Source: Pontixanthobacter sp. CEM42
GTDB taxonomy: Bacteria > Pseudomonadota > Alphaproteobacteria > Sphingomonadales > Sphingomonadaceae
Direction of reading: 5' to 3'
NCBI RefSeq assembly: GCF_017812015.1
Contig: NZ_JADQTN010000001.1
Location: forward strand, 846,501-910,500
DNA: 64,000 bases
Each line of letters opens with the position of its first letter. Positions within the stretch are counted from its first letter, which is position 1. Under the pieces are notes generated by a model, which worked only from the letters and a program-made list of their open reading frames with translations, did no database searches and was not told the origin of the DNA. This document shows positions 1 through 64,000 of the stretch, piece by piece. Made by a program: the position numbers and the translations under genes.

Positions 1-1083
1 GCGCTGCGGGCGATCGAGCAGGGGGCGTATGACTTCTACCAGAAGCCGGTCGATATCGAAGCGCTTGGTCTGATCGTTCGCCGCGCGCTCAATCTGACGC
101 AGATAGAGGACGAGAACCGCAGACTTGCCGAGCAGGTTGGTGACGACAAGACCGTTCTAGGCACTCTCATCACTGCCGCTCCCGAAATGGTCAAAGTCGC
201 TCGCACGATTGAGCGAGTGGCGAAAAATAGTGTTTCCGTAATGCTGCTGGGTGCGAGTGGTACGGGTAAGGAATTGCTGGCCAAGGGACTGCATGATGCC
301 AGTGATCGCCGAGAAGGCGCCTTTGTTGCGATCAATTGTGCTGCGATCCCTGAGAACCTGCTCGAGAGCGAGTTGTTCGGGCATGAGAAGGGCGCATTTA
401 CCGGCGCTGTGAAAATGACCGAAGGTAAAATTGAGCAGGCGCATGGCGGTACGCTGTTCTTAGACGAGGTCGGTGATATTCCGCTGCCATTACAAGTTAA
501 ATTGCTCCGCTTCCTGCAGGAACGCACGATCGAACGGATTGGCGGCCGCAAACAGATTGCCGTGGACACACGAATTGTGTGCGCAACGCATCAGAACCTG
601 GAAGCGATGATAGCCGAGGGGGGGTTCCGCGAAGACTTGTTCTACCGCCTTGCAGAGATTGTCATCAACATCCCTACACTGGCTGAGCGCCCAGGCGATG
701 CGCCACTGCTCGCCAAGGCATTCCTCAACCGTTTCTCCGCTGAAATGAACCCGCAAGTGAAGGGCTTTGGCGCCGATGCGCTAGCGGTGATCGATGGATG
801 GGGCTGGCCCGGTAACGTGCGTGAGCTCGAAAACCGGGTGAAGCGCGCCGTTATTATGGCTGATGGCAAACTGGTTTGTGCTGAAGATCTCGATCTGGAT
901 AGTGATGGCGAGGCGGATTCGCAGCTTCTCAATCTGAAGAGCGCGCGCGAGCAGTCTGATCGCAAAGTTATCCGACATGCGTTGGCGCGCAGCGAAGGCA
1001 ACATCTCCAATACTGCCAAACTGCTGGGGATCAGCCGGCCAACGCTATATGATCTGCTCAAGCAATATGACCTTCACGCGTGA
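1..1083 (+). CDS. prsR: PrsR, sigma-54-dependent response regulator of the PEP-CTERM/exosortase system (5' end outside window)
   Basis: The gene enters from the left edge; 360 residues are visible. Residues 1-32 are the tail of a CheY-like receiver domain (the conserved Lys-Pro in YQKPV is present), so the phosphorylated Asp lies outside. A sigma-54 activator AAA+ domain follows, with Walker A GASGTGKE at about residue 84, the sigma-54 contact loop GAFTGA at 131-136 and Walker B GGTLFLDEVGD near 150. The C-terminus is a Fis-type helix-turn-helix ending in GISRPTLYDLL. By family knowledge PrsR pairs with the histidine kinase PrsK and switches on PEP-CTERM protein genes. The TPR lipoprotein that starts inside its last codons is the usual partner PrsT, which favours PrsR over a generic NtrC-type regulator. 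Confidence 0.85.
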   Translation, partial: ALRAIEQGAYDFYQKPVDIEALGLIVRRALNLTQIEDENRRLAEQVGDDKTVLGTLITAAPEMVKVARTIERVAKNSVSVMLLGASGTGKELLAKGLHDASDRREGAFVAINCAAIPENLLESELFGHEKGAFTGAVKMTEGKIEQAHGGTLFLDEVGDIPLPLQVKLLRFLQERTIERIGGRKQIAVDTRIVCATHQNLEAMIAEGGFREDLFYRLAEIVINIPTLAERPGDAPLLAKAFLNRFSAEMNPQVKGFGADALAVIDGWGWPGNVRELENRVKRAVIMADGKLVCAEDLDLDSDGEADSQLLNLKSAREQSDRKVIRHALARSEGNISNTAKLLGISRPTLYDLLKQYDLHA

Positions 1084-2845
1084 TCTCACCAAGCTGAGGC
1101 CACTGGCTGCAGCAGCGTTGCTGTTGCTCGCGGCTTGCGGTGACACGGCTGCCGATCTGACGCCGCTTGAAAGCGCAAATGCAGCTCTTGCGTCTGGCGA
1201 CGGCTTGGCAGCAGAGGTTGTATTACGTGACATGATGGCGAACGGCACCAGTCGCTCCGAAGTGGCAGCGTTTCTTGGTGAAGCGGAACTGCTGCAAGGT
1301 GAACTGGTCGAGGCGCGCCAATGGCTGGAAAGCGGCGAGTTTTCCGATGATACAAGCGGGCACGGTTTTCACATGTTGGCGCGTTTGGAAATGCGCGAAG
1401 GGAATTTGCCCGCCGCGGGTGATGCCTTCGACAAATCTCTCGCCGTCGAGCGTAAAAATGCCGAACTTTGGGTTGATATCGGCCGCCTGCGTTATCGCGG
1501 TGGCGAGCAGTCCCAAGCAGTCGAAGCGAGTATCTACGCAGTTGAACTTGATCCCGAAAACGGCGCTGCATTGCAATTTCGTGCGCAACTGCTTCGCGAT
1601 TCCGAGGGGATGGCCGCAGCGATTCCGTGGTTTGAGAGAGCGTTGGAACGCAATCCTGACGACGTCGGTCTGCTAGCGGACTATGCGGCGACGCTAGGTG
1701 AACTGGGTCGCGCGCGCGATATGCTAGTGACCATTCGCAAGATCGCTCGCATTGACCCGGCGAACCGTCGCATTTTCTATCTTCAAGCAGTTCTGGCGGC
1801 ACGCGCGGGGATGTTCCAGCTCGCGCAGAGCTTGTTGGCGCGCAGCAGCAAGGCTGATCGCGATATGCCTGCGGCGATGTTGCTTGCGGGCATTATCGAT
1901 ATTGAGAACGGCAATTATGCCAGCGCGGCGCAGGTGCTTGAACGGCTTGCATCTGCGCAGCCCGATAATCGCCGCGTGCGCCAATTGCTCGCGCGGGCGC
2001 TGTCGCTTGGAGGCAATGATCGTGAGCTGGTTTATCGCTACGGTGAGATTGCGTCCCGACCCAGTGCGTCGCCATATCTGCGGACACTGGTGGGCCGCTC
2101 TCATGAAGCCTTGGATCAGCGAGACCAAGCTGCGCAATATCTCGATACTGCCGCGAAGCGGCGTTCGGGCAATCTGGTGGCGGTACAAAGCGGCACGACA
2201 TTGGATGTTGCGGAGGCGAGGGGGCCATCGACCGGCTTCGATGCTCTTGCGCTCGTTCGCGCGCGAATTTTCAATGGCAACCCTGAAGCGGCACGAACTG
2301 CCGCTGGAGGTTTCTTGGAACGCTTTCCCGGTTCATCCGATGCATTGTCGCTGGCAGGTGACGCAAGTCTGACCGCGCGGCGCTTTGAAGAAGCACTGGA
2401 CCACTACAACAAGGCTGCTGCTATTCGTGGGCCGTGGGTGCTTACTCGAAAGCGAGTAAAGACCTTGCTGGCATTGGGCAGACAGGATGATGCCTTGGCT
2501 GCATTGGCTAGCCACTTGGTGGGTGATCCTGGAAATGCCGAGGCTGCGGGACTGCTGGCGGTGGCTGCCGCGTTGCGTGCAGACTGGCCAAATGCAGCAA
2601 TTTTTGCGGATCATGCCATCGCGAATGGACGCGCACGCGATCCGCTGATGCTATCCCTCCGCTCTGAAATAGCATTGCGATTGGGGCAGGTCGATCTCGG
2701 CATCGGGATGGCCGAACGCGCCTACGCGATTCAACCCATGAGCAAAGATGCGACACGAGCATTGGCCATTGCATATCGCCAGCGCGAGGACGGCGAAGCA
2801 TTGGCTGCGGTGCTTGAGGCCAAACTGAACCGGATGCCGGACTAG
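1067..2845 (+). CDS. prsT: PrsT-like TPR-repeat lipoprotein of the PEP-CTERM system
   Basis: The 592-residue protein starts with the ATG at 1067, overlapping the end of prsR by 17 bases, so the two are probably translated together. An upstream in-frame start at 977 is possible but would place the signal sequence internally. The N-terminus is a lipoprotein signal: a charged start, then LLLLAAC with the lipidated Cys at residue 24. The rest is a long array of TPR-like helical pairs (repeated A..L...G and A...L...P spacing) expected to form a protein-binding superhelix. In exosortase loci PrsT is an envelope protein linked to polysaccharide export and PEP-CTERM sorting; its exact task is not known. 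Confidence 0.8.
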   Translation: MTFTRDLTKLRPLAAAALLLLAACGDTAADLTPLESANAALASGDGLAAEVVLRDMMANGTSRSEVAAFLGEAELLQGELVEARQWLESGEFSDDTSGHGFHMLARLEMREGNLPAAGDAFDKSLAVERKNAELWVDIGRLRYRGGEQSQAVEASIYAVELDPENGAALQFRAQLLRDSEGMAAAIPWFERALERNPDDVGLLADYAATLGELGRARDMLVTIRKIARIDPANRRIFYLQAVLAARAGMFQLAQSLLARSSKADRDMPAAMLLAGIIDIENGNYASAAQVLERLASAQPDNRRVRQLLARALSLGGNDRELVYRYGEIASRPSASPYLRTLVGRSHEALDQRDQAAQYLDTAAKRRSGNLVAVQSGTTLDVAEARGPSTGFDALALVRARIFNGNPEAARTAAGGFLERFPGSSDALSLAGDASLTARRFEEALDHYNKAAAIRGPWVLTRKRVKTLLALGRQDDALAALASHLVGDPGNAEAAGLLAVAAALRADWPNAAIFADHAIANGRARDPLMLSLRSEIALRLGQVDLGIGMAERAYAIQPMSKDATRALAIAYRQREDGEALAAVLEAKLNRMPD

Positions 2846-2895
2846 GCTATCAGCTAGCCTCGACTTTTCACGTGCTCGCGGGCAAGGGCGCCGCA

Positions 2896-3858
2896 ATGCG
2901 CAAACTGTTCGCCGGAGTAGACCTGATGGTCCGGATGTTAATCCTTGCGATAGCGCTCGCGACAATTCTGCCGGCCACCGGGGCGGCACGCGATACAGCG
3001 CAGTTGGTGTCCAATGTTGGCATTTTCGTTCTGTTCTTCCTCAATGGGATTCGGTTGTCGCGCGGCGATGTCGCTACAGGCATTGGGAACTGGCGTTTGT
3101 TATTGCCGCTCATTCTCTGGTGCTTTGGCGCAATGGCGATAGCGGGATGGGGGCTGTGGGCCTTGAGTACCGCAATCTTGCCACCGCTGGTTGCCTTGGG
3201 CTTCCTCTATCTGGGAGTGCTGCCATCCACCGTACAGTCAGCTACCGCCTATACCTCGCTCGCAGGCGGAAATGTTGCAAGCTCGGTCGTTTCCGCGGCG
3301 CTCCTCAACATTTTTGGTGTCTTTATCAGTGCGCCAATCTTTGCCTGGTTTAGCGGCGGGGCAATTGTCGAACTTGGCTCTGACGGGTTGATCAAGATAT
3401 TCGCGATCTTGCTGCTGCCTTTTGCACTAGGGCAATTCCTTCAATCCCGATTGAAAGGCGTTCTTGCAGACCACCCACTAGCAATCGGTTGGATGGATCG
3501 AATCGCCATCGCGATTGCGGTCTATGTCGCTTTCTCCGGCGCGGTAGAACAAGATCTCTGGAGCAGATTGGATATCGTTGCTTGGGGCTGGTTGACGTTG
3601 CTCGTCTCGCTAGCGCTGTTGTTCGCATTTTTCGGTGCTTGGTTGGTTTCAAGAGCGACTGCGCTGTCAGATGGCGACAGCATATCGTTCACATTCGCTG
3701 GAGCTCACAAAAGCATCGCCATGGGTGCGCCGCTAGCGTTGGTGATGTTTTCGGCCGATGAAGCAGGATTGATATTAGTGCCGCTGCTGATTTACCATCT
3801 GCTTCAGTTGGTCGTATCCGCGCCGCTGGCTAATCGCTGGGCTGCCCGTCAGCGCTAG
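2896..3858 (+). CDS. SBF-like (bile acid:sodium symporter family) membrane transporter
   Basis: About 320 residues, nearly all hydrophobic, with roughly nine or ten membrane segments. The middle carries LPSTVQSATAYTSLAGGN, which matches the SBF-like (YfeH-type) branch of the bile acid:sodium symporter family, including the conserved substrate-site region LAGGN and a following ASSVVSAALLN segment. The substrate cannot be read from sequence. I chose the ATG at 2896; a GTG at 2872 in the same frame would add eight residues. The 3' end overlaps the convergent DUF475 gene by 29 bases. Confidence 0.75.
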   Translation: MRKLFAGVDLMVRMLILAIALATILPATGAARDTAQLVSNVGIFVLFFLNGIRLSRGDVATGIGNWRLLLPLILWCFGAMAIAGWGLWALSTAILPPLVALGFLYLGVLPSTVQSATAYTSLAGGNVASSVVSAALLNIFGVFISAPIFAWFSGGAIVELGSDGLIKIFAILLLPFALGQFLQSRLKGVLADHPLAIGWMDRIAIAIAVYVAFSGAVEQDLWSRLDIVAWGWLTLLVSLALLFAFFGAWLVSRATALSDGDSISFTFAGAHKSIAMGAPLALVMFSADEAGLILVPLLIYHLLQLVVSAPLANRWAARQR

Positions 3859-4903
3859 CTGCAGTTTCGCGGCGATTAGACCGGATGGACCACCATAGCG
3901 ACAGCCCGATCAGGACAGCGCCGATCAAGCCGGTTATCGTCTCTGGGATGTGAATCTTGGCCGAGAGCAGCATGATCACGCCGAGGATAATGATTGCCCA
4001 AAACGCGCCGTGCTCAAGATAGCGATATTGGGCGAGAGTGCCCTGACGCACAAGATGGATCGTCATTGACCGGACGAACATCGCACCGACCGACAGACCT
4101 AGCGCAATCACTATCATATTGTTCGACAGCGCAAACGCTCCGATCACGCCATCGAAACTGAACGAACTATCGAGCACCTCAAGATACAGAAACCCACCCA
4201 AGCCCGACCTTACGATCTCACCGGTTGCTCGTTTGCGTGCTTCTCGCTGCTCGATAATCGCGCCCAAGGCGTGGACGCCGATAAATGTTACGAGACCGAG
4301 AATACCAGCGGTCAAGAACGTGATGGCGTCTTCGCCAGTTAGGGTCGTCGAAATCCCGTAAACTAGCAGCAAGACCAGCCCAATCTCGACTGCGGGAACG
4401 CTGGAGAACCGATTGATTGCGCGTTCGATACTGGCGATCCAGTGCACGTCTTTCTCGGAATCGAAGAAGAATGTCAGGCCCACCATCGCGAGGAACGCCC
4501 CGCCAAATCCGGCAATGCCAAGATGTGCGTCCGATACAATCCGTTCATACTCATCGGGCTGATTGAGCGATAAAGTGACCGCCTCAATCGGACCAATATT
4601 CGCGGCGATGGCAACGATGGCGATAGGGAAGATTATCCGCATACCGAACACTGCGATCAAGATGCCCCAAGTGAGGAAGCGCCGCTGCCAAACCTCGTCC
4701 ATCTCGCGAAGTACGGTCGCGTTGACGACCGCATTGTCGAAGCTGAGCGATACTTCGAGGATCGATAGCACAATTACGATCCACAGCAGCGACAGAGTGC
4801 CGCCAATCGTGCCCGTGCTTGCCCAGCCATACCAGGTGGCGAGCGCTAGGCAGATTGCCGTGAATACCAGCGAAAATGTATAATAACGCAGCAGCGTTGC
4901 CAT
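3830..4903 (-). CDS. DUF475 / TerC-like integral membrane protein
   Basis: A 357-residue membrane protein with about nine hydrophobic segments. The segment SILEVSLSFDNAVVNATVL and the later EVLDSSFSFDGVIGAFAL are two related half-repeats with membrane-embedded acidic residues (E and D), as in the TerC/DUF475 superfamily. TerC relatives export manganese or take part in tellurite resistance, but DUF475 members have no settled substrate. It overlaps the convergent SBF-like gene at its 3' end. Downstream of panB on the same strand with a 64-base gap, so co-transcription with panB is possible. Confidence 0.8.
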   Translation of the reverse strand: MATLLRYYTFSLVFTAICLALATWYGWASTGTIGGTLSLLWIVIVLSILEVSLSFDNAVVNATVLREMDEVWQRRFLTWGILIAVFGMRIIFPIAIVAIAANIGPIEAVTLSLNQPDEYERIVSDAHLGIAGFGGAFLAMVGLTFFFDSEKDVHWIASIERAINRFSSVPAVEIGLVLLLVYGISTTLTGEDAITFLTAGILGLVTFIGVHALGAIIEQREARKRATGEIVRSGLGGFLYLEVLDSSFSFDGVIGAFALSNNMIVIALGLSVGAMFVRSMTIHLVRQGTLAQYRYLEHGAFWAIIILGVIMLLSAKIHIPETITGLIGAVLIGLSLWWSIRSNRRETAASADGQPSD

Positions 4904-4967
4904 GGGATACCCTGTCAGTGCTTGCGCGCGCTGCTAGCGGGCGTTTGGCTGACGCGCAATCAGAGCG

Positions 4968-5840
4968 TCACTTTTTTGGTTGGTATGTTTGTTCAGGCCC
5001 GGGGAAACTGCGATCGCGCACTTCTTCAGCGTAAGTCTCGACCGTTTTTTCGATCATACCTGCAATGTCATCATACTTCTTCACGAAGCGCGGCACACGT
5101 TCGAACATGCCGAGCATATCTTCGGTAACCAGCACTTGTCCGTCACATTTGGCCGATGCACCGATGCCGATGGTCGGGCAACCGATCGCCTCGGTAGTGG
5201 CGATTGCAATCGGTTCGACAACGCCCTCTATAACCACAGCAAATGCGCCGGCATCATCGAGTGCTTTGGCGTCGCTTACGATCTTATCCGCTTCGCTATC
5301 GCTGCGTCCGCGCGCCATATAGCCACCAAGGACGTTTACTGCCTGTGGCGTAAGGCCGACATGACCCATCACGGGGATGCCTCGCTTGTTCAGGAACTCA
5401 ACAGTCTCCGCCATTGCTTCGCCGCCTTCGAGTTTCACTGCGGCGGCTCCGGTTTCCTTGAGCAGATAGGATGCGCTCTCGAAGGCTTGCTCTTTGGACG
5501 CTTCGTAAGATCCAAATGGCATATCGACCACGACGACCGAGTGGTAGCTGCCGCGAACCACCGCTGCACCGTGATTGGCCATCATTTCCAGGGTGACCGG
5601 AATGGTCGATGGCAAGCCGTAAATGACCTGTCCCAAAGAGTCGCCGACGAGAAGCATATCGCAATGTGCGTCGAGCAATTGCGCCTGGCGTGCGGTATAT
5701 GCGGTCAGCATAACCAGCGGCTCTTCAGTGACCCCATCAACTTTGCGCCGCCGGATTTTCGGCACCGTCAGGCGTTTCATGGGTGCCGGCGTGGGGTTGG
5801 CGCGGCTGGTCGATGTATCGAGTTGGAAGGTCGTAGACAT
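4968..5840 (-). CDS. panB: 3-methyl-2-oxobutanoate hydroxymethyltransferase
   Basis: PanB transfers a hydroxymethyl group from 5,10-methylene-THF to alpha-ketoisovalerate to give ketopantoate, the first step of pantothenate and coenzyme A synthesis. The 290-residue protein shows the family motifs: [14 protein letters not shown] near the start, the metal-binding [20 protein letters not shown] and the C-terminal TIGIGAS(A)KCDGQVLV. The first ATG adds about 20 non-conserved residues before [13 protein letters not shown], so a start at that second Met (5780) is an alternative. No panC is nearby. Confidence 0.95.
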
Positions 5841-5959
5841 GCAGATGCTTCTAGCCGAGCGGGGGATTTGCGCAAATCCTGTCTCGACTAAGGCGTAAAT
5901 TCATTGCACAAGCCCGGCATGACAAGCGCAAACAATGCGTTCTGGGAGGATTTTTAGAG

Positions 5960-7378
5960 ATGGTAGCAGCTACCGGTTCATCGCGTGACGGTTGGTCATC
6001 GCGCACAGGCTTTGTTCTTGCAGCGGTGGGGGCCGCTGTTGGACTGGGAAATCTTGTTCGGTTCCCTGCAGAGGCTGCGGCCAATGGCGGCGGCGCATTC
6101 GTGCTGTTCTACATCTTCTGCATTTTGCTGATCGGCTTGCCGATTATGCTGGCAGAAACACTGATCGGTCGGCACGGGCAAGCGTCCGCGACTGAGAGCG
6201 TCAAGAAGATGGCGGAGGAATCCAAAGCCTCGACGGCTTGGTCGGGCCTTGCCGGCTTGGGCATTCTCTCCGCATTTATGATCCTTGCCTTCTACTGCGT
6301 GATCGGTGGGTGGGTGCTCTATTACATTGGTATCTTTGTCGCCGATCTGTTCCAAAGCGGTGTAACAGGCGGTGCGCTTCAGAATATGACACCCGAGGGC
6401 ATCAAAGAGATATTCCCGACATTGTTGGAGAAGGGCTGGTTGATGGCCCTCCTTGACGCGGTGTTTGTGCTTGTGACGGTATATTTCGTCGCTCGCGGCG
6501 TTTCGGGCGGTATCGAAGTTGCCTCGGTTTGGCTGATGCCAGCGTTCTTCATGCTGCTGTTGGGTATTACCATTTACGGAGCATTCGGCGGAGCATTCGG
6601 AGAGGCCGTGTCTTACCTGTTCACGGTCGACTTCTCCAAGCTGACCGGCGATGTCATGCTTGCTGCAATCGGACAGGCGTTCTTCTCACTATCGCTGGGT
6701 GTTGCCGGTATGATGACCTACGGCTCCTACGTCGGCAAAGAGGTCAATCTGGCCAAGACTTCGACGATGATTTCTTTTGCCGATACTTCGGTCGCGCTGG
6801 TTGCTGGCTTGTGCATCTTCCCGATTGTTCTGGCTGCGGGCCTGTCTTCGGATGGCGGTCTTGGCTTGATGTTCGACGTTCTGCCACATGCCTTCCAATC
6901 AATGCCTGCGGGTTCTCTGATCGGCCTGGCTTTCTTCGTTATGGTCGGTTTTGCCGCACTGACCAGTTCGGTTTCGCTCATGGAAGGACCGACCGCCTGG
7001 ACCATGGGCAAGTTCGATATGAGCCGCGCCAAGGCGGCAACGTTGGTTGCATCGATGGCATTGCTGCTCGGGGTTGCGTCGGCTTATTCGTTTAACGCGA
7101 TTTCGGATTTCCATCCGCTGGGTTTCATACCGCTCTTTGAAGGCGAAGGCGTATTCTCTGTCTTAGACAGCGTGACGGCCAAGTTGTTCATGCCGATTGG
7201 CGCGTTGCTAACCGCTATCTTCGTAGGCTGGGTGGCTGATCGCCAACTTGTGGATGCAGAGAACGGGCTCGACGGGGGCTTGCACCAGTTCTGGCGCTTC
7301 TTGGTCCGCTGGGTCTGCCCACTTGCGCTGACGGCTATTCTGATTGTGGGTATTTTCCCATCAATCTTGGGTAGCTGA
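5960..7378 (+). CDS. sodium-dependent transporter of the NSS/SNF family
   Basis: A 472-residue protein with about eleven or twelve membrane helices. The N-terminal signature GFVLAAVGAAVGLGNLVRFP followed by NGGGAFVLFY is that of the neurotransmitter:sodium symporter family (LeuT/MhsT/TnaT type), where TM1 is unwound around the sodium and substrate sites. Bacterial members import amino acids with sodium; the exact substrate is not deducible. Transcribed alone; a strong intrinsic terminator sits 22 bases after the stop codon. Confidence 0.9.
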   Translation: MVAATGSSRDGWSSRTGFVLAAVGAAVGLGNLVRFPAEAAANGGGAFVLFYIFCILLIGLPIMLAETLIGRHGQASATESVKKMAEESKASTAWSGLAGLGILSAFMILAFYCVIGGWVLYYIGIFVADLFQSGVTGGALQNMTPEGIKEIFPTLLEKGWLMALLDAVFVLVTVYFVARGVSGGIEVASVWLMPAFFMLLLGITIYGAFGGAFGEAVSYLFTVDFSKLTGDVMLAAIGQAFFSLSLGVAGMMTYGSYVGKEVNLAKTSTMISFADTSVALVAGLCIFPIVLAAGLSSDGGLGLMFDVLPHAFQSMPAGSLIGLAFFVMVGFAALTSSVSLMEGPTAWTMGKFDMSRAKAATLVASMALLLGVASAYSFNAISDFHPLGFIPLFEGEGVFSVLDSVTAKLFMPIGALLTAIFVGWVADRQLVDAENGLDGGLHQFWRFLVRWVCPLALTAILIVGIFPSILGS

Positions 7379-7400
7379 GTTTAATAGCGACAATAATAGG

Positions 7401-7430
7401 AAGGCCGCTCCAATGGAGCGGCCTTTTTTG
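7401..7430 (+). terminator. Rho-independent terminator after the NSS transporter
   Basis: A perfect 9-base-pair stem (7403-7411 with 7415-7423, extendable to 11 with the A/T ends), a three-base AAT loop and a run of six T. It lies between convergent genes, and the A residues before the stem mean it could also work for phoB from the other strand. Confidence 0.92.
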
Positions 7431-7457
7431 TTTGTCCTTCAGAGGTAAAGTGCGGGC

Positions 7458-8144
7458 TTAGCCCTCCAGCGCATAGCCAGCAGAGCGGACTGTGCGGATC
7501 AGATCTTTCTTTCCGTCCAATTCAATCGCTTTACGTAGGCGCCTTATATGGACGTCCACAGTGCGGAGTTCGATATCGCTCTCGGTTCCCCAAACTCCGT
7601 CAAGCAGCTGATTGCGCGAGAACACGCGTCCGGGGCTTTCCATAAAAAACTGGAGAAGGCGGTATTCGGTCGGCCCAAGCTTGATTGGCGTACCTGCCCG
7701 CTCAACCTTATGTGCCACGGGATCGAGCCGCATGTCCCCGACTTCGATTGCTTCACCCGCGAGCACAGGCCGGATACGGCGCATAACCGCTGCAACACGC
7801 GCAAGCAATTCACGGGGAGAGAAGGGTTTGGTCACGTAGTCATCTGCGCCTGTATTAAGCCCGCGAATACGGTCATCTTCATCCTCACGCGCAGTGAGCA
7901 TAATGATCGGGACGTGGGCTGTTTCTTTAGCGCGGCGTAGCTGGCGACAGACTTCGATCCCACTGGTACCCTCGATCATCCAATCCAGGATAATCAAGTC
8001 CGGAGTGTCTTCGGCAGCCAGAACAAGCGCATCATCGCCATCCTTGGTGCAGCGGACCGAATAGCCCTCATTCTCGAAGCGGAATTCCAGCAGCTCCGAC
8101 AGGGCTGGATCGTCTTCAACGAGCAGTAGCTTGGCAGCGGACAT
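7458..8144 (-). CDS. phoB: phosphate regulon response regulator PhoB
   Basis: A 228-residue OmpR-family regulator. The receiver domain (about residues 1-120) has the acidic pair E10/D11, the phospho-acceptor Asp54 in LIILDWM and the conserved Lys in YVTKPF. The C-terminal winged helix (about 130-228) carries RVFSRNQLLDGVWG and ELRTVDVHIRRLRKAI. PhoB binds Pho boxes when phosphorylated by PhoR under phosphate starvation. It is the last gene of the phoR-pstCAB-phoU-phoB block, 102 bases after phoU; that gap holds a degenerate Pho-box-like repeat. Confidence 0.95.
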   Translation of the reverse strand: MSAAKLLLVEDDPALSELLEFRFENEGYSVRCTKDGDDALVLAAEDTPDLIILDWMIEGTSGIEVCRQLRRAKETAHVPIIMLTAREDEDDRIRGLNTGADDYVTKPFSPRELLARVAAVMRRIRPVLAGEAIEVGDMRLDPVAHKVERAGTPIKLGPTEYRLLQFFMESPGRVFSRNQLLDGVWGTESDIELRTVDVHIRRLRKAIELDGKKDLIRTVRSAGYALEG

Positions 8145-8220
8145 GTCACATTACCTCAACGAGTCTAACCAGACGCGATTCTCACGACACGACTGTTACA
8201 CGCTACACGGCGCCAAGATT

Positions 8221-8238
8221 GTTACAATTCGGCGACAA
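8221..8238 (-). promoter_or_regulatory. degenerate Pho-box-like direct repeat before phoB
   Basis: Read on the minus strand, TTGTCGC and TTGTAAC stand 11 bases apart, the spacing of a Pho box, but each half deviates from the TGTCAT core. It lies in the phoU-phoB gap about 80 bases before the phoB start. It could mediate autoregulation or be chance. Confidence 0.3.
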
Positions 8239-8246
8239 TCACCGCT

Positions 8247-8915
8247 TTATGCGTCTTCGTCAGGCGGGTAATTGCCAGTTGCGGCGAAATGCACCATCTC
8301 GGCAACATTGGTCGCGTGATCACCGATCCGTTCGATATTGCGGGCTACGAAGAGCAATTGTGCCGCACTCGAAATAGTCGCAGGATTCTCAACCATATAG
8401 CTGACAACATTGCGGAAGATGCTGTTGTAAAAAGCGTCGACTTTCTCATCCGTCGCAATCACTTCGCGGGCCAAAATCGGGTCGCGCGCGGCATAGGCTG
8501 TCAAAACATCATGGACCATTTCAGCGGCAATTTCGCCCATGGCGGGTAGCAGCGTGAGCGGCTCAAAATGCTTGCGCTCTTCGACTTCTTTCACGCGTTT
8601 TGCGATGTTCTTGGAATAGTCACCGATCCTCTCGACCACGCCAGCGATCTTCAATGCTGCGATAACTTCACGCAGATCGTCGGCCATTGGTGCGCGCAGA
8701 GCAATGATCCGGACCGCCAGCTTGTCGACTTCGGATTCCAGCGCATCGATCTTCTTGTCGCGCTTGACCACACCTTTGGCCAGCGCGGCATCGCCTTTGA
8801 GCATCGCCTCTAGCGATTCCTGGATCGACAATTCGGCCAATCCGCCCATTTCGGCGATTAAGCCGCGTAGGCGGGTGATGTCTTCATCAAACGCTTTGAC
8901 TGTATGGTCGTTCAT
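8247..8915 (-). CDS. phoU: phosphate signalling protein PhoU
   Basis: A 222-residue all-helical protein with two PhoU repeats (about residues 15-105 and 120-205). Metal-binding-like motifs occur in both halves: ERIGDYSKNIA in the first and ERIGDHATNVAE in the second. PhoU links the Pst importer to PhoR and keeps the Pho response off when phosphate is plentiful. Its start codon overlaps the pstB stop by one base (TAATG arrangement), which indicates translational coupling. Confidence 0.95.
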   Translation of the reverse strand: MNDHTVKAFDEDITRLRGLIAEMGGLAELSIQESLEAMLKGDAALAKGVVKRDKKIDALESEVDKLAVRIIALRAPMADDLREVIAALKIAGVVERIGDYSKNIAKRVKEVEERKHFEPLTLLPAMGEIAAEMVHDVLTAYAARDPILAREVIATDEKVDAFYNSIFRNVVSYMVENPATISSAAQLLFVARNIERIGDHATNVAEMVHFAATGNYPPDEDA

Positions 8916-9706
8916 TATCCGTACCGCCCTGTGATGTAATCTTGGGTCTGCTGTTCTAACGGATTGGTGAATATGTCGGAAGTGCGGCCATATTCAACGA
9001 TATGTCCCAAATGGAAGAACGCCGTCCGCTGCGACACGCGCGCTGCTTGCTGCATAGAGTGCGTCACGATGACAATCGCGTAATTGTCATTCAAATCGGC
9101 AATCAGTTCCTCGATTTTTGCAGTCGCAATCGGGTCAAGTGCAGAGCAAGGCTCGTCCATCAGAATTACTTCAGGATCGACCGCGATGGCCCGCGCGATG
9201 CAAAGACGTTGCTGCTGGCCGCCTGATAGTGCGGTGCCGCTGTCGGTCAGGCGGTCTTTTACCTCGTTCCACAAGCCCGCGCGAACCAGCGAACGCTCTA
9301 CAACTTCATCCAATTCTTCTTTGCCTTCGGCAAAGCCGTGAATTTTCGGCCCGTAGGCGATGTTATCATAAATCGACTTGGGGAACGGGTTAGGCTTCTG
9401 GAACACCATACCAACGCGCGCGCGCAATTGGACGACATCCATGTTGCTGCCGTAAATATCTTCACCATCCAGCGTAATGTCGCCTTCGACACGGGCGGTC
9501 GGGATGGTGTCGTTCATGCGGTTCAGAACGCGCAAGAAAGTCGATTTGCCGCAGCCCGAAGGGCCGATGAACGACGTCACATATTTTGACGGAACCTCTA
9601 TCGATACGTCGTCGATAGCTTTCTTGTCTCCATAATAAACGGACACGCCCTGCGCGTTCATTTTGGCGTTGGTCGCCTCAAGATTGGGATGGATCTTTGT
9701 CACCAT
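8915..9706 (-). CDS. pstB: phosphate ABC transporter ATP-binding protein PstB
   Basis: The 263-residue ATPase of the high-affinity phosphate importer. Walker [10 protein letters not shown], the Q-loop in [16 protein letters not shown], the signature LSGGQQQR and Walker [14 protein letters not shown] are all intact. The KPNPFP segment is typical of PstB. It overlaps the end of pstA by seven bases. Confidence 0.97.
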
Positions 9707-10971
9707 TTTTTCTCGAATTTGTTGCGCAGATAGATAGCGAGACCGTTCATCACGAGGAGGAACAGCAGTAGCACGATGATAGCAGCCGATGTGCGTTCCA
9801 CGAAACCGCGGTCCACTTCATCGGACCACAGGAAGATTTGCATCGGCAATACGGTCGCTGGCGAGGTGAAGCCGTCTGGTGGTGTGGACACGAACAAACG
9901 CATGCCAACCATCAGCAGCGGAGCAGTTTCTCCCAGCGCACGTGCCATACCGATAATGGTACCAGTCAAAATACCGGGCAGGGCGAGTGGCAGTACGTGG
10001 TGGAACACGACTTGGACCGGAGAAGCACCGACCGCAAGTGCCCCGTCGCGGATAGATGGCGGCACGGCTTTGATCGCGTTTCTGCCCGAGATTACGATGA
10101 CCGGAAGCGTCATCAGTGCGAGTGTCATACCGCCGATAATTGGCGTTGACCGGACCCCGGGGAACAGCGTTAGGAACACCGCCAGTCCCAACAGGCCAAA
10201 TATGATCGATGGGACAGCCGCAAGGTTATTGATCGACAGCTCGATAAAGTCGGTCCAGCGATTCTTGGGCGCATATTCTTCAAGGTACAGCGCTGCCATT
10301 ACCCCGATCGGAAAAGCGAGCAGCAGCGTCACGATCATCGTGAGCATCGAGCCCTTGAGCGCTCCCCAAATGCCGGCTGCCTGCGGGTCGGTTGCGTCGG
10401 AGCGTTCGAGGAACCCAAAATCAAAACGCTTATCGAGCTTGTCCTCAGCTCGCAGTCTGTCCGCCAAAGCTCGCATTTCCAGCGCGCCTTCGCCATCATA
10501 TCCGCCTGCCAGGTCAGCCGACGCTGGCAGCCATAAGGTCGTTTTCTCTCGCAACAGCGCGGGGTTGGCGATGATGTCTTGGCCGACTTCTCGCCATGCA
10601 TTGCCGCTCAGTTCTGCAGCTGCTTCCTCGCCCAACGATTCCTGAGCGTAGAATTCGAGTATTTCGGGCAAGCCCTGCGTTTCCAATATTCGCAATGCGT
10701 CGGGCCGCGCCAAAGCAGCGGGATCGGCAGCAATTCCGCCCTCGGCAAAATCGACCGGAACTGCCAGTTCGGCGCGCTGAAATCCGCCGATCCCGTTCAC
10801 TGTCATATTAACGAGGAGCAAAGCGAGCACTGCGACTGAGAAAAAGACCGCAAACAGGCCAAGAAACCTGAAACGCTTTTCGGCAGCGTAACGCTTCTGC
10901 AAGCGTGCTTCAAAAGCTGCGCTGCGGGTGGCAAGACGCGCGTTGGTATCGGAGGCTACTGCGTCAGTCAT
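9700..10971 (-). CDS. pstA: phosphate ABC transporter permease PstA with N-terminal extension
   Basis: At 423 residues it is longer than the roughly 300-residue enteric PstA. One membrane segment near residue 40 is followed by a large periplasmic insertion (about 60-200, the DUF3333-type region common in alphaproteobacterial PstA), then the binding-protein-dependent permease domain with the EAA-like motif [24 protein letters not shown]. It forms the channel with PstC. Start overlaps pstC by eight bases. Confidence 0.93.
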
Positions 10972-12349
10972 AAGCTTCGCGGAACCTCTTCACAACGCGC
11001 AAGGCGATAAAGTTCAATCCGAGCGTTACCAAGAACAGCACGAAGCCGAGCGCGAACGCACTAAGCGTCGCCGGGTGATCGAAACTGCCTTCACCGGTTA
11101 GCATTTTTACGATCTGCACGGTTACGGTGGTCATTCTGTCGAGCGGATTTGCGCTCAGATTGGCAGCAGTCGATGCGGCCATGACCACGATCATCGTTTC
11201 GCCAATCGCTCGGCTGATTGCAAGCATGATCCCGGCTACGATACCGGGTAAGGCAGCAGGAATAAGCACACGCTTGATCGTCTCCGATTCAGTTGCGCCC
11301 ATAGCCAGACTGCCATCGCGCATTGCTTGCGGGACGGCGGCAATGGAATCATCGGCCATCGATGAAACAAACGGGATAATCATCACGCCCATTACGAGAC
11401 CGGCTGCCAATGCGCTTTCGCTGGAGGCACCGCTAATCCCAATCATGGCCGCCAAATCGCGAATGAAGGGCGCCACGGTGAGCGCCGCGAAATAGCCATA
11501 TACGACGGTTGGAACACCTGCGAGGATCTCCAGCGCAGGTTTCAGCCAGCTGCGAACGCGAGGGGCTGCATATTGCGTAAGATAGATCGCGCTCATGAGG
11601 CCGAGCGGAATCGCGACAATCATCGCGATAATGGCGCCAATGAAGATAGTGCCCCAAAAAAGGGGGACAGCGCCAAACCGGGTTGGATCTGGATTTTGCG
11701 GATTGCCCATCGGGTCCGGGCCCCATTGCGTTCCGAAAAGGAAGTCGATCGGGCTGACCATGCCGAAGAAACGGAACGTCTCGAACACCAGACTGGCGAC
11801 AATCCCAAGTGTTGTCAGGATCGCCACAAGCGATGCGAGCAACAGCGCCGCCATGACGGTTTTCTCTACCCGAGTGCGCGCAGTGAAATCAGGCTTCAGC
11901 CTCAGAAACGCCCACGTGCCGCACAGAAAGCCGATGATCAAAGTACTGAGAATGCCGATCAGATTGTAACGTGACAGTGCTTCGCGGAATGGCTCGATCA
12001 GCGGCTTTGCAGCCTCGTTAAACACGCCCGGCGAAGTACCGCTTGCAACGGCCAGCGCCTCGCGGAGCAGAGTGTCACGCTGGAAACCGGCTGCCGGGAG
12101 ATCTGATGCCGCGGGAGACATCAAAACTGATTGCTCAACCAAATAAGGCGAAGCGACGAGCCACAGTGAAATGAACGCTGCCAGCGGCACGATGACCCAC
12201 AGCGCTACATACCAACCATGATAAACGGGTAGGGCGGCCAATCGCCCCACATCCTTATCGCGGCGGAAGGCCCAAGCACGCGAACGGGCGGCAATCCAAC
12301 CGGCAAGGCCAAGGCCAACGGCAAGCAGTAGGAGAATAGCTGGCGACAT
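10964..12349 (-). CDS. pstC: phosphate ABC transporter permease PstC
   Basis: A 461-residue permease. An N-terminal helix, a periplasmic loop and a further helix precede the permease core (about residues 240-455), with the coupling motif SLAMGATESETIKRVLIPAALPGI. It pairs with PstA and with PstB at the cytoplasmic face. It is the first gene of the pst operon here; the periplasmic binding protein gene pstS, which usually precedes it, is absent and phoR lies upstream instead. A Pho box stands about 125 bases before the start codon. Confidence 0.94.
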   Translation of the reverse strand: MSPAILLLLAVGLGLAGWIAARSRAWAFRRDKDVGRLAALPVYHGWYVALWVIVPLAAFISLWLVASPYLVEQSVLMSPAASDLPAAGFQRDTLLREALAVASGTSPGVFNEAAKPLIEPFREALSRYNLIGILSTLIIGFLCGTWAFLRLKPDFTARTRVEKTVMAALLLASLVAILTTLGIVASLVFETFRFFGMVSPIDFLFGTQWGPDPMGNPQNPDPTRFGAVPLFWGTIFIGAIIAMIVAIPLGLMSAIYLTQYAAPRVRSWLKPALEILAGVPTVVYGYFAALTVAPFIRDLAAMIGISGASSESALAAGLVMGVMIIPFVSSMADDSIAAVPQAMRDGSLAMGATESETIKRVLIPAALPGIVAGIMLAISRAIGETMIVVMAASTAANLSANPLDRMTTVTVQIVKMLTGEGSFDHPATLSAFALGFVLFLVTLGLNFIALRVVKRFREAYD

Positions 12350-12476
12350 CGCTCAAGCAGATCCTAAAGTGTTGTGCCTGATTGCGGCGTTTGGGTTGTG
12401 CACGAGGAAATCCATTCAGAAACGAAATTCTCGGAGAGAATCATAGCCTGTCGGACCTCACCGATGTTGGACGAAT

Positions 12477-12494
12477 ATGACAAGAACATGACAA
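12477..12494 (-). promoter_or_regulatory. Pho box (PhoB-binding direct repeat) upstream of pstC
   Basis: On the minus strand TTGTCAT occurs twice, at 12494-12488 and 12483-12477, an exact 7-base repeat at the 11-base period that defines a PhoB site. It lies in the 154-base gap between phoR and pstC, directly after the phoR stop, so it can induce pstCAB-phoU-phoB without touching phoR. Confidence 0.8.
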
Positions 12495-12503
12495 TCACCC
12501 CGA

Positions 12504-13682
12504 CTAAGTGTCTTGCGCGGGAATCCGTGCGCTGATTGTTGTCCCTTGGCCAAGCTCGCTGGCAATGTCGAGGCGTCCGAGGTGACGCTCCACAATGTGT
12601 TTTACAATTGCCAAGCCTAGCCCGGTGCCGCCTGCGGCGCGGCTGCGTCCAGGATCGGTGCGATAAAAGCGTTTCGTAAGATAGGGAATGTGCTCAGGAT
12701 CGATGCCGTTGCCCGTATCAGTCACCGATATCTTCGCTTCCGCATTATCTGTTTCTGATAGAGATACAGTGACTTTTCCGTCCGTATCACCATACTTTAG
12801 CGCGTTATCGACGAGGTTGCGGACGAGTTGTTCAAGCTGCCGTTCGTCGCCCAATACCGTCATGTCTTTTTCGATGTCGAATTCGAGACGGTCTGCTCTT
12901 TCCAATCCAGCAGCATCCTTCGACGCGCGCTCAATCAATTTTGCCAGTGGTAGGTTTTCGCGCGGCTTATCGTGTTTCTCAGCTTCAATTCGCGAAAGCG
13001 ACATCAGATCACTGACCAGACTTTGCAGTCGGCGGCCTTCTCCGAGAATAACATCAAGAAACTTCTCGGTTTTCTCAGGCGGAAGGTTGCCTTCGCTATC
13101 CTTGATCGTCTCTACATAACCAAGGATCGAGGCGAGCGGCGTACGCAATTCGTGACTGGCATTGGCGACAAAATCGGTGTGCGATCGCGCAATATCGGTC
13201 TCGGCGGTTTGGTTGAGCAACTCCACAACCGACACCCCATTGCCGAGATTTTGGCGATTGATCCGCCATACATCCCTCCGCCGTACCAGCCCTTGGATAT
13301 TGGCAGCGCCATTCTTCTTCGATTCGAGCAATTTGATCGCCTTGGGATGGCGCATGGCGACACGCATGTCTTGCCCTATGATATGCTTGCCAAGAAGCTT
13401 GCGTGCGGCACGGTTCGCAACCGTAATGCGCGATCCTTCCATCACCAGAATCGGCGTGCCTGAATATTCGACCAACTGCGCCATGTTGTCGCTGCTGAAC
13501 GGGTCTTCGACCTTGATGATTTCTTCTGCCGGCGGGTTGATTGCGATCAGGAACAGAGATCCTGCCCATACCAGCGCAACGGCCAGTGTCAGCCAAGGGT
13601 TCACTCCGTAAGCGACGAGCGCGATGGAGGTCGCTGCTGCGAGAGCGAGTCCAGGCCAGAGGGGAGTGCCGCTGCGGTCCAT
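12504..13682 (-). CDS. phoR: phosphate regulon sensor histidine kinase PhoR
   Basis: A 392-residue membrane kinase. Two hydrophobic segments at about residues 10-48, a PAS-like region (about 65-150), then a HisKA domain with the phospho-accepting His177 in SHELRTPLASILGYVE, and an ATPase domain with the N-box LVRNLVDNALKYG, DTGNGID and GTGLGLAIVKH. It has almost no periplasmic part, as is usual for PhoR, which senses through the Pst/PhoU complex. It is first in the phosphate block; the Pho box follows it, so its own expression seems to come from a separate upstream promoter. Confidence 0.93.
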   Translation of the reverse strand: MDRSGTPLWPGLALAAATSIALVAYGVNPWLTLAVALVWAGSLFLIAINPPAEEIIKVEDPFSSDNMAQLVEYSGTPILVMEGSRITVANRAARKLLGKHIIGQDMRVAMRHPKAIKLLESKKNGAANIQGLVRRRDVWRINRQNLGNGVSVVELLNQTAETDIARSHTDFVANASHELRTPLASILGYVETIKDSEGNLPPEKTEKFLDVILGEGRRLQSLVSDLMSLSRIEAEKHDKPRENLPLAKLIERASKDAAGLERADRLEFDIEKDMTVLGDERQLEQLVRNLVDNALKYGDTDGKVTVSLSETDNAEAKISVTDTGNGIDPEHIPYLTKRFYRTDPGRSRAAGGTGLGLAIVKHIVERHLGRLDIASELGQGTTISARIPAQDT

Positions 13683-13755
13683 ATATTGATGGCCTTAGCG
13701 TTGCACCTTGGCCTGCGCTACCAGTTATGTCGGGTTGTAATATTTGTCACCAGAA

Positions 13756-13830
13756 TGGTGACCCCTACGGGAATCGAACCCGTGTTTCAGCCGTGAAAGG
13801 GCCGCGTCCTAACCGCTAGACGAAGGGGCC
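13756..13830 (-). tRNA. tRNA-Glu (anticodon TTC), copy 1
   Basis: 75 bases including an encoded CCA end. On the minus strand the acceptor stem pairs GGCCCCT with AGGGGTC, the anticodon TTC sits at tRNA positions 34-36 (window 13797-13795) preceded by the invariant T33, and the T arm contains GGTTCGATTCC. Bases 13751-13758 and 13829-13836 are complementary, so the precursor's leader and trailer would extend the acceptor stem. Confidence 0.97.
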
Positions 13831-13885
13831 ATTCTGATCCGGTTCGTCACATTTCAGTGAAGCTGGAACAAAAAATCGCCATCAC

Positions 13886-13960
13886 TGGTGACCCCTACGG
13901 GAATCGAACCCGTGTTTCAGCCGTGAAAGGGCCGCGTCCTAACCGCTAGACGAAGGGGCC
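13886..13960 (-). tRNA. tRNA-Glu (anticodon TTC), copy 2
   Basis: Identical over all 75 bases to the copy 130 bases away, including the encoded CCA, so it is a tandem duplication. Its flanks differ from those of copy 1 but are again self-complementary (13877-13886 with 13963-13972, ten base pairs). Confidence 0.97.
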
Positions 13961-14064
13961 ATAGTGATGGCGTGGCGGCGCAATTAGGGGCGAGATTGTT
14001 CTGCGTCAAGCCTCGCGCGCGGTTTTGAAGCGGCTTTATCGGCTGTCTTGGACGAATTTTTGTA

Positions 14065-15852
14065 TCAATCTGCCCAAGCTGCATCTTCAAGGTGCAGTTC
14101 GGCAGCAGGTCGGCTGCCCCAATCGTCAATCTTCGCACGACCGGCCAGCCACATTTTGCGCCCCTTTGCTCCGTGCAGGATTGCTTGACCCATTTCGGTA
14201 TCGGCTGCTCGGAAGGCAATTGCTTTGAGCGAGCCGCCATCTTCGCCACCAACGATCAGACGCAAATGGTCGGTGCCGACAATATCCGCCTTGATCAGAT
14301 GGACTGGGCCGACTGCAACTCTGGGTCCGGGCCAGCCAATCCCGTATGGTCCGGCTTCGTCAAGCCGTTCTACCAAAGACGGTGCAAGACCGCGCGGGGC
14401 AACGGCTAGGTCCAACTTCAATTCTTGCGTTGCTTGCGCGTTCGATACCGCCGACCCAAGACGGGCATCGAGCCAATCTGCAAATTTGTCCAGCTTGTCG
14501 GCATTGATCGTGAGGCCCGCTGCCATCGCGTGTCCGCCGCCAGCGACAAGCAAACCCTCTTCACGCGCTGCGATGATCGCGGCGCCCAAGTCCACGCCTG
14601 AGATCGAACGTCCGGAGCCTTTGCCTTCTCCGTTCTCTTCATCGACGGCGATTACGATTGAAGGCTTGCCGGTCTTTTCTTTGATCCGCCCCGCGACAAT
14701 GCCGATCACGCCGGGATGCCAACCCTTGCCTGAGAGAACGACAACCGAGCGATTATGCTGGGCGGCGATCTGAGCTTCGGCTGCCTCTTGAACCGCAGCC
14801 TCAATAGCGCGGCGCTCCTCATTGAGAGACGATAGCTGCGCAGAAATCTCACGTGCCTCATCATGATCTTCGGTGGTGAGCAAACGTACACCGAGTGTCG
14901 ACTCGCCAACGCGGCCACCTGCATTAATGCGCGGCCCAAGTGCGAAGCCAAGATCGCTGCAAACTGGCGCGCGCTTGAGCCTGCTGGCATCGATGAGTGC
15001 GGACATGCCGATATTTTCGCGCTTCGCCATGACTTTCAGGCCCTGCGCAACAAACGCTCGGTTCAGGCCATGCAGCGCGGCAACGTCGGCTACCGTGCCC
15101 AACGCAACCAGATCGAGGAGTGAAAGCAAGTCGGGCTCGGCTCGATTCTCAAAGTACCCCTGCGTCCGCAATGTCCGAACCACGGCAATAGCGAGCAGGA
15201 AAGCGACGCCAACTGCAGCAAGGTGACCGTGCGACGCGGCTTCGTCATTCTCGTCCAGCCGGTTCGGGTTCACTAATGCCGCTGCCTTAGGCAATTCATG
15301 CGCACATTTGTGGTGGTCGACGACGATCACATCCACGCCGGCATCGCGTGCCATTTCCAGCGCTTCAAATGCCATCGCGCCGCAATCGACAGTGACAATC
15401 AGGCTGGAACTTTCTTCTGCCAACTTGACCAATGCAGAACCGCTGGGACCGTATCCTTCCAGCAAACGGTCAGGAATATAGTATCCCGCATCGCATCCAA
15501 CCATCCGCAGCAAGCGGATCATCAATGCAGAGCTGGTCGCGCCGTCGACATCATAGTCGCCGTAGATGGTGATCGTTTCTTTGCCGAGGATCGCTTGCAC
15601 GATGCGCTCTGCGGCGTTCTCCATGTCCTGAAACAGCGAAGGATCGGGCAGGAAGCTCCGCAAGGTCGGCGTCTTGTGTCGTGCTATATCGTCGGGTGCG
15701 ACGCCGCGTGACAGCAACAACTGAGTGACGATATCGTTCTCCAGCCCGTCACCTGAGCCGCCGATATCCATATTACCGCCGCGCCAGTGCCAGGCTTTGC
15801 CGGAGAGCGATTGCGTTACGCCGAATACGGGTGAGAGTGTACGGGAAGCCAT
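14065..15852 (-). CDS. recJ: single-stranded-DNA-specific exonuclease RecJ
   Basis: RecJ degrades single-stranded DNA 5' to 3' in recombination and mismatch repair. The 595-residue protein has the DHH phosphoesterase motifs in order: DYDVDGATSSALMI, VTVDCG, DHHKCAHELP and later the DHHA1-type GGHAMAAGLT with a glycine-rich approach. I chose the ATG at 15852 (MASRTLSP); the open frame runs to 16035, but the extra 61 residues are unconserved-looking and would overlap the divergent flavodoxin gene. The C-terminal OB-fold region (about 470-590) is present, so the protein is complete. Confidence 0.93.
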   Translation of the reverse strand: MASRTLSPVFGVTQSLSGKAWHWRGGNMDIGGSGDGLENDIVTQLLLSRGVAPDDIARHKTPTLRSFLPDPSLFQDMENAAERIVQAILGKETITIYGDYDVDGATSSALMIRLLRMVGCDAGYYIPDRLLEGYGPSGSALVKLAEESSSLIVTVDCGAMAFEALEMARDAGVDVIVVDHHKCAHELPKAAALVNPNRLDENDEAASHGHLAAVGVAFLLAIAVVRTLRTQGYFENRAEPDLLSLLDLVALGTVADVAALHGLNRAFVAQGLKVMAKRENIGMSALIDASRLKRAPVCSDLGFALGPRINAGGRVGESTLGVRLLTTEDHDEAREISAQLSSLNEERRAIEAAVQEAAEAQIAAQHNRSVVVLSGKGWHPGVIGIVAGRIKEKTGKPSIVIAVDEENGEGKGSGRSISGVDLGAAIIAAREEGLLVAGGGHAMAAGLTINADKLDKFADWLDARLGSAVSNAQATQELKLDLAVAPRGLAPSLVERLDEAGPYGIGWPGPRVAVGPVHLIKADIVGTDHLRLIVGGEDGGSLKAIAFRAADTEMGQAILHGAKGRKMWLAGRAKIDDWGSRPAAELHLEDAAWAD

Positions 15853-15919
15853 GGCTGTACCTACCGCATTGGCGGGCGCGCAGCAAAGGCGGGTGATTGA
15901 CAATCGACAGCTATCCGTG

Positions 15920-16423
15920 ATGTTCGCTCGCATGCCTCCACCAGACAAGACCCTGCTCATCATCTGGCACAGTCGGACCGGCGCAAGCAAAGCGATGGCT
16001 GAAGCGGCGGGCGAGGGTGCAGGGCAGAGCGCCAAGTTACTCGGTGCAGCAGACGTGACGCCGCAGCATTTGCTCGACGCGGACGCGTACCTGTTCGTCT
16101 GCCCCGAGAATCTCGCGACAATGAGCGGGATGATGAAAGAGATGTTCGACCAGACTTACTACCCGATCCTTGGGCAAATCGAAGGGCGCGGCTTTGCGAC
16201 GATCATTGCGGCAGGTTCAGACGGCGAGGGCGCGCAGCGTCAAATTGATCGTATTGCGAAGGGATGGCGTTTGCGGCGTGTCGCGGAACCAATGATCGTG
16301 AATTTTGATGCGCAAACTCCCGAGGCGATCCTTGCCGAAAAGGCTGTTGACCCCAAAAAGTTGAAGCAATGTCGCGAGCTTGGCGCCGCACTTGGCGAAG
16401 GCCTCGCGCTCGGCGTTTTCTAA
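15920..16423 (+). CDS. flavodoxin-like NAD(P)H/FMN protein
   Basis: About 167 residues. The N-terminus LLIIWHSRTGASKAMAEAAGEGA is the FMN-phosphate-binding loop of the flavodoxin fold (the T/S-G pattern after the first strand), followed by YLFVCPENLATMSGMMKEMFDQTYY, the usual second flavin loop. The redox partner is unknown. The ATG at 15932 is an equally good start (163 residues). Divergent from recJ with 67 bases between the starts. Confidence 0.75.
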   Translation: MFARMPPPDKTLLIIWHSRTGASKAMAEAAGEGAGQSAKLLGAADVTPQHLLDADAYLFVCPENLATMSGMMKEMFDQTYYPILGQIEGRGFATIIAAGSDGEGAQRQIDRIAKGWRLRRVAEPMIVNFDAQTPEAILAEKAVDPKKLKQCRELGAALGEGLALGVF

Positions 16424-16504
16424 TCAACTGCATCGGTTTCGGAGCTATCCACGCGCTAAGACTCGACGGCAGCATTAATACTCGGCAAGCTACTGATATT
16501 GTTT

Positions 16505-16510
16505 AGGAGG
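16505..16510 (+). promoter_or_regulatory. perfect Shine-Dalgarno AGGAGG with no standard start codon after it
   Basis: AGGAGG at 16505-16510 overlaps an in-frame TAG (16504-16506). In the frame of the following gene, the only codons at ribosome-binding distance are GTT (16519) and ATT (16522, 11 bases away). ATG, GTG and TTG are lacking until TTG at 16573. Confidence 0.5.
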
Positions 16511-16572
16511 AGCGCCGAGTTATTTCCGGACATTCGGACCAATCAGCGGCCGCAGAGCCGTCAGGACTGTAT

Positions 16573-17289
16573 TTGCTCTTTCCGACGGGCAAACGACCAG
16601 CCATTGAGTCCGTGCGAGAGGCGGTGGCGGCAATTGATGGCGTCACAATTAGCCATGATCCTGAGGCGGCTTCGCCCGCGAACGTCGATGGACGACACTG
16701 GTTGGAAGTCGTCATTGATGGTCTGACTTTCGACATCACTGGTTTGGCTCCGGGCAGTTCAGCACCGTTGGCTAGTTTTGTTCAAAGCACTCACGCGGGG
16801 TCATCTGGTGCAGCAGAAGCGGTCGCGATAGTGCCCGGACCGCATTTGGCTGGCGGTACTTACATCTTGCCCGTGCTTCGCGGATTGCTCTCCTTGGGCG
16901 CGCATTTGGGCACGGAATTACATCATGCTCTGGCCGTGGGGTGGCCGCCATCATTGAACACCGCTTCTACCGCGCAGCTCGGGAAGGCCGCGGAAAGTTG
17001 GGCGAATGGAGGAGCGTTTCCGAGTGAATTTCTGATCCGCTTCGAACGTTCGCCGGGCGGCGCTTTTCAAAGCCATGGTCTCTCGGTTTTCACCGGGCAA
17101 GAATTGAGCCTCACATCGGATATCGTCGAAAGTGACGATCTCGCGATGCGTCTTGGCTGGCGGCTCGCCAACCAACTGGTCCTGCTTGGCCGGATCGAGG
17201 TTCTCGAAGAGATTACCGGCCCAGATGGAAGCATGCTTCGCTTGGCGCCATCGTATGATGGCGATATCGTCGAGGTTTCACGCTGTTAA
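16573..17289 (+). CDS. conserved-looking hypothetical protein, uncertain start
   Basis: I do not recognise this 238-residue protein. It has no signal peptide or clear membrane helix. Mid-protein there is a Gly/Ala/His-rich stretch (HLAGGTYILPVLRGLLSL) and a Trp-Pro motif (VGWPPS); overall it looks soluble and single-domain, with a bias to A, G, L and S. The coding frame is open back to 16507, and the sequence before the TTG (…SGLY) reads on smoothly as protein, so translation may begin upstream at an ATT placed after a perfect AGGAGG. The TTG at 16573 has its own weak AGGA seven bases before. A dispensable housekeeping role is as likely as anything; no function is assigned. Confidence 0.6.
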   Translation: MLFPTGKRPAIESVREAVAAIDGVTISHDPEAASPANVDGRHWLEVVIDGLTFDITGLAPGSSAPLASFVQSTHAGSSGAAEAVAIVPGPHLAGGTYILPVLRGLLSLGAHLGTELHHALAVGWPPSLNTASTAQLGKAAESWANGGAFPSEFLIRFERSPGGAFQSHGLSVFTGQELSLTSDIVESDDLAMRLGWRLANQLVLLGRIEVLEEITGPDGSMLRLAPSYDGDIVEVSRC

Positions 17290-17304
17290 TAGCGCTGAGC
17301 TGAA

Positions 17305-18276
17305 TCACGCCAGTTTGGCGGCCAGATCATCCTTTGCGGCGTTATACTCGCTCTCAATCTTATCGACCAGATCAGCAACGGTTCCGACTTTGTCGATAGT
17401 GCCGACGCCTTGGCCTGAACCCCAAATGTCTTTCCATGCCTTGGCTTTGCTGTTGCCGCCCGAGCCGAAGTTCATCTTGCTCGGATCGCTCTCGGGCAGG
17501 TTCTCCGGGTCAAGCCCGGCCTTCTCGATCGAGCCGCGCAGATAGTTGCCATGCACCCCGGTGAACAGGTTGGTGTAAACGATATCGCCTGCTTTGCTGT
17601 CGACGATCTCCTGTTTGTAGGCTGCGTCTGCATTGGCTTCCTCGGTGGCGATCCATGCTGACCCGATATAGCCGAAATCAGCACCCATTGCCTGCGCCGC
17701 AAGCACCGAGCGGCCATGCGCAATCGATCCCGACAGCGCGACTAACCCGTCGAACCAGCTGCGGATTTCCTGCATCAATGCGAACGGCGACTGTGTGCCC
17801 GCATGGCCACCAGCGCCAGCAGCAACAGGGATCAGGCCCGTCGCGCCTTTCTCGATAGCTTTGCGTGCGAACCGGTCATTGATCACATCATGCAGCGTAA
17901 TTCCGCCCCAGCCTTTGACGGCGGAGAAGATATCTTCGCGCGCGCCGAGCGAGGTGATGACCATCGGCACTTGCCATTTGGCGCATACCTCCATGTCTTC
18001 CTCCAGCCGGTCATTGCTGCGGTGGACGATCTGGTTGACCGCATATGGTGCTGCAGGCCGGTCAGGATTGTCGCGATTATGCTGCGCCAACTCTTCGGTG
18101 ATCCGGTGAAGCCATTCGTCCAAAACGCCAGATGGCCGCGCATTCAATGCCGGGAACGAACCGATGATGCCTGCCTTACACTGCGCGATCACCAATTCCG
18201 GACCGGATACGATAAACAGTGGTGAGCCGATAACCGGCAGGCGTAGGCGATCAAAAGGTGCGGGTAGGGCGGCCAT
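17305..18276 (-). CDS. nitronate monooxygenase family FMN oxidoreductase
   Basis: A 323-residue TIM-barrel flavoprotein of the 2-nitropropane dioxygenase family. The start LPVIGSPLFIVSGPELV and the FMN-phosphate motif GAGGHAGTQSPF are diagnostic, as is the following GSIAHGRSVLAAQAMGADFGYIGSAWIATEE pattern. The family oxidises alkyl nitronates or works as an enoyl reductase-like enzyme; the natural substrate here is not known. It lies downstream of an amidohydrolase on the same strand (107-base gap), suggesting a small catabolic or detoxifying unit. Confidence 0.88.
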   Translation of the reverse strand: MAALPAPFDRLRLPVIGSPLFIVSGPELVIAQCKAGIIGSFPALNARPSGVLDEWLHRITEELAQHNRDNPDRPAAPYAVNQIVHRSNDRLEEDMEVCAKWQVPMVITSLGAREDIFSAVKGWGGITLHDVINDRFARKAIEKGATGLIPVAAGAGGHAGTQSPFALMQEIRSWFDGLVALSGSIAHGRSVLAAQAMGADFGYIGSAWIATEEANADAAYKQEIVDSKAGDIVYTNLFTGVHGNYLRGSIEKAGLDPENLPESDPSKMNFGSGGNSKAKAWKDIWGSGQGVGTIDKVGTVADLVDKIESEYNAAKDDLAAKLA

Positions 18277-18383
18277 GGATGCTCCGTTGCGTTATGAAAC
18301 TTGCGTTGAGGTGTTCGGGGCGATCTATGGTGCAGCGAGTGCCGTGTCGAGGGTGACGTTACGTAAGCTGCTATGACGCAAGG

Positions 18384-19439
18384 TCAGGGAAGGATGTGCT
18401 CGACCGAATAGAAGCGCGCTGCGTTGCCTGCGTAAAGCGCTGCCTTCTCGTCATCCGAATAGTCCGCTGTGATCCGCTTGAAGGCATTCCACAGTACCGG
18501 ATAAGTCGCGCCCCAGCGGTCGACCGGATAATTACTCTCGAACATGCCACGTTTCGTTCCGAAGGCCTCAATGCAGGTTTCGATATATGGCCTCCACATC
18601 GCCGCGAGTTCTTCCGAACCGTAACCTTTGGCCGGGCCTTCATCGGGCATCATGCAATTGACCATCGCCAATCCGCCCAGTTTGACCGAGACATTGTCAC
18701 ACTCAGCCAACGTGCGGATTGAGGTCGCCCAGCGGTCAAAATTCTCTTCCAGCTTGCCTTTGTACGACGCGATGTTGAGCGGCGTGCCGCAATGGTCGAG
18801 GCAGATTGGTTGATCGGGAAATGCTTTCGCCAGATCAATCACATCGCCGATTTGCGGCTCGAGCACCCAGGCATCGAAGCTCAGTTGCATTTCGCGCAAG
18901 TTGACGAAACCCATCCGGAAGGCATCGCTTCCATAGAGTCCTTCTGGCGCGTGGAAGGGAGGGCCAAGTACATCGGGATCAGCATCCCAAGCGCCTTGAT
19001 GGCGGATACCTTTGAACCGGCCCCCAGAACCAGAGGAGCCGGCTGCAACCAGCGCTTCCAATACTTCGCGCGCGCCATCGCCGAGCGTCATATCGGCATG
19101 CCCGACAATCCCAGCGCAGGGACGGTAATCGCCGTAGAGCCCGCTCGCGCCTTGCGCTGCGACGCCGTTCACATATTCAACCTCGCCAACCGGCTTCATG
19201 GCTTCCGAACGCGCTGCATCGTAGAACGCGCCGCATTCCATAAAGACGGTGCCGACGACGTTGTGACCGCTCTGCGTGTCGGCGAGCAGCTCATCAAACG
19301 TGTAATAAGGCGCGCCGACCAAGGTTTCGATAAAAGGATGCCGCGGCTCCGGAAACATCGGCATCATCGGCCGCAAGTCCCACAAATGATGATGCGGATC
19401 GATGATCGGCAGATCGGGTTCGAGGATAGTTTCAGTCAT
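18384..19439 (-). CDS. amidohydrolase family (TIM-barrel metal-dependent hydrolase)
   Basis: 351 residues. IIDPHHHLWDL at the start is the metal-binding HxH of the amidohydrolase-2 family, with further conserved acidic and His positions in ICLDHCGTPLN and the C-terminal MFESNYPVDRWG, where the Asp completes the metal site. Related enzymes hydrolyse lactones or decarboxylate aromatic acids (the ACMSD/LigW/gluconolactonase-like group). A palindrome about 95 bases before the start may be a repressor site. Confidence 0.88.
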   Translation of the reverse strand: MTETILEPDLPIIDPHHHLWDLRPMMPMFPEPRHPFIETLVGAPYYTFDELLADTQSGHNVVGTVFMECGAFYDAARSEAMKPVGEVEYVNGVAAQGASGLYGDYRPCAGIVGHADMTLGDGAREVLEALVAAGSSGSGGRFKGIRHQGAWDADPDVLGPPFHAPEGLYGSDAFRMGFVNLREMQLSFDAWVLEPQIGDVIDLAKAFPDQPICLDHCGTPLNIASYKGKLEENFDRWATSIRTLAECDNVSVKLGGLAMVNCMMPDEGPAKGYGSEELAAMWRPYIETCIEAFGTKRGMFESNYPVDRWGATYPVLWNAFKRITADYSDDEKAALYAGNAARFYSVEHILP

Positions 19440-19532
19440 GAGCAGTTTTCTCCTCGGTACGTCTTACAGGATGGAACACATGGAACAGGGTCTTGGCAAG
19501 GGAAAGTGCGGTGACCGCGAAGAATAGGACTC

Positions 19533-19553
19533 TAGGGTTACGCTTGTAACCTA
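19533..19553. promoter_or_regulatory. palindrome, candidate operator for the amidohydrolase gene
   Basis: TAGGGTTAC and GTAACCTA flank a four-base GCTT centre, with a single unpaired G. The size and GTTAC/GTAAC half-sites suit a TetR-type or similar dimeric repressor. It lies about 95 bases before the amidohydrolase start. No regulator gene is adjacent. Confidence 0.35.
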
Positions 19554-19574
19554 ACACACCTCCTATAAGTACGG

Positions 19575-19591
19575 GATTATCTTTGATAATC
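19575..19591. repeat. perfect 7-base inverted repeat GATTATC-TTT-GATAATC
   Basis: Arms 19575-19581 and 19585-19591 with a three-base loop. Without a T tract it is not a good terminator; a binding site for a dimeric regulator or a structural hairpin are both possible. Confidence 0.35.
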
Positions 19592-19895
19592 TCTCCGACG
19601 ATGGAGTTACACTTTCATAGGGTAAAACACTCTCCGGACTTTTCAAAACGCATGTGGATATGAACAACCGCGAAAAGTTGACCATCATGCTTGTCAAATG
19701 ACATACACTTATTGCGAGGATGTAGCGTGATCGGATCATGTAGGGAATCCGGTAGCTAATCTTGCATGTGTGATGAAATCTAACATTCTGAGCAGTTCTA
19801 ATAGGCAGCACGCTGAAACGCGAAACTTTGGTTGGTACAAGGACGGAGTATAGATTCTACGTGACATCGTTCGCATTACTTGGCCATATGATTGC

Positions 19896-20978
19896 ATGTC
19901 TATGAAAACGGGTTTTGAAATAGTTCGATCAATTTCGACCCAGTGGACCAGAGCTCAATCTGCAGTATCGCTATGGGGAACAGGCACCTTTGCCCGTTCG
20001 AAGTCAGCATTCGCCGGGCGAGGCACAAAGCTTGTTGAGATTTCCGAGGAATTCCGCCGGGCTAAACGGAACCTGGCATGGGCTGCAACGGCGGCCCTTG
20101 TGGTCGCTTTTATCACGCCGACGATGACAGATGCGAGTGGCAATTCTGTTGCTGATCGCTGCGGAGACATCGCTCTTTCATTCTTTGCTGAAGCGTCGCT
20201 TCCTGTTGCGATGCCTGCAACGTTCATGGTCATCTACCTCCTCTATCTCGCATACGGCTTTTGGTATGAGTCTCGGCGAGACGTTTTGCAGAATAGCAAG
20301 GCTGCGCGCGCGCGCGACCCCGACGCTGGCGCGCAAAAGCCTGACGAGGTTCCTGTTCACGAGCAGCTTATTCTCAAATTCCGTGAAGAAGCCGACAAGG
20401 CGACCAGCAGTCTGCATGAGGCGGGTCAACTTCTGACCAGCATACCGGCAGATAGCGAGAAGACTGTTGCAATTCGCCAACAAGCCAAGTCCAATCTCGC
20501 ACAAACGGTGAATGAAATGGTTAGCCAACAAAAGGTACTGGGAGACATCGCTTCTCGCCTCCCAGTTTTCAACCAGTTCCATGACCTAGGTCAGGAAGCC
20601 TCAGATCTTGGCCAGACGGTAGAAGGGATCAAAGGGGAGTTGATGGTGATACCGAGCATTCTGGGATCGGCTGCTCAAATGATAGAGAAGAGCGTCGCTG
20701 CTATCCCGAGTTACCGGATTCCTACACAAGAAGAACTCGATGAGTTAGCCAGGATGGTCCACGCATTAGAGAGCCAGCTTCAATCTACCCGAGAAGCAGT
20801 AACGCTCGCCGCCCAGCAATACACTAGTTTTAGCGAACAGCTTGAACGCTCTGATTTGCGTGATCATTTTTTGCTTGAAAGGGCGTTACCTCCCCTTTTT
20901 GCGCTTTCAGCGATGGCCTTTCTCACATTCCGCAAAGGCCCCTGCATGATAAACTGGATGGCATCGCCATTCCTGTAG
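19896..20978 (+). CDS. unrecognised membrane protein with long coiled-coil-like region
   Basis: 360 residues with no family I can name. Two hydrophobic helices lie at about residues 60-78 (NLAWAATAALVVAFITPTM) and 102-120 (PVAMPATFMVIYLLYLAYG), bracketing a short loop. Residues about 145-325 are charged and helical, rich in E, Q, S and L with heptad-like spacing (for example ELARMVHALESQLQSTRE), as in coiled coils. A third hydrophobic stretch, ALPPLFALSAMAFLTF, lies near the C-terminus and the protein stops 15 residues later, which may mean it is truncated. Composition is AT-richer than neighbouring genes. It stands alone in an accessory-looking patch and ends 15 bases before the convergent leuA. 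Confidence 0.6.
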   Translation: MSMKTGFEIVRSISTQWTRAQSAVSLWGTGTFARSKSAFAGRGTKLVEISEEFRRAKRNLAWAATAALVVAFITPTMTDASGNSVADRCGDIALSFFAEASLPVAMPATFMVIYLLYLAYGFWYESRRDVLQNSKAARARDPDAGAQKPDEVPVHEQLILKFREEADKATSSLHEAGQLLTSIPADSEKTVAIRQQAKSNLAQTVNEMVSQQKVLGDIASRLPVFNQFHDLGQEASDLGQTVEGIKGELMVIPSILGSAAQMIEKSVAAIPSYRIPTQEELDELARMVHALESQLQSTREAVTLAAQQYTSFSEQLERSDLRDHFLLERALPPLFALSAMAFLTFRKGPCMINWMASPFL

Positions 20979-20993
20979 CAAGACTTGCCGCAT

Positions 20994-22670
20994 TCACCCC
21001 ACAGCAGAATTCGCCGCGCTCAACACCGCTCTAACACTTGCCGTGGCAACATCTTCATCAATCCCGACGCCCCAGATTGTTTCACCATCTGCACCTTCGC
21101 ACTCCAGATACGCCGCCGCTCGCGCATCGCGGCCTGAGCCCAGTGCGTGTTCGGTGTAGTCGCGGATTTTGAGTTCGAGGCCGAAGCTGTCTTCGATTGT
21201 GCTGAGCACGCTTGAGATCAAGCCGTTGCCGCGTCCGCTGACGCGTTGTTCCTCGCCTTTGACCGCAATGGTACCGGCGAAAATGCGGGTGCCGTCGGTG
21301 GCGCGGCTTTCTTCGTAATCGACCAGTTGGAAATGCTTGTTGTCGGTCTGCACATGGTAGGCGCTTTGGAACGCGCTCCAGATGTCGCTGGCATTGAGCT
21401 CGCGGCCCAAATCGTCGGCGAGATGCTGCACGTGTTTGGAAAAGTCTGCCTGCATTTTCTTGGGCAGTTTGAGACCTTGATCTTGTTCCAGAACCCACGC
21501 AAAGCCGCCTTTGCCACTTTGCGAATTGACGCGGATGACCGCTTCATAATCGCGGCCCAGATCGGCGGGATCGATAGGCAGATAGGGGACGCGCCACAGC
21601 TCGTCATTTTGCGTTTCGCTGGCCGAAAAGCCCTTCTTGATCGCGTCTTGGTGACTGCCAGAGAATGCGGTGAACACCAGCTCGCCGCCATAGGGGTGGC
21701 GTTGGTGGACGGGGATATCGTTGCAATATTCGACCGTTTCGATGACGCGGTCGATATCGGAGAAATCGAGGCCGGGATCGATCCCCTGCGTGTACATATT
21801 GAGCGCGACAGTGACGAGGCAGCAATTGCCTGTCCGCTCGCCATTGCCGAACAGGCAGCCTTCAACGCGGTCGGCGCCTGCCATGATGCCGAGCTCCGCC
21901 GCTGCGACACCGGTACCACGATCATTATGCGTGTGCAGACTGATGACCGCGCTCTCGCGATTGGGCAGATTGCGGCAGAAGTACTCGATCTGGTCTGCAT
22001 AGATGTTGGGCGTTGCCGCCTCTACCGTAGCAGGCAGATTGAGGATGATTGGTTTGTCAGGTGTGGGTTGCAGAACGCCCATGACTTCCTCACAAACCGA
22101 AATGCTGAAATCCAGCTCTGCGGTCGAGAATGTCTCGGGGCTGTATTGGAAATGCCAGTCGGTGTCTGGGCGCTTTGCCGCTTCGTCACGCATGATCTGG
22201 GCGCCGGTCTTGGCGATATTGCGGACCTCGTCCTTGCTCATCCGGAACACGATATCGCGCCATGCCGGACTGACCGCGTTGTAAAGGTGGACGATGGCGG
22301 AATGCGCGCCTTCGAGGCTCTCGAAACTGGTGCGGATCAAATCTTCGCGCGATTGCGTGAGGACTTGCAGATAGACATCATCTGGCACTTTGCCCGAGCG
22401 GACAAGGCCTTGGATAAAGTCAAACTCGGTTGCACCCGCGCTGGGAAAACCGACCTCGATTTCCTTTACGCCAATCTCCAGCAGCAAATCGAAGAAGCGG
22501 TTCTTCTTCACCGCATCCATCGGATCGATGATCGACTGATTGCCGTCCCGCAGATCGGTGGAGAGCCAGCGGGGCGGGGCAGTGATCGTGCGTGCTGGCC
22601 ACTGGCGGTCGGGCAGATTTATCTGCGCGAACGCCTGATATTTATTGGAAGGCTGTTTGAGCATGGACAT
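20994..22670 (-). CDS. leuA: 2-isopropylmalate synthase, long (fungal/actinobacterial) type
   Basis: LeuA condenses acetyl-CoA with 2-ketoisovalerate, the committed step of leucine synthesis. The 558-residue protein has the catalytic barrel motifs STDLRDGNQSIIDPM, the metal-binding SLHTHNDRGTGVA and GCLFGNGERTGN, and a C-terminal regulatory domain (about 430-558) that binds leucine for feedback inhibition. Its length and N-terminal extension identify the LeuA type 2 group. ATGs at 22670 and 22664 are both possible starts. A leucine-rich leader peptide precedes it. Confidence 0.96.
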   Translation of the reverse strand: MSMLKQPSNKYQAFAQINLPDRQWPARTITAPPRWLSTDLRDGNQSIIDPMDAVKKNRFFDLLLEIGVKEIEVGFPSAGATEFDFIQGLVRSGKVPDDVYLQVLTQSREDLIRTSFESLEGAHSAIVHLYNAVSPAWRDIVFRMSKDEVRNIAKTGAQIMRDEAAKRPDTDWHFQYSPETFSTAELDFSISVCEEVMGVLQPTPDKPIILNLPATVEAATPNIYADQIEYFCRNLPNRESAVISLHTHNDRGTGVAAAELGIMAGADRVEGCLFGNGERTGNCCLVTVALNMYTQGIDPGLDFSDIDRVIETVEYCNDIPVHQRHPYGGELVFTAFSGSHQDAIKKGFSASETQNDELWRVPYLPIDPADLGRDYEAVIRVNSQSGKGGFAWVLEQDQGLKLPKKMQADFSKHVQHLADDLGRELNASDIWSAFQSAYHVQTDNKHFQLVDYEESRATDGTRIFAGTIAVKGEEQRVSGRGNGLISSVLSTIEDSFGLELKIRDYTEHALGSGRDARAAAYLECEGADGETIWGVGIDEDVATASVRAVLSAANSAVG

Positions 22671-22711
22671 CGGAATAGCAATCTCGAGAAGTTCTAGGTT
22701 CTGGCTCTTTT

Positions 22712-22766
22712 CCCTTGGGCGCTCTGGCGCGCCGGATCAGGCCACGCCGAGTGTCACGCCCAAGGG
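22712..22766 (-). promoter_or_regulatory. leuA leader stem (candidate attenuator)
   Basis: A perfect ten-base inverted repeat, CCCTTGGGCG at 22712-22721 and its complement at 22757-22766. The upstream arm in mRNA sense overlaps the last codons of the leader peptide, so ribosome position over the leader can decide whether the stem forms. There is no T run after it on the minus strand, so it is not a textbook terminator; it may act by another route or be one of several alternative stems. Confidence 0.5.
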
Positions 22767-22804
22767 CGCGTAAGTCGTAGTAGAATGTCGAGACGCTGTG
22801 TCAT
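22754..22804 (-). CDS. leucine-rich leader peptide of leuA
   Basis: A 16-codon reading frame from ATG (22804) to TGA, reading MTQRLDILLRLTRPWA, with four leucines including two consecutive CTA codons. It ends 84 bases before the leuA start. Leu-codon clusters before leuA are the mark of ribosome-mediated attenuation: scarce leucyl-tRNA stalls the ribosome and changes leader folding. An in-frame GTG at 22831 with a weak GGTGGA before it could extend the peptide to 25 residues; the ATG itself has no clear ribosome-binding site. Confidence 0.6.
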   Translation of the reverse strand: MTQRLDILLRLTRPWA

Positions 22805-22945
22805 TGCGTTTTGTATGCGAAAGGATCGCACAGATGTCCACCGGCTTTGTGAAATAATTCGCGTGCAGTGTAACCATCTTTTGATTGATGGCGAACTTCC
22901 CAGTGTCCGGACCCAATCCCCCATAAAGTTCGAGAGGAAGTATCT

Positions 22946-23257
22946 ATGAAGTCCAAGAATGTTGCAGCCATGCTGATGGTCGCTGGCGGTCTTTCGGTAG
23001 TCGCGGCTCTCCCGGTTGCCGCTGGTGCTCCATGCGGTCCGTCCGGTTTTGGTAATTCAAGCAGCTACGGAAATTCAGGTCGTGCAGCTGAACGGCGCCA
23101 AGCACGCGCTGAACGCAAGGCGCGCAGAGAAGCGCGTCAGGCTGAAGAAGCAGCGCAAAAGCTTGCCGACGCAGAGGCAAAAGCTGCTGCGGAAGCCAAG
23201 GCACAGGTTGCGACGAACGCACCGGCTCAGGCTTCAAATACCGCGACACCGCGGTAA
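22946..23257 (+). CDS. small secreted Ala/Lys/Glu-rich protein
   Basis: 103 residues. A signal peptide is clear (positively charged start, hydrophobic stretch AAMLMVAGGLSVVAALPVAAGA), then a Gly/Ser-rich linker with one Cys, then an Ala-, Arg-, Glu- and Lys-rich tail (about 47-95) that would be a single long charged helix. The ATG is preceded by GAGAGGAAG, a good ribosome-binding site. Function unknown; a periplasmic or envelope-associated role is all that can be said. Confidence 0.75.
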   Translation: MKSKNVAAMLMVAGGLSVVAALPVAAGAPCGPSGFGNSSSYGNSGRAAERRQARAERKARREARQAEEAAQKLADAEAKAAAEAKAQVATNAPAQASNTATPR

Positions 23258-23271
23258 TCGCGATACCCCTT

Positions 23272-23330
23272 CGTCCAGCATCCCGGTTTCACCTTTCCCC
23301 CTCCCTGATCGAAACCGGGATCGCTGGACG
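23272..23330. repeat. long inverted repeat between two genes
   Basis: Arms 23272-23290 and 23311-23330 pair over 19 positions with a single bulged C (23322), around a 20-base pyrimidine-rich loop. The stem is strong enough to end transcription of the upstream small secreted protein gene, but there is no T run directly after it; the first is at 23342-23346. It could equally be a repetitive extragenic palindrome. Confidence 0.7.
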
Positions 23331-23347
23331 TGTTAGAACCGTTTTTG

Positions 23348-23977
23348 ATGACATCTGACAAAGCCAAGTCGCTGTTCCTGCAGAGTACGCAAGCGATGTT
23401 TGAAAGCGGGCACCCGCTGATGGCGCGCGTACTCGGCAATGATAGGGGGCAAGCGGAAAGCTGGCGGCACTATCCCGATCCAGACGTCGTCAACGGACCA
23501 TTGGCAGCGCGCTGGTTCTATCACTGCCATCCGCCCGAAGCGCGCGGCAATGGCGAGCACGGGCATTTCCATCTTCTTGTCGGCAAGAGCGCCTTGGCCG
23601 ATGATGCTGAGCCCTTGATGTCAGCACCGCCTGCTTCGGAGCCACAGCCCGATGTCGTACACATTGCCGCTCTTGCTGTTGATATGAATGGCGTCCCGGC
23701 GAACTGGTTCACCACCAATCGCTGGGTAACGGGCGAGTGGCTTTATCCGGCGAAGTGCATTCTACCTCTGGTCGAGCATCTGGATTTCCGTGGCCCCAGT
23801 GGAGATCCACTCGTGAATGACTGGTTGACCGGAATCTTTGCACTTCAAACCGGTGCGATCTCCGACATTCTCTCAGAACGTGATGAGAGGATCAGTACGC
23901 AAGCCATTCAGAGTGAAGATCGCAGTAGCGGGGTGCTATCTTCCGTTTCGATCAATCTTGAGCGCTTGCTCGGTTAG
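23348..23977 (+). CDS. conserved hypothetical protein, probably DUF6969 family
   Basis: 209 residues, soluble, no signal peptide. The His-rich core WFYHCHPPEA…EHGHFHLL and the later WFTTNRWVTGEW / YPAKCILPLVEHLDF pattern resemble what I know as DUF6969, a family of alphaproteobacterial proteins with no known role; the clustered His residues could bind a metal. I start it at the ATG at 23348, because the GTG at 23330 would lie inside the inverted repeat arm. Confidence 0.65.
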   Translation: MTSDKAKSLFLQSTQAMFESGHPLMARVLGNDRGQAESWRHYPDPDVVNGPLAARWFYHCHPPEARGNGEHGHFHLLVGKSALADDAEPLMSAPPASEPQPDVVHIAALAVDMNGVPANWFTTNRWVTGEWLYPAKCILPLVEHLDFRGPSGDPLVNDWLTGIFALQTGAISDILSERDERISTQAIQSEDRSSGVLSSVSINLERLLG

Positions 23978-24031
23978 CGGCTCATCCCGGGTTTGCATAC
24001 GGGCGCAGGTGACGCTGACGGCTTATGGACT

Positions 24032-24634
24032 TCAACAGGGACCATTGCCGCGCTCTATCCGACCAACCAATTCCTCTAGCGTATAACGCTGCTTTTGAGG
24101 GGCGGCAGCGGCGCAAGATACGTAATTTGGGTCTTTGGCCAGACAGCCCTCGTCGCAAATCAACTCTGCTGCTCGCGCCTGCCCGTCGACGCGCCAGAAC
24201 CGCCCGCCAGGGGTTGAGACATAGCCGTCAATCTCTCCCGCAATATCCGCCTCGAGATCGGTCGGCGACGGAAACTCGCCAATATACTCCGGATTGTAAT
24301 TGCCGTGTGTGTGAAAGCTGGCCAGGGTCAGCATTCCGGGGCGCTTGAGGAAAGCGGGCGCGCAGCTGTGACCACCGCCGCCGATAATGCGGGTGACACT
24401 GAGTTCGCCCTCGTAGTCTTCATAAATGACGCCGCAGAACTCTCTGCTCTCAGCGAAGGAGCGCAATTGCAGTTCGCTGAGCGTTTCGCGCGCGAGTTGC
24501 TGCACCTCGGCTTGCGAGATGGTGGACATGCGCGGATCAGGAGCAGAGAGCCCGAGTGCGCTGCGGAAAAAGATGACAACCCACAAAAGCGCACAGCCAG
24601 CGAGGATCAATCCGTTTCTACTAGCGTCACTCAT
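24032..24634 (-). CDS. membrane-anchored DUF4329 protein with JAMM-like motif
   Basis: 200 residues. One N-terminal membrane helix (about 9-28) would place the rest outside the cytoplasm. The domain starting near residue 40 contains CGVIYED and then SFHTHGNYNPEYIGEFPSPTD, i.e. His-x-His, eleven residues, Ser-x-x-Asp, the zinc-binding arrangement of JAB/MPN (JAMM) peptidases, preceded by a candidate catalytic Glu. This is the pattern of DUF4329. Four or more Cys residues suggest disulfides. Substrate unknown. Confidence 0.75.
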   Translation of the reverse strand: MSDASRNGLILAGCALLWVVIFFRSALGLSAPDPRMSTISQAEVQQLARETLSELQLRSFAESREFCGVIYEDYEGELSVTRIIGGGGHSCAPAFLKRPGMLTLASFHTHGNYNPEYIGEFPSPTDLEADIAGEIDGYVSTPGGRFWRVDGQARAAELICDEGCLAKDPNYVSCAAAAPQKQRYTLEELVGRIERGNGPC

Positions 24635-24666
24635 TGGCGCGCTCTAGCTAGCCTTTGCTGCCGGCC

Positions 24667-25707
<1,041 letters not shown>

Positions 25708-25722
25708 TCATTCCTACGTGAT

Positions 25723-25770
25723 CCGGTTTAGACCGGCTTGTGGTTCAAATTAGTCCGGTGCGATCACCGG
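25723..25770 (-). repeat. two adjacent small hairpins between ilvN and ilvC
   Basis: CCGGT-TTAG-ACCGG (25723-25736) and CCGGTG-CGAT-CACCGG (25755-25770) fill most of the ilvN-ilvC spacer. They could protect the mRNA or tune ilvC expression; neither has a T run. Confidence 0.4.
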
Positions 25771-25781
25771 TGAATTGGTTG

Positions 25782-26294
25782 TTAGGCCTCAGCCCCGCGC
25801 ATCATGCCCGCGACGCCGGTCCGGCCAACTTCGACCAAGCCAAGCTCGCGCATCAAGGCGATGAAATTGTCGATCTTGTCCGGTGCACCGGTTAGCTCAA
25901 AAATGAAGCTGGATGTTGTCACATCGACGACTTGAGCACGGAATACGTCTGCAAGCCGCAGGGCCTCAACGCGGTCATCACCAACACCGGCGACTTTGAT
26001 CAATGCCAACTCGCGTTCGACATGCGGACCTTCCTCGGTCAGATCGATCACATTGTGAACGGGAACTAGCCGCTCAAGCTGCGCCTGAATCTGGTCGATC
26101 ACTTCGGGCGGGCCATTGGTCACAATGGTGATCCGGCTCGTAGCGTGATCCTCCGCGATATCGGCCACGGTCAAGCTGTCGATATTGTAACCACGCGCGG
26201 TGAACAGACCCGCGATCTTGGCGAGAATACCCGCTTCGTTGTCAACCGTAACCGCGAGGACGTGGCGTTCGGATTTTGCTTCTTTGATATGCAT
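25782..26294 (-). CDS. ilvN: acetolactate synthase small (regulatory) subunit
   Basis: 170 residues. The N-terminal ACT domain (HVLAVTVDNEAGILAKIAGLFTARGYNIDSL begins at about residue 11) binds valine for feedback control of IlvB; the C-terminal half is the usual second ACT-like domain. It follows the large subunit gene by 11 bases. Could also be named ilvH by some schemes. Confidence 0.95.
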   Translation of the reverse strand: MHIKEAKSERHVLAVTVDNEAGILAKIAGLFTARGYNIDSLTVADIAEDHATSRITIVTNGPPEVIDQIQAQLERLVPVHNVIDLTEEGPHVERELALIKVAGVGDDRVEALRLADVFRAQVVDVTTSSFIFELTGAPDKIDNFIALMRELGLVEVGRTGVAGMMRGAEA

Positions 26295-26305
26295 CGCGTG
26301 CGCCC

Positions 26306-28057
26306 TTACACCAAAGCCTTGGCTTCGTCGTCCATCGTGCCTTCGACCTGATCACCATACATCAGCATCTCGGTATGCGCGGCACCGCTAGGGATCATCG
26401 GGTAGCAGTTGGCGTCTTTCGAAACCTGACAATCGACTATTACAGGGCCGTCATACGCCATCATTGCTTCGATCCCTGCGTCTAGGCCTGCTTCGTCCTC
26501 GATGCGGATGCCTTTCCAGCCATAGGCTTCGGCGAGGGCAACGAAGTCAGGCAGGCTGTCCGAATAAGAGTTTGAATAGCGGCTTTCATAGGTGAGTTCC
26601 TGCCATTGGCGGACCATGCCCATATATTCATTGTTCAAGATGAATATTTTGACCGGCAAGCGGTACTGGCTTGCCGTACCAAGTTCCTGAATATTCATCT
26701 GGATTGAAGCTTCGCCCGCAATATCGATGACCAGATCATCCGGATTGCCGAGTTGTGCGCCAATGGCCGCAGGCATTCCGTAACCCATTGTGCCAAGGCC
26801 GCCGCTGGTCAGCCATTTGTTTGGGTCGGAGAAGTGGAAGTACTGCGCCGCCCACATCTGATGCTGGCCGACTTCGGTCGTGATGATCGGGTTGCGATGT
26901 TTGGTTAGCGCATAGAGCCGTTCGATTGCCAATTGCGGCATGATCGAATCTTTCTTGGGTGGATAGGCAAGGCTTTCGCGGGCACGCCAGCCGGTGATGC
27001 GGGCTTTCCATTCGCCCAGGTCCTTGGCTTTGCGATCTCCCCAAGCGTCAATCAATTGCTGCAACACGGTGGCGCAATCGCCGACGATGCCGAGATCAAC
27101 CGGAACTGTCTTGTTGATCGATGCGCGGTCAATATCGATGTGGACTTTCTTGGAATCTGGCGAGAAAGCATCGAGGCGGCCGGTTACCCGGTCATCGAAC
27201 CGTGCACCGACGCAGATCATCAAGTCGCACTTGTTCATCGCCATATTGGCTTCGAAAGTACCGTGCATGCCCAGCATGCCGAGCCAATCCGGATGATCAG
27301 CAGGGAATGCACCTAGACCCATCAGTGTCGAAGTTACCGGCGCTCCGGTAATGTCCTGTAACTGGCGGAGGAGGGCGCTCGCTTCGGGTCCGGAGTTGAT
27401 AACGCCGCCGCCGGTATAAAAGACTGGAAATTCTGCTTCGGCCATCATGGCTACGGCTTGCGCGATTTTGTCGGTCTTGCCTTCGGTGCGCGGTTGGTAG
27501 CGTTCTGATGTGACGAAGCTGCCGGCGTCTGCTTCGCCATTCGATAGCGCGATCTGCACGTCTTTGGGGATGTCGACAACAACAGGGCCAGGGCGACCGG
27601 TGGTCGCGATCCGAAATGCTTCTTCGATTGTCGACTTGAGTTCGCTCGGGTCTTTGACGAGGTAATTATGCTTTGTGCAGTGACGCGTGATGCCGATTGT
27701 GTCGGCTTCTTGAAATGCGTCAGTACCGATCAGAGCTGTCGGAACCTGTCCGGTAATGACGACCAGCGGGATCGAGTCCAGATAAGCGTCAGCAATGCCG
27801 GTTACCGCGTTGGTGGCACCCGGGCCGGATGTGACCAAAACGACGCCCGGCTTGCCGGTCGAGCGCGCATAGCCCTCTGCTGCATGCGCTGCGCCAGCTT
27901 CATGCCGCACCAGAATGTGGCGAATGCGTTGATCGTCAAACAGTTCGTCATAAATGGGCAGCACCGCGCCGCCGGGGTAGCCGAAAATGAACTCGACTCC
28001 CTGATCAACTAGGCCCTGAACCAAGATGGATGCGCCGCTGCGCTCCTGCTTAGACAC
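26306..28057 (-). CDS. ilvB: acetolactate synthase large subunit
   Basis: The 583-residue thiamine-diphosphate enzyme joins two pyruvates, or pyruvate and 2-oxobutyrate. The catalytic Glu lies in RHEAGAAHAAEGYARSTG, the FAD region in MLGMHGTFEANMAMNKCD, and the cofactor motif in LNNEYMGMVRQWQEL. A GGAGGAAA ribosome-binding site precedes the start. First gene of the ilvBNC operon; could also be labelled ilvI. Confidence 0.96.
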   Translation of the reverse strand: MSKQERSGASILVQGLVDQGVEFIFGYPGGAVLPIYDELFDDQRIRHILVRHEAGAAHAAEGYARSTGKPGVVLVTSGPGATNAVTGIADAYLDSIPLVVITGQVPTALIGTDAFQEADTIGITRHCTKHNYLVKDPSELKSTIEEAFRIATTGRPGPVVVDIPKDVQIALSNGEADAGSFVTSERYQPRTEGKTDKIAQAVAMMAEAEFPVFYTGGGVINSGPEASALLRQLQDITGAPVTSTLMGLGAFPADHPDWLGMLGMHGTFEANMAMNKCDLMICVGARFDDRVTGRLDAFSPDSKKVHIDIDRASINKTVPVDLGIVGDCATVLQQLIDAWGDRKAKDLGEWKARITGWRARESLAYPPKKDSIMPQLAIERLYALTKHRNPIITTEVGQHQMWAAQYFHFSDPNKWLTSGGLGTMGYGMPAAIGAQLGNPDDLVIDIAGEASIQMNIQELGTASQYRLPVKIFILNNEYMGMVRQWQELTYESRYSNSYSDSLPDFVALAEAYGWKGIRIEDEAGLDAGIEAMMAYDGPVIVDCQVSKDANCYPMIPSGAAHTEMLMYGDQVEGTMDDEAKALV

Positions 28058-28087
28058 TGTTTCCTCCGCCTTTCACCCCTTGAGTTC

Positions 28088-28124
28088 AAAATTTATGGCC
28101 CGGTGCAAGGGTGCACACCGAGCC
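28088..28124 (-). terminator. hairpin with T-rich tail in the ilvB leader
   Basis: On the minus strand GGCTCGGTG and CACCGGGCC (28124-28097) form a nine-pair stem with one G-U, followed by ATAAATTTT. It may terminate miaA transcription or, since a promoter-like sequence lies just upstream of it, act as an attenuator in the ilvB leader. Confidence 0.5.
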
Positions 28125-28134
28125 AATTTCAGGC

Positions 28135-28162
28135 TGCATAACGCACAAAAATGTTTCGTCAA
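28135..28162 (-). promoter_or_regulatory. candidate sigma-70 promoter for ilvB
   Basis: TTGACG (28162-28157) and TATGCA (28140-28135) are 16 bases apart on the minus strand, immediately after the miaA stop codon and about 80 bases before ilvB. Confidence 0.45.
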
Positions 28163-28165
28163 TGG

Positions 28166-29137
28166 CTATTTACGTAATAATCGTTCAAATATGGTTTCGA
28201 TATTGGCATTTTCAGGCTCTTGTCGCATCCAACCTTTGGGAGGTTGATTGCGGAACCACGTGAACTGGCGCTTGGCATATTGTCTGGTCGACATCTGTCC
28301 AGATTGAATCATTTCATCGCGCGATACTCTGCCTTCTAGCCACGTCGCTATCTCGCGTACGCCGATGGCCCGCATGACCGGCAGTTCAGGATCAAGATCG
28401 CGAGCTATCAGAGTCTCAACTTCGGTGATGGCGCCGCGATCAAGCATCCATTCAAAGCGCAAATCGCAGCGTGCATAGAGCCGCTCCCGGTCTGGCACGA
28501 GAATGAGCGGGTGGAGATCGACTTGATCGCCGATCCCGCCGACAGGGTTGCCGTGCCAATCGACCATAGGCTTACCAGTCGAGCGTATGACTTCGAGGGC
28601 GCGTGCAGTTCTGGTGGTATCGGCGGGGGCTAGGCGTGATGCGGCCTCGGGATCCTCGATCTCTAAAGCGGCGCGTGCATCTACTTGCTCCATCGCCCGG
28701 ATCTCCGCCCGAATATCCGGATCGATAGGTGGAATGGGAGAAATCCCATCAAGCAATGTCCGCATATAGAGGCCAGTCCCGCCGACCAGAATTGGCACTG
28801 CGTCCTGTGCGTGCAAATTCGTGATCACGCGTTTGGCGGCATCGGCCCAATCAGCGGTGGAACACGCAGTCGCGCCGTCCCAATCGCCGAACAGATGATG
28901 CGGCACACCCTGCATCTCATCTTCATCGGGACGCGCGCTCAGCACTTGCAAGTCACGATAGACTTGCGCGCTGTCAGTATTGATCACTGCAGCGTCTTTT
29001 CCCCGAGCATTCAGCGCCAATGCAAGCTTGACCGCCAAATCGCTCTTGCCGCTGGCGGTTGGCCCTGCAATGAGCGCCAATGGCCTTTTGGGCGGCGGCA
29101 ATTCACTGCTGGAATTAGGAGAAGTATTCGTGCTCAT
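28166..29137 (-). CDS. miaA: tRNA dimethylallyltransferase
   Basis: MiaA adds the dimethylallyl group to A37 of tRNAs that read U-starting codons. 323 residues. The P-loop is GPTASGKSDLAVKLA, followed by the family motifs INTDSAQVYRDL, VGGTGLYMRTLLDGI and the C-terminal YAKRQFTWFRNQ. The open frame extends to 29296, but conserved sequence begins just after the ATG at 29137. That start lies beyond the start of serB on the opposite strand, so the two genes overlap head to head by eight bases. Confidence 0.93.
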   Translation of the reverse strand: MSTNTSPNSSSELPPPKRPLALIAGPTASGKSDLAVKLALALNARGKDAAVINTDSAQVYRDLQVLSARPDEDEMQGVPHHLFGDWDGATACSTADWADAAKRVITNLHAQDAVPILVGGTGLYMRTLLDGISPIPPIDPDIRAEIRAMEQVDARAALEIEDPEAASRLAPADTTRTARALEVIRSTGKPMVDWHGNPVGGIGDQVDLHPLILVPDRERLYARCDLRFEWMLDRGAITEVETLIARDLDPELPVMRAIGVREIATWLEGRVSRDEMIQSGQMSTRQYAKRQFTWFRNQPPKGWMRQEPENANIETIFERLLRK

Positions 29138-30017
29138 CACCCGGCTGATAGCAGACCCGGACGGACTTGAAACACGTCTTAAAGACGCTGTGTCTGCATT
29201 AAAGGCTGCTGGCATGACCGACATCTCTGGTCTCGGTTCGCGGATCACGGGCAATGGTGACGCGGTCCTGCAGATGATTGTCGGCGACGGCGACAAGCCG
29301 AAGCTGCGTCAAATTATTGAAGAGCACTTCTCACCTTCCGCGGCGCTTTTCAGCGATGGCGATATCACCATTCCATCACTGTTTGTATCGGACATGGATT
29401 CGACGATGATCGAGCAGGAATGCATCGATGAACTTGCCGATTTTGCGGGTCTGAAGGACAAGGTTTCCGACATCACCGAACGGGCAATGCAGGGCGAACT
29501 CGATTTCGAAGATGCGCTCCGAGAACGCGTGGCGTTGCTCAAAGGGCTACCCGAATCCGATATCACCAAATGTCTGAACCTAAAGATCACCGACATGCAT
29601 GGGGCGCGGACCTTGGTCCAAACTCTGCGGGCTCAGGGCTGTAAAACTGTGCTGGTTACGGGCGGTTTCCACCATTTTGCCGACACCGTGGCGGAGCGGC
29701 TTGGCTTTGACCGCGTGGTTGGCAATCGCTTGGGGGTCGCCGGTGGCAAGCTGACGGGTAAGCTTGACGGACCAATCGCCGACAGCGCTACAAAGCTTTC
29801 GGTGCTGAACGAAGAGCGCGAGAAAATCGGCAGCGGAGCGGTTTTGGCAACGGGAGATGGCGCCAACGACATCCCGATGATCGAGGCCGCGAGTTATGGT
29901 ATCGCCTATAAGGCGAAACCTAAAGCCCGCGCCGCGTCCTCGGGGTGGATTGATCGGGGCGACCTGACTGCGATCTTGAGCCTGCTTGGCATCCAGGAAT
30001 ATGATTGGTCTGTTTGA
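29130..30017 (+). CDS. serB: phosphoserine phosphatase
   Basis: Last step of serine synthesis. 295 residues. An ACT-like N-terminal region (LITRLIADPDGLETRL) is followed by the HAD motif I VSDMDSTMI near residue 85, motif II LVTGGFH and motif IV TGDGANDIPMI. I start at the GTG at 29130, which has AGGAGA eight bases before it; earlier in-frame starts lie deep inside miaA and would add non-homologous sequence. Ends next to the convergent nitroreductase gene with no spacer. Confidence 0.93.
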   Translation: MLITRLIADPDGLETRLKDAVSALKAAGMTDISGLGSRITGNGDAVLQMIVGDGDKPKLRQIIEEHFSPSAALFSDGDITIPSLFVSDMDSTMIEQECIDELADFAGLKDKVSDITERAMQGELDFEDALRERVALLKGLPESDITKCLNLKITDMHGARTLVQTLRAQGCKTVLVTGGFHHFADTVAERLGFDRVVGNRLGVAGGKLTGKLDGPIADSATKLSVLNEEREKIGSGAVLATGDGANDIPMIEAASYGIAYKAKPKARAASSGWIDRGDLTAILSLLGIQEYDWSV

Positions 30018-30704
30018 TCAGAGCCAGCTGGAGATTTGGCTTAGTGGCTTCTTTTGCAGCGCATGAGTTGGCACGGTAGCGTCCGCCGCAGGCCTACCCA
30101 CGACGACGATCATCAGCGGCTTCTCTTCTGACGGACGGCCGCAAATATCCCGCAAAAACCCCATGGGTGAGGGTGTGTGGGTTAGCGTAGCACAGCCCGC
30201 CTCGTGCAACGTTGTGATCAGCATTCCGCAGGCGATGCCGACGCTTTCATTGACGTAGTAATTTTGCGTTTTGCCGTCTTCCTCGATCCCGCCTTTGCGC
30301 TGTGCGAATACGACGATGAGCCATGGAGCTGTTTCCAGGAACGGTTTATCCTGATCAGTGCCGAGCGGTGCCAGAGCCTCTAACCATTGGTCGCTGGCCT
30401 TTGCATCACCTTCCTCGGCTCCGTAAAAATCAGCTTCTTCCTGCTCAGCCGCTTCGCGGATCGCTTTTTTCTTATCGGGCGATGCGACAACAGCGAAATG
30501 CCAAGGCTGATGGTTCGCACCGTTGGGGGCGCTACCCGCGGCGGTGATGGCGGCCTCTATCACCTCGCGCGGTACTGGCTCCTCTGTGAAGTACCGGCAG
30601 GTGCGGCGCTGGATGATGCTGTCCCTGAAAGCGGTCGCCCGCTTGATGCTTTCTGCATCGGTGACTTCTGGGAGCGAGTACGGAACGGAATCATGTGGTT
30701 TCAT
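30018..30704 (-). CDS. nitroreductase family FMN oxidoreductase (iodotyrosine deiodinase-like)
   Basis: 228 residues. SIIQRRTCRYFTEEPVPREV and SAPNGANHQPWHFAVV are the FMN-binding motifs of the nitroreductase fold; the arrangement and the PNGANHQPW signature are closest to the iodotyrosine deiodinase/BluB side of the family. The C-terminal half has the second flavin contact in GCATLTHTPSPMGFL. Substrate unknown; likely a soluble dimer. Confidence 0.85.
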   Translation of the reverse strand: MKPHDSVPYSLPEVTDAESIKRATAFRDSIIQRRTCRYFTEEPVPREVIEAAITAAGSAPNGANHQPWHFAVVASPDKKKAIREAAEQEEADFYGAEEGDAKASDQWLEALAPLGTDQDKPFLETAPWLIVVFAQRKGGIEEDGKTQNYYVNESVGIACGMLITTLHEAGCATLTHTPSPMGFLRDICGRPSEEKPLMIVVVGRPAADATVPTHALQKKPLSQISSWL

Positions 30705-30819
30705 ATGAGACTATATTGGCGAGTTTCGTCGCTTTGGAAAGCCTAGAAATGTCCGCATTATTGACATCAGTGTAGGTAAGTTGCATATCCGAACTGAACT
30801 TGATGAGAAAGGCAGCCTG

Positions 30820-31626
30820 ATGGCCCCGATCGAACGCCCGTTGCAGCATCCCGACCGTAAGCATGTCGGCTTTCAACCAATCAAGGCAATCCGCCATTTC
30901 CGCAAACTCATCGCCGACAAGGAGGACACCGAGCAGGTCTTCCACATTATCGAAGCGCTGAAGGGCAAGAAAACCGCTAAACAAGCCGCAGAATTCGTTC
31001 ACTCAACCGAAGGTCAGGCGATGTTGCGTGATGACCGTGAACTGGCGCCGATGCTTGATGAGCATTCGAACTGGGCTGAATGTGCTGAGGATAGCGTAGC
31101 GCAGAACTATATCCGCTTTATGAAGCGTGAAGGGCTAACGGCTGCGGGGCTAGTGGCGGAATCGCATAGTTGGCAGCCGAAAGATCAGCGGCCGGAAGAC
31201 CTCTACGAATGGTATTATGACCGTCTGCGCGACACGCATGATCTGTTTCACATCCTGACCGGCTATGGCCGCGATGGGTTGGGGGAGCTTAGCCTGCTCG
31301 GCTTCAGCTACGCACAGAATCATAACACCGGCGTGTTGTTTATCGCCTATGCGGGTGCGCGGCAGATGAAGAAGGCCTCAGGCAGTTCGGCCCCGATTTT
31401 TGCTGCGGTTCGTGAAGGCCAACGCCTTGGCCGCGAAGCCGCTAAGCTCGCGCATGAAGATGTTGAGAAGTTGATGCACGAGCCGCTCGAAGCCGCGCGC
31501 GAGCGGCTCGGGATCGGTAAACCGGAAATATATCGCGAATGCCTGCGGATATTCGAGACCGAGGGTCTGTCGATCCAAGATCCTGGAAATCTACCCTCGC
31601 AAGATGACGGATGTTGCGCGGCTTAA
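30820..31626 (+). CDS. COQ4-family ubiquinone biosynthesis protein
   Basis: 268 residues from the ATG at 30820 (GAGAAAGG before it). The signature HDLFHILTGYGRDGLGE is the His-Asp-x-x-His-x11-Glu zinc motif of COQ4. In yeast and some alphaproteobacteria COQ4 organises the ubiquinone synthesis complex and takes part in ring C1 oxidative decarboxylation. The C-terminus ends in CCAA. Overlaps the convergent lipoprotein gene by four bases. Confidence 0.9.
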   Translation: MAPIERPLQHPDRKHVGFQPIKAIRHFRKLIADKEDTEQVFHIIEALKGKKTAKQAAEFVHSTEGQAMLRDDRELAPMLDEHSNWAECAEDSVAQNYIRFMKREGLTAAGLVAESHSWQPKDQRPEDLYEWYYDRLRDTHDLFHILTGYGRDGLGELSLLGFSYAQNHNTGVLFIAYAGARQMKKASGSSAPIFAAVREGQRLGREAAKLAHEDVEKLMHEPLEAARERLGIGKPEIYRECLRIFETEGLSIQDPGNLPSQDDGCCAA

Positions 31627-32156
31627 TTTCCCGCTGCGGAATCAGGCTCTTCTAGGCCACCGGTGTCGTCTGCGGCCTTGGTCATCACTTCATTCGTTGC
31701 CGACGCCTCGTTTTGAAACGCAGTCGATGCGGCTTCTAGCGTGGTCTTATACAAATCGATGGCTTCGCTTTTCTCAAGCTCATAATTGCGGCTGAATTCG
31801 CACGCGCGGAAGAATATGTCGCGGGAGAACAGCACCGCAGGCGACCGTCCGCCGAGCCCCGTCTCACGGCTTTCCTCGCCTTCGCCGACCCCGCCGGAAT
31901 CATTGCCGCCGCTAAGTGCGACCAATCCTGAGACTGATGCCTGCGAGCCTTGATTGAATGAAGCGTCGGGGGCTGGGGCGGTGCAGGTCACAAACCGGGT
32001 TTTCTTGTCGAGGACCAGCGTGTTGGCGACCGATGATGTGGTTGAAATGATCTGCTCATCACTGATATTGGTCATGACTGGCACAGGCTCATCAGCCATT
32101 GTCGCACAGCCGCCCAAAAGGACAGCGCATATAAGCGTTGGTTGACCAAGTTTCAT
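31623..32156 (-). CDS. hypothetical lipoprotein
   Basis: 177 residues. LICAVLLGGC is a lipobox with the lipidated Cys near residue 17. The mature part has two more Cys (FVTCTAP and FRACEFSR) that could form a disulfide, a Gly/Ser-rich disordered middle (about 75-105) and a helical C-terminus. AGGGGG precedes the ATG at 32156 by five bases. No family recognised; anchored in the envelope. Confidence 0.75.
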   Translation of the reverse strand: MKLGQPTLICAVLLGGCATMADEPVPVMTNISDEQIISTTSSVANTLVLDKKTRFVTCTAPAPDASFNQGSQASVSGLVALSGGNDSGGVGEGEESRETGLGGRSPAVLFSRDIFFRACEFSRNYELEKSEAIDLYKTTLEAASTAFQNEASATNEVMTKAADDTGGLEEPDSAAGN

Positions 32157-32246
32157 GTTCACCCCCTGCGATCAGGGTGTTTGATTAGCGCGAGCTTGTG
32201 CAGAAAAGATTGTATGTCCGCGACATTGGATATGCCCGACGGTAGC

Positions 32247-32654
32247 TTATCGCAGTTCCTTGCGGATCACGAATTTGAGGCCAGACCACGTCTCGTCCAC
32301 CGCACATTTCTTGGTATCTACAAAGCCGATAGCAAAGCCTGCCTCTTGAACATCGGCCTGCGCAATGTCGGTTGGTACTTTGGATGCCTTCTTGGGCCAG
32401 CTGACCCATACTTGCCCGTCGGGCTCTATCTGGGCACGCAAAGCGCCAAGCTTTGCGGATAATTCACTGGCTGTTGTGACAAAGATATGCGCTGCGTTCA
32501 GAGGCGCGTCGCTTGGAGCACATTCGATCAGTTTGAGGCCGTACTCGTCGATTTCGGTACGGATGCTATCAGGCATCGCGTCAAACCACACGCGGAACCC
32601 GTCTTTCAAAGTCAGCTTCTTGGCGAGCGGGGTTCCAGAATATCCCGCTGCCAT
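32247..32654 (-). CDS. DUF3052 family protein
   Basis: 135 residues. MAAGYSGTPLAKKLTLKDG and the later GQVWVSWPKKASKVPTDI are typical of DUF3052, a small soluble family resembling a minimal Rossmann-like fold with no known activity. Its start follows the purL stop by three bases, so it is co-transcribed with purL. Confidence 0.82.
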   Translation of the reverse strand: MAAGYSGTPLAKKLTLKDGFRVWFDAMPDSIRTEIDEYGLKLIECAPSDAPLNAAHIFVTTASELSAKLGALRAQIEPDGQVWVSWPKKASKVPTDIAQADVQEAGFAIGFVDTKKCAVDETWSGLKFVIRKELR

Positions 32655-32657
32655 TGA

Positions 32658-34988
32658 TCAGTCTTCCATCCAGTTTTTGAAGAAGCTCTCATTGGCCTCA
32701 CGAAGCTGCTCGACCGGAATGTCGAACAGGATTGCATCTTCGTCATCTTTCCATGAGAAATTCGTTCCACCGGTAAATCCGACCCAATCGGCGCTCACGC
32801 CCGCTTCGCCGCATTCGGCCTCGAATACCTCCCATTCTTCCCGCTCTGTAATCGGCAGGCAGACGATATAACGGGCTTGGTCTTCGCCAAACATGTCCAG
32901 CAGGCTGTCGCCCAGCGTGTGTACGGTCGCGCCGATGCCGCTTGCCATCGCCATTTCGGCAATCGCCACCGCTGCGCCGCCATCGGAGATGTCATGCACC
33001 GTGTTGCAGCGGTAATTGCCAACAAGCTCGCGGACGAACTCACCGACACGGCGTTCCATTTCCAGATCAACTGACGGTGTTGCGCCATCTTCTTTGCCGC
33101 GCACTTCACGCAACCATGTCGATTGGCCGAGATGTGATCCGATAGAACCGATTGCGCCATCCGCGCGCATTGCGGCCAGATCGGGCTCGCCCGATTTTGC
33201 GTTCCACAGGACATCGCCATTGTCGGTGAAGCCGCCCAGCACGATAATCGCTTGGCCTTCGTCTTTGAAAGCGATGGTGGCCATTACATCGTGATCGTCC
33301 ATCAAGCCTACGCCGCCGATAGCCGGTGTCGGCAGAATGGCGCTGCCGCCGCCCGTCGCTTTACTCTCATTATAGAGCGAGACGTTGCCGCTTACGATCG
33401 GGAAGTCGAGTTGGCGGCAGGCTTCGCCCATACCCTCAACGCAGCCGACAAATTGCGCCATGATTTCGGGCCGCTGAGGATTGCCGAAGTTCAGGCAGTT
33501 TGTGACTGAAAGCGGCGTCGCGCCGACTGCGCAGAGGTTGCGATAGGATTCCGCGACTGCGTGCTTCCCGCCTTCAAACGGATCGGCATAGCAAAAACGC
33601 GGGTTGCAGTCGGTGCTGATCGCAAGTGCTTTGTCGGTCCCATGGACGCGCACGACCGAGGCATCACCGCCCGATTTCTGAAGCGTGTCCGCGCCAACTT
33701 GGCTGTCATATTGCTCCCAAATCCACCGGCGCGAGGCGAGGGCAGGAGTGCCAAGCAAATGGAGCAATTCCGCGCCGTGATCCTCGCTAGCTTCAATCTT
33801 GTCGAGCGGCGCGATACCGGCCCATGCTTTGTATTCATCGCGTGAGATGTAGGGACGCTCATATTCGGGCGCATCGGACGCCAACGGGCCAAGCGGAATG
33901 TCACAGACAGTCTCACCATTGAAATCGAGAACCATGTGGCGTGTATCGGTCACTTCGCCGATTACTGCGAAATCCAGTTCCCACTTCTCGAAGATCGCGG
34001 CAGCCATCTCCTCTTTGCCGGGCTTAAGCACCATGAGCATCCGCTCCTGGCTCTCGCTCAGCATCATTTCGTACGGCGTCATCGCCTCCTCGCGGCATGG
34101 CACCTTGTTCATGTCGAGGCGAATGCCTGTCTTGCCGTTCGTCGCCATTTCGACGCTGGAGGATGTCAGGCCCGCCGCGCCCATATCCTGAATCGCCACA
34201 ATCGCATCGGTCGCCATCAGTTCGAGGCATGCTTCGATTAGCAGTTTCTCAACGAAGGGATCACCAACCTGCACGGTCGGTCGCTTTTCCTCGATATCGT
34301 CACCGAAATCAGCGCTGGCCATTGTTGCGCCATGGATACCGTCGCGGCCGGTTTTGGAGCCGACATAGACGATAGGGTTACCAACGCCCGTCGCCGCACT
34401 GTAGAAAATCTTGTCGGTGTCAGCGACGCCAACGGTCATCGCATTGACGAGGATATTGCCATCATAGGCAGGGTGAAAATTGGTTTCACCGCCAACGGTG
34501 GGGACACCAACGCAATTGCCGTATCCACCGATGCCCGCAACCACGCCTTTGACGAGATGCTTCATCTTTGGATGATCGGGTGAGCCGAACCGCAGCGCAT
34601 TCATGTTCGCAACCGGGCGCGCGCCCATTGTGAACACGTCACGCAAAATACCGCCAACACCTGTTGCTGCACCCTGATAAGGCTCGATGTATGACGGGTG
34701 GTTATGGCTCTCCATCTTGAAGATCGCCGCCTGATCATCGCCAATATCGATCACGCCAGCATTCTCACCAGGTCCGCAGATCACCCATGGGGCTTCGGTT
34801 GGCAATTTCTTCAGGTGGAAACGCGATGATTTATACGAGCAATGCTCTGACCACATCACCGAGAATATGCCGAGCTCGACCATATTCGGCTTGCGGCCCA
34901 AGCTCTTGAGCACTTGCTCATATTCTTCAGGGGAGAAGCCGTGTTGCTCGACGACTTCAGGAGTGATCACATCGGATGCGTTAGCCAT
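32658..34988 (-). CDS. purL: phosphoribosylformylglycinamidine synthase large subunit PurL
   Basis: The 776-residue ATP-dependent subunit that turns FGAR into FGAM with ammonia supplied by PurQ, needing PurS as a bridge. The catalytic His is in [15 protein letters not shown], the ATP/Mg motif in [14 protein letters not shown] and [14 protein letters not shown]. Two AIRS-like repeats span the protein. The size is that of the small-PurL system, so purS and purQ must lie elsewhere. Confidence 0.96.
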
Positions 34989-34997
34989 GCGGCGCGT

Positions 34998-35678
34998 TTA
35001 GCGCCGAGGACCGCCTCCCGCTAGCCCCCGATCATCCATATGTCGACGAGTTGTCCCCACCCAAGATGCAATCCACGCTGCCAGACCGAAACTAAGCAGC
35101 GCCATGCCATACAGCATGAAGTTGGCTTCGGTCGGCTGCGGACCAAACCAGTTGATCGATTGAAGCATCAGCAGGAAGGCGAGGAGTATCCACGGCGGCA
35201 TGATCGGGCCTTTGGTCCTCGCGATGTACCAGAGGAATGCGGCGAGAGTCATGCCCAGTTCGAGAGCGATCGCAGCAGCGGGATTGTTCCACAGGCCAAA
35301 GCCGTACCGCGCCTCACCGCCAGCAATGGTCAGATCAGGGCGATGCACTAGCAAGTCGATAAGCCAATGCGACGCCACAACCAGTGCGGCGATTCCGGCA
35401 GTCACAAATTGCCGCTTCAGCAGCAGGAGCAAAATCATGAAAGCGAATGCCCATGCCAGCGTGCCCACCAGACTGTGGGTAAAGGGCATGTGATACAAAT
35501 CGAGCGGGTTCATGGCTGTGATGCCCGGCTCAATCCGCATTTTTTCCACGCCGACGATGGCAAAGAGGAAGAATCCCCAATCGACCAGCTGAGCGGCGAT
35601 GAATAGTGTGCCCAGCTTGGGTGCATTTTTGGTTGCTGCGGCAGCCACGAAGGCTGGTGCCCAATGTCCGATAAACAT
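34998..35678 (-). CDS. His-rich integral membrane protein, YdjM-like
   Basis: 226 residues from the ATG at 35678, with about six or seven membrane helices. Conserved-looking His/Asp positions in MFIGHWAPAF, MPFTHSLVG and SHWLIDLLVHRPD match the pattern of the YdjM family, annotated as putative membrane-bound metal-dependent hydrolases. The open frame extends to 35750 but that part is Arg-rich and falls inside the upstream gene. Confidence 0.7.
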   Translation of the reverse strand: MFIGHWAPAFVAAAATKNAPKLGTLFIAAQLVDWGFFLFAIVGVEKMRIEPGITAMNPLDLYHMPFTHSLVGTLAWAFAFMILLLLLKRQFVTAGIAALVVASHWLIDLLVHRPDLTIAGGEARYGFGLWNNPAAAIALELGMTLAAFLWYIARTKGPIMPPWILLAFLLMLQSINWFGPQPTEANFMLYGMALLSFGLAAWIASWVGTTRRHMDDRGLAGGGPRR

Positions 35679-35683
35679 CTGTC

Positions 35684-36079
35684 TTAACCCAGTTTCTGTA
35701 CCAAGAATGTCGCTGCGGTTGCGGCGACGGAAGTGGCGAATGCGCCCCATGCAATAACTGTGACGGTAATGTAAGTCGGCCAGACTTTTAACGTTGTCTG
35801 GTTAGTCAAATCATAGGTGGCATAGCAAACCGCACCAAGCAGCGCGCCGTTGATTGCGGCCTGGCTTAATCCGCCCGACAAGCCGGGTCTTACTGCAAAC
35901 CATACCATTCCAACCGCATAGATAAGGAAGAACGCAATCGCCGGGGCGCCGCGGGCATTGTCCGCCATCAATTCACCCAGCGCAGGGCGATACAGGTTCG
36001 GTCCTGCCCACCGGATCCACAGCACTTCCAAAGCGCCGAACGACACCAAAGCGCCTGCATAAGCAGCAATCCATTTCAT
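35684..36079 (-). CDS. DUF2177 family membrane protein
   Basis: 131 residues with four membrane helices. The pattern YDLTNQTTLKVWPTYITVTVIAWG is characteristic of DUF2177. Function unknown. The start is the ATG at 36079 (MKWIAAY); the longer frame upstream runs antisense to xseB. Five bases separate it from the next membrane protein gene, so the two form an operon. Confidence 0.8.
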   Translation of the reverse strand: MKWIAAYAGALVSFGALEVLWIRWAGPNLYRPALGELMADNARGAPAIAFFLIYAVGMVWFAVRPGLSGGLSQAAINGALLGAVCYATYDLTNQTTLKVWPTYITVTVIAWGAFATSVAATAATFLVQKLG

Positions 36080-36173
36080 CGAATGCGATCCCCCATCGGC
36101 CCGCAATCCCCTTCGAGCCATTATGTGGTTCGCAACTTGACCAAGCCTGTGCCTGCGGTCAATGCTTGATCCC

Positions 36174-36425
36174 ATGAATGAGGCAACTTCTGATATCAGT
36201 AAAATGACCTTCGAGGACGCGCTACGCGCGCTTGAAGATGTGGTGAAACGGCTTGAGAGCGGGGAAGTCCCGCTCGACGAATCGATCAGTCTATACGAGC
36301 AGGGCGAGAAGCTGCGGCAGCATTGCCAGGCAAGGCTCGATTCGGCGCAGGCGCGGATCGAAAAGATTGTCGCCGGTCCAGACGGCAAAGCTACCGGCAC
36401 CGCACCGTTCGATTCGGACGCCTGA
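36174..36425 (+). CDS. xseB: exodeoxyribonuclease VII small subunit
   Basis: 83 residues, a two-helix protein with the XseB signature MTFEDALRALEDVVKRLESG and LDESISLYEQGEKLR. It binds several-fold to XseA to make the single-strand exonuclease; xseA is not in the window. First in xseB-ispA-coaD, the usual neighbour of ispA. Confidence 0.93.
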   Translation: MNEATSDISKMTFEDALRALEDVVKRLESGEVPLDESISLYEQGEKLRQHCQARLDSAQARIEKIVAGPDGKATGTAPFDSDA

Positions 36426-36426
36426 G

Positions 36427-37335
36427 ATGGCTCTGAGCGTCGTTCCCGACAATCTGCTATCTGAAGGTCTCAAGGACATCCAACGCGACGTCGATGCGAC
36501 GTTTGATATGACGTTACCTGTGCCCGATGATACAAGGGCACGGCTTGTCGAAGCCATGCGTTATGCAGCGATTGGTGGCGGCAAACGCGTGCGCCCGCTA
36601 CTGCTAACCGCGACGGCCGCAATGTTCGGTGTAGACCGTGATGCGGCTGTCCGCACCGGCTGCGCGGTTGAGGCGATTCACGTCTATTCGCTAATCCATG
36701 ACGATCTTCCGTGCATGGACGATGATGATTTGCGCCATGGTAAAGCAACTTTGCACAAGCAGTTTGACGAAGCGACCGCAGTTCTGGCGGGTGATTCGCT
36801 GCATGATCTGGCTTTCGAAATTCTGTCTGATACAGCCACCAGCGGTGATCCATTCACCCGCGCTGAACTGATTACTACACTTGCTCGTGCCAGCGGTATG
36901 AACGGTATGGCTGGCGGCCAAATGATGGATATGGCTGCTGAGGACTCAGATTATGATCTGCAGGCCATCACGCGACTGCAACAGCTAAAGACCGGAGCTT
37001 TGCTAGCTGCATCGGTCGAAATGGGTGCAATCCTTGGGAAAGTAGCTCCAGAGGGTAGGGCACCGCTGCGCGCCTATGCTCGCGATATTGGCTTGGCATT
37101 CCAGATTGCCGATGACTTGCTCGATGTGACGGGTGATCAGCAGAAAGCCGGCAAGGCCCTCCGCAAGGATGACGAGCAGGGCAAACAGACTTTCGTGACT
37201 CTTATGGGCGTAGACGGCGCAAAAGATCAGGCACGGGCGCTGGTGGATCAGGCCGTCGGCCACTTGTCTGGCTATGGTGATGAGGCTGAACTGCTAAGGG
37301 CCTTGGCGCGCTATATTGTGGAGAGAGACCGGTGA
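36427..37335 (+). CDS. ispA: farnesyl/geranyl diphosphate synthase
   Basis: 302 residues. The two aspartate-rich prenyl-binding motifs are clear: HDDLPCMDDDDLRHG and FQIADDLLDVTGD. It makes the C15 precursor for ubiquinone, carotenoids and bactoprenol. The ATG follows the xseB stop by one base. Confidence 0.94.
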   Translation: MALSVVPDNLLSEGLKDIQRDVDATFDMTLPVPDDTRARLVEAMRYAAIGGGKRVRPLLLTATAAMFGVDRDAAVRTGCAVEAIHVYSLIHDDLPCMDDDDLRHGKATLHKQFDEATAVLAGDSLHDLAFEILSDTATSGDPFTRAELITTLARASGMNGMAGGQMMDMAAEDSDYDLQAITRLQQLKTGALLAASVEMGAILGKVAPEGRAPLRAYARDIGLAFQIADDLLDVTGDQQKAGKALRKDDEQGKQTFVTLMGVDGAKDQARALVDQAVGHLSGYGDEAELLRALARYIVERDR

Positions 37336-37844
37336 GCGAACGCGTAGGAATTTATCCCGGAACCTTCGATCCGATTACGCTGGGTCACGCGGACATTATC
37401 CGGCGCGGGGCGAAGCTGGTCGACCGGTTGATCATCGGCGTCACTACCAATCCTTCAAAGAATCCGATGTTCTCGACGGAAGAGCGACTGGCAATGGTCG
37501 AGCGCGAAGTTGCGAATCTCAAGCTCGACAATGTCGAAGTGATCGGTTTCAATGCGTTGCTGGTGAAATTCGCCGAAAAGACCGGAGCGAATGTGATTGT
37601 CCGCGGTCTGCGTGCGGTCGCCGATTTTGAATATGAGTATCAAATGGCGGGTATGAACCAGCAACTCGACGACGATGTGGAGACGGTTTTTCTGATGGCA
37701 GATGTCTCGCTACAACCCATTGCTTCGAAGCTGGTGAAGGAAATCGCTCTGTTCGGCGGGGATATTGCTCCATTTGTCAGCGACGCCGTCCGCGAAGATG
37801 TAACCGCGCGCGTGGAAAAGATTGGTCGCTTGGGCGATTACTGA
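37332..37844 (+). CDS. coaD: phosphopantetheine adenylyltransferase
   Basis: 170 residues. YPGTFDPITLGHADII contains the nucleotidyltransferase T/HxGH motif and IVRGLRAVADFEYEYQM is the CoaD-specific loop. It adenylates 4'-phosphopantetheine, the penultimate step to CoA. GTG start overlapping the ispA stop by four bases (GTGA). Confidence 0.96.
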   Translation: MSERVGIYPGTFDPITLGHADIIRRGAKLVDRLIIGVTTNPSKNPMFSTEERLAMVEREVANLKLDNVEVIGFNALLVKFAEKTGANVIVRGLRAVADFEYEYQMAGMNQQLDDDVETVFLMADVSLQPIASKLVKEIALFGGDIAPFVSDAVREDVTARVEKIGRLGDY

Positions 37845-37941
37845 ATCACCCGATCGCACTCTCTCCGATCATTCATTGAAGTGACAGCCACACGCGGCTA
37901 GACGGTCCGCAATACGATTTACCGATATTATTGGGAAACAC

Positions 37942-38670
37942 ATGATCAAGACTTTGATGGCTGCCGCAGTAACTGGCGGTGCGTTTGCGACGCTGGCGCT
38001 GACTCCGGTCACTGCTTTGGCGCAGGATGAAACCGAAAGCGCAGAAGAGCTTATGGAGGTCGAGGACGAACCTCTCGCCCCGCCTAAGCGCTATGACCCG
38101 ATCAATTACGATATGCAGGAAGATCGCGAGAATATTCTCGTGCTTGACCTGTCAAACGGCAAGCGAGTCCATCTTCGCTTGATGGAGCAATGGGCTCCGA
38201 GCCATATCGAACGTATCAAAACGCTGACCCGCCAAGGGTTCTATGACGGCATCATCTTTCACCGCGTGATTGATGGCTTTATGGCGCAATCGGGTGACCC
38301 GACCGGCACTGGCCAAGGTGGTTCTTCGCTCCCTGATCTCAAAGCCGAATTCAATCCGATGCCGCATATTCGCGGTACTTTGGCGATGGCGCGGGCACAG
38401 TCGGAGGACAGCGCAAACAGCCAGTTCTTCATCGTGTTTTACCCGCGTTTCTCGCTTGACAAGCGGTACACTAATCTCGGCCGAGTAATCAGCGGAATGG
38501 ATGGTGTAGATGCTATCGAGCGCGGCGAGCCGCCTGCGAATCCAACGCGAATTCTGCAAGCTTCGATAGCTGCTGATAACAAGCCGGTTCCAGCTCCAGC
38601 ACCAGAACCAGCCGCAACCGCGATTGAAGACATCACTGCCGATATGTTGAGTGCGCCGATCGAGCAGTAA
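37942..38670 (+). CDS. periplasmic cyclophilin-type peptidyl-prolyl isomerase
   Basis: 242 residues. A signal peptide ends near ALAQD (residue 29). The cyclophilin domain (about 70-210) has the active-site FHRVIDGFMAQSGDP and MARAQSEDSANSQFFI. A Pro/Ala-rich tail follows. Expected to assist folding in the periplasm. Lies 97 bases after coaD and 51 before queA, so it may share a transcript with queA. Confidence 0.9.
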   Translation: MIKTLMAAAVTGGAFATLALTPVTALAQDETESAEELMEVEDEPLAPPKRYDPINYDMQEDRENILVLDLSNGKRVHLRLMEQWAPSHIERIKTLTRQGFYDGIIFHRVIDGFMAQSGDPTGTGQGGSSLPDLKAEFNPMPHIRGTLAMARAQSEDSANSQFFIVFYPRFSLDKRYTNLGRVISGMDGVDAIERGEPPANPTRILQASIAADNKPVPAPAPEPAATAIEDITADMLSAPIEQ

Positions 38671-38721
38671 ACGCTGCTTATTGGTCTTCACATCGCAAGC
38701 TACGAAGCCTAGCTGGGCGCA

Positions 38722-39792
38722 ATGCGTGTTGATGCATTCGATTTTGAGCTTCCACCAGAGCTGATCGCGCTGCGCCCTGTGTCGCCGCGCCACTCCGCGC
38801 GCATGCTATTGGTTGAGGCCGATAAACCTCTTGCTGATCGCACCGTCATTGATCTGCCGGAGATATTGCAACCGGGAGATGTGCTGGTTTTCAACGACAC
38901 ACGGGTCATTCCGGCCCAATTGGAAGGCAGGCGCGGAGGCTCGGGGACCGAGGCCAAGATTGGGGCCAAGATTGGCGCTACACTGCATAAACGGATCGAT
39001 TTGCGCCGTTGGCAGGCGTTCATCCGTAACGCCAAACGGTTGAAAGAAGGCGACACAGTCGAATTTTCCTCCGGCGTCAGCGCAATTGCTGAGGAGCGAC
39101 ACAAAGATGGCAATTTCACTCTGAACTTTCAGGGCGACGAACCGGTTGAAGTGCTGTTGGAACGGGCCGGGAGGATGCCATTGCCTCCCTATATAGCTGG
39201 TAAGCGTCCGACTGATGAGCGCGATAAATCGGACTATCAGACAATCTTCGCGAAAGAGGATGGAGCGGTCGCTGCGCCCACCGCCGCGCTGCACTTCACG
39301 CCGGAACTGCTTGATGCACTCGATGCGCGCGGGATTGTTCGCGAGACTTTGACGCTGCATGTCGGGGCGGGGACGTTCCTGCCGGTCAAAGCCGAAGATA
39401 CCGACGACCACCAGATGCATGCCGAATGGGGCCGGATCGATGGCGTAACGGCTGATCGACTGAATGCAGCCCGGGCAAACGGTAATCGCGTGATCGCCGT
39501 GGGCACCACTAGCCTGCGCCTGCTCGAAAGTGCAGCTACGGACGACAATGATATCCAGCCATTTGATGGCGACACATCTATTTTCATTACGCCCGGCTAC
39601 CGTTTCCGCGCAGTCGATGGGCTGATGACCAACTTTCACTTGCCGAAATCGACGTTGATGATGCTCGTCAGCGCGCTGATGGGGCAAGAGCGCATGATGG
39701 CTGTTTACGACCACGCGATTGCGCAAGGATACCGGTTTTACAGCTACGGAGATTCTTCGCTGCTGTTGCCGAGTGCTGGGGCCAGTGCATAA
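38722..39792 (+). CDS. queA: S-adenosylmethionine:tRNA ribosyltransferase-isomerase
   Basis: Forms epoxyqueuosine in tRNA from preQ1. 356 residues with the family motifs [38 protein letters not shown] and [15 protein letters not shown] 12-base direct tandem repeat at 38951-38976 inserts AKIG twice ([15 protein letters not shown]), a small in-frame expansion. Confidence 0.95.
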
Positions 39793-39837
39793 GTAAGGCT
39801 TGGCAATTTCGCACGGCTCGGCGATATCGGTCGTCCT

Positions 39838-40782
39838 ATGCAACCGATCTTAGAAGTTCGCGACCTGACCAAGGTCTATCAAGGGGGCCTGAAAGCCCTC
39901 GACTCAGTCGATCTGGCAATCAATCGGGGCGAAATTTTCGCGCTGCTTGGCCCCAATGGTGCGGGCAAAACCACACTGATTGCCGCGATCTGCGGACTGG
40001 TCCGGCCAACAGGCGGGACGATCAGCGCGTTCGGCGAAGATCTGTCGAAGAACTGGCGTTCGGCACGTTCACGGATTGGGTTGGTACCGCAGGAACTCGC
40101 AACCGACATGTTCGAGAAGGTTCAGTACGCGGTGTCATACTCGCGCGGACTGTTTGGCTTGGCTCCCAACCCGGCGCGGATTGAAGAAATCCTCAAATCA
40201 CTGAGTCTGTGGGACAAGCGTGACGAACAGATACGTGCTCTGTCCGGCGGTATGAAGCGCCGAGTGCTGATTGCCAAGGCGCTTGCGCACGATCCTGATC
40301 TTCTGTTCCTGGATGAGCCCACAGCCGGCGTCGATGTCGAATTGCGCCGCGATATGTGGAAGCTGATTGGGGAGATGCGTGAGCGCGGCGTCACGATCAT
40401 TTTGACCACGCATTACATCGAGGAAGCCGAGGAGATGGCTGACCGAGTCGGGATTATCCGCAAAGGACAGATTCTGATGGTCGACGATAAAGAGGCGATG
40501 ATGAGTCGTCTTGGCCGGACTGAGGCGATTATCACGTTGCCCTCTGCTGTGGCGGGGCTGCCAGATGATATTGCTACCTATCCCGTTACCTTGTCCGACG
40601 ATGGCAAAGAGCTTTGCTATCGCGGTGGTGATGGCAGCGGGAAGGGTAAGGAAGAGGTTGCAAACCTGACCAAAGCACTGACCCGCGCGGGCATCGACTA
40701 TAACGGCATTGATATTCACGAATCCTCGCTGGAAGACATCTTTGTCGATCTGGTTGAAGAGCGCACGGGAGAGAGCAAATGA
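39838..40782 (+). CDS. ABC-2 type exporter ATPase
   Basis: 314 residues. Walker [11 protein letters not shown], signature LSGGMKRR and Walker [13 protein letters not shown] are intact; the C-terminal 90 residues form the extension usual in drug or lipid/polysaccharide exporter ATPases of the NodI/YadG type. It is coupled to the permease gene by an ATGA overlap. Confidence 0.92.
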
Positions 40783-41549
40783 TAGGCTTCAATTTCCGCA
40801 GCACGCTGGCGATCTATAACCGTGAATTGATGCGGGCCTTGCGCACGGCGTTTCAATCGATCCTAGCGCCGGTTCTTACTACCTCGCTCTATTTCATCGT
40901 GTTCGGCGCAGCTATCGGCAGCCGGATGCCCGATCTTGGCGGCGTGGATTATGGTGCTTTCATCATTCCGGGCTTACTGCTGCTGACTCTGCTGAGCGAA
41001 AGCACATCGAACGCTAGCTTCGGTATCTACATGCCGCGATTTACGGGCACGATTTACGAGTTGCTGTCTGCTCCAGTCGGGGTGGCGGAAACATTGGTTG
41101 GCTTTGTGGGAGCAGCGGCGACGAAATCGCTGATCCTGGCGGCGATTATCCTCGCCACTGCAACTCTGTTCGTCGATTATTCCATTGCGCATCCAGTGCT
41201 GGCGATTGGCTACATCATGCTCGTCGCCGCGAGCTTCTCGCTGTTCGGATTTATCCTTGGCATATGGGCGGATAGTTTTGAGAAGCTTGGGATTATTCCC
41301 GCGCTATTCCTGATCCCGCTGACTTTCCTTGGCGGCACATTCTATTCGATTGATATGTTGCCCGATCCGTGGCGGACTATCGCGCTGTTCAACCCAGTTG
41401 TATATTTGGTGAATGGACTGCGGTGGACCTTCTATGGCTCTTCAGACATCAATATCTGGGTCTCGCTTGGGCTGACGCTCGGCTTCCTGGCGATCTGCGT
41501 GGCAACTATCGCATTCATTTTCAAGACGGGTTGGCGACTGCGCGAGTAG
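40779..41549 (+). CDS. ABC-2 type exporter permease
   Basis: 256 residues with six membrane helices, YadH/NodJ-like ([19 protein letters not shown] and [19 protein letters not shown]). With the preceding ATPase it makes an exporter of unknown substrate. It sits between queA and tgt, 18 bases from tgt. Confidence 0.9.
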
Positions 41550-41567
41550 TGCTAAAGGCGCGTGGCA

Positions 41568-42704
41568 ATGACCGAGCCTGCACGACCAAGATTCTCTTTC
41601 ACGATTGCCGCTACTGACGGGAAAGCGCGCACGGGCGCGATTCAAATGCAACGCGGTGAAATCCGCACGCCTGCCTTTATGCCGGTAGGAACAGCGGCGA
41701 CGGTGAAGGCGATGAAGACGGGAACAGTGCGCCAGACAGGCGCGGACATCATCCTCGGCAATACCTACCACCTCATGTTGCGGCCGGGCGCAGAGCGGGT
41801 TGCCAAGCTGGGCGGCCTCCATAAATTCATGAATTGGGATCGGCCGATTCTGACCGATAGTGGCGGATATCAGGTGATGAGCCTGTCCGATCTGCGCAAG
41901 TTGACCGAAAAGGGCGTGGAATTTCGTAGCCACCTCGACGGCTCCAAACATATGCTCACGCCGGAGCGCTCGATGGAAATCCAGCGTCTGCTCGGTTCGG
42001 ATATCGTCATGGCGTTCGACGAATGCCCGCGTGCCGATCAGCCTCGTGATGTGATTGCCAAGTCGATGGAAATGTCGATGCGCTGGGCACAGCGTAGCCG
42101 CGACGGTTTCGACAGTGGTGAGGAGCACGCAGCGCGATCGGCGCTGTTCGGTATCCAGCAAGGTGCACTGGATGAAGAATTGCGCAAACTTAGCGCCGAT
42201 GCGCTGACAGATATTGGCTTTGATGGATACGCCATTGGTGGTCTCGCCGTGGGCGAGGGACAGGAGGCGATGTTCGCAACGCTAGAGTTTGCGCCGCAGC
42301 AGCTACCCGAAAACCGGCCGCGCTATCTGATGGGTGTCGGCAAGCCGGATGATCTGGTCGGCGCGGTTGAGCGCGGGGTTGATATGTTCGACTGCGTCCT
42401 CCCAAGCCGGTCAGGCCGCAACGGGCAGGCTTTCACATGGAATGGCCCGATCAATCTGCGCAACGCTCGCTTTGCCGAAGATACCGATCCGATCGATGAT
42501 CGCTGCGCCTGTGACGCGTGCAGCAACTACAGCCGCGCCTATCTGCATCATCTGGTGAAATCGAAAGAGATCCTCGGCGCGATGTTGATGACCGAGCATA
42601 ACATCGCGTTCTACCAGCAATTGATGCAGACGATGCGCGATGCGATTAGCGAGGAACGCTTCGCCGCATTTGCAACCGATTTCCGACGCAACTACCAAGC
42701 ATGA
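41568..42704 (+). CDS. tgt: queuine tRNA-ribosyltransferase (tRNA-guanine transglycosylase)
   Basis: Swaps guanine 34 for preQ1 in Asp, Asn, His and Tyr tRNAs. 378 residues. The active-site Asp region [20 protein letters not shown], the nucleophile loop [17 protein letters not shown] and the zinc site [16 protein letters not shown] are all present. A GTG at 41562 could add two residues. Confidence 0.96.
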
Positions 42705-42715
42705 TCGAGTGAAAA

Positions 42716-43348
42716 TTAGCCTGCTGGCTTGAGAAATGCCTCAAGCCGCGCAACTTTCTTCGCAGGGTTTGCCTGCGTGATTGACCCTGCAAGAGCACGG
42801 ATATCGGACTCCCATTTGGCTAGTTTCTTTTCGGTCCCGCCTTTGTTGGTCGGTCCGCATGCAAGAAACCTCACTGGTTTGAAGCCACAAAAGCCCAAAA
42901 TCTGTTTCCGCCAGCGCTTGATTATTGCGTTCCCGTACATCAAGCGAAGGAAGAACGGCGGCGTATCCATTGTCGCGATCACGTCGGCGGATCGCCCTTC
43001 CAACAGCTTGTCCCACCATGGATCGTCATCATGATAGGCAAATGCAAAGCCGGGCAGAAGAACACGGTCGAGCAATCCCTTGAGCTCGGCGGGTTCGCTT
43101 CCCCACCACATCGGGAATGCGATCACGACGTGATCACACGCGTCGACAGCTTCGGCGACTTTGGTGATGTCGGGTTCCCATTCAGTGCGTTGTGCATAGC
43201 CGTGCCGCAAGATTGGTTCGAAAGTCAGGTCGCGCAACGCGATGTGCGTCACCTGTGCATCGCTTGGTAATGCCCGGCGATAGGTATCGAGCAAATGCGT
43301 ACCAAGCCGGCCGTTGTCGGGGTGACCGTCAAGCAGAAGGATGTTCAT
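42716..43348 (-). CDS. flavodoxin-fold NAD(P)H quinone oxidoreductase-like protein
   Basis: 210 residues. MNILLLDGHPDNGRLGTHL and HVVIAFPMWWGSEPAELKG are the FMN-binding loops of the NQO1/KefF/MdaB family. Likely reduces quinones or nitro compounds, or serves as an accessory to a KefC-type system, though none is in view. Confidence 0.85.
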   Translation of the reverse strand: MNILLLDGHPDNGRLGTHLLDTYRRALPSDAQVTHIALRDLTFEPILRHGYAQRTEWEPDITKVAEAVDACDHVVIAFPMWWGSEPAELKGLLDRVLLPGFAFAYHDDDPWWDKLLEGRSADVIATMDTPPFFLRLMYGNAIIKRWRKQILGFCGFKPVRFLACGPTNKGGTEKKLAKWESDIRALAGSITQANPAKKVARLEAFLKPAG

Positions 43349-43392
43349 TAAGTTCTCCTTTGCAACCCATCTAGCGTGTTGGCTACAAAAGA

Positions 43393-43420
43393 AAAGGGCG
43401 GCCCTGCAGGACCGCCCTTT
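43393..43420 (-). terminator. Rho-independent terminator of rpsD
   Basis: Nine-pair stem AAAGGGCGG/CCGCCCTTT whose loop contains a further CCTGCAGG palindrome, followed on the minus strand by TTTTCTTTT. Starts 20 bases after the rpsD stop codon. Confidence 0.88.
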
Positions 43421-43440
43421 GAATTCGGATTTCCGAAAAT

Positions 43441-44055
43441 TTAGCGCGAATAGAATTCGACCACCAGGTTCGGTTCCATCGTTACCGGATAAGGAACTTC
43501 GTCCAGCTTCGGTACGCGGTTGTAAGTGACTTTATCGTTGCCGTCTGGGGCAACATAGTCGGGAATTTCACGCTCTGGCAGGCTCTGTGCTTCGATGACC
43601 AGCGCCATTTCCTTGGCCTTATCGCCAAGGCTGATGACATCACCGATATCGCAGCGACGGCTTGCAACGTTACACTTCACGCCGTTGACGCGAATGTGAC
43701 CGTGGGAAACGATTTGACGCGCGGCGAAGATCGTTGGTGCGAATTTCGCACGATACACGATCATGTCGAGACGGCGCTCGAGCAGGCCAATCAGGTTCTG
43801 ACCGGTATCGCCCTTCATAGCAGCCGCTTCTTTGTAAGTGCGGCGGAATTGCTTCTCGGTCACGTCGCCGTAATAGCCCTTAAGCTTCTGCTTGGCACGC
43901 AGCTGCAGACCAAAGTCGCTGACTTTGCTCTTACGACGTTGACCATGCTGGCCGGGGCCGTAGGAACGCTTGTTGACTGGGCTGTTAGGACGACCCCAGA
44001 TGTTTTCGCCCATCCGGCGGTCAAGTTTATGCTTCGAGGCTTTACGCTTCGACAT
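43441..44055 (-). CDS. rpsD: 30S ribosomal protein S4
   Basis: 204 residues. Starts [21 protein letters not shown]; the S4 RNA-binding domain ([33 protein letters not shown] region, about 93-155) is complete. S4 nucleates assembly of the small subunit. It lacks the Zn-binding Cys set. Single-gene transcript with hairpins in its 5' leader. Confidence 0.98.
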
Positions 44056-44084
44056 GAGGCTTCTCCAATTTACAATCGCCGCCT

Positions 44085-44109
44085 CTCCAACTGTTGGAGC
44101 GCTGGCGCT
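44085..44109 (-). promoter_or_regulatory. two hairpins in the rpsD 5' leader
   Basis: CTCCAAC-T-GTTGGAG (44085-44099) and AGCGC-TG-GCGCT (44098-44109) lie 30-55 bases before the rpsD start. S4 represses its own mRNA in several bacteria through structured leaders, so these are candidates for an autoregulatory site. Confidence 0.35.
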
Positions 44110-44286
44110 TTAACCCGGTATCGCTCCACCAGACCGAACTGTCTGATGCGGTTTCCGCTTCACCGGGGTGCGGAACCAAATTGCGAAGGCGCGCGGATAG
44201 CAGAAATATGCCCCTCGTCAAGCTGTGTTGGGCGTCACTCTTTCCGCACTCGACAAATCATGTCTGGCAGGGCAGTGGGCCGTGAC

Positions 44287-44598
44287 ATGAGCGAGCCCGT
44301 AAAAACTCCCGAAGATTGCACCACAATGGTGGATGTCCGCGCCGGCGTTGACGAGACCGACCGGCAATTGATGAAACTGCTCGAAACGCGCTTCGGTTAC
44401 ATGCGTGCAGCTGCGCGTATCAAACAGGAACGAAGCGCAGTTCGTGATGAGGGGCGCAAGGCTTCTGTTATCAACGCCGTTGAGCAAGCTGCTGAGAAAG
44501 CAGGCCTTCCTGCGGATCAAATTGGCAAAATCTGGAATGACCTTGTCGAAACATCGATCGCATATGAATTGGTAGAGTGGGACAGAATACGCGACTAA
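44287..44598 (+). CDS. chorismate mutase, AroQ type
   Basis: 103 residues, all helical. VRAGVDETDRQLMKLLETRFGYMRAAARIKQ is the AroQ first helix with the catalytic Arg/Lys pattern, and residues IWNDLVETSIAYEL complete the fold. It turns chorismate into prephenate for Phe and Tyr synthesis, or may be the salicylate-pathway PchB type. Start at the ATG at 44287; upstream sequence in the same frame is antisense to rpsD. Confidence 0.88.
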   Translation: MSEPVKTPEDCTTMVDVRAGVDETDRQLMKLLETRFGYMRAAARIKQERSAVRDEGRKASVINAVEQAAEKAGLPADQIGKIWNDLVETSIAYELVEWDRIRD

Positions 44599-44619
44599 AG
44601 CGTCGCGTCCCCAGCGGCA

Positions 44620-44841
44620 TCAATTGCCGTTGTTGTACTCTTCCCACTGCTCGCGAGTCATGCATACACGCTCTGACCGGCGACTGCCCATCGAAGTGAT
44701 CCGGCGGCAGATCTTCTTCTCTTTCTTTGCTTCCTCTTTCCTCTCTTCTGCTTGGGGTGCAGCAGGTTGAGGATCGCCGGCGGCGACTGGTGTCGATACA
44801 GATACGGCAAGCAAAATAAGGGCGGGAGCGATAAAACGCAT
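44620..44841 (-). CDS. small secreted charged protein
   Basis: 73 residues from the ATG at 44841 (an earlier GTG at 44901 is less likely). Signal peptide up to about PVAAGD, then a Glu/Lys-rich stretch and the motif KKICRRITSMGSRRSERVC, with two Cys that could form a disulfide, ending in MTREQWEEYNN. This C-terminal pattern (CR-x-GSR-x-R-x-C-x-T-x-x-W) recurs in small sphingomonad envelope proteins; function unknown. Confidence 0.75.
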   Translation of the reverse strand: MRFIAPALILLAVSVSTPVAAGDPQPAAPQAEERKEEAKKEKKICRRITSMGSRRSERVCMTREQWEEYNNGN

Positions 44842-44933
44842 GGGAGACCTCGAAATTTTTAGTGTTGGGGGCGTATTATTGTTTCGCAATTGGATAACCA
44901 CGCAACAGCCGTTTGTCGAGCCTTTGCCGTGAA

Positions 44934-45650
44934 TTAGGCTCTTGGCTTGCGGGCGAAGCTGGACAGAACGCCCCTGAGCGTGCGTATTTCCAGATGGTTC
45001 CAGCGCGGTTTTGTCAGTACATTTCTGAGCGTGCGCTTGGTCGCTTCCGCGCGCGAGTCGGGCAGGAAATAGCCTTTCGGCTCAAGTAACTGCTCGAAAT
45101 GTTCGATCAATCCGTCGAGATCTTGCTGCGGTGCAGGCGGAAGGTTTTCGTCCAGTGTCGGTTGGACCAAGTCCTGCGATTTTGACCATTCATACGCACA
45201 TAGAATCACTGCCTGAGCGAGATTGAGTGACCCGAATTCAGGATTGATTGGCACGGTCAGGATCGCGCTGGCCATTGCTACATCCTGCGTGTCGAGCCCT
45301 GAGGCTTCACGGCCAAACAGAATGGCGCTTCGTCCCGGCCGTGTCTGCATTTCCGATGCGGCTGCTTCTGGAGTGACGACAGGTTTGGCATCCTCCCGCC
45401 TGCGAACTGTGGTAGCGTATATGTGGGAGCAATCCGCAACAGCTTCTGCCGTCGTACCGAAAATCTTCGCTTGATCGAGCACGATATCGGCGCCAGCTGC
45501 CGATGGTCCCGCGCTGGGGTTAGGCCAGCCATCGCGCGGCGCAACAATCCGCATTTCGGTCAGCCCGAAATTGAGCATAGCCCGCGCGGCTTTACCAATA
45601 TTTTCGCCTAGCTGGGGTCGGACTAGGACGATGATCGGCTGTTCAGCCAT
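44934..45650 (-). CDS. TrmJ-like tRNA/rRNA 2'-O-methyltransferase (SPOUT)
   Basis: 238 residues. The SPOUT knot motifs [15 protein letters not shown] and [21 protein letters not shown] are present, preceded by [21 protein letters not shown]. TrmJ methylates ribose 32 of tRNA. It overlaps the nrdR end by eight bases and is last in rpiB-glyA-orf-nrdR-trmJ. Confidence 0.9.
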
Positions 45651-46134
45651 TTCCTACGCCGCTGCTGTCGCTGTCGCCCTCGGCCACTTCCTGTACCGAG
45701 CTTGCGAATTCTTCGAAGTCGCGCGCCTCGCTGAAGTCGCGATAGACGCTGGCGAAGCGGATATAAGCGACGCTGTCGAGCTCGCGTAATCCATCCATCA
45801 CCATTTCACCGAGGCGAGATGAGGCAAACTCGCTTTCACCCGCTGTTTCGACTTGGCGTTGGATACCGGAGACAAGTTGGTCGATCCGTTCCTGTGACAC
45901 GTCACGTTTGCGGCATGCTAGGGAAACCGATTGCTCCAGTTTCGACCGATCGAAGGCCTCCCTCCTATCTCCCGACTTTACAATCGTCACTTCGCGCAAC
46001 TGCACGCGCTCAAATGTAGTAAAGCGCGCACCGCAGCTTGAGCATTGCCGCCGCCTGCGGATAGAGGTGTTATCCTCTGTCGGGCGGCTGTCTTTTACCT
46101 GGCTGTCATCATGCGCGCAGAAGGGGCATCGCAT
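45643..46134 (-). CDS. nrdR: transcriptional repressor NrdR
   Basis: 163 residues. The N-terminal zinc ribbon ([17 protein letters not shown] … [14 protein letters not shown]) and a following ATP-cone domain define NrdR, which represses ribonucleotide reductase genes in response to dATP/ATP. Translation starts directly at the base after the stop of the upstream small gene. Confidence 0.97.
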
Positions 46135-46344
46135 TTACTTGCGGATCCGGTTGTAAAACATCACGCCCGCGCCGGCGATCGCGCCGATAGCAATGCTGAG
46201 GCCGGGCAGGACAAAACCCGCCGCCGCGCCTACCGCCGCGCCTGTCAAAACCGGCTTGGTCGATGGATGCTGCATGCCTTCCTTGGCCATGCCGGTGAAT
46301 TCTTCTTTGGCGTCGTCGATCAGGTCGTTGTTCTTTTCAGTCAT
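46135..46344 (-). CDS. small glycine-zipper membrane protein
   Basis: 69 residues: a charged N-terminal helix (NNDLIDDAKEEFTGMAKEG) and one membrane stretch rich in Gly and Ala (GAAVGAAAGFVLPGLSIAIG), ending NRIRK. It lies between glyA and nrdR with no bases between its stop and the nrdR start, so it is translated with them. Function unknown. Confidence 0.75.
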   Translation of the reverse strand: MTEKNNDLIDDAKEEFTGMAKEGMQHPSTKPVLTGAAVGAAAGFVLPGLSIAIGAIAGAGVMFYNRIRK

Positions 46345-46356
46345 CTCTAATACCAG

Positions 46357-47661
46357 TTAGCTTAGGCCGGGGTAAACAGGGAAAGCCGAGCATAGCTGCT
46401 CAACGCGGCTGCGAACAGACTCTTCCACTTGTGCGTCACCCTCGGGACCATTTTTCGACAAACCGTCGACGACTTCCGCTATAAGTTTGCCAACTGTGCG
46501 GAACTCATCCGGACCAAAGCCGCGCGTCGTGCCCGCCGGCGTACCCAGACGCACACCGCTGGTTACAAACGGGCTGCGCGTATCGAACGGAATGCCATTC
46601 TTGTTGCAAGTGAGCCAAGCGCGATCGAGACCTTTCTCGGCTGATTTTCCGGTCACGTCCTTTGCTGTCAGATCGACCAGCATCGAGTGATTGTCGGTTC
46701 CGCCTGATACTATCCGAAGACCGTTCTCTTCGAGGCTGGCCGCAAGCGCGCGAGCATTCTCGACGACACGGGCGGCATAGGATTTGAAGTCGGGCCGCAA
46801 TGCCTCGCGGAACGCAACCGCCTTTGCAGCAACAATGTGCATCAAGGGGCCGCCTTGGAGACCGGGGAATACAGCCATATTGAATGGCTTGGTATATTTC
46901 TCGTCATTCCACAGGATCACGCCCGAACGCGGCCCGCGAAGGCTTTTGTGCGTAGTCGTGGTTACAACATCAGCATCCGGGAAAGGTGAAGGGTGCGCAT
47001 CGCCAGCCACGAGGCCGGAAATGTGGCTCATATCGACCATCAGATAGGCGCCGACTTCATCCGCTACTTTACGGAACGCCGCCCAATCCCAGACGCGTGA
47101 ATAGGCCGTGCCGCCTGCGATGATCAGCTTCGGCTTGTGTTCTTTTGCCGTGGCCATAACCTCGTCCATATCGATCAATTCGTCTTCCTGACGAACGCCG
47201 TATGCGACGGGGTTGAACCATTTTCCGCTCATATTGACCGGCGAGCCATGCGTCAGGTGACCGCCCGAGTTGAGGTCGAGGCCCATGAAGGTGTCGCCGG
47301 GTTCTAGTAAAGCTAGGAACACGGCTTGGTTCATTTGCGACCCCGAATTGGGTTGAACATTGGCAAATTCGCAGCCGAACAGTTCTTTTGCGCGGTCAAT
47401 CGCCAGCGTCTCGACCACGTCGGCATATTCGCAGCCGCCATAATAGCGCTTGCCCGGATATCCCTCTGCATATTTGTTGGTGAAGACTGAACCGGCGGCT
47501 TCGAGCACTGCCTTGCTTGCGATGTTTTCGCTTGCGATCAGCTCGATCTTGTCGCGTTGGCGGCCAAGCTCGCTGTCGATTGCTGCGGCGATATCGGGAT
47601 CGGCTTCAGCCAAGCTGTCTTGCCAGAAACGGTTCATGTCTGGTGCGGATGGTGTGCTCAT
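46357..47661 (-). CDS. glyA: serine hydroxymethyltransferase
   Basis: Interconverts serine and glycine with THF. 434 residues from the ATG at 47661. The PLP-binding Lys is in [30 protein letters not shown] and [14 protein letters not shown] are the other hallmark motifs. Ten bases after rpiB. Confidence 0.97.
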
Positions 47662-47671
47662 CAATTGGGTC

Positions 47672-48109
47672 TCAGCAGCTGGGAGTGGAGAGTTTGTCGG
47701 CGCGGCGTTGGTGACGCCCGCCTGCGAATTCGGTATTTAGGAATGCGGTAAGGCAAGCCTTGGCCATTTCGATGCCAGTCAGACGCGCGCCCATGGCGAT
47801 GCAGTTCGCATTATTGTGTTCGCGAGAAAGTGCGGCCGAGAGCGGCTCCGACACAAGTGCACATCGGACCGCCGGGTTGCGATTGACCGCCATCGAGATG
47901 CCAATACCTGATCCACATAGCGCAATGCCGCGCTCGGCAGTGCCGTCGGCGACAACTGCCGCCAATTTGTAACCATAGTCGGGGTAATCGACGCTTTCGC
48001 CCGGTTCAGGACCGAGGTCGGCAACCTCGTGGCCTTCCTCTATCAGCCAGTCGCGCAGCTCGGCTTTGAGGTCGGTTGCGGCGTGGTCAGAAGCGATGGC
48101 AAGGCGCAT
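47672..48109 (-). CDS. rpiB: ribose 5-phosphate isomerase B
   Basis: 145 residues from the ATG at 48109. [15 protein letters not shown], the catalytic Cys in [15 protein letters not shown] and [14 protein letters not shown] are RpiB signatures. First gene of the operon with glyA and nrdR. The frame continues upstream to 48247 but without conservation. Confidence 0.94.
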
Positions 48110-48275
48110 GGGATATCCTTCGGTGTCGAGGAATCGATACAAACCAGCCGTATATGCATTTCCCCACCGGCTGACCACCATAAAGAGGCCACTTTCCACG
48201 GTGCTGGCGCCGATAAACTTGACCCCAATATCGGTCAGCGTCACCATTCAGAAAAATCGTGAAAAGGACAGCTGT

Positions 48276-49952
48276 GTGGCGAAATATTCGAACCTGATCT
48301 TTGCGTTGTTGATCGCCATTGCGTTGGCGATTTTCGCGACTACTCCGCCTGAGGCGGTAAGTGCTGATGCGCCCGCAGAAGAGTTCTCAGCGGCGCGCGC
48401 AATGGAAGATATTCGTGTGATCGCTGCCGAGCCGCATCCGACGGGTAGCGCAGCCAATGCGAAGGTTCGCGAGTATTTGGTCGACCGGCTGCAATCGATG
48501 GGGTTGGAAGTCACAACCACGAATGGCCCGATAAACGAGCGTTCTGCAAACCGTCTTTCCAGCTGGTTGCAAGGCGATACTGCTGATGTTCAATTGACCA
48601 ATGTGATTGGCGTTCTGCCAGGCGCGGATCGCAATGCGAAATCAGTGCTGCTGATGGCGCATTATGACAGTGTTGGCGGATCGCCCGGCGCGCCCGATGA
48701 TGCATCGGGCGTTGGTTCCATTCTTGAAGTCGTGCGGGCTATCCAAGCGCGCGGCCAACCTAAGCGCGATATCGTCATGTTCTTCACCGATGCCGAGGAA
48801 ATCGGCTTGGTTGGCGCGCGGCAGTTCTTTGCGTCAAATCCAATGGCGGACAATGTCGGCGCTGTGATCAATCTGGAGGCACGCGGAGGCGGTGGGCGCA
48901 CCACTTTGTTCCAGACATCCTCCGAGAATGGCGGTGCGGCTAAGCTCTATGCAGATGCCGTCTCGCGGCCAGCGGGCTCATCGCTCTCCACATTCGTCTA
49001 TGAAGCTTTGCCAAATGATACCGATCTGACGCCAGCACTGGAACGCGAATATATAGCCTACAATTTCGGGTTCATTGGCCGACCTGGTCTATACCATTCA
49101 CCTGAAGCAACGCCGGAACGGCTCGATCAGGGATCAGTACAGGATATGGGCGCGCAGACGCTGGATCTGACCGCCGCTCTGGCCAATGCCGACGCGCTGC
49201 CCGAGAAATCCGAGAACCGGACCTTTTTCGACGTGTTTGGGTTGTTCGTGGTCTCTTACGGCACGGCCATTGGATGGGCTTTGCTGGCGATAGCCGCGAT
49301 CCTTCAGATACTCTGCTTACGATATAACAGCGGAGAAAATGGGTGGCTAAAGAGCCTTGGCGCTTCCGCGACGGTAATATTCGGAGGTGGAGCATTACTG
49401 TTTGGATTGAATTTGCTGTCCGGCGCAGGCCCCGGTGAGCTGGTTTATTATGACAGGCTTGCGGCCATCCCGATGCTGGAAATCCAAGCGCTGTTGATCT
49501 GTATCGCTATGTTTGCAGCGTCTGCGCCATTATGGGCTGGAAGGACGGGCAGTATCGTTGGAGTACTGGCGGCGCTCGCTCTGCAGATCTACGCGCCTGT
49601 CACGGCTTTTGTGGTGGTCTGGCCTTTGCTGCTCAGCGGTGTGGCCGGTGTGTTATCGCACCGACTTGGCGGTGCTTGGTCATCGACAGCCAAAATCGGA
49701 CTTGGTGCGGTCGTGTTGGGCTTCCTGCTGCAATACGGTCATCAGCTGATGCAAGGCGTTGGTCCCGATGCGCCCTATGTTGTGGCGTTCTTGGCTGCCT
49801 TGATGCTACCGGCGTTGGGAATGCTGGTTCCGTCAGTCAAGCATAGGGTAGTTTTCCCGGTTGCAGGTGTGTCGCTGGTGCTCGCAGCGGTTATTGCGCT
49901 GTGGGTCAGACTTGATCCGATTGCCGATACAGTAGCGGTTTACGCGCAATAA
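48276..49952 (+). CDS. M28-family metallopeptidase with C-terminal membrane domain
   Basis: 558 residues from a GTG (48276) that follows AAAAGGA. An N-terminal membrane helix or signal (LIFALLIAIALAIFA) precedes the peptidase domain (about 35-300), whose zinc ligands are visible in LMAHYDSVGGSPGAPDDASG, FTDAEEIGLVGA and YHSPEAT. The C-terminal half has about eight membrane helices. This layout is that of the vacuolar/ER-type Fxna-Pff1-like aminopeptidases, with the catalytic domain outside the cytoplasm. Upstream in-frame sequence overlaps rpiB antisense and was not used. Confidence 0.88.
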   Translation: MAKYSNLIFALLIAIALAIFATTPPEAVSADAPAEEFSAARAMEDIRVIAAEPHPTGSAANAKVREYLVDRLQSMGLEVTTTNGPINERSANRLSSWLQGDTADVQLTNVIGVLPGADRNAKSVLLMAHYDSVGGSPGAPDDASGVGSILEVVRAIQARGQPKRDIVMFFTDAEEIGLVGARQFFASNPMADNVGAVINLEARGGGGRTTLFQTSSENGGAAKLYADAVSRPAGSSLSTFVYEALPNDTDLTPALEREYIAYNFGFIGRPGLYHSPEATPERLDQGSVQDMGAQTLDLTAALANADALPEKSENRTFFDVFGLFVVSYGTAIGWALLAIAAILQILCLRYNSGENGWLKSLGASATVIFGGGALLFGLNLLSGAGPGELVYYDRLAAIPMLEIQALLICIAMFAASAPLWAGRTGSIVGVLAALALQIYAPVTAFVVVWPLLLSGVAGVLSHRLGGAWSSTAKIGLGAVVLGFLLQYGHQLMQGVGPDAPYVVAFLAALMLPALGMLVPSVKHRVVFPVAGVSLVLAAVIALWVRLDPIADTVAVYAQ

Positions 49953-49953
49953 T

Positions 49954-50601
49954 TCAGGCGTCGGGAAGGGGCGCTTCAGCCTCTTCGGTCGCCGGTTCAC
50001 GGTCTACAGACTCACTGCCAACGGGTTCATCTTCTGTCCGATTTTTGAGTGCCCTGACTTCTGTCAAAAACCAATCAAGCTCGCTGCGCTGCAGTTCGCC
50101 GATTTCGACGAAATAGGCTTGCATCGGTTCGGTGTAGTAAGGGCTTTTCAGTACATCCACGCTTAGCTGGAAGAACTTTTGACCAGTTTCTGTTTTTACG
50201 AAGGCAAGCAGCTCATTCAGCTCTTCCGTAGTGAACATATCCGCATACGCATTTGCCCAGCCTTCCATCAGCGTGGGAATATGACGATCCATAATCGGTT
50301 TCGATTTATCAAGAATCCGTCGTCCAAATGCATCAAGGGCTGCTTGCACTTCCGGATTGTCAGGCAGCAAAGACATCGAGTCTTTGACCTGCTCAAACAT
50401 CGTCTCGCTAATGCTGTTGAACATCGCGCTGCGTGTTTCCACCGGATACGCCAACAGCAATATCTCATTAGCGATTGCAACCGATTCCGGATTAAGTGCA
50501 GGCAGCGTGTCAGCCTGTTCCTCCTCCGCTTCCTGCGCGGAGGCAGAAATGACTGGACTCGCCAGCAACGCCGCCGCGACAAGAGAACGGAATAGGATCA
50601 C
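49954..50601 (-). CDS. secreted DUF2059 protein
   Basis: 215 residues. Signal peptide ends near VISASAQ. The DUF2059 core [25 protein letters not shown] lies at about residues 118-142. A Pro/Glu-rich tail follows. Periplasmic, function unknown. Start overlaps the rpoD stop by four bases, so it may be on the rpoD transcript. Confidence 0.85.
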
Positions 50602-52610
50602 TGGTCGAGGAACGAACGCATCTTCCGCGACCGGCTAGGGTGCTTCAGTTTGCGCAGAGCTTTCGCTTCAATCTGCCGAATACGTTCGCGGGTAACCGAG
50701 AATTGCTGGCCTACTTCTTCGAGCGTGTGGTCAGTGTTCATACCGATGCCGAAACGCATTCGAAGAACGCGCTCTTCGCGCGGGGTGAGGGAAGCGAGAA
50801 CGCGGGTCACGGTTTCCTTCAGGTTCGCTTGAATTGCGGCGTCCACCGGAATGATCGCGTTCTTGTCCTCAATGAAGTCGCCGAGGTGCGAATCTTCCTC
50901 GTCACCAATTGGCGTCTCAAGGCTAATCGGCTCCTTAGCGATTTTCATCACCTTGCGGACCTTCTCAAGCGGCATGGAAAGACGCTCGGCCATTTCCTCT
51001 GGTGTAGGCTCACGGCCTTGCTCGTGCAGGAATTGACGGCTCGTGCGGACAAGCTTGTTGATCGTCTCGATCATGTGGACCGGAATACGGATTGTCCGTG
51101 CTTGGTCAGCAATTGAACGGGTAATTGCCTGACGGATCCACCACGTCGCATAGGTGCTGAATTTATAGCCGCGGCGATATTCGAACTTATCAACGGCCTT
51201 CATCAAGCCGATGTTACCTTCTTGAATAAGATCAAGGAATTGCAGGCCGCGGTTAGTATATTTTTTGGCGATGGAAATCACCAGGCGAAGATTCGCCTCG
51301 ACCATTTCCTTCTTTGCTATCCGTGCCTCGCGCTCGCCCTTTTGCACCATGTTCACGATGCGGCGGAATTCGGGCAGGCTCATGCCGGTCTGGCTGGCGA
51401 TATCGGCGATTTCAGCGCGGATACGGTCAACCGCGTCGGCTTCCTTCTCAGCGAACGCAGCCCATTTCTTATCCTTCTTGACCCGGTCGGCCATCCAATT
51501 GTCGTCTAGCTCGTTACCGATATAGGCATCGAGGAAGTCGATCCGCTTGACCTTGTGGCGCTCGGCAAGGCGCAGCATCTGGCCGCCAAGCGCGGTCAGA
51601 CGGCGGTTGAAGGCGTAGAGATTGTCGACCAAAAATTCGATCTTGGTCGCATGGAATTGCACGCTTTCAACCTGAGCTGTCAGGTCTTCGCGCATTTTCT
51701 CGTATTTCTTCTCTTTAGCCGCCGGGAATTCCTGTCCGTTACCGAGCGTTTCCACGCGGTCAGCCTGCATCTTTTCAAACTTCTTGAACATCGATGTGAT
51801 GCGCGCGAAAGTTTCAATCGCGTCCGGCTTCAGCGTTGCTTCCATCTGCGCGAGTGAAAGAGTGTTATCTTCCTCTTCCTCGTCATCCTTCTTGGAAGAA
51901 CCCTCTTCGTCGTCATCTTCGGCGTCGATGTCTTTTTCATCATCGCTGCTGTCGTCATCGTCGCGAATGTCTACGCCGGCGGTTTCTTCCGAAATCTCGC
52001 CGTCATCATCCTCGTTTTCCTCTTCCATCTTATCGACGGGAGGTTCCTTCGACAGCATAGCGTCGAGATCGAGGATTTCACGAAGCTGCATCTCTTCATT
52101 GTTCAGCGCTTCGGACCAGTGAATGATCGCGTGGAAAGTAATCGGGCTTTCGCACAGACCGATGATCATCGTGTCACGGCCAGCTTCAATACGCTTGGCA
52201 ATCGCGATCTCGCCTTCACGGCTGAGCAGCTCAACGGCGCCCATTTCGCGCAGATACATACGCACCGGATCGTCAGTACGATCGCCAGTGGCGGTTTTCT
52301 TCGCCGGAGCAGCAGGTTTTTTGGCTTCTTTGCCATCCTTGCCCACGCTGATTTCTTCAACTTCAGCAGCTTCGGCTTTTTCAGCCTCTGCCTCTTCGTC
52401 ATTCTCGACGATGTTGACGCCCATTTCCGACAATGCAGTTTGCACGTCTTCGATCTGGTCTGACGTCATGTCACCGGGCAGGGCGGCGTTCATCTCGTCA
52501 TACGTGACGTAGCCCTTCTTTTTCGCTTTGGTGATGAGCTTCTTCACGGATGACTCTTTGAGGTCGATCAGTGGCGCGTCGTCTTTGTCAGCTTTAGCTT
52601 TAGAGGCCAT
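50598..52610 (-). CDS. rpoD: RNA polymerase primary sigma factor RpoD (sigma-70)
   Basis: 670 residues. Region 1.1 at the N-terminus, a long acidic non-conserved stretch (about 195-250, many D and E), region 2 with [21 protein letters not shown] and [20 protein letters not shown], region 3, and region 4.2 [20 protein letters not shown]. Ends SFLDQ. Follows dnaG by nine bases, the classical replication-transcription pairing. Confidence 0.98.
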
Positions 52611-52619
52611 AAAACTTTA

Positions 52620-54515
52620 TCAGTCCGTTTCTATGTCGTCATGGCTGTCGGTTTGAGCAGTTTGACGATCTGAATCACTTTGGGCCGCTTTCGCAGCCCT
52701 TTCGCTTACCATTTGCCCGAGTCGCTGCTCAAATTCCAGCTTTCGTTTGAGCAATCGTTGCTGCTCGGTGAAAGCACCTTCGGGGTCGGTCTCGAAACGC
52801 GCAGTGGCCGCTGCAAGCGCAGCTTCCAAAGCGGGCCTTTCGACCAGCAGTGACACGGCTTCGGCAAGATCGTCGCAGGCAGCTTTCGGATCGGTTCCTT
52901 CACGAAGGAAGGAGAAACGGGTTTCATCCGGCGCCTGACTTATGCCGTCTGGGATCAATATGGGGGATGTGTCGCCGGGTTCAAGCACCTCGGCAGCTTC
53001 TATCAACGAATCAATTACGGGGCCGACGCGATTGTCGCTGGCGGCGAAGCGTTCGAGCTGGTCCGCATGGCGTAAAATTTGGTCTGGATGACGCGCAAGA
53101 CCTGCAACGACAGCATTCGCAAGAATGTCTCTGCTACCCCCGCTGGAACTGCGTTTGAGGCGCGCTGCGGCGTCGGGTGAAAGCGTTGGCGTGGCTTGCT
53201 TGAAGCCGCCAGGTTTCCACTCACGCTTGACCCAAGGCTTCTGCTCGCGCGGAGGATAGGCAAAAGCTGAAAACCGCTCGAGCAATTCGCGCCTGTAGAG
53301 AGAGCGAATATCGGAATCTTGAATAGCGTCTGTGTGGCTTAACAACCGCGCTTTCAAACCGGCCTTGTCTTCGGGCGTAGTGAGTGGCTGCGCATCACGC
53401 TCGAATGTCCACAGCGTGTCGAGCAAAGTCGCCGCGCCTTCCAGCACCTCATCCATGGCCTTGCGGCCTTTCTGCTGGAGCAGATCGTCGGGGTCGAGGC
53501 CGGTGGGTAAGCGAACAATACGCAGCGAATGGGAGGGGCGGAGCATCGGCAGGGCGCGTTCTACGGCGCGCATGGCCGCACGCTGACCCGCAGCATCGCC
53601 ATCAAAACACAGCACGGGTGTTTCGACCATCCGCCACAGCATCTCGATTTGTGTCTCGGTCAATGCCGTGCCCATGGGAGCAACCGCATCCTCAATACCC
53701 GCAGCGGCGAGGGCGATGACGTCCATATACCCTTCTACAACCACCACGCGATTGGTTTTGCGCGACGCGGGACCCGCACGATGCAGATTGTAAAGGTTGC
53801 GGCCTTTGTCGAACAGCGGCGTGTCCGGTGAGTTCAGATATTTTGGCGCTTTCGTATTCGTCTCCAGAATACGTCCACCAAAGGCGATCACGCGCCCACG
53901 TGCATCCTGGATTGGCAGCATCAAACGGGATCGGAACCTGTCATAGGGTTCCTTCGCGTCAACAGCGATCCGCAGACCGCCCTCAATCAGCATCGGTTCT
54001 TCAAATTCGGACAGCGCCGCCTTCATCGCCTGCCGGTCAGGCGGGGCGTAACCGAAACCGAAGCGTTCGATCGTATGTTGATCGAACCCGCGCCCTTTCA
54101 GATAATCGCGAGCGCCGGATCCGTCATTGCCTTGCAGATTCCGCACGAAATAGTCCTGGGCCGACTGCATGACGTCATGCAATCCAGCGCGTTGCTCGGC
54201 GCGGGCGGCGGATTGCGGATCGGCGGCGGGAACTTCCATCCCGGCCTCTGCCGCGAGCTCTTTCACTGCGTCCATAAAAGACATGCCGCGCTGGTCAGTC
54301 ATCCAGCTGATAACATCGCCATGCGCCTGGCAGCCGAAGCAGTGGTAAAACGCCTTCTGGTCGTTGACCGTAAAGCTGGGCGATTTCTCGTCGTGGAACG
54401 GGCAACAGGCCTTCCACTCATGGCCCGCCTTCTGCAGCTTGGTCGTGCGCATAATAACGCTGGAGAGCGTCACACGCGAACGGAGTTCATCCAGCCATTG
54501 CGGGGAAAGCGCCAT
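52620..54515 (-). CDS. dnaG: DNA primase DnaG
   Basis: 631 residues. The CHC2 zinc finger is C38, H41, C59 and C62; the TOPRIM domain has VVVEGYMDVIALAAAG and the acidic CFDGDAAG motif; the C-terminal DnaB-binding region is divergent and charged. Makes RNA primers at the replication fork. Confidence 0.97.
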   Translation of the reverse strand: MALSPQWLDELRSRVTLSSVIMRTTKLQKAGHEWKACCPFHDEKSPSFTVNDQKAFYHCFGCQAHGDVISWMTDQRGMSFMDAVKELAAEAGMEVPAADPQSAARAEQRAGLHDVMQSAQDYFVRNLQGNDGSGARDYLKGRGFDQHTIERFGFGYAPPDRQAMKAALSEFEEPMLIEGGLRIAVDAKEPYDRFRSRLMLPIQDARGRVIAFGGRILETNTKAPKYLNSPDTPLFDKGRNLYNLHRAGPASRKTNRVVVVEGYMDVIALAAAGIEDAVAPMGTALTETQIEMLWRMVETPVLCFDGDAAGQRAAMRAVERALPMLRPSHSLRIVRLPTGLDPDDLLQQKGRKAMDEVLEGAATLLDTLWTFERDAQPLTTPEDKAGLKARLLSHTDAIQDSDIRSLYRRELLERFSAFAYPPREQKPWVKREWKPGGFKQATPTLSPDAAARLKRSSSGGSRDILANAVVAGLARHPDQILRHADQLERFAASDNRVGPVIDSLIEAAEVLEPGDTSPILIPDGISQAPDETRFSFLREGTDPKAACDDLAEAVSLLVERPALEAALAAATARFETDPEGAFTEQQRLLKRKLEFEQRLGQMVSERAAKAAQSDSDRQTAQTDSHDDIETD

Positions 54516-54532
54516 GCATAATCATTGGGACT

Positions 54533-54565
54533 AGCTGGCCGTGAAAACAAGCCTCACAGCCAGCT
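54533..54565 (-). repeat. hairpin after the 54577 lipoprotein gene
   Basis: AGCTGGC (54533-54539) and GCCAGCT (54559-54565) with inner GTGA/TCAC pairs. It lies between the lipoprotein gene end and dnaG start. No T run follows, so termination is uncertain. Confidence 0.4.
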
Positions 54566-54576
54566 TATCCTCGCGG

Positions 54577-55317
54577 TTACGAACAGGCGTTGGTCACGCC
54601 TTCTTTTTCAGCCGGATACGGGCCTGAACCCTTGGCCTCGGTGTAATTCGCGTCGATTGCATAGGCTGGCGCTGGTCCGGCAGGGGGTAGGGTCGATTGC
54701 CAATAGAACGTAATCGGTTCTGCCTGCTCCCACTGGTTGCCGCCACCACCGGCTTTGACCGACCAAATCAATGCGCCGTCTTTGCACGTTACAATGACGT
54801 CCGCCTTGTCGCCGACGGCAGCGAGTGCCTCTGCCTTGGAGTACCCCACAGAGCCGGTAAATCCGTGCGCGGGCCGCAGCATTTTGAACGCTGATGCACG
54901 TTCAATGTCGGAGGAATCATTTCCTGTCCCGCTTCCGGTATCAGGATTGTTGTCCTCACCCGGGTATATCACGTGAACGAATGTATAGACCGTTCCCTCC
55001 GGCGCTGTCTTCGGATCGCAAATATCCATCCCGTCGGGACAGGCGACATAGGACCGGATATCGGCAAAGCTGCCCTCGGCCGTGTCGAGTGTTCCTTTGA
55101 CTTCCGGACCTTGAGGCCCGACGATTTTTGCACCCAGCCTCAAATCCATAAAGTCACCTGCATCGAGGGCAGCGGCAATCGCAGCCGCCTCGCCATCGGT
55201 TTGTGCGACGGGCTCCATATCGGCCTTATCCATATCCGGCTCGGCCGAACATGCGGCGAGGGAAATAACGGCGGCGGTGGCGAGAAGTGAGCGGAATGCG
55301 GTGGTACTTGGGATCAT
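54577..55317 (-). CDS. hypothetical lipoprotein with Asp/Gly-rich middle
   Basis: 246 residues. VISLAAC is the lipobox (Cys23). The mature part has a DMDKADME acidic region, two Cys in ACPDGMDICDP that could pair, and an Asn/Asp/Gly stretch (DNNPDTGSGTGNDSSD), followed by an Ala/Val-rich domain with another Cys pair (VTCKDG … NACS). Family not recognised. Start overlaps the yqeY stop by four bases (ATGA-type coupling). Confidence 0.75.
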   Translation of the reverse strand: MIPSTTAFRSLLATAAVISLAACSAEPDMDKADMEPVAQTDGEAAAIAAALDAGDFMDLRLGAKIVGPQGPEVKGTLDTAEGSFADIRSYVACPDGMDICDPKTAPEGTVYTFVHVIYPGEDNNPDTGSGTGNDSSDIERASAFKMLRPAHGFTGSVGYSKAEALAAVGDKADVIVTCKDGALIWSVKAGGGGNQWEQAEPITFYWQSTLPPAGPAPAYAIDANYTEAKGSGPYPAEKEGVTNACS

Positions 55318-55766
55318 GTAAGGCTCTCTTTCACAAGTGAACTGGCTTTGCTCATATCCAGTTCAGCGCCGTGGCGCGCCTTTAGTTCCCCCATAACTTT
55401 ACCCATATCCTTAATGGATTCAGCGCCTTGCTCGGCTTTGATCGCCTCGATTGCAGCGCGGGTTTCTTCTTCGCTCATCTGCGTCGGAAGAAATTCCTCG
55501 ATTACCGCGAGTTCCGAGCGCTCTTTCGCGGCCAGCTCGTCACGCCCACCGTCAACATACATGGTTATCGATTCTTTTCGTTGCTTCGCCATTTTTAGCA
55601 AAACATCGGTCACCAGCGCCTCGTCATCCAATTCCTTGCTCGATGTGCGCAGTTCGATATCGCGGTCTTTGATCTTCGCGCCGATCAGGCGGAGCGTGGC
55701 GGTCCGCTCTTTGTTGCCTGCTTTCATGGAAGCGATGGTTACGGCTTTGATGGTGTCGCGAAGCAT
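55314..55766 (-). CDS. yqeY: GatB/YqeY domain protein
   Basis: 150 residues from the ATG at 55766. The sequence KTSS/ESITMYVDGGRDELAAKE, EEFLPTQMSEEE and DMGKVMGELKARHG matches YqeY, a tail-domain relative of GatB that may bind tRNA; its role is unsettled. It usually stands before dnaG, as here. Confidence 0.9.
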   Translation of the reverse strand: MLRDTIKAVTIASMKAGNKERTATLRLIGAKIKDRDIELRTSSKELDDEALVTDVLLKMAKQRKESITMYVDGGRDELAAKERSELAVIEEFLPTQMSEEETRAAIEAIKAEQGAESIKDMGKVMGELKARHGAELDMSKASSLVKESLT

Positions 55767-55929
55767 AATGGGGTGTTCCTGTCGGTAATTTTTCAAAATC
55801 GTGGGTAAACTGGTGATGCATTCGTAATAACGCAACTTTCCGTCGCTGGACAGGTTGACGCGCGCGCAGGGGGCCTATAGCCGCCGTGTCTTAGCAACAT
55901 CGCCGGAAAACCTTACTCGGAGCGTCACT

Positions 55930-57111
55930 ATGGCCCACGCCGCCTCAACTCCTGCGCAGCCTGATGGCGCGACCGGAGTCCTCGTTTTGGCGGATGGAAC
56001 CGTGATCTGGGGCAAAGGCTTCGGCGCCAGCGGCGATGCCGTGGGTGAAGTGTGCTTCAACACCAGCATGACCGGTTATCAGGAAGTGATGACGGACCCG
56101 TCATACGCCGCGCAGATCGTCACCTTCACCTTCCCGCATATCGGCAATGTCGGTGCCAATGGCGAGGATGTTGAGGGCAAGGTCGAAAGCGCCGTTGGCT
56201 GCGTGGTCCGCGAAGATGTGACGATGGCTGCCAACTTCCGCTCGGAACAGACCTTTACCGAATGGATGGCCGCGAACAATAAGATCGGTATTTCGGGCAT
56301 CGATACACGCGCATTGACGCGCCGCATCCGCCAGACTGGCGCGCCCAATGCGGTGATCGCGCATTCACCTGACGGAGAATTCGACATTCCGGCATTGCTG
56401 CAGCGCGCTCAGGAATGGGCAGGGCTGGAGGGTATGGACCTCGCTCAGCGGGTTACGCGTGACGAGCAACAGAATTGGGAAGGCGGCTATTGGACGCTTG
56501 AGGGTGGCTATGGCCGCGCCGCCCGCGATGCCACGCCCCACGTCGTCGCCATAGATTACGGCGCGAAGGACAATATCTTCCGCAATCTGGTGAAGGCTGG
56601 CGCGAAAGTCACCGTGGTTCCCGCAAAGACTGCGTTCGACGATATTATGGCGCTGAAGCCTGACGGTGTGTTCCTGTCCAACGGACCGGGCGATCCGGCG
56701 GCGACGGGGTCCTATGCGGTGCTGGTCATCAAAGCGCTGCTCGAGAAGGATGTGCCGCTATTCGGCATTTGCCTCGGCCACCAGATGCTCGCACTGGCGG
56801 CAGGCGCAAAGACCACCAAGATGCATCAAGGCCACCGCGGCGCAAACCACCCGGTCCAGCGTGTTGGTGAAGGGTGGGGGGACACCACCGGCCTAGTCGA
56901 AATCACCAGCATGAACCACGGTTTCGCAGTCGATGGCGACACTTTGCCCGATGCTGTCGAGGAAACGCATGTCAGCCTGTTTGACGGCTCCAATTGCGGT
57001 ATCGCGGTGAAGGGCAAAAAGGCGTTCGGCGTCCAATACCACCCCGAGGCCAGCCCCGGCCCGCAGGACAGCTTCTACCTGTTCGAGAAGTTTGTTGGAG
57101 GCTTGGGGTGA
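55930..57111 (+). CDS. carA: carbamoyl-phosphate synthase small subunit
   Basis: 393 residues from the ATG at 55930. The glutamine amidotransferase half has the catalytic Cys in FGICLGHQML and His/Glu in YHPEASPGPQ. Releases ammonia for CarB. Its stop overlaps the start of a small unknown gene (GTGA) rather than leading directly to carB. Confidence 0.96.
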   Translation: MAHAASTPAQPDGATGVLVLADGTVIWGKGFGASGDAVGEVCFNTSMTGYQEVMTDPSYAAQIVTFTFPHIGNVGANGEDVEGKVESAVGCVVREDVTMAANFRSEQTFTEWMAANNKIGISGIDTRALTRRIRQTGAPNAVIAHSPDGEFDIPALLQRAQEWAGLEGMDLAQRVTRDEQQNWEGGYWTLEGGYGRAARDATPHVVAIDYGAKDNIFRNLVKAGAKVTVVPAKTAFDDIMALKPDGVFLSNGPGDPAATGSYAVLVIKALLEKDVPLFGICLGHQMLALAAGAKTTKMHQGHRGANHPVQRVGEGWGDTTGLVEITSMNHGFAVDGDTLPDAVEETHVSLFDGSNCGIAVKGKKAFGVQYHPEASPGPQDSFYLFEKFVGGLG

Positions 57112-57512
57112 GTGAGCCAGACATAAATCAAATCCGCGACCGCCTATTGCTCGAACTTGTTCGGCGGAATGCAACGAATCAAAAGCCAATGAACCCCTTG
57201 ATTGTGAGTGAGGAAATTTGGCCAGATGTTGATTGGAAAAATCAAGCTGCAACTGTTCGAAGTGCGGCATTTTTGCTCACTAAGAACGAGCCGAAGTTTG
57301 CTAAACGAGTAATTGATAGTGAAGGACCTGGTTTGGTTCTAATTGCTCAGACTGCAGCAGGAAAGTCTGCGGCTGCGCACCTCGAAGCTTCGCCAGAAAC
57401 TAATACAAGTCCGTCGAGAGATTGGACTAAAATCGGCGCGATAGCCGCATGGATAATGATCCCACTTACCATTCTTGGGTTAGTCATAATGTATTGCTTG
57501 GACAAAACCTAA
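57108..57512 (+). CDS. unknown protein, predicted winged helix plus C-terminal membrane anchor, between carA and carB
   Basis: 134 residues, GTG start overlapping the carA stop by four bases and TAATG overlap with carB, so it is translationally coupled on both sides. Residues 1-75 look like a winged helix: [13 protein letters not shown], then a polar helix, [12 protein letters not shown] and a wing-like [14 protein letters not shown]. Residues 75-100 are a polar linker ([12 protein letters not shown]) and 105-131 a single membrane helix, ending CLDKT. No Walker or enzyme motif is present. The gene is visibly AT-richer than carA and carB. It is not a carbamoyl-phosphate synthase part known to me; a membrane-tethered regulator is a guess from shape only. 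Confidence 0.7.
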
Positions 57513-60500
57513 TGCCCAAAAGAACAGACATTTCCTCGATCCTCGTTATTGGCGCTGGTCCTATTATTATCGGGCAGGCGTGCGAGTTTGATTATTCCGG
57601 CACCCAGGCGATCAAGGCGCTGAAGGAGGAGGGCTATCGCGTCATCCTCGTCAATTCCAACCCGGCCACGATTATGACCGATCCGGAATTTGCTGATGCG
57701 ACTTATATCGAGCCAATCACGCCTGAAATCGTCGCCAAGATTATCGAGAAAGAGCGCCCCGATGCGGTGCTGCCGACGATGGGCGGGCAGACGGCGTTGA
57801 ACTGCGCCTTGTCGCTCGAGTCCATGGGTGTGCTGGAGAAATTCGGCGTTCAGATGATCGGCGCCGATGCCGAAGCCATCGACAAGGCGGAAGACCGCCA
57901 GAAATTCCGCGATGCGATGGATAAGATCGGCCTCGAAAGCGCGCGCAGCGGTGTCGCGCATTCGGTCGAAGAAGCGCAGGAAATCGTCAAGCGCACCGGC
58001 CTGCCGAGCATTATCCGCCCCAGCTTCACCCTTGGCGGAACCGGCGGCGGCATCGCCTATAACAAGGCCGAGTTCGAGCGGATCGTCCGCGAAGGGCTGG
58101 AAGCCAGTCCGACCACCGAGGTTCTGATCGAGGAATCGCTGCTCGGTTGGAAAGAATATGAAATGGAAGTCGTCCGTGACAAGGCGGACAATTGCATCAT
58201 CATCTGTTCGATTGAAAATGTCGATCCGATGGGCGTGCATACGGGCGACAGCATCACCGTGGCTCCCGCGCTGACGCTGACCGACAAAGAATATCAGATC
58301 ATGCGCAATGCCAGCATCGCGGTTCTGCGCGAGATCGGCGTCGAAACCGGCGGATCGAATGTACAGTTTGCCGTCAATCCGGCAGATGGCCGCTTGATCG
58401 TGATCGAAATGAACCCGCGCGTTTCGCGGTCGTCAGCATTGGCGTCCAAAGCTACCGGCTTCCCGATTGCGCGTGTCGCAGCGAAGCTGGCGGTAGGCTA
58501 TACGCTCGACGAAATTACCAACGAGATCACCGGCGCTACACCGGCGAGCTTTGAGCCTACTATCGATTACGTGGTTACCAAGATCCCGCGTTTTGCGTTC
58601 GAGAAGTTCAAAGGCGCCAAAGACGAGCTCGCCACGGCGATGAAATCGGTCGGCGAAGTCATGGCGATTGGCCGCAACTTTCAGGAATCGATGCAAAAGG
58701 CATTGCGCGGTCTGGAAACCGACCTCGACGGCTTTAACCGGGTTACAGAACTCGAAGGCGTGAGCCGCGATGTTCTGACCGGTTCGCTCTCCAAACGCTC
58801 CCCCGACCGCATTCTGAAAGTCGCTCAGGCTTTCCGCGAAGGCTTGAGTGTTGAGGATATCAACCAGATCACAGGCTACGACACATGGTTCCTGCGCCAG
58901 ATCGAAGAGATCATCGCGGCGGAAAAGGACGTTTCCGAGAACGGTCTGCCCAATGATGCCGCGGGTCTGCGCAAGCTGAAATCAATGGGCTTCTCCGATA
59001 AACGTCTTGCCACTTTGGCGGTGCGTTCGGTCGGCGTGGCAGGCGGCATGGGCGAAACCCAAGCGCGCCGTTCCGGCTTGCTCCACGATGCATTGCAGGC
59101 GATGGCCGGCGCGACGTCTGAAGACGAAGTCCGCGATTTGCGGCGCAAGTTGGGCGTTCTGCCAGTATTCAAACGCATCGATAGCTGCGCGGCGGAGTTC
59201 GAGGCGATCACGCCCTACATGTACTCGACTTACGAGGCACCGACTCTCGGCGAGCCCGAGTGCGAAGCGGACACGTCCGACCGCCGCAAGATCGTCATTC
59301 TCGGCGGCGGTCCGAACCGGATCGGGCAGGGGATCGAGTTCGACTATTGCTGCGTCCACGCCTGTTTCGCACTCGCCGAAGCTGGCTTCGAAACGATCAT
59401 GGTCAATTGCAACCCGGAAACAGTCTCGACTGACTATGACACCTCTGACCGACTCTATTTCGAACCGCTAACAGTCGAGGATGTGCTCGAAATTCTGCGC
59501 GTTGAACAGCAATCCGGCGAGCTTGTCGGAGTAATTGTGCAATTTGGCGGCATGACACCGCTGAAACTGGCGCAGGCGCTGGAGGATGAGGGCATTCCAA
59601 TCCTCGGCACTAGCCCCGATGCAATCGACCTCGCCGAGGACCGCGAGCGGTTTGCAAAACTGGTGAACGAGCTGAAGCTTAAACAGCCGGAAAACGGCAT
59701 TGCATACAGCCGCGATGAAGCTGCGGCTGTCGCATCATCCATCGGCTATCCGGTACTGCTGCGTCCATCCTATGTCCTTGGCGGTCGCGCGATGGAAATT
59801 GTCGACAGCGAGGCGCAGCTCGATGATTACATCAAAACCGCGGTGAATGTTTCCGGCGATAGTCCAGTGTTGGTCGACCAATATCTGCGCGACGCAATCG
59901 AGTGCGATGTCGACGTGATTTGCGATGGTGATCAGGTCGTCGTCGCGGGCGTGATGCAGCATATCGAAGAAGCAGGTGTCCACTCGGGCGATAGCGCTTG
60001 CACGATCCCGCCCTATTCACTGCCCGCCGATATCGTCACTGAAATGGAAGTTCAGGCGGAAGCGCTGGCGAAAAGTCTAGGCGTTCTGGGCCTGATGAAT
60101 GTCCAGTTCGCGGTGAAAGATGGCGAAGTCTATCTGATCGAAGTCAATCCGCGTGCAAGCCGGACAGTGCCTTTCGTTGCCAAAGCCATTGGACAGCCCG
60201 TTGCAAAGGTCGCATCACGCGTAATGGCAGGTGAGAAGATCGACACATTCCCCGCATTCAAGCGCGACCTGGACTATATGGCGGTCAAAGAGGCCGTGTT
60301 CCCGTTCGGGCGTTTCCCCGGCGCTGATCCGGTTTTGACTCCAGAAATGAAGTCGACTGGCGAAGTCATGGGCATCGACCACGATTTCCCGACCGCATTC
60401 CTGAAATCGCAGCTTGGCGCAGGTGTGACTTTGCCCGAAGCCGGCGTTGTATTTGTCTCGGTGAAAACGGGCGATAAACCGATTATCGTGCCAGCGGTCA

Positions 60501-60835
60501 AAACGCTGGTTGAATGCGGCTTCACGATCATCGCGACCGGCGGAACACAACGCTATCTCAGCGAGCAGGGCTTGCCAGTCGAGCGCGTGAACAAGGTCGC
60601 CGAAGGACAGCCGCATATTGTCGACAAAATGATCGATGGCGAGGTCGATCTGGTAATTAATACGACCGAGGGTTGGCAGAGTATGATCGACAGCAAATCG
60701 ATCCGTGCAACGGCGCTGGAAATGAAGATTCCATACTATACCACAGCCGCCGCATCACTCGCCACGGCAGAGGCAATTCGTCTGGTAAAGCCCGCTACGC
60801 TTGAAGTGCGCTCGCTTCAGGACTATTATAGCTGA
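57512..60835 (+). CDS. carB: carbamoyl-phosphate synthase large subunit
   Basis: 1107 residues. Two homologous ATP-grasp halves ([17 protein letters not shown] in the first, [16 protein letters not shown] in the second) phosphorylate bicarbonate and carbamate, with the oligomerisation domain between them and a C-terminal MGS-like allosteric domain (from about residue 960, [13 protein letters not shown]). Feeds pyrimidine and arginine synthesis. Confidence 0.97.
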
Positions 60836-60946
60836 GAAACAGACGACTTTTCCCGACATTCAATCCGGTATCAGTCGCTCCTGATGGGGCGGCACGGCGC
60901 TGAATTGTCTTTCGGTTCAGGTCTTTAGATAAGATTGAGAGTTACG

Positions 60947-61414
60947 ATGGAAAAGGTTCCAATGCTGGCCGAGGGCTACGAAAAGCTCACGACAGAACTC
61001 AAAGAGCTGCGTGCAGAGCGCCCGAAAATTGTCGATGCGATCGAAGAAGCGCGCGCGCATGGTGACCTTTCCGAGAACGCGGAGTATCACGCGGCGAAGG
61101 AACGTCAGGGCCAGGTTGAGGCTATGATTGGTGATATCGAGAGCAAGGTAACCCGCGCGCAGATCATCGATCCAAAGACGCTGTCGGGCGACCGCGTTGT
61201 CTTTGGTGCGACTGTCACGCTGCTCGATGATGATGACAAACCGGTGAAATACCAGATTGTTGGTGAGACCGAGGCTGAGGCGGCTAAGGGCCGTATCTCT
61301 TACAGCTCACCGCTAGGCCGTGCATTGATTGGTAAAGATCTGGGTGATGAAGTCGAAGTGACGGTTCCGTCAGGCGACAAGTTCTACCTGATCGAGAAAA
61401 TCCAATATATTTGA
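60947..61414 (+). CDS. greA: transcription elongation factor GreA
   Basis: 155 residues from the ATG at 60947. The N-terminal coiled coil carries the acidic tip in [17 protein letters not shown], which reaches into RNA polymerase to stimulate cleavage of backtracked RNA; the C-terminal globular domain has [14 protein letters not shown]. 111 bases after carB. Confidence 0.97.
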
Positions 61415-61429
61415 TGGTGTTGAGGGCGC

Positions 61430-61918
61430 TTAGCTTAGCGTCTTTTCCATCGCGAAATTGTGGATCGGCACAGACTGACCGTCATGGTCGATCGTGAAGT
61501 CGCGTCGCTCTGTAACGACATATCCGGCGCGCTCAAATGCCGGACGAGCGAGTTCGCTAGCTTCGGTATAGAGCTTGGCTAAACCCAAACCCCGCGCATG
61601 GTATTCAGCGCGTGCCAGGACTTTGTCAGCTAGTCCCTGACGTGTGTGATCGGGGTGGCAATAGAGCATGTCCAGATGCCCGTCCGGTTCCAGCAGCGAA
61701 TAGGCGACAGCTTTGTCATCTGCATCGACAGTCACAAACACTATATGACCAGAATGCACGCGTTCGCGCAGGCGATCTGCCGAGCTGTGACGAGCAGCCC
61801 ATGCATCGACTTGCGCTTGTGAATAACCGGCTAGCCCGACCGTCCTGATCGCCGCCAAGGTTAGGTCGTGGATCGTTTCCGCGTCGCTGTCGGCATATTC
61901 GCGGACACGATAATTCAT
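61430..61918 (-). CDS. GNAT-family N-acetyltransferase
   Basis: 162 residues. The acetyl-CoA site is LDMLYCHPDHTRQGLADKVLA, with the Q/RxxGxA pyrophosphate loop slightly modified (RQGLAD). The ending LYTEASELARPAFERAGYVV is standard. Substrate unknown. Confidence 0.82.
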   Translation of the reverse strand: MNYRVREYADSDAETIHDLTLAAIRTVGLAGYSQAQVDAWAARHSSADRLRERVHSGHIVFVTVDADDKAVAYSLLEPDGHLDMLYCHPDHTRQGLADKVLARAEYHARGLGLAKLYTEASELARPAFERAGYVVTERRDFTIDHDGQSVPIHNFAMEKTLS

Positions 61919-61924
61919 CGGAAA

Positions 61925-62158
61925 TTAGATCGCGTCGGGCGTCAGCAGCTTGTGCAGCGGGACGATGACATATTTCATTTCGGCATCGTCGACTGTGCGC
62001 TGGGCATTGCCGCGCCATGCTTCAACGGCATTGTCGTAATCGCTGAATACGCCAACAACGTGGACACTTTCAGGGTCCTGAAACTCCATGCTGCGCGGGT
62101 CGGTCACTTTGCCGCCCATGACTAGGTGCAGCGTTTGTTTGAATTCTGTCTCTTCCAT
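61925..62158 (-). CDS. DUF4170 family protein
   Basis: 77 residues from the ATG at 62158. LHLVMGGKVTDP, VVGVFSDYDNAVEAWRGNAQRTVDDAEMKYVIV is the typical DUF4170 sequence, found in alphaproteobacteria, function unknown. Six bases from the GNAT gene, so co-transcribed. Confidence 0.88.
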   Translation of the reverse strand: MEETEFKQTLHLVMGGKVTDPRSMEFQDPESVHVVGVFSDYDNAVEAWRGNAQRTVDDAEMKYVIVPLHKLLTPDAI

Positions 62159-62194
62159 GATCGGAACCTTTATCAATCGGGGGACTATGGCGCG

Positions 62195-62238
62195 CGCAAT
62201 AAAGAAAATGGCGCGGCAGGCAAGCCCGCTGCGCCATT
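62195..62238 (-). terminator. Rho-independent terminator of the small membrane protein cluster
   Basis: A near-perfect stem between 62207-62220 and 62225-62238 (AATGGCGC arms) followed on the minus strand by TTTCTTTATT. It ends the transcript of the cluster at 62.3-64 kb and isolates it from DUF4170. Confidence 0.8.
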
Positions 62239-62260
62239 ACCTTGGTCAAGAAGCGGTGCT

Positions 62261-62755
62261 TTAAGCGCGGGCGCGAGAGCGCAGATCGCGGATTGAACGT
62301 CCGGCTTTCTTGCCGGCATTCCGCGTCAGTGTTTTCGCCGCCGCCGCCGCGTTGCCGCTAATGAAGGATGCTTTGCGCTTTGCAGCGCCGGCATTGTCAT
62401 TGATGGCGTCGCCAATGTCTTCGATGGTGTCCTTGCTCGTTTGCGCCGCATCGGTCGCGGCATCGAATAGGCCGGTCGCATAAGCTGCGCCGAGTTCAGC
62501 GGCATAGCTTGCAAATTCGTTGACTTTGGAGCCAGCGGCTTTGCCTGCCCTGCGGCCGGGTTTTGTCATGGCGCCAATGGCAAGGCCGAGAACAGCCACG
62601 CCCGCAACGGTTGCCAGCGGGTGCAATTTTACGAAATCAGTGGCGGTTTCTGACGCATCACGCGCCAGTTGGCCGAGGGTACGCTCTTCATTGCGCTGCT
62701 CGGCGGCTTCGATTTTGGCCTTTAATTCTGCTCGTTTGCCATCACTGCTGGACAT
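62261..62755 (-). CDS. membrane-anchored Ala-rich protein, DUF883-like
   Basis: 164 residues. A charged N-terminal helix (KRAELKAKIEAAEQRNEERT) leads to a glycine-zipper membrane segment (LATVAGVAVLGLAIGAM) and a long basic Ala-rich tail (KKAGRSIRDLRSRARA). It resembles ElaB/YqjD-type inner membrane proteins but with the membrane segment in the middle. Last of the cluster. Confidence 0.65.
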   Translation of the reverse strand: MSSSDGKRAELKAKIEAAEQRNEERTLGQLARDASETATDFVKLHPLATVAGVAVLGLAIGAMTKPGRRAGKAAGSKVNEFASYAAELGAAYATGLFDAATDAAQTSKDTIEDIGDAINDNAGAAKRKASFISGNAAAAAKTLTRNAGKKAGRSIRDLRSRARA

Positions 62756-62767
62756 GGGGGTCTCCTG

Positions 62768-63100
62768 CTAGATTTCGTCTATATCTTTCGCTTCCGCGGT
62801 TAGTTGCTCGTCGCCGTCTAGGTCTTCGTCGCGGAACAGTTCCATAATCGGATTGCGAGCGAACCAGAGGATCACCGCTGCGACCAACGCGGCGAGGGCG
62901 CCCTTGTTGCTGTCCGCGACTTCAACGGCCTCTTCAAAGACATCGGTCGCGCCTTCCGACATCCGGGTTGCAAGCCGTGCGCCTACGCCCTTCACGCCGA
63001 CATCATTTTTCAAATGACTGACATCTGCTTTGACCAATGCCAGCGCGGCGTCGCGCAAATTGCGGTCCTCGCGCATTTGCTGTTCGAGGCGGCGGCTCAT
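62768..63100 (-). CDS. small membrane protein, YqjK-position
   Basis: 110 residues: a charged N-terminal half, one membrane helix (GALAALVAAVILWFARNPI) and an acidic C-terminus. Its start overlaps the holin-like gene's stop by four bases. No clear family; in enterobacteria the corresponding third gene is yqjK. Confidence 0.7.
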   Translation of the reverse strand: MSRRLEQQMREDRNLRDAALALVKADVSHLKNDVGVKGVGARLATRMSEGATDVFEEAVEVADSNKGALAALVAAVILWFARNPIMELFRDEDLDGDEQLTAEAKDIDEI

Positions 63101-63513
63101 GCGTCATCTTCCTTGAACGCCTGTGCCGCTTTCGAGAACCGTGATTTAGCCATCAAACCGAAGATTACCGTTCCACCCAGCAAAGTGCCAACAACTGCCA
63201 GCATTGCCCAAACGGGGCCAATCACGGGTGCCAAGGCAAATATCCCGCCGACCACCAAGCCGATCAGCGCAAGATGAAGAAATCCAAGCGCAGCCAAAAC
63301 AAGGCCAATCCCGGATTTCCCATTGCCGGCCGCGAACGAAAGCCGCGTTTTCTGGTATGCCAGCTCTGCTTCGACATAGGTCTTGCCATCGTCGATCAGC
63401 GCATTGACGTCGTCAGCCAGCGACCGCTCGGGCGGGGGATCGAACTGCTCGATCTCTTCATCAGAGGGATCCTGCCGGCGTTCTGGGTCACCGGGCAGGT
63501 CGTCATCGAGCAT
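63097..63513 (-). CDS. phage-holin-family (YqjE-like) membrane protein
   Basis: 138 residues. An acidic N-terminus, an amphipathic segment (ADDVNALIDDGKTYVEAELAYQKTRL) and two membrane helices (VLAALGFLHLALIGLVVGGIF and GPVWAMLAVVGTLLGGTVIFG) match Phage_holin_3_6/YqjE. There is no prophage around it; in bacteria YqjE is a chromosomal membrane protein of unknown role. Confidence 0.8.
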   Translation of the reverse strand: MLDDDLPGDPERRQDPSDEEIEQFDPPPERSLADDVNALIDDGKTYVEAELAYQKTRLSFAAGNGKSGIGLVLAALGFLHLALIGLVVGGIFALAPVIGPVWAMLAVVGTLLGGTVIFGLMAKSRFSKAAQAFKEDDA

Positions 63514-63539
63514 TGGTTTCAGTCCCCCGCGAGGTATGT

Positions 63540-64000
63540 TTAGCGGCGACCGCCAAACAGGCGAGCGACCAGAAAGCCGACAACGGCTGCAATGCCGATA
63601 GCGGTTCCGGGGCTCTTACGCACGGCTTCGCGCGCATCTTCACCCAATTCTTCAACGCTTTTGTTGTCGAGCTTGGCTGCAGTTTCTTGCAAGCTGCGCG
63701 ATGTTTTGCGCGCATAGTCGCCATATTTCTCACCGAGCTTCTCGTCGACGACTTCGGCGCTGTCGGAGATCATTTTACCGAGCGAGGCGATACCGTCGCT
63801 GGTTTTAGCTTTCGCCTCGACCGCTAGTTCACCAGCGCGCTCTTTGGCTTCACCAGTCCAGTCTTCGGACTTGTCCTTGGCTTGATCACGATAGGCGACT
63901 GCGCGAGAAGATGCTTCGTCCTTCAACGCCGCGGCACCTGCCTTTGCCTCTTCAAGCGCTGCGTTAAAGCGTGTTTTCGCTTCTACGGTCGCATCGGCCT
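63540..64000 (-). CDS. YqjD/DUF883-like membrane-anchored protein (5' end outside window)
   Basis: At least 152 residues; the frame is open to the right edge, so the start is missing (the TTG at 63926 is only an internal codon). A long, highly charged helical region rich in Ala, Glu and Lys (…AKDKSEDWTGEAKERAGELA…) ends in a short C-terminal membrane helix with the pattern KSPGTAIGIAAVVGFLVARL and Arg-Arg, the layout of the DUF883 YqjD/ElaB family that ties hibernating ribosomes to the inner membrane. First gene of the cluster as seen here. Confidence 0.75.
   Translation of the reverse strand, partial: ADATVEAKTRFNAALEEAKAGAAALKDEASSRAVAYRDQAKDKSEDWTGEAKERAGELAVEAKAKTSDGIASLGKMISDSAEVVDEKLGEKYGDYARKTSRSLQETAAKLDNKSVEELGEDAREAVRKSPGTAIGIAAVVGFLVARLFGGRR

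Follow-up and report, generated by a model that had tools for sequence, protein, structure and literature searches.

Genomic islands at sites such as dusA and prfC have a partial copy of the target 5′ end at one border, and the target gene is restored. In Neisseria gonorrhoeae, carA and carB are separated by a spacer of variable length consisting largely of non-coding repeats, as Lawson and co-workers reportedly found in 1995. Minimal mobile elements, as outlined in parts of two articles (PMC3082526, PMC3898611), are regions between two conserved genes that hold differing whole-gene cassettes placed by homologous recombination; the same parts attribute the minimal mobile elements of Neisseria to Saunders and Snyder (2002). 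In Pseudomonas aeruginosa and in Xanthomonas citri, the operon has the order carA-orf-carB, and the two intervening ORFs are mutually dissimilar according to the section of the account that deals with them (PMC4619228). The carA riboswitch candidate presented in part of another article (PMC8632094) belongs to betaproteobacteria and to the DNA upstream of carA, and was set aside as not relevant. In the open-access literature, no account was found of a carA–carB slot in Sphingomonadales.

The window analysed here is a stretch of 64,000 nucleotides from Pontixanthobacter sp. CEM42 (contig NZ_JADQTN010000001.1, positions 846,501 to 910,500 of the forward strand). On its forward strand, carA (55930..57111, recognised as CarA by eye) and carB (57512..60835) are the left and right conserved flanks of a slot, whose present tenant is a gene encoding 134 amino acids (57108..57512). 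The sequence-only reading had described this ORF correctly: it has 134 codons, a GTGA start/stop overlap with carA at 57108..57111 and a TAATG stop/start overlap with carB at 57510..57514, both of which were read in the sequence. The gene was also confirmed to be AT-richer than its neighbours, with a GC content of 46.3% against 61.1% for carA and 57.2% for carB. The single C-terminal membrane helix claimed for the protein was recovered by a hydropathy scan, which gave one strong segment from residue 109. When the protein was modelled by AlphaFold2 from the single sequence (mean pLDDT 67.7), the elements obtained were a helix (residues 6–22), a strand (31–33), a helix (43–60), two strands (67–70 and 76–79) and a long helix (106–133). 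The predicted helix-strand-helix-strand-strand domain of codons 6–79 (57123..57344, forward strand) has an order of elements that would suit a winged helix, although the fold matches from structure searches were equivocal. Codons 106–133 (57423..57506, forward strand) are the predicted membrane helix by both hydropathy and the model. No promoter- or terminator-like site was found in 55700–57700, and nothing in Rfam matched across 55300–61500.

The gap between carA and carB was surveyed in 144 genomes of Sphingomonadaceae with both genes on one contig, namely 140 of 149 drawn genomes and four congeners; the other nine drawn genomes were dropped, since they lacked one of the two genes or had them on different contigs. 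carA was located with the C-terminal part of CarA as query, which gave one match in 144 of the 149 genomes. The gap ranged from −8 to 2202 nt. It was empty (<10 nt) in 18 genomes, measured 10–149 nt in 14, and was filled (at least 150 nt) in 112. At the empty sites the carA stop was TAA in 14 of 18; at the filled sites it was TGA in 99 of 112, and ATGA, GTGA or TTGA stood at the carA stop in 94. TAATG preceded carB in 53 of the 112 filled and 8 of the 18 empty gaps. A forward ORF of at least 40 residues started at −4 or −1 in 95 filled gaps. A single forward ORF ran across the whole gap, from −4 or −1 to between −6 and +1 of carB, in 55 of the 112. In order-1 Markov copies of those 55 gaps, only 2.2 gap-spanning ORFs were expected. 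As tenants often share bases with the stop of carA and the start of carB, they are placed for co-transcription and co-translation with CarA and CarB.

The slot exists across Sphingomonadaceae, and it is either empty or holds unrelated small genes even between congeners. Several expectations raised from the sequence alone have to be revised in this light. It had been stated that carA and carB are normally adjacent or have a non-coding spacer; with 112 of 144 gaps filled, the presence of a gene here is nothing out of the ordinary. Two-sided coupling had been called unexpected for an insertion, which is wrong here, as 55 of 112 filled gaps have a spanning ORF with such overlaps; overlaps at both ends are so common among tenants that they are not peculiar to the window gene. 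The suggestion of an insertion itself is supported, since the gap is a hypervariable slot that is empty in 18 of 144 genomes. The other suggestion, a regulator or partner of carbamoyl phosphate synthesis, is not supported as a general rule, because the occupant may be absent, an RraB, a DUF6680 protein, a DUF559 nuclease, a PIN toxin or a lipoprotein-like protein (by eye).

The gaps contained 148 ORFs, mostly unrelated and unnameable, 61 of which were BLASTP singletons. Alignment A1 comprised 120 of the 148, among which a few run antisense to DUF559 genes. When 120 gap ORFs were compared with Pfam at E ≤ 0.01, RraB was obtained 19 times, DUF6680 four times and five families once each. NCBIfam recognised RraB in 14 tenants and one other family once, the PADLOC defence library gave one weak match for 120 tenants, and PHROGs gave three matches, one each. 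Ten reverse-strand gap ORFs were also scanned with Pfam, of which four were DUF559 and six PIN-domain proteins. Further reverse genes in the gaps, beyond the ten covered by the Pfam scan, resemble the DUF559 and PIN types. It may be noted that related TGCAAT-rich sequence lies just before carB in eight gaps with PIN-type reverse genes (L047, L091, L107, L137, L142, L145, L157 and L170; in L157 in part only), the PIN-type assignment being confirmed by Pfam for four of these eight; a ninth PIN-type unit, L080, is without it. GC-rich palindromes were seen in the DUF559-type nuclease elements of L028, L029, L047, L064 and L085 (L028 and L064 Pfam-checked). RraB, the ribonuclease E inhibitor family, is a recurrent tenant in part of Sphingomonadaceae. 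Five pairs of RraB tenants gave dN/dS values of 0.08–0.22, indicating purifying selection.

Turnover of the tenants was evident at short distances. Six genomes of the window's genus, the window's own included, had a readable gap, and they had six different first tenants; only the congeners G259 and G291 shared something by BLASTP, a DUF559-type element. When pairs of filled gaps were grouped by identity over the first 300 nt of carB, a homologous gap ORF was present in 5 of 12 pairs at 95% or above, in 12 of 80 at 92–95%, and in 3.6–6.5% of pairs in five lower bands. For L030 and L046, winged-helix-like tenants from two genera, the synonymous distance was not computable and was taken as saturated, compared with a carB dS of 0.54; this agrees better with exchange than with descent from a common ancestor at the same site. 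In most comparisons, the sliding identity to congeners near the junction equalled or exceeded that of the rest of carA and carB, so that the swaps leave no clear footprint of a foreign flank.

One group of tenants was found to be nearly confined to the slot. Nine tenants with a winged-helix-like start, most of them with a PASDRxVxLxHN-type motif, were aligned (A3), and the profile matched 10 of 149 whole genomes, always in the carA–carB gap; one of the ten was not a profile input. A profile of 12 rows (A5) matched 29 of 397 whole genomes. Between carA and carB lay 26 of the 29 matches, or 14 of 17 when profile members were left out. The 26 slot genes, a set that contains the 12 profile inputs, have an in-frame start at −4 in 24 cases and a stop within −4 to +1 of the carB ATG in 21. 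The three copies outside the slot lie near unnamed ORFs (L364), a serine-recombinase-like ORF (L369) and an adenine-methylase-like ORF (L379), the neighbours being judged by eye. A profile of 28 winged-helix-like proteins reached, beyond its own rows, the membrane-tailed tenants L082, L068, L097 and L028 (E 5e-6 to 2e-4), the best reversed-sequence match being at E 0.26. The lipoprotein tenant family A4 gave nine matches at E ≤ 2e-13, five in the slot (all inputs) and four elsewhere; a short part of its profile matched weakly in most of the 149 genomes. The near-exclusive location of the winged-helix-like family would also fit a working link of that family with CarAB.

Relatives of the window protein itself were then sought. 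Nothing usable was obtained from Pfam, PHROGs or NCBIfam, or from plasmids, phages, viral contigs and genome contigs. The best match among PDB sequences (E 0.013) was to an unrelated cytochrome, and the 298 family genomes returned the window gene itself and otherwise noise (best E 0.0045, with an internal stop). Against 156 slot proteins, ranked by shuffled z-score, L083 (8.2), L039 (6.4) and L068 (6.3) came out on top, followed by L372, the same gene as L039, and then by a z of 3.4. All three are winged-helix-like slot tenants with membrane tails, the winged-helix labels in this ranking being assigned by eye or by profile A5. The pairwise match to L083 had an E of 1e-5 (31% over 88 columns with gaps) and that to L068 an E of 0.001; with L068 the window protein also shares the motif DWTKxxAIAAxxxIP (codons 105–119 of the tenant gene, forward strand), 10 of 15 residues being identical. 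hhalign gave 71.5% for the L039/L068 pair, but confined to 27 columns of the membrane segment; for L083 it gave 39% over 90 columns, and for all other groups tried at most 2.3%.

Profile searches did not place the window protein at significant levels: E was 2.7 with the profile of 28 winged-helix-like proteins, 0.79 and 0.09 with two winged-helix-only profiles, and 0.13–0.68 with earlier profiles, where one reversed control reached 0.012. Profile A5 did not match it at E ≤ 0.001 in the 397 whole genomes. Profile A2, which includes the window protein, recovered eight of its nine inputs in 149 genomes, the genome of the ninth being outside the draw, and also gave three weak matches that do not lie in the slot (E 6e-5 to 8e-4). 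The PASDRxVxLxHN-type motif, which lies in the C-terminal half of the A3 core proteins, is absent from the window protein, as it is from L039, L068 and L130; the window protein was therefore not filed in the A3 core group. The gene has the anatomy of a tenant, being located between carA and carB with a −4 start overlap. As L083, L039 and L068 are its top matches while the profile matches are not significant, the window protein is called a probable, unproven member of the winged-helix-like tenants of the slot, one lacking the PASDR module.

Copies of the flanking genes were looked for in the 123 gaps of at least 60 nt. A profile made from 144 carB starts gave 13 matches in 12 gaps at E < 0.01, all of which begin at carB nt 1; the reversed gaps gave none at E < 1. 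A carA-tail profile gave one match at E < 0.01, in L032, and none in reversed gaps. Some slots thus have truncated direct copies of the carB 5′ end to the left of the insert, and one has a copy of the carA 3′ end. In L032 (genome G120), the second, partial carA 3′ end stands before a second tenant, as if a donor carA tail and its tenant had been taken in. The carB copies extend over 27 to about 140 nt of the head, or 150 when a longer model is used, and are followed by new sequence and then by the full carB. Three units were seen in L047, two of them weak (E 0.010 and 0.37), and two in L085 (E 1e-9 and 0.008); in L056 the profile found one, and a second was recognised by eye. Some copies form the left border of DUF559-type elements, with joints at carB nt 26–49 (L028, L029, L047, L064 and L085). 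Others run in frame into small lipoprotein-like or secreted genes, and the 15-residue start of CarB then appears as the signal-peptide start of carB-headed lipoprotein-like genes, signal peptides and lipoboxes being judged by eye. The first 7–15 codons of the small lipoprotein-like gene copy the carB start in L053, L070, L085, L047 and L056; L042 (E 0.019) and L045 (E 0.14) are weaker carB-headed cases. The arrangement suggests that new DNA may enter at the carB start and bring with it a carB head that restores the gene. In the window gap, the profile search found no carB-head copy.

Other junctions and other bacteria were examined for comparison. At pheS–pheT, used as a control, the gap was −4 in 29 loci and +3 in one (30 loci out of 58 pheS matches). 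At leuC–leuD, 15 of 25 gaps exceeded 100 nt (25 of 30 leuC loci also gave leuD), and at trpB–trpA 11 of 27 did, mostly without long ORFs (27 of 29 trpB loci gave trpA). The idea that carAB is the sole variable junction was rejected, as leuC–leuD varies too; carAB is a strong, though not unique, hot junction. The leuC–leuD loci (L282–L311) represent a second variable junction in the family, and some of their gaps carry a small similar membrane ORF. No leuD-head or trpA-head copies were found below E 0.1, in what are weak controls of 7.6 and 2.7 kb compared with 71 kb for carAB. A wider sample consisted of 80 named records found by CarB and grouped by record title; in 20 of them the flank contained no carA. 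Among the 12 records named Sphingomonadales, 11 had gaps of at least 349 nt and one of −1, and 7 of 47 other named records had a gap of at least 150 nt. The one record from an unclassified alphaproteobacterial MAG had a carA–carB gap of 511 nt. In the named sample, 2 of 27 gaps matched the carB head, the match starting at nt 1 in L182 and at nt 7 in L183.

Taken together, we consider it probable that the window gene is the current tenant of a swappable carA–carB slot resembling a minimal mobile element, and not a fixed partner of CarAB. Tenants would be exchanged through recombination within the two conserved flanking genes, in the manner of minimal mobile elements; in some cases one end might be homologous and the other not, or a molecule carrying a tenant and a carB head might enter by a single crossover. 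The coupled junction would select inserts that keep carB translated. No donor–recipient pair for flank recombination was found among the genomes compared. The window protein may belong to the slot's own class of tenants, as a winged-helix protein that has diverged fast and is tethered to the membrane. Most likely it would act as a DNA-binding regulator in an accessory role of its own; it would borrow the steady expression of the operon and would not be required for carbamoyl phosphate synthesis. If the winged-helix-like tenants, the window's included, were instead dedicated CarAB regulators or partners made in proportion and lost or replaced in most lineages, their confinement to the slot (26 of 29 A5 matches, 14 of 17 without inputs) with the same overlaps would be expected, and the lipoprotein family A4 is indeed less confined. 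Slot exchange alone would, however, confine a family as well; only 29 of 397 genomes were matched, most having unrelated tenants or none, and three copies lie outside, near recombinase-like, methylase-like and unnamed ORFs (L369, L379 and L364). We regard such a partnership as unlikely.

The order of truncated carB head, insert and full carB in 12 of 123 gaps, together with the tandem units of L047, L085 and L056, could also reflect small cassettes that use the first few dozen carB nucleotides as a joining site, site-specifically or by single crossover, the window tenant then being an old or decayed case. The DUF559-type joints at 26–49 nt in five gaps and the TGCAAT-rich sequence before carB in 8 of the 9 PIN-type units inspected would agree with this. 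The joint positions nevertheless vary from 26 to about 150, L032 duplicates carA instead, no recombinase family appeared in 130 gap ORFs scanned with Pfam, and the window lacks a carB-head copy. The explanation is considered quite improbable. A broader proposal, to which we give a low chance, is that the junction is a self-propagating cassette site: each insert would leave a carB start, restoring carB and seeding new CarB-headed lipoproteins through ready-made translation starts and signal peptides, with the winged-helix family as a resident. It is very improbable that the window ORF is open by chance, or is decaying DNA, and yields no product. No close homologue came up in the 298 genomes of the family, in plasmids or phages, or in viral or genome contigs, and the GC content is unlike that of the neighbours, but the frame has a P of 0.0004 in order-1 Markov versions of the gap, 55 spanning ORFs stand against 2.2 expected for the class, and other tenants (the five RraB pairs, dN/dS 0.08–0.22) are under purifying selection.

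On the reading of a swappable slot, small unknown genes dock in an essential biosynthetic operon across the whole family, and their turnover can be counted. The slot provides a ready-made set of some hundred proteins, most of them nameless, and a natural test of insert survival inside coupled genes. In addition, there are apparent cases in which the beginning of an unrelated enzyme, CarB, has been turned into a signal peptide.

The slot shares with the spacer reported from N. gonorrhoeae a variable length of DNA between carA and carB. It resembles the islands at dusA and prfC in the partial 5′ copy that stands at one border of some inserts, with the target gene restored, and differs from them in that no integrase was seen among the ORFs scanned, the gaps do not exceed 2.2 kb and the joints vary. 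It shares with the P. aeruginosa and X. citri operons an ORF that separates carA from carB, and the downstream greA (PMC4619228); the ORFs there are reported as single cases, and the portion of that account dealing with the operons does not mention slot turnover or carB-head copies. The likeness to minimal mobile elements lies in the two conserved flanking genes, carA and carB, on one contig in 144 genomes; in such elements the whole-gene cassettes differ between strains, and here the tenants differ between species. The duplicated carB head or carA tail in some slots would fit the flank recombination of such elements; the sliding identity of the flanks gives no clear footprint. Unlike the Neisseria elements, the slot was compared between species and genera, lies inside one operon and has two-sided start/stop overlaps; it also shows carB heads in duplicate and a tenant family bound to the slot, and homologous recombination is here inferred. 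In its layout, the carA–carB slot thus fits a minimal mobile element, with tenants that would be exchanged by recombination in the flanks.
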